Assembly: GCA_001775355.1 (NCBI GenBank)
Contig: MEWM01000097.1
Coordinates: 6,390-13,856 of the forward strand
Length of the DNA: 7,467 nt
Reading direction: 5' to 3'
Origin: a candidate division Zixibacteria bacterium RBG_16_43_9
GTDB lineage: Bacteria > Zixibacteria > MSB-5A5 > RBG-16-43-9
Translations under genes and position numbers: made by a program
In this document: positions 1-7,467 of the stretch, piece by piece
Layout of the letters: the number at the start of each line of letters is the position of its first letter
Numbering within the stretch: the first letter of the stretch is position 1
Notes under the pieces: model-generated
Told to the model about the DNA's origin: nothing
Seen by the model: only the letters and a program-made list of their open reading frames with translations
The model's database searches: none

Positions 1-987
1 GGCTATATGATTATGGCTTTAGGCTTGGGAGGTTATACTGCCGGTACTTTTCATTTGATGACCCATGCCTCATTCAAAGCCCTTTTATTCTTAGGCGCAG
101 GAAGCGTGATTCATTCGATGCACACCAATGACATCTGGGAGATGGGAGGGCTATATCTTAAAATGAGGACTACTGCCATAACCTTTATCCTCGGGTCACT
201 CTCTTTAGCCGGGATATTCCCCTTATCCGGTTTCTGGAGCAAAGATGAGATTTTGCTCCTTGCCCTTAATAAAAGCCCGATCTTTGCGCTGGTAGGGTTA
301 GCAGTTGCCTTTATGACTGCATTCTACATGTTCCGTCTGTGCTTTATCGCCTTTTACGGAAAGGCAAGGGACCAGCACAAATTCGAGCATGCGCACGAGT
401 CCCCGAAAGTGATGACAGTTCCCCTGGTGATTTTGGCTTTCCTTTCAATTTTCGCTGGATGGGTTGGTATTCCCTGGTTGAGCAAGGGGTACTCAACTTT
501 TGTATATCATCATGAAGTTCATCACCTGGAGCCTAATTTCATCTTGATGTTAGTCGCTACTTTTGTAGCTCTTTCCGGGATTTATTTGGCTTACGTCATA
601 TATTACAAGGGAACTATCTCCGCTGAGAGGCTGAAAAACAGATTCGCTCCGGTTCATAAACTGCTTTACAACAAATATTATTTCGATGAGCTTTACAATG
701 CGATTATCATAAAACCTTTATTTAAGCTCACTGATTTTCTTTTTGTTAAATTCGACTTAGGGGTTATAGACTGGCTGGTGAATGCGGCTGGGAATTTCAC
801 CGTGTTCTTATCCTGGTTCTGGGAGCTTTTCGATACCTATGTCGTGGATGGGGCAGTCAACGGTTTAGGGTACGTGGTTAGAGGAACCGGAGCAGGGATA
901 AGAAGGGTTCAGACCGGCCAGTTACAGAATTATGCCTTTATCATCTTTTTCGGGATAGTCTTGATAATTCTTTTGAAGATTTTTTAA
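1..987 (+). CDS. nuoL: NADH-quinone oxidoreductase subunit L (NuoL), 3' part
   Basis: This is the C-terminal 328 residues of NuoL, the distal antiporter-like proton-pumping subunit of membrane-bound complex I. The frame is open from base 1, so the 5' part (roughly the first half; E. coli NuoL is 613 aa) lies outside the window. Residues counted from base 1 include HLMTH at 18-22 and FKALLFLGAGSVIH from 25, which match the E. coli TM11 motif with His334, His338 and Lys342 (here His18, His22, Lys26). GFWSKDEIL gives Lys81-Asp82, matching E. coli Lys399-Asp400. The C-terminal half has the basic stretch and final hydrophobic segment (RRVQTGQLQNYAF, then a last TM) typical of the end of NuoL after the long lateral amphipathic helix. 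It is followed after 31 nt by nuoM. Family assignment is near certain; only the start is unseen. Confidence 0.97.
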   Translation, partial: GYMIMALGLGGYTAGTFHLMTHASFKALLFLGAGSVIHSMHTNDIWEMGGLYLKMRTTAITFILGSLSLAGIFPLSGFWSKDEILLLALNKSPIFALVGLAVAFMTAFYMFRLCFIAFYGKARDQHKFEHAHESPKVMTVPLVILAFLSIFAGWVGIPWLSKGYSTFVYHHEVHHLEPNFILMLVATFVALSGIYLAYVIYYKGTISAERLKNRFAPVHKLLYNKYYFDELYNAIIIKPLFKLTDFLFVKFDLGVIDWLVNAAGNFTVFLSWFWELFDTYVVDGAVNGLGYVVRGTGAGIRRVQTGQLQNYAFIIFFGIVLIILLKIF

Positions 988-1001
988 ATGAAAAAAATTT
1001 C

Positions 1002-1007
1002 AGGAGG
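1002..1007 (+). promoter_or_regulatory. Ribosome binding site of nuoM
   Basis: AGGAGG lies 11 nt before the ATG at 1019, in the 31-nt gap after the nuoL stop. It is a full-strength Shine-Dalgarno, at slightly long spacing, and fixes the nuoM start. Confidence 0.85.
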
Positions 1008-1018
1008 AAAATACTGAT

Positions 1019-2488
1019 ATGAGCTTTCCAATACTTTCTTATATGATCTTCATCCCTTTTTTGGGGATAATCGCAGTGCTTGTCTTAAGGAAGGAGCAGG
1101 TTCAGGCGATTCGCTGGGCATCCGCTTTGTTCTCCTTCATCCCTCTGGTCCTCTCCTTTTTCCTTTTAGCCCATTATGACTCCTCGACTTCAACTATGCA
1201 GTTTGTGGAAAAGCATACCTGGATACCCTCCTTAGGAGTGACTTATTTTTTAGGAGCAGACGGGCTTTCAGTGCCGATGCTTTTTCTGACTGCACTTTTA
1301 TCCTTTTTGTCGGTAATCGCCTCCTTTAACATAAATTTCAGGGTGAAAGAGTATTTCGCCTTTTTCCTGCTTTTGGAAGTTGGGATGATGGGCGTTTTTG
1401 CCGCATTGGATTTCTTCCTGTTTTACATCTTCTGGGAGGTGATGCTGGTCCCGATGTATTTCCTGATCGGGATCTGGGGAGGTCCCAGAAAAGAATATGC
1501 GGCAATCAAGTTCTTTTTATACACTCTTTTCGGAAGCGTTTTTATGCTGATCGGGATTTTAGCCTTATATTTCACTTCCCAGCCTCATACCCTGAATATG
1601 ATGGAGCTTATCTCCCAGGCTCCTCTTTTAGCCAAAGGATTTCAGCTTATAGTTTTTGTGGCGTTTTTCTTGGCTTTTGCCATAAAAGTCCCTATTTTCC
1701 CATTCCATACCTGGCTTCCGGATGCTCACGTTGAGGCTCCCACTGCGGTCTCAGTCATCCTGGCCGGAATTTTATTAAAGATGGGAACCTATGGACTTCT
1801 GAGGGTGAGCCTTCCGATGTTCCCAAAGGCGGCTTTATATTATGCCTTACCTTTAGCTTTGTTAGCTTTAATCAATATCGTCTACGGTGCCCTGGTCTGT
1901 ATGGCTCAGAAGGATTTGAAAAAGATGGTGGCATACTCATCAGTCAGCCATATGGGCTACTGCATACTTGGTATTTCTGCCCTGACAGTTACCGGTGTTT
2001 CCGGTTGCGTTTTCCAGATGTTCTCTCACGGGCTTATCACTGGCGCCCTGTTCTTGTTAGTCGGGGTTTTATATGACCGCGCTCATACCAGAGACATAGA
2101 TGCTTTTGGCGGCTTATGGGCGAAAATTCCGGTCTATACTGGGGTGATGACTTTGTTCTGTATGGGCTCCTTAGGACTTCCAGGCTTATCTGGTTTTATA
2201 AGCGAGTTTATGGTTTTCATCGGCTCATTCCCGGTCTTCAAGGTGATAGTTGCCTTAGCAGTCTTGGGCGTGGTGATAACCGCAGCTTACTTCTTGAGAA
2301 TGATTCAGAAAATGTTCTTAGGAACCTTCAATACAAAATGGGAAGCTTTGACTGAGATAAGCGGCAGGGAGCTATTTACGGTTATCCCCCTTGCCATCCT
2401 GATGATCGGAGTCGGGGTTTATCCTTCGCCCTTAGCAGATATGATCAGGGCGACCTTAGAGAATATCGTCCATCTGGTAACCGGTTAG
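1019..2488 (+). CDS. nuoM: NADH-quinone oxidoreductase subunit M (NuoM)
   Basis: NuoM is the middle of the three antiporter-like subunits of complex I and pumps protons across the cytoplasmic membrane. The 489-aa product is close to the E. coli length (509 aa) and is hydrophobic throughout, as expected for 14 TM helices. Key residues sit at a constant offset from E. coli: Glu140 in FWEVMLVPMYFLI (E. coli Glu144), Lys223 in AIKVPIFPFHTWLPDAH (Lys234), Lys254 in ILLKMG (Lys265) and Glu396 in SGFISEF (Glu407). HTWLPDAHVEAPTAVSV and SVSHMGY are family hallmarks. The ATG is preceded by AGGAGG at 1002-1007, 11 nt upstream, which supports this start. It lies between nuoL (31 nt) and nuoN (54 nt), in one operon. 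I see nothing broken. Confidence 0.98.
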   Translation: MSFPILSYMIFIPFLGIIAVLVLRKEQVQAIRWASALFSFIPLVLSFFLLAHYDSSTSTMQFVEKHTWIPSLGVTYFLGADGLSVPMLFLTALLSFLSVIASFNINFRVKEYFAFFLLLEVGMMGVFAALDFFLFYIFWEVMLVPMYFLIGIWGGPRKEYAAIKFFLYTLFGSVFMLIGILALYFTSQPHTLNMMELISQAPLLAKGFQLIVFVAFFLAFAIKVPIFPFHTWLPDAHVEAPTAVSVILAGILLKMGTYGLLRVSLPMFPKAALYYALPLALLALINIVYGALVCMAQKDLKKMVAYSSVSHMGYCILGISALTVTGVSGCVFQMFSHGLITGALFLLVGVLYDRAHTRDIDAFGGLWAKIPVYTGVMTLFCMGSLGLPGLSGFISEFMVFIGSFPVFKVIVALAVLGVVITAAYFLRMIQKMFLGTFNTKWEALTEISGRELFTVIPLAILMIGVGVYPSPLADMIRATLENIVHLVTG

Positions 2489-2496
2489 TTTTTTAC

Positions 2497-2524
2497 GATG
2501 AACTATGAACCAATAACTACCAAC
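2497..2524. repeat. Degenerate heptamer repeat between nuoM and nuoN
   Basis: Four consecutive 7-nt units, GATGAAC, TATGAAC, CAATAAC and TACCAAC, all end in AAC and fill half of the 54-nt gap between nuoM and nuoN. The pattern is read directly from the sequence. Seven-base degenerate tandem repeats occur in the intergenic DNA of several bacteria, but I cannot link this one to a named family. It lies just upstream of the nuoN ribosome site and does not disturb it. Confidence 0.5.
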
Positions 2525-2532
2525 TGTCTTTC

Positions 2533-2537
2533 GGAGG
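2533..2537 (+). promoter_or_regulatory. Ribosome binding site that fixes the nuoN TTG start
   Basis: GGAGG lies 5 nt upstream of TTG at 2543. The triplet directly before that TTG in the same frame is TGA (2540-2542), so no earlier start is possible. The next in-frame Met is residue 57, inside the conserved N-terminal region. The site therefore decides for a TTG start. Confidence 0.85.
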
Positions 2538-2542
2538 TTTGA

Positions 2543-3976
2543 TTGTACTTCATATCGATTTTTCCTGAAATTTTTCTTTTTCTCTGGACAATTTTAATTT
2601 TCGTAGTCGATTTCTTCTTAAAAGAGGATAAGAGGAAGAATTTAGGTTACCTTTCGCTTTTAGGGATTTTAATTACGATTATCCTTCTTTTCTTCTCAGC
2701 CCAGGGAGAGATGTTCGGGAAAGCTTATTCTTATGATTCTCTAAGTTTATTCTTCAAATTGGTTTTCCTTTTGTCCGCATTTTTGGCAATTTCGGTTTCT
2801 ATTGATTTCGTAGCTAAATTCAGAGCTTTTAAGGGCGAGTTCTTCGGTCTGATTCTTTTCTCCACTGTGGGGATGATGCTCCTTTCATCTGCCAGGGAGC
2901 TAATCTTTTTATACGTTTCCCTGGAGCTGGTCACTATACCACTGTACGTCTTAGCCGCCTATCTAAAACCTGACAAAAAATCTGCAGAGGCTGGACTAAA
3001 ATATATGCTCTTAGGGGCAATCTCCTCAGCCATTCTGCTCTATGGCATCAGCTTAATCTACGGTATTACCGGAACCACTTTTCTTCTGGGAATCAAAACC
3101 AGATTGATGGTTGATTACCTGCAGATAGGTCCCATCGGTCCAGGTCTGTTCCTCTCCTTTATATTTTTTATCGCCGGGTTCGGGTTCAAATTGGCTTTAG
3201 TTCCTTTTCATATGTGGGCGCCGGATGTTTATGAAGGCGCACCTACTCCCATCACCGCTTTTCTTTCAGTTGGGTCCAAAGCCGCAGGTCTGGTGGCTTT
3301 CTTAAGAGTCTTTTTTGAATCATTTTCTGTCTATAATCCGGACTGGGTCACCATTGTCGCGGTCTTAGCGGCTTTGAGTATGATCATCGGGAATATAATC
3401 GCTCTGCCTCAGACCAACATCAAAAGGATGTTAGCTTATTCCTCTATTGCCCAGATGGGGTATATCCTGGTCGGTTTAGTGGCAATATCTGAGAGAGGAG
3501 TCTCCTCAGTTGCCTTTTACACCTTAGCTTACCTTTTTGCCAACTTAGGCGCCTTTGTGGTGGCAATTGCCTTTGAGCTTCAAACCGGCTCCTCTGAGAT
3601 AAAAGATTATTCAGGTCTTTCCCGGACTTCTCCGACTTTATCTTTTTTGATGATGATCTTCCTACTTTCCTTGGTGGGAATTCCTCCTTTAGCTGGATTT
3701 GTAGGGAAATATTTTCTTTTTGCTTCTGCGATTGAAAAAAATCTGATCTGGTTAGTGGTTATAGCGATTCTGACCAGCGTGATCTCACTTTATTATTATG
3801 TTGGGGTAATAAGGGAGATGTATTTCCACAAAAAAGAAGGCGGAGAGAAAATCTTTTTACCATTCGGGATTAAATTAGCTCTAATTATTTGTATAATAGG
3901 TGTCCTTTTAGTTGGTTTGTTCCCCAATCCCTTCTTAGACCTTGCCAGCCAGGCGGCTTTGGTTTTTAAGTATTAA
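2543..3976 (+). CDS. nuoN: NADH-quinone oxidoreductase subunit N (NuoN), TTG start
   Basis: NuoN is the antiporter-like complex I subunit nearest the peripheral arm and the last gene of the usual nuo order. The product is 477 aa (E. coli NuoN is 485 aa) and polytopic. Pump residues line up with E. coli: Glu128 in SLELVTIPLYVL (Glu133), Lys216 in GFKLALVPFHMWAPDVYEG (Lys217), Lys246 in VGSKAAG (Lys247) and Lys389 in FVGKYFLF (Lys395). SSIAQMGYILVG and PPLAGFVGKY are hallmarks. The start is TTG behind GGAGG, with an in-frame TGA directly before it. The gene is followed after 6 nt by a hairpin and T-rich stretch, so it is probably the end of the operon. All residues expected for function are intact. 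Confidence 0.97.
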   Translation: MYFISIFPEIFLFLWTILIFVVDFFLKEDKRKNLGYLSLLGILITIILLFFSAQGEMFGKAYSYDSLSLFFKLVFLLSAFLAISVSIDFVAKFRAFKGEFFGLILFSTVGMMLLSSARELIFLYVSLELVTIPLYVLAAYLKPDKKSAEAGLKYMLLGAISSAILLYGISLIYGITGTTFLLGIKTRLMVDYLQIGPIGPGLFLSFIFFIAGFGFKLALVPFHMWAPDVYEGAPTPITAFLSVGSKAAGLVAFLRVFFESFSVYNPDWVTIVAVLAALSMIIGNIIALPQTNIKRMLAYSSIAQMGYILVGLVAISERGVSSVAFYTLAYLFANLGAFVVAIAFELQTGSSEIKDYSGLSRTSPTLSFLMMIFLLSLVGIPPLAGFVGKYFLFASAIEKNLIWLVVIAILTSVISLYYYVGVIREMYFHKKEGGEKIFLPFGIKLALIICIIGVLLVGLFPNPFLDLASQAALVFKY

Positions 3977-3982
3977 TTGTTG

Positions 3983-4012
3983 CGTCCGGGTTTATCCCGG
4001 ACGTTTGATTTT
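3983..4012 (+). terminator. Possible intrinsic terminator of the nuo operon (hairpin 1)
   Basis: CGTCCGGG (3983-3990) and CCCGGACG (3996-4003) form a perfect 8-bp G+C-rich stem with loop TTTAT, followed by TTTGATTTT. It begins 6 nt after the nuoN stop, the right place for a Rho-independent terminator, though the T tract is interrupted by G and A. Its loop is the reverse complement of the loop of the next hairpin, so it may equally be half of a repeat pair that has been co-opted as a terminator. Confidence 0.55.
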
Positions 4013-4033
4013 CGTCGGGCATAAAGCCCGACG
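4013..4033. repeat. Hairpin 2, partner of hairpin 1
   Basis: CGTCGGGC (4013-4020) and GCCCGACG (4026-4033) form a perfect 8-bp stem with loop ATAAA. The loop is the reverse complement of TTTAT in the hairpin 9 nt upstream, and the stems are similar (CGTCCGGG against CGTCGGGC), so the two look like opposite-orientation copies of one element. It is followed by CTACGAAA (4034-4041), which also follows the next hairpin. Confidence 0.75.
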
Positions 4034-4047
4034 CTACGAAATTTTTG

Positions 4048-4069
4048 GAGACGCATGGCGATGCGTCTC
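4048..4069. repeat. Hairpin 3, GAGACGCAT type, copy 1
   Basis: GAGACGCAT (4048-4056... stem from the G at 4048 region) pairs with ATGCGTCTC (4061-4069) around loop GGCG, a 9-bp perfect stem. It is followed by CTACGAAA, overlapping the stem end at 4069-4076, the same tail seen after hairpin 2. A second copy with the same stem and loop GCG is at 4618-4638. Confidence 0.8.
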
Positions 4070-4090
4070 TACGAAAAACCTCACTTTTAT

Positions 4091-4141
4091 CCTCTTCTTG
4101 AAAAAGAGAGGTGGTGACCTCACGCCGACCCTCTTATGAGG
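4091..4141. repeat. Weak hairpins in a purine/pyrimidine-skewed stretch
   Basis: Three short imperfect inverted repeats lie here. CCTCTTCTT (4091-4099) pairs with AAAGAGAGG (4103-4111) with one mismatch and one G-T pair. GAGGT (4108-4112) pairs with ACCTC (4117-4121), overlapping the first. CCTC (4130-4133) pairs with GAGG (4138-4141) around loop TTAT. They are weaker than the hairpins elsewhere in the island and may be decayed copies. The following stretch to 4182 contains the palindromes CCTGCAGG (4161-4168) and CGATCG (4171-4176). Confidence 0.35.
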
Positions 4142-4182
4142 AGAAGGTTCAGTGCCCTCTCCTGCAGGGGCGATCGTGTGGC

Positions 4183-4210
4183 ATTCCTAAACTTGCTTTG
4201 GGGATTTTTT
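4183..4210. repeat. Hairpin with T tract, partner of 4224-4247
   Basis: ATTCCTAAA (4183-4191) pairs with TTTGGGGAT (4197-4205) in a 9-bp stem with two G-T pairs, around loop CTTGC. It runs into a T stretch ending at 4210, so on the plus strand it has the form of an intrinsic terminator. The loop CTTG is the reverse complement of CAAG in the next hairpin, and both are flanked by AAA and TTT, suggesting two diverged copies in opposite orientation. Confidence 0.45.
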
Positions 4211-4223
4211 GACAGCCTCTCTT

Positions 4224-4247
4224 CACCCTCAAACAAGTTTGAGGGTG
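4224..4247. repeat. Hairpin CACCCTCAAA, loop CAAG
   Basis: CACCCTCAAA (4224-4233) and TTTGAGGGTG (4238-4247) form a perfect 10-bp stem with tetraloop CAAG. The right arm and the bases after it (4238-4257) match 4527-4546 at 16 of 20 positions, which ties this hairpin to a second site downstream. It is a clear palindrome, with no T tract that would make it a terminator. Confidence 0.75.
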
Positions 4248-4273
4248 CCACCCGTCGTCATTGGCAGATTCAG

Positions 4274-4349
4274 ACCAGTTCCATCAAAGATGGACAACCT
4301 GGTTCCATCATTTGTGGAATCAGACACTTGTCCACCAAATATGGACAAG
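4274..4349. repeat. Three consecutive related palindromes
   Basis: Three inverted repeats follow each other at about 24-nt spacing. The first has ACCAG/CTGGT (4274-4278, 4299-4303) outside TCCATC/GATGGA (4280-4285, 4289-4294). The second is TTCCA/TGGAA (4303-4307, 4315-4319). The third is CTTGTCCA/TGGACAAG (4327-4334, 4342-4349), an 8-bp perfect stem. All share the plan TCCA, then AAA or TTT in the loop, then TGGA, and the middle one fits best when read in the opposite strand. They look like diverged copies of one unit. Function unknown. Confidence 0.6.
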
Positions 4350-4490
4350 AAATAGAATATATAGAGATATATATATGTTAGAGATATTTATTTAGAGTAA
4401 CTGTCAAGCAGAATTCAGACAATATTTAGATAAATATTTTGAAATTAAGAAAAAAAATACGTGCTTGTCGGGGAAGATTCATAATGTCAA
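4350..4490. other. A+T-rich stretch with short repeats
   Basis: This stretch separates the middle and right hairpin groups. It holds a TA-alternating run near 4358-4376, the direct repeat TAGAGATAT (4362-4370 and 4379-4387) and the palindrome AATATTT/AAATATT (4421-4427, 4432-4438). GCTTGTCG (4463-4470) is inverted as CGACAAGC (4607-4614) across the next three hairpins. Low duplex stability could suit a promoter or protein site, but I see no clear -35/-10 pair with a gene behind it. Confidence 0.4.
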
Positions 4491-4516
4491 CTTGCCAGGT
4501 CAGGGGACCTGGCAAG
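4491..4516. repeat. Hairpin 11 bp, loop AGGG
   Basis: CTTGCCAGGTC (4491-4501) and GACCTGGCAAG (4506-4516) form a perfect 11-bp stem with tetraloop AGGG, 26 nt in all. Its inner part, GGTC-AGGG-GACC, is nearly identical to the inner part of the hairpin at 4681-4706 (GGTC-AGGA-GACC), while the outer stems differ. No T tract follows. Confidence 0.85.
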
Positions 4517-4548
4517 CACAACAGGGTTTGAGAATGCCACACTTCGCT

Positions 4549-4574
4549 CCTGGCGGATGTTATCATCCGCCAGG
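4549..4574. repeat. Hairpin 11 bp, loop TTAT
   Basis: CCTGGCGGATG (4549-4559) and CATCCGCCAGG (4564-4574) form a perfect 11-bp stem with tetraloop TTAT. The inner 14 nt, GGATG-TTAT-CATCC, are the exact reverse complement of the inner 14 nt of the next hairpin, 11 nt downstream. Confidence 0.85.
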
Positions 4575-4585
4575 GCTTCAGATTG

Positions 4586-4611
4586 TGTCGAGGATGATAA
4601 CATCCTCGACA
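4586..4611. repeat. Hairpin 11 bp, loop ATAA, inverted partner of 4549-4574
   Basis: TGTCGAGGATG (4586-4596) and CATCCTCGACA (4601-4611) form a perfect 11-bp stem with tetraloop ATAA. The inner GGATG-ATAA-CATCC is the upstream hairpin's core in opposite orientation. The outer six base pairs are unrelated to those of the partner, so only the core is shared. Confidence 0.85.
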
Positions 4612-4617
4612 AGCAGG

Positions 4618-4638
4618 GAGACGCATGCGATGCGTCTC
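4618..4638. repeat. Hairpin 4, GAGACGCAT type, copy 2
   Basis: GAGACGCAT (4618-4626) and ATGCGTCTC (4630-4638) form a perfect 9-bp stem around GCG. Outside it GCAG (4613-4616) can pair with CTGC (4638-4641 region) if small bulges are allowed. The stem is identical to that at 4048-4069, but the loop is one base shorter and the flanks (including the CTACGAAA tail) are not shared, so the repeated unit is essentially the hairpin itself. Confidence 0.8.
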
Positions 4639-4651
4639 TGCAACCTTTGCT

Positions 4652-4677
4652 CTTTGTTGGTGTCCTCACCAACAAAG
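4652..4677. repeat. Hairpin 11 bp, loop TCCT
   Basis: CTTTGTTGGTG (4652-4662) and CACCAACAAAG (4667-4677) form a perfect 11-bp stem with tetraloop TCCT. It lies 3 nt before the next hairpin, whose loop AGGA is the reverse complement. A second CCTTTG at 4644-4649 could pair alternatively with CAAAGG at 4673-4678. Confidence 0.85.
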
Positions 4678-4680
4678 GAA

Positions 4681-4706
4681 GATTGTTGGTCAGGAGACCA
4701 GCAATC
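4681..4706. repeat. Hairpin 11 bp, loop AGGA, inverted partner of 4652-4677
   Basis: GATTGTTGGTC (4681-4691) and GACCAGCAATC (4696-4706) form an 11-bp stem with one G-T pair and tetraloop AGGA. Read in opposite orientation, the preceding hairpin has core GGTG-AGGA-CACC; here it is GGTC-AGGA-GACC. The two differ by one swapped base pair (G-C against C-G), a compensatory change that keeps the stem. Confidence 0.85.
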
Positions 4707-4723
4707 AGCAAAAGAGATAATGT

Positions 4724-4743
4724 GGGTTCGATAAATCGAACCC
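4724..4743. repeat. Hairpin 8 bp, loop TAAA
   Basis: GGGTTCGA (4724-4731) and TCGAACCC (4736-4743) form a perfect 8-bp stem with tetraloop TAAA. It is the last hairpin of the island, about 20 nt upstream of the promoter region of the next gene. It contains TTCGA as in a tRNA T-arm, but nothing else of a tRNA is present around it. Confidence 0.75.
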
Positions 4744-4762
4744 CTCAGATGTGAAAAGTAAT

Positions 4763-4808
4763 TTTTTTAAAGATTTTATTGACATTATAATGAAAAAGAA
4801 TAACTTAT
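4763..4808 (+). promoter_or_regulatory. Candidate sigma-70-like promoter(s) for the DUF502-exchanger block
   Basis: A perfect TATAAT lies at 4786-4791, with only a weak T-run (4763-4768) at -35 distance (17 nt). A perfect TTGACA lies at 4779-4784, with weak -10 candidates TAACTT (4801-4806, 16-nt spacing) or ACTTAT (4803-4808, 18 nt). The two perfect hexamers are adjacent and cannot belong to the same promoter, so either one promoter with one good box or two overlapping promoters are present. Transcription would begin 30-50 nt upstream of the DUF502 start. The sigma factor preferences of this organism are unknown. Confidence 0.45.
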
Positions 4809-4844
4809 GTGAAATCGTATGATGGGTAGCCTCTTTCAAATGAT

Positions 4845-5438
4845 ATGGTAAAAGCTTTAAGGAGATACTTTCTTTCCGGCGTATTGATTATCGTTCCCCT
4901 GATTATCACCTATCTGGTGTTGCGTTTCCTCTTTTTGAGTGTGGATGGGCTTCTCTCCCCTTTGTTGAATAAACTTTTAGGATATGGTATTCCGGGGATA
5001 GGGCTTTTAGCCACTTTGATCCTTATATTCTTAGCTGGAATTTTTGCCTCAAGCTTGATTTTCTCCCGGCTGGTGTCTTATGGGCAGTCGCTATTTTTGA
5101 GAATTCCCATAATTCGTACTATCTATGGACCTGCCAAACAGTTAGTAGAAAGTTTAACGGTTGAAGATAAAAGGGCTTTCAAACAAGTTGTTCTTATACA
5201 ATTTCCCCGTAGGGGGGTTTTCACCCTGGGTTTTGTCACTAAAAAGGTTAGTTTTAACAATGAAGAGCTTTTTGCAGTCTTTGTTCCCTCTACTCCGGCA
5301 CCTTTCTCTGGATGGACTCTTCTTTTTAAGAGAGAAGAGGTTATCCCCTTAGAGATATCAGTTGAACAGGGGATTGAATTTTTTGTCTCAGGTGGAATTG
5401 CCTCCCCGGATAAGTTCGACAAAGCAAGTAGAGTCTGA
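4845..5438 (+). CDS. DUF502 family membrane protein
   Basis: This 197-aa protein belongs to the DUF502 family (Pfam PF04367), widespread in bacteria and related to plant COV/LCV proteins; its biochemical role is not established. It opens with a basic MVKALRRYFLSG, then TM1 at about 12-32 (VLIIVPLIITYLVLRF) and TM2 at about 47-75 (GIPGIGLLATLILIFLAG). Family signatures follow: RIPIIRTIYGPAKQLVE (about 85-102), FPRRGVFTLGFVTKK (about 119-133) and FVPSTPAPFSGW (about 146-157), with a soluble C-terminal domain. Length is normal for the family. The ATG is the only one after an in-frame TAG at 4827, and the N-terminus looks complete, but no Shine-Dalgarno is visible upstream. A 10-codon frame (4819-4851) overlaps the start and might couple translation; this is speculative. 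The exchanger gene follows after 2 nt. Confidence 0.93.
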   Translation: MVKALRRYFLSGVLIIVPLIITYLVLRFLFLSVDGLLSPLLNKLLGYGIPGIGLLATLILIFLAGIFASSLIFSRLVSYGQSLFLRIPIIRTIYGPAKQLVESLTVEDKRAFKQVVLIQFPRRGVFTLGFVTKKVSFNNEELFAVFVPSTPAPFSGWTLLFKREEVIPLEISVEQGIEFFVSGGIASPDKFDKASRV

Positions 5439-5440
5439 AG

Positions 5441-6616
5441 ATGCTGAAACAGACTGTCAGCACTGTAGCATCGATTAAGACCGCAGCCCTGTCTGCGATC
5501 TGGACTTTTCCCTCGGTTCTCTTATCAGCCTTAGTTATCGGCTGGGCAGCTGAAGCGGCACAGTTCTTATTCTCCCAGGGATTAGCCCTGGCTATTTTAG
5601 CCTGGCTGCAGACTTTGCCTGAATTTGCAGTGGAGGCGGTCATTGCCTGGGAGGCAGGGACTGATCCGCAAAAAGTTCACTTGGTTACTGCCAATTTTAC
5701 CGGCTCCTTGCGCCTTTTAGTAGGCTTAGGCTGGCCTATGATCTATTTCACCACAGTTTTTTTCAGAAAAAGAAAGCCCGGAGAGAAGAAATGGTTAAAT
5801 ATAAAGTTAGAAGGTGAGCATGCAGTTGAGGTCTTGGGGCTTCTTCCACCCATCCTTTATTTTGTCATAATAGTTCTGAAAGGAACTCTTTCCCTTTTCG
5901 ATTCGGTGATACTTTTTCTGATGTATGTAGGATATCTATATATTTTAAGAAAGATCCCTGCTCAGGATCAGGAGAAAATCGAAGAGGCAGGCAGGGTTCC
6001 CCGGTGGATCTTGAAACAGAAACCGCTCAAAAGAGACCTTTCCATAGCTTTTCTTTTCATCATTGGCGGGATCTGGCTCTATTTAGTAGCAGAGCCTTTC
6101 CTGCACAGTATGTTAGCCCTGGCGACTTTTTTGGGGGCATCTCAATTCGTCTTCATCCAGTGGGTTTCTCCTTTTCTTACTGAGTTCCCGGAAAAAGTGA
6201 CGGCTTTTAACTGGGCACGTCAGGTTAAAAAGGCTCCCATGGGATTGATGAATATGATTTCCTCCAACATCAACCAGTGGACGGTGCTTGTGGCTATGAT
6301 TCCGATTGTCTATTCTCTCAGCTCGGGCAAAATCTCTGTCATACATTTCGATTCACATCAGAAGGTGGAGATTTTCTTAACCATTGTCCAATCAGCCTTA
6401 GGGATGATTCTTTTAGCCAATATGGAGTTCCGCTGGTATGAGGCTTTAGGGCTTTTCAGCTTATGGCTTTTACAGTTTGTAATCCCCTCTATCAGAGAGG
6501 AGATAACCTGGGTCTATCTTTTCTGGCTCTATGTGGAGCTGATCTTAGCCTTTGCAGGGAAAAGAAAGCTTAAAGCTTTCAATGAATTCAGGGGGTTGGT
6601 TAAAAAACATTTTTAA
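5441..6616 (+). CDS. CaCA superfamily (Na+/Ca2+ exchanger-like) cation antiporter
   Basis: This 391-aa polytopic protein fits the sodium/calcium exchanger fold (Pfam PF01699, two inverted repeats). Alpha-1 covers about 50-100: LPEFAVEAV gives Glu61 and NFTGS gives Asn85 to Ser89. Alpha-2 covers about 240-290: FLTEFPEKVTAFNWAR gives Glu248 and Glu251, and NMISSNIN gives Asn271, Ser274, Ser275, Asn276 and Asn278. These acidic and Asn/Ser positions form the cation site in the family. A basic/acidic hydrophilic linker (about 170-198) joins the halves. It is longer than compact bacterial members such as YrbG (about 325 aa). Alpha-1 has Leu90-Arg91 where the family usually has Asn after Gly-Ser, so one repeat is atypical. 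The ATG is 2 nt after the DUF502 stop, with an in-frame TAG at 5429 and weak ribosome site, suggesting coupled translation. The transported ion is unknown; Ca2+ is likeliest by family. Confidence 0.85.
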   Translation: MLKQTVSTVASIKTAALSAIWTFPSVLLSALVIGWAAEAAQFLFSQGLALAILAWLQTLPEFAVEAVIAWEAGTDPQKVHLVTANFTGSLRLLVGLGWPMIYFTTVFFRKRKPGEKKWLNIKLEGEHAVEVLGLLPPILYFVIIVLKGTLSLFDSVILFLMYVGYLYILRKIPAQDQEKIEEAGRVPRWILKQKPLKRDLSIAFLFIIGGIWLYLVAEPFLHSMLALATFLGASQFVFIQWVSPFLTEFPEKVTAFNWARQVKKAPMGLMNMISSNINQWTVLVAMIPIVYSLSSGKISVIHFDSHQKVEIFLTIVQSALGMILLANMEFRWYEALGLFSLWLLQFVIPSIREEITWVYLFWLYVELILAFAGKRKLKAFNEFRGLVKKHF

Positions 6617-6633
6617 GAGGATAAAAAGGTAAG

Positions 6634-6687
6634 ATGATTTTCGTATTTTTCTTGGCTTGCGATTTTAGTGTGAAGGGAAAGAGGTAG
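6634..6687 (+). CDS. Possible 17-codon leader ORF before terC
   Basis: ATG at 6634 opens a frame MIFVFFLACDFSVKGKR that ends with TAG at 6685-6687. AAAGGT (6625-6630) is 3 nt before the ATG, a little close for a ribosome site. The stop codon directly follows GAGG (6681-6684), the ribosome site of the TerC gene, and is 5 nt before its ATG, a layout that would make a ribosome finishing here control TerC translation. So short a frame easily arises by chance; I recognise no known leader peptide. The hydrophobic start followed by LAC is lipobox-like, but nothing mature would follow. Confidence 0.2.
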   Translation: MIFVFFLACDFSVKGKR

Positions 6688-6692
6688 TTTTG

Positions 6693-7467
6693 ATGCCAAA
6701 CCAAGTTCTATTGTGGGTTGTCTTTAACATTTTCGTGATTGCTATGCTGGCTTTGGATCTGGGGGTTTTCCACCGCAAGGCTCATGTAATTAAATTCAAA
6801 GAGGCACTCCTGTTGAGTGCTTTCTGGATTGCCCTGTCTCTTCTCTTCAATCTATTACTTTATTTGTGGCGTGGCCCGACCACAGCGCTCGAATTCCTGA
6901 CCGGGTATCTCATCGAGAAGTCGCTCAGCGTGGATAACATCTTCGTCTTCTTGCTTATCTTCTCTTACTTTCGGGTGCCCCCTCTTTATCAGCATAAGGT
7001 GCTTTTTTGGGGTATTCTCGGAGCGCTGATCCTGCGAGCGATTTTCATCATCACTGGCGTAACCTTGATTCAGAAGTTTCATTGGATAATATATATTTTC
7101 GGAGCCTTCTTGGTTCTGTCCGGCATCAAAATGGCTTTGGGGAAGGACAAAGAAATCCATCCGGAAAGGAATCCGGTGCTCAGGCTCTTCCGGCGATTTA
7201 TGCCGGTTTTGGATAGCTATGAAGATAGTAAGTTTTTTGTGAAGAGAGCCGGGCGTTACATGGCAACGCCGTTGTTCGTTGTGCTGCTAGTAGTTGAAAC
7301 TACAGACATAGTCTTTGCCACAGACTCGATTCCTGCTATCCTTGCCATAACGCATGATCCATTTATTGTGTACACCTCGAATGTGTTCGCTATTTTAGGG
7401 TTACGGGCTCTCTACTTTGCATTGGCTGGGATTATGCAACTATTTCACTACCTGCATTACGGGCTTT
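6693..7467 (+). CDS. TerC/Alx family integral membrane protein, 3' end missing
   Basis: The frame from ATG 6693 is open to the window edge (258 codons plus one base) and gives a TerC family protein (Pfam PF03741) of the Alx/YkoY type. Members are linked to tellurite resistance and, for Alx and YkoY/MeeF types, to manganese export. It begins LWVVFNIFVIAMLALDLGVFHRK (Asp22 in the LDLGVF motif). Hallmarks follow: GYLIEKSLSVDNIFVF (71-86, Glu75, Asp81), VETTDIVFATDSIPAIL (201-217, Glu202, Asp205, Asp211) and SNVFAILGLRALYFAL (229-244). About 50-70 residues should lie beyond the edge, given a usual 310-330 aa. GAGG at 6681-6684, 8 nt upstream, supports the start; TTG at 6690 in frame is an alternative. 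Codon use differs from its neighbours: 8 of 11 arginines are CGN against 12 of 50 in the other genes. It lies 76 nt after the exchanger gene, same strand. Confidence 0.93.
   Translation, partial: MPNQVLLWVVFNIFVIAMLALDLGVFHRKAHVIKFKEALLLSAFWIALSLLFNLLLYLWRGPTTALEFLTGYLIEKSLSVDNIFVFLLIFSYFRVPPLYQHKVLFWGILGALILRAIFIITGVTLIQKFHWIIYIFGAFLVLSGIKMALGKDKEIHPERNPVLRLFRRFMPVLDSYEDSKFFVKRAGRYMATPLFVVLLVVETTDIVFATDSIPAILAITHDPFIVYTSNVFAILGLRALYFALAGIMQLFHYLHYGL

Follow-up and report, generated by a model that had tools for sequence, protein, structure and literature searches.

The hairpins clustered in one intergenic gap of the window (the whole 7,467-nt stretch of DNA analysed here) most likely form a mosaic of REPINs, in which each pair of hairpins was probably inserted as a unit by a transposase belonging to its own family. 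We read the pairs as REPINs because each hairpin family brackets a gene for a REP-associated tyrosine transposase (RAYT), and because related genomes differ in the pairs that they carry. Two kinds of foot tag, GT[AG]G and TGCT/GCTC, occur side by side in this single island, and the TGCT-tagged families go with a RAYT clade that lacks a motif linked to GTAG.

A hairpin island downstream of nuoN

The window carries, in this order, the end of a nuoL-like gene, nuoM- and nuoN-like genes (PF00361), a gap of 868 nt, a DUF502 gene, a sodium/calcium exchanger-like gene and a TerC/Alx gene; the nuo names are presumed from gene order. The nuoN-DUF502 gap, which is the hairpin island, is part of contig C97; the assembly has 1.95 Mb and is 74% complete. 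The closest named NuoN protein belongs to a Candidatus Zixiibacteriota MAG (85% identity, the window's own record possibly having been excluded from the comparison).

With a stem of at least 8, at most one mismatch and a loop of 3-6 as the definition of a hairpin, we counted 11 hairpins in the island (864 nt); 200 dinucleotide shuffles held 0.095 on average and never more than 2. The folding z-score of the island DNA was -19.7 (20 shuffles). The four hairpin pairs named in an earlier note on this DNA were recovered by the hairpin scan of the window, with a reservation for the CTTG/CAAG pair: its CAAG hairpin (4224-4247) is sound, but the CTTG arm (4182-4206) is degraded here and fell below the threshold of the scan. 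The orthologue of that arm in another genome of the genus (L112 in G002) reads CATCCCCAAA[CTTGC]TTTGGGGATG and has a perfect stem. We named the pair families after their loops, A (TTTAT), B (CTTG), C (TTAT) and D (TCCT), and a further family E (TTAC). The features of the island are as follows (a dot stands for no assigned strand).

3979..4003, + strand: family A REP copy 1; degenerate tag GTTG at 3979-3982, hairpin 3983-4003 from the hairpin scan, loop TTTAT
4013..4037, - strand: family A REP copy 2, inverted; hairpin 4013-4033, loop ATAAA, tag CTAC at 4034-4037
4048..4069, strand dot: single hairpin of another dispersed family; core GAGACGCAT, with GTAG/CTAC feet on both sides in many copies
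4178..4206, + strand: family B REP copy 1; tag GTGG at 4178-4181, degraded hairpin 4182-4206, loop CTTG(C)
4224..4253, - strand: family B REP copy 2, inverted; hairpin 4224-4247, loop CAAG, tag CCACCC at 4248-4253
4491..4516, strand dot: single hairpin of another dispersed family, CCAGGTC[AGGG]GACCTGG, from blastn and the hairpin scan
4546..4574, + strand: family C REP copy 1; tag GCTC at 4546-4549 with its last base inside the stem, hairpin 4549-4574, loop TTAT
4586..4615, - strand: family C REP copy 2, inverted; hairpin 4586-4611, loop ATAA, tag AGCA at 4612-4615
4618..4638, strand dot: second single hairpin of the GAGACGCAT family, from the hairpin scan
4648..4677, + strand: family D REP copy 1; tag TGCT at 4648-4651, hairpin 4652-4677, loop TCCT
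4681..4710, - strand: family D REP copy 2, inverted; hairpin 4681-4706, loop AGGA, one stem mismatch, tag AGCA at 4707-4710
4724..4743, strand dot: single hairpin GGGTTCGATAAATCGAACCC, from the hairpin scan

The partners of a pair are separated by 9 (A), 17 (B), 11 (C) and 3 nt (D). The GAGACGCAT family amounts to some 14 copies, since its 28 contexts were counted over both strands, and hairpins resembling CCAGGTC[AGGG]GACCTGG flank the RAYT gene L246 on both sides in G003, a genome of another genus in the same family. A segment of the island mostly devoid of strong hairpins (4329-4445) has a dispersed copy at C66:22577-22687 (82%), the best non-self blastn match of the island, and is almost unaltered in the two same-genus genomes G001 and G002.

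Dispersed, inverted and tagged hairpin pairs

The earlier note had proposed a search of the hairpins against this genome, and all four families indeed turned out to be multi-copy and dispersed in it. The blastn search with the island gave 92 matches, the island itself counted, some of which span a whole pair. The two family A copies jointly match C134, C97:351 and C3; whole-pair matches were found for the C pair in C62, C76, C146, C159 and C149, and for the D pair in C140, C124, C57, C129, C6, C60 and others. The B pair has one full match (C22, 77%), and its CAAG arm alone was matched many times. The family C pattern GGATGNNNNCATCC occurs 46 times in the genome (control, 3), and the TTGGT core of family D, with one mismatch allowed, 104 times (control, 31). 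In an unbiased sample of 465 kb, composed of 40 contigs or contig starts picked irrespective of hits, there were 267 perfect hairpins with stems of at least 8, as opposed to 25-47 in five shuffles.

The earlier note had asked whether partners always lie in opposite orientation, which is nearly so. All 13 adjacent pairs of family C are inverted, each with the TTAT-type copy preceding the ATAA copy (complete list of 46 matches, 42 of them orientable). Among the 50 exact copies of family D in the matches listed, 11 of 11 adjacent pairs are inverted and none is direct; nine run from a TCCT-type to an AGGA-type copy, and the two in reversed order fall between neighbouring pairs of an array at a RAYT gene. 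Patterns of seven families applied to the 465-kb sample found 9 of 10 adjacent same-family pairs inverted, the exception being a direct pair of family A. That pair is the only adjacent one among 19 copies of family A in the sample, where family B has five copies and no adjacent pair; both families occur there mostly as solitary hairpins, and the inverted orientation of their pairs is drawn from the whole-pair matches and from synteny. The excess of adjacent hairpins with complementary loops was less marked when loops alone were compared: 7 of 84 adjacent pairs in the 465-kb sample were exact, against a shuffled mean of 1.4 and a shuffled maximum of 7 in 2000. As this loop-only test, which disregards families, was weak, the family-sorted tests of orientation were added.

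Orientation can also be told from the feet of the stems, and it was thus incorrect that only the loop reveals it. Every family has a tag on one side of the stem foot, which faces outward within the pair. The tag of family A is GT[AG]G (27 of 29 copies examined), and that of family B is GGGTG (11 of 11 copies examined; GT[AG]G in 9 of 11). Family D has G, C and T at -8 to -6 in 31, 31 and 32 of 33 copies examined, family C has G, C, T and C at -9 to -6 in 23, 23, 23 and 22 of 27, and family E has GTG in 10 of 10. One island thereby holds GTAG (TTTAT family), GGTGG (CTTG family) and TGCT/GCTC (TTAT and TCCT families). Families A and B carry the GT[AG]G at the 5' foot that characterises the GTAG REP super-family. 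Families C and D lack it and stand outside the GTAG REPs because their fixed tag is (T)GCTC; they also fall outside the CGTC REP super-family, having a TGCT tag and bracketing a RAYT gene.

The stems of family D suggest what is conserved in these elements. Over 33 copies the inner stem is constant while the outer stem varies with matching changes, 94.5% of the cells being paired; 56 cells are altered on both sides (20 in shuffles), and the covariation score is 0.396 (0.135 in shuffles). The paired compensatory changes thus indicate that the hairpin itself is conserved. The number of base pairs altered on both sides, six, was not unusual relative to the shuffles (mean 4.9; 71 of 500 reach six).

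Pairs have also been gained or lost at this site. In the alignment with the two same-genus genomes, the A pair, complete here, is 14 nt short in G001, and G002 does not have it; the D pair is shared with G002, and G001 has in its place a second B pair with a similar spacer; the B and C pairs are present in all three genomes. The nuoN-DUF502 gap of G003 harbours different hairpins. For one C pair, 10 relatives were searched with L150 for an empty site; the flanks were rearranged, and no clean empty site was among them. Separately, positions ~5065-5438 of the window, covering the 3' part of the gap and the start of the DUF502 gene, are near-identical to G002, the rest of the gene being more divergent, as if sequence had been exchanged through recombination.

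These observations bear out the suggestion of the earlier note that each pair is a short head-to-head element comparable to BIMEs built from REP sequences: the families are multi-copy, the pairs recur as units and the partners are inverted. Among the other explanations, the one that keeps most of its standing, though improbable, is that the hairpins are retained mainly for a host role, as terminators or stabilisers of mRNA 3' ends, whatever their origin. The hairpin at 3982-4004 lies just past the nuoN stop codon, has a T-rich tail and scores as terminator-like. Nevertheless, 3900-4900 holds only three terminator-like sites (1.0 +/- 1.0 in shuffles), of which one coincides with a named hairpin, and the host role leaves the outward tags, the bracketed RAYT genes and the turnover of pairs unaccounted for. 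As a secondary use it is compatible with the REPIN reading, and this first family A hairpin may serve the nuo operon.

Less probable still is the idea, raised in the earlier note, that the pairs are RNA elements selected for loop complementarity, whose partner loops pair in a kissing interaction. In the window each loop is the exact reverse complement of its partner's, and the nuoN transcript could extend through the island, but the complementarity is not strict across copies, and for family D it hardly differs from chance: three of nine pairs among the copies listed are exactly complementary, against 2.2 with shuffled partners, and the combinations TCCA/AGGA, TCCT/GGGA and TTCT/ATAA occur. 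In family C, 12 of 13 partner loops are exact complements and 12.0 are expected after shuffling, a test of little information because C loops hardly vary. The Rfam search of the window returned no family at the gathering score, and kissing loops leave the tags and the link to RAYTs unexplained. Under the REPIN reading, partner loops are reverse-complementary because the second REP repeats the first in reverse orientation, and no loop pairing is required. That the hairpins are chance palindromes or an assembly artefact, to which one imperfect arm each in the B and D pairs might point, is hardly credible given their excess over shuffles, the multi-copy families with fixed tags and the recurrence of the island in two further assemblies from this genus.

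RAYT genes bracketed by their own hairpin families

The Y1_Tnp profile (PF01797) has ten matches in the genome, nine of them above the cut-off; L040 scores below that of Pfam. HUH and Y...NP motifs are present in 8 of the 10 genes; L036 is without the Y motif and L037 has NYVH. Six proteins score above the NCBIfam REP_Tyr_transpos cut-off (L031, L032, L033, L034, L038 and the B-type protein), whereas L039 (71.8), L241 (79.1) and L037 score below it (80), the C- and D-type RAYTs falling short narrowly; L241 is the D-type gene of G002, with an open frame there.

RAYT genes bracketed by their own family were found for A, C and D in this genome and for B in G002 (flank distances are measured from the open frame). 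L032 (C85) has GTAG-CGTCGGGC[TTTAC] at its start and a tail-to-tail family A pair downstream; the script gave no matched flanks for this gene, and its bracketing by family A was read by eye. L039 (C36) is bracketed by family C, its upstream hairpin [TTAT] lying at 8 nt and its downstream hairpin [ATAA] at 11 nt. Family D hairpins stand on both sides of L040 (C6), the nearest at 7 nt upstream ([TCCT]) and 28 nt downstream ([AGGA]). A B-type RAYT was not found in the 74% complete assembly of this genome. That of G002 (L338) is flanked upstream by GCACCCCCAAA...TTTGGGGGTGC and downstream by CACCCTCAAA...TTTGAGGGTG, a stem equal to that at 4224-4247 of the window, with loops (TTAA, TAAAG) that differ from those of family B in the window. 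L035 (C85:3927-4388), flanked by [TTAC] and [GTAA], is the RAYT of family E; it has an internal stop, and its relatives L273 (G002) and L270 (G006) are open with the same flanks. In G129, the hairpins bracketing the RAYT gene L267 are GGCAGAC[TTTA] and [TAAA]; a GTGCGC tag faces outward on each side, possibly another tag variant.

In a survey across the class, Y1_Tnp matches were present in 56 of 59 genomes searched, own genome included. From 129 loci we removed 58 with no ORF carrying the motif pattern and three repeat proteins, which left 68 distinct genes; two doubtful RAYTs (L088 and L317) were counted in this survey and omitted from the tree. Hairpins with shared arms on both sides accompany 48 of the 68 genes and 3 of 109 control ORFs. 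Where the protein contains the motif [WF]-x5-[ED][HRQ]-x2-R, GT[AG]G was scored at both hairpins in 21 of 24 flanked genes, as against 4 of 24 where the motif is absent (Fisher P 1.4e-6). The proportions were 18/20 and 4/23 with a narrower ORF pattern, and 19/24 and 3/25 with shorter shared arms. The four motif-less GT[AG]G scorers are L098 (a near-motif), L280 (GGTGG), L311 (DH..R without W) and L039, which was scored as GTAG-flanked because the script took an outer hairpin pair of another family, the inner pair being family C. Testing for a generic GC[TG]C tag gave no separation between RAYT groups (1/20 and 3/23, P 0.61); only GT[AG]G separated them.

The motif region covers residues reported as contacting GTAG in the E. 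coli TnpAREP (PMC6006769, PMC8266576). L031 aligns to the structure of that protein (PDB 4er8, E 3.1e-13) via W-Q...E-H..R, and thereby in part of the region reported to contact GTAG (Corneloup et al. 2021, PMC8266576); in contrast, L039 has no W-Q...E-H..R motif, and the sequence search gave no match between it and 4er8. In a tree of 66 RAYT genes, 21 motif-less genes form one clade (support 99/86) that includes the TGCT-type RAYTs. Only 1 of its 15 flanked members scores GT[AG]G (L039, through the wrong choice of hairpin) versus 24 of 32 elsewhere. Other motif-less genes are placed outside this clade, among them a seven-gene B-type group, and L098 sits on a very long branch. A tree-aware test of motif against tag had two independent pairs on well-supported branches, and no power. 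The association of motif and tag is accordingly one of lineage rather than of independent replicates, as independent contrasts are too few; from it we infer, with lineage as a confounder, that lost contacts may have gone along with a changed guide.

Probable REPIN systems with different foot tags

The pairs can be pictured as a REP hairpin followed by an inverted second copy of it, the foot tags of both pointing outward. A RAYT would bind the folded, single-stranded hairpin, use the foot tag as a guide, and cut and rejoin at both ends, so that REP-spacer-REP would be copied as a miniature of the RAYT-carrying unit. The four families are likely to be co-located because the gap tolerates insertions. 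The earlier note had suggested a common insertion or copying mechanism; copying through RAYTs agrees with it, but not a single shared machinery, and the mechanism appears to be shared in kind only, because each family has its own type of transposase.

Much of this arrangement is already in print. Inverted REP doublets, several REP families per genome, family-specific RAYTs and clusters of unrelated REPINs have all been described. The REPINs of Pseudomonas fluorescens SBW25 (PMC3116915) are likewise inverted REP doublets of several families, each adjoining its own RAYT. Clusters of two unrelated REPINs, comparable to the island, also occur there (Bertels and Rainey 2011, PMC3116915), contrary to the earlier supposition that sites of mixed families were undescribed. 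Unlike those REPINs, the present ones come from another phylum and have perfect stems with loops of 3-6 nt, and two of the four families are TGCT-tagged. A one-sided foot tag and head-to-head dimers with tags outside, as well as several families per genome and repeat-specific RAYT genes, are similarly described by Di Nocera et al. 2013 (PMC3733652) for REPs and REPtrons tagged with GTAG or CGTC. TGCT is absent from that text, where CGTC repeats are without a transposase, whereas the TGCT families here bracket RAYTs.

In the papers considered here, REPs linked to RAYTs usually carry GTAG, and exceptions are few. One class with another foot, TnpA-Y1 class 3 with CnGA, is given by Quentin et al. 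2018 (PMC6006769). Subclass 2.6 of TnpA-Y1, as described there, has a YIH[QN]NP motif and no GT[AG]G foot, both of which fit here, and likewise has flanking structures repeated in the genome; it is mostly from Bacteroidetes with weaker, atypical structures, whereas long, perfect stems and an invariant TGCT foot are seen here, and the two are likened by description. Among the papers listed in a search of the text of open-licence literature, none mentions Zixibacteria, and no paper in that literature has REPIN, transposase and TGCT together; the phage collection gave no match at E 1e-5. The island, in which REPINs with a TGCT tag and a RAYT clade of their own occur among GT[AG]G-tagged ones, is a variant of the known REPIN kind, and the tag divergence inside a single island is the new point.

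Two recognition codes would then stand side by side, GT[AG]G for the TTTAT and CTTG families and TGCT/GCTC for the TTAT and TCCT families, the latter likely being the code of a RAYT clade in which the residues that usually read GTAG have been lost. We regard it as an evenly balanced proposition that a Zixiibacteriota RAYT clade abandoned GTAG and reads a TGCT foot, and that several mutually independent RAYT/REPIN systems with different codes operate within one genome and share sites. If this is the case, swapping the guide-reading segment between RAYT clades would swap the tag. With its ten RAYT-like matches and its four or more REP families, which use three kinds of foot tag, such a genome supplies naturally occurring enzyme-substrate pairs for studying guide reading by RAYTs and the effects of a changed guide on cutting and target choice.
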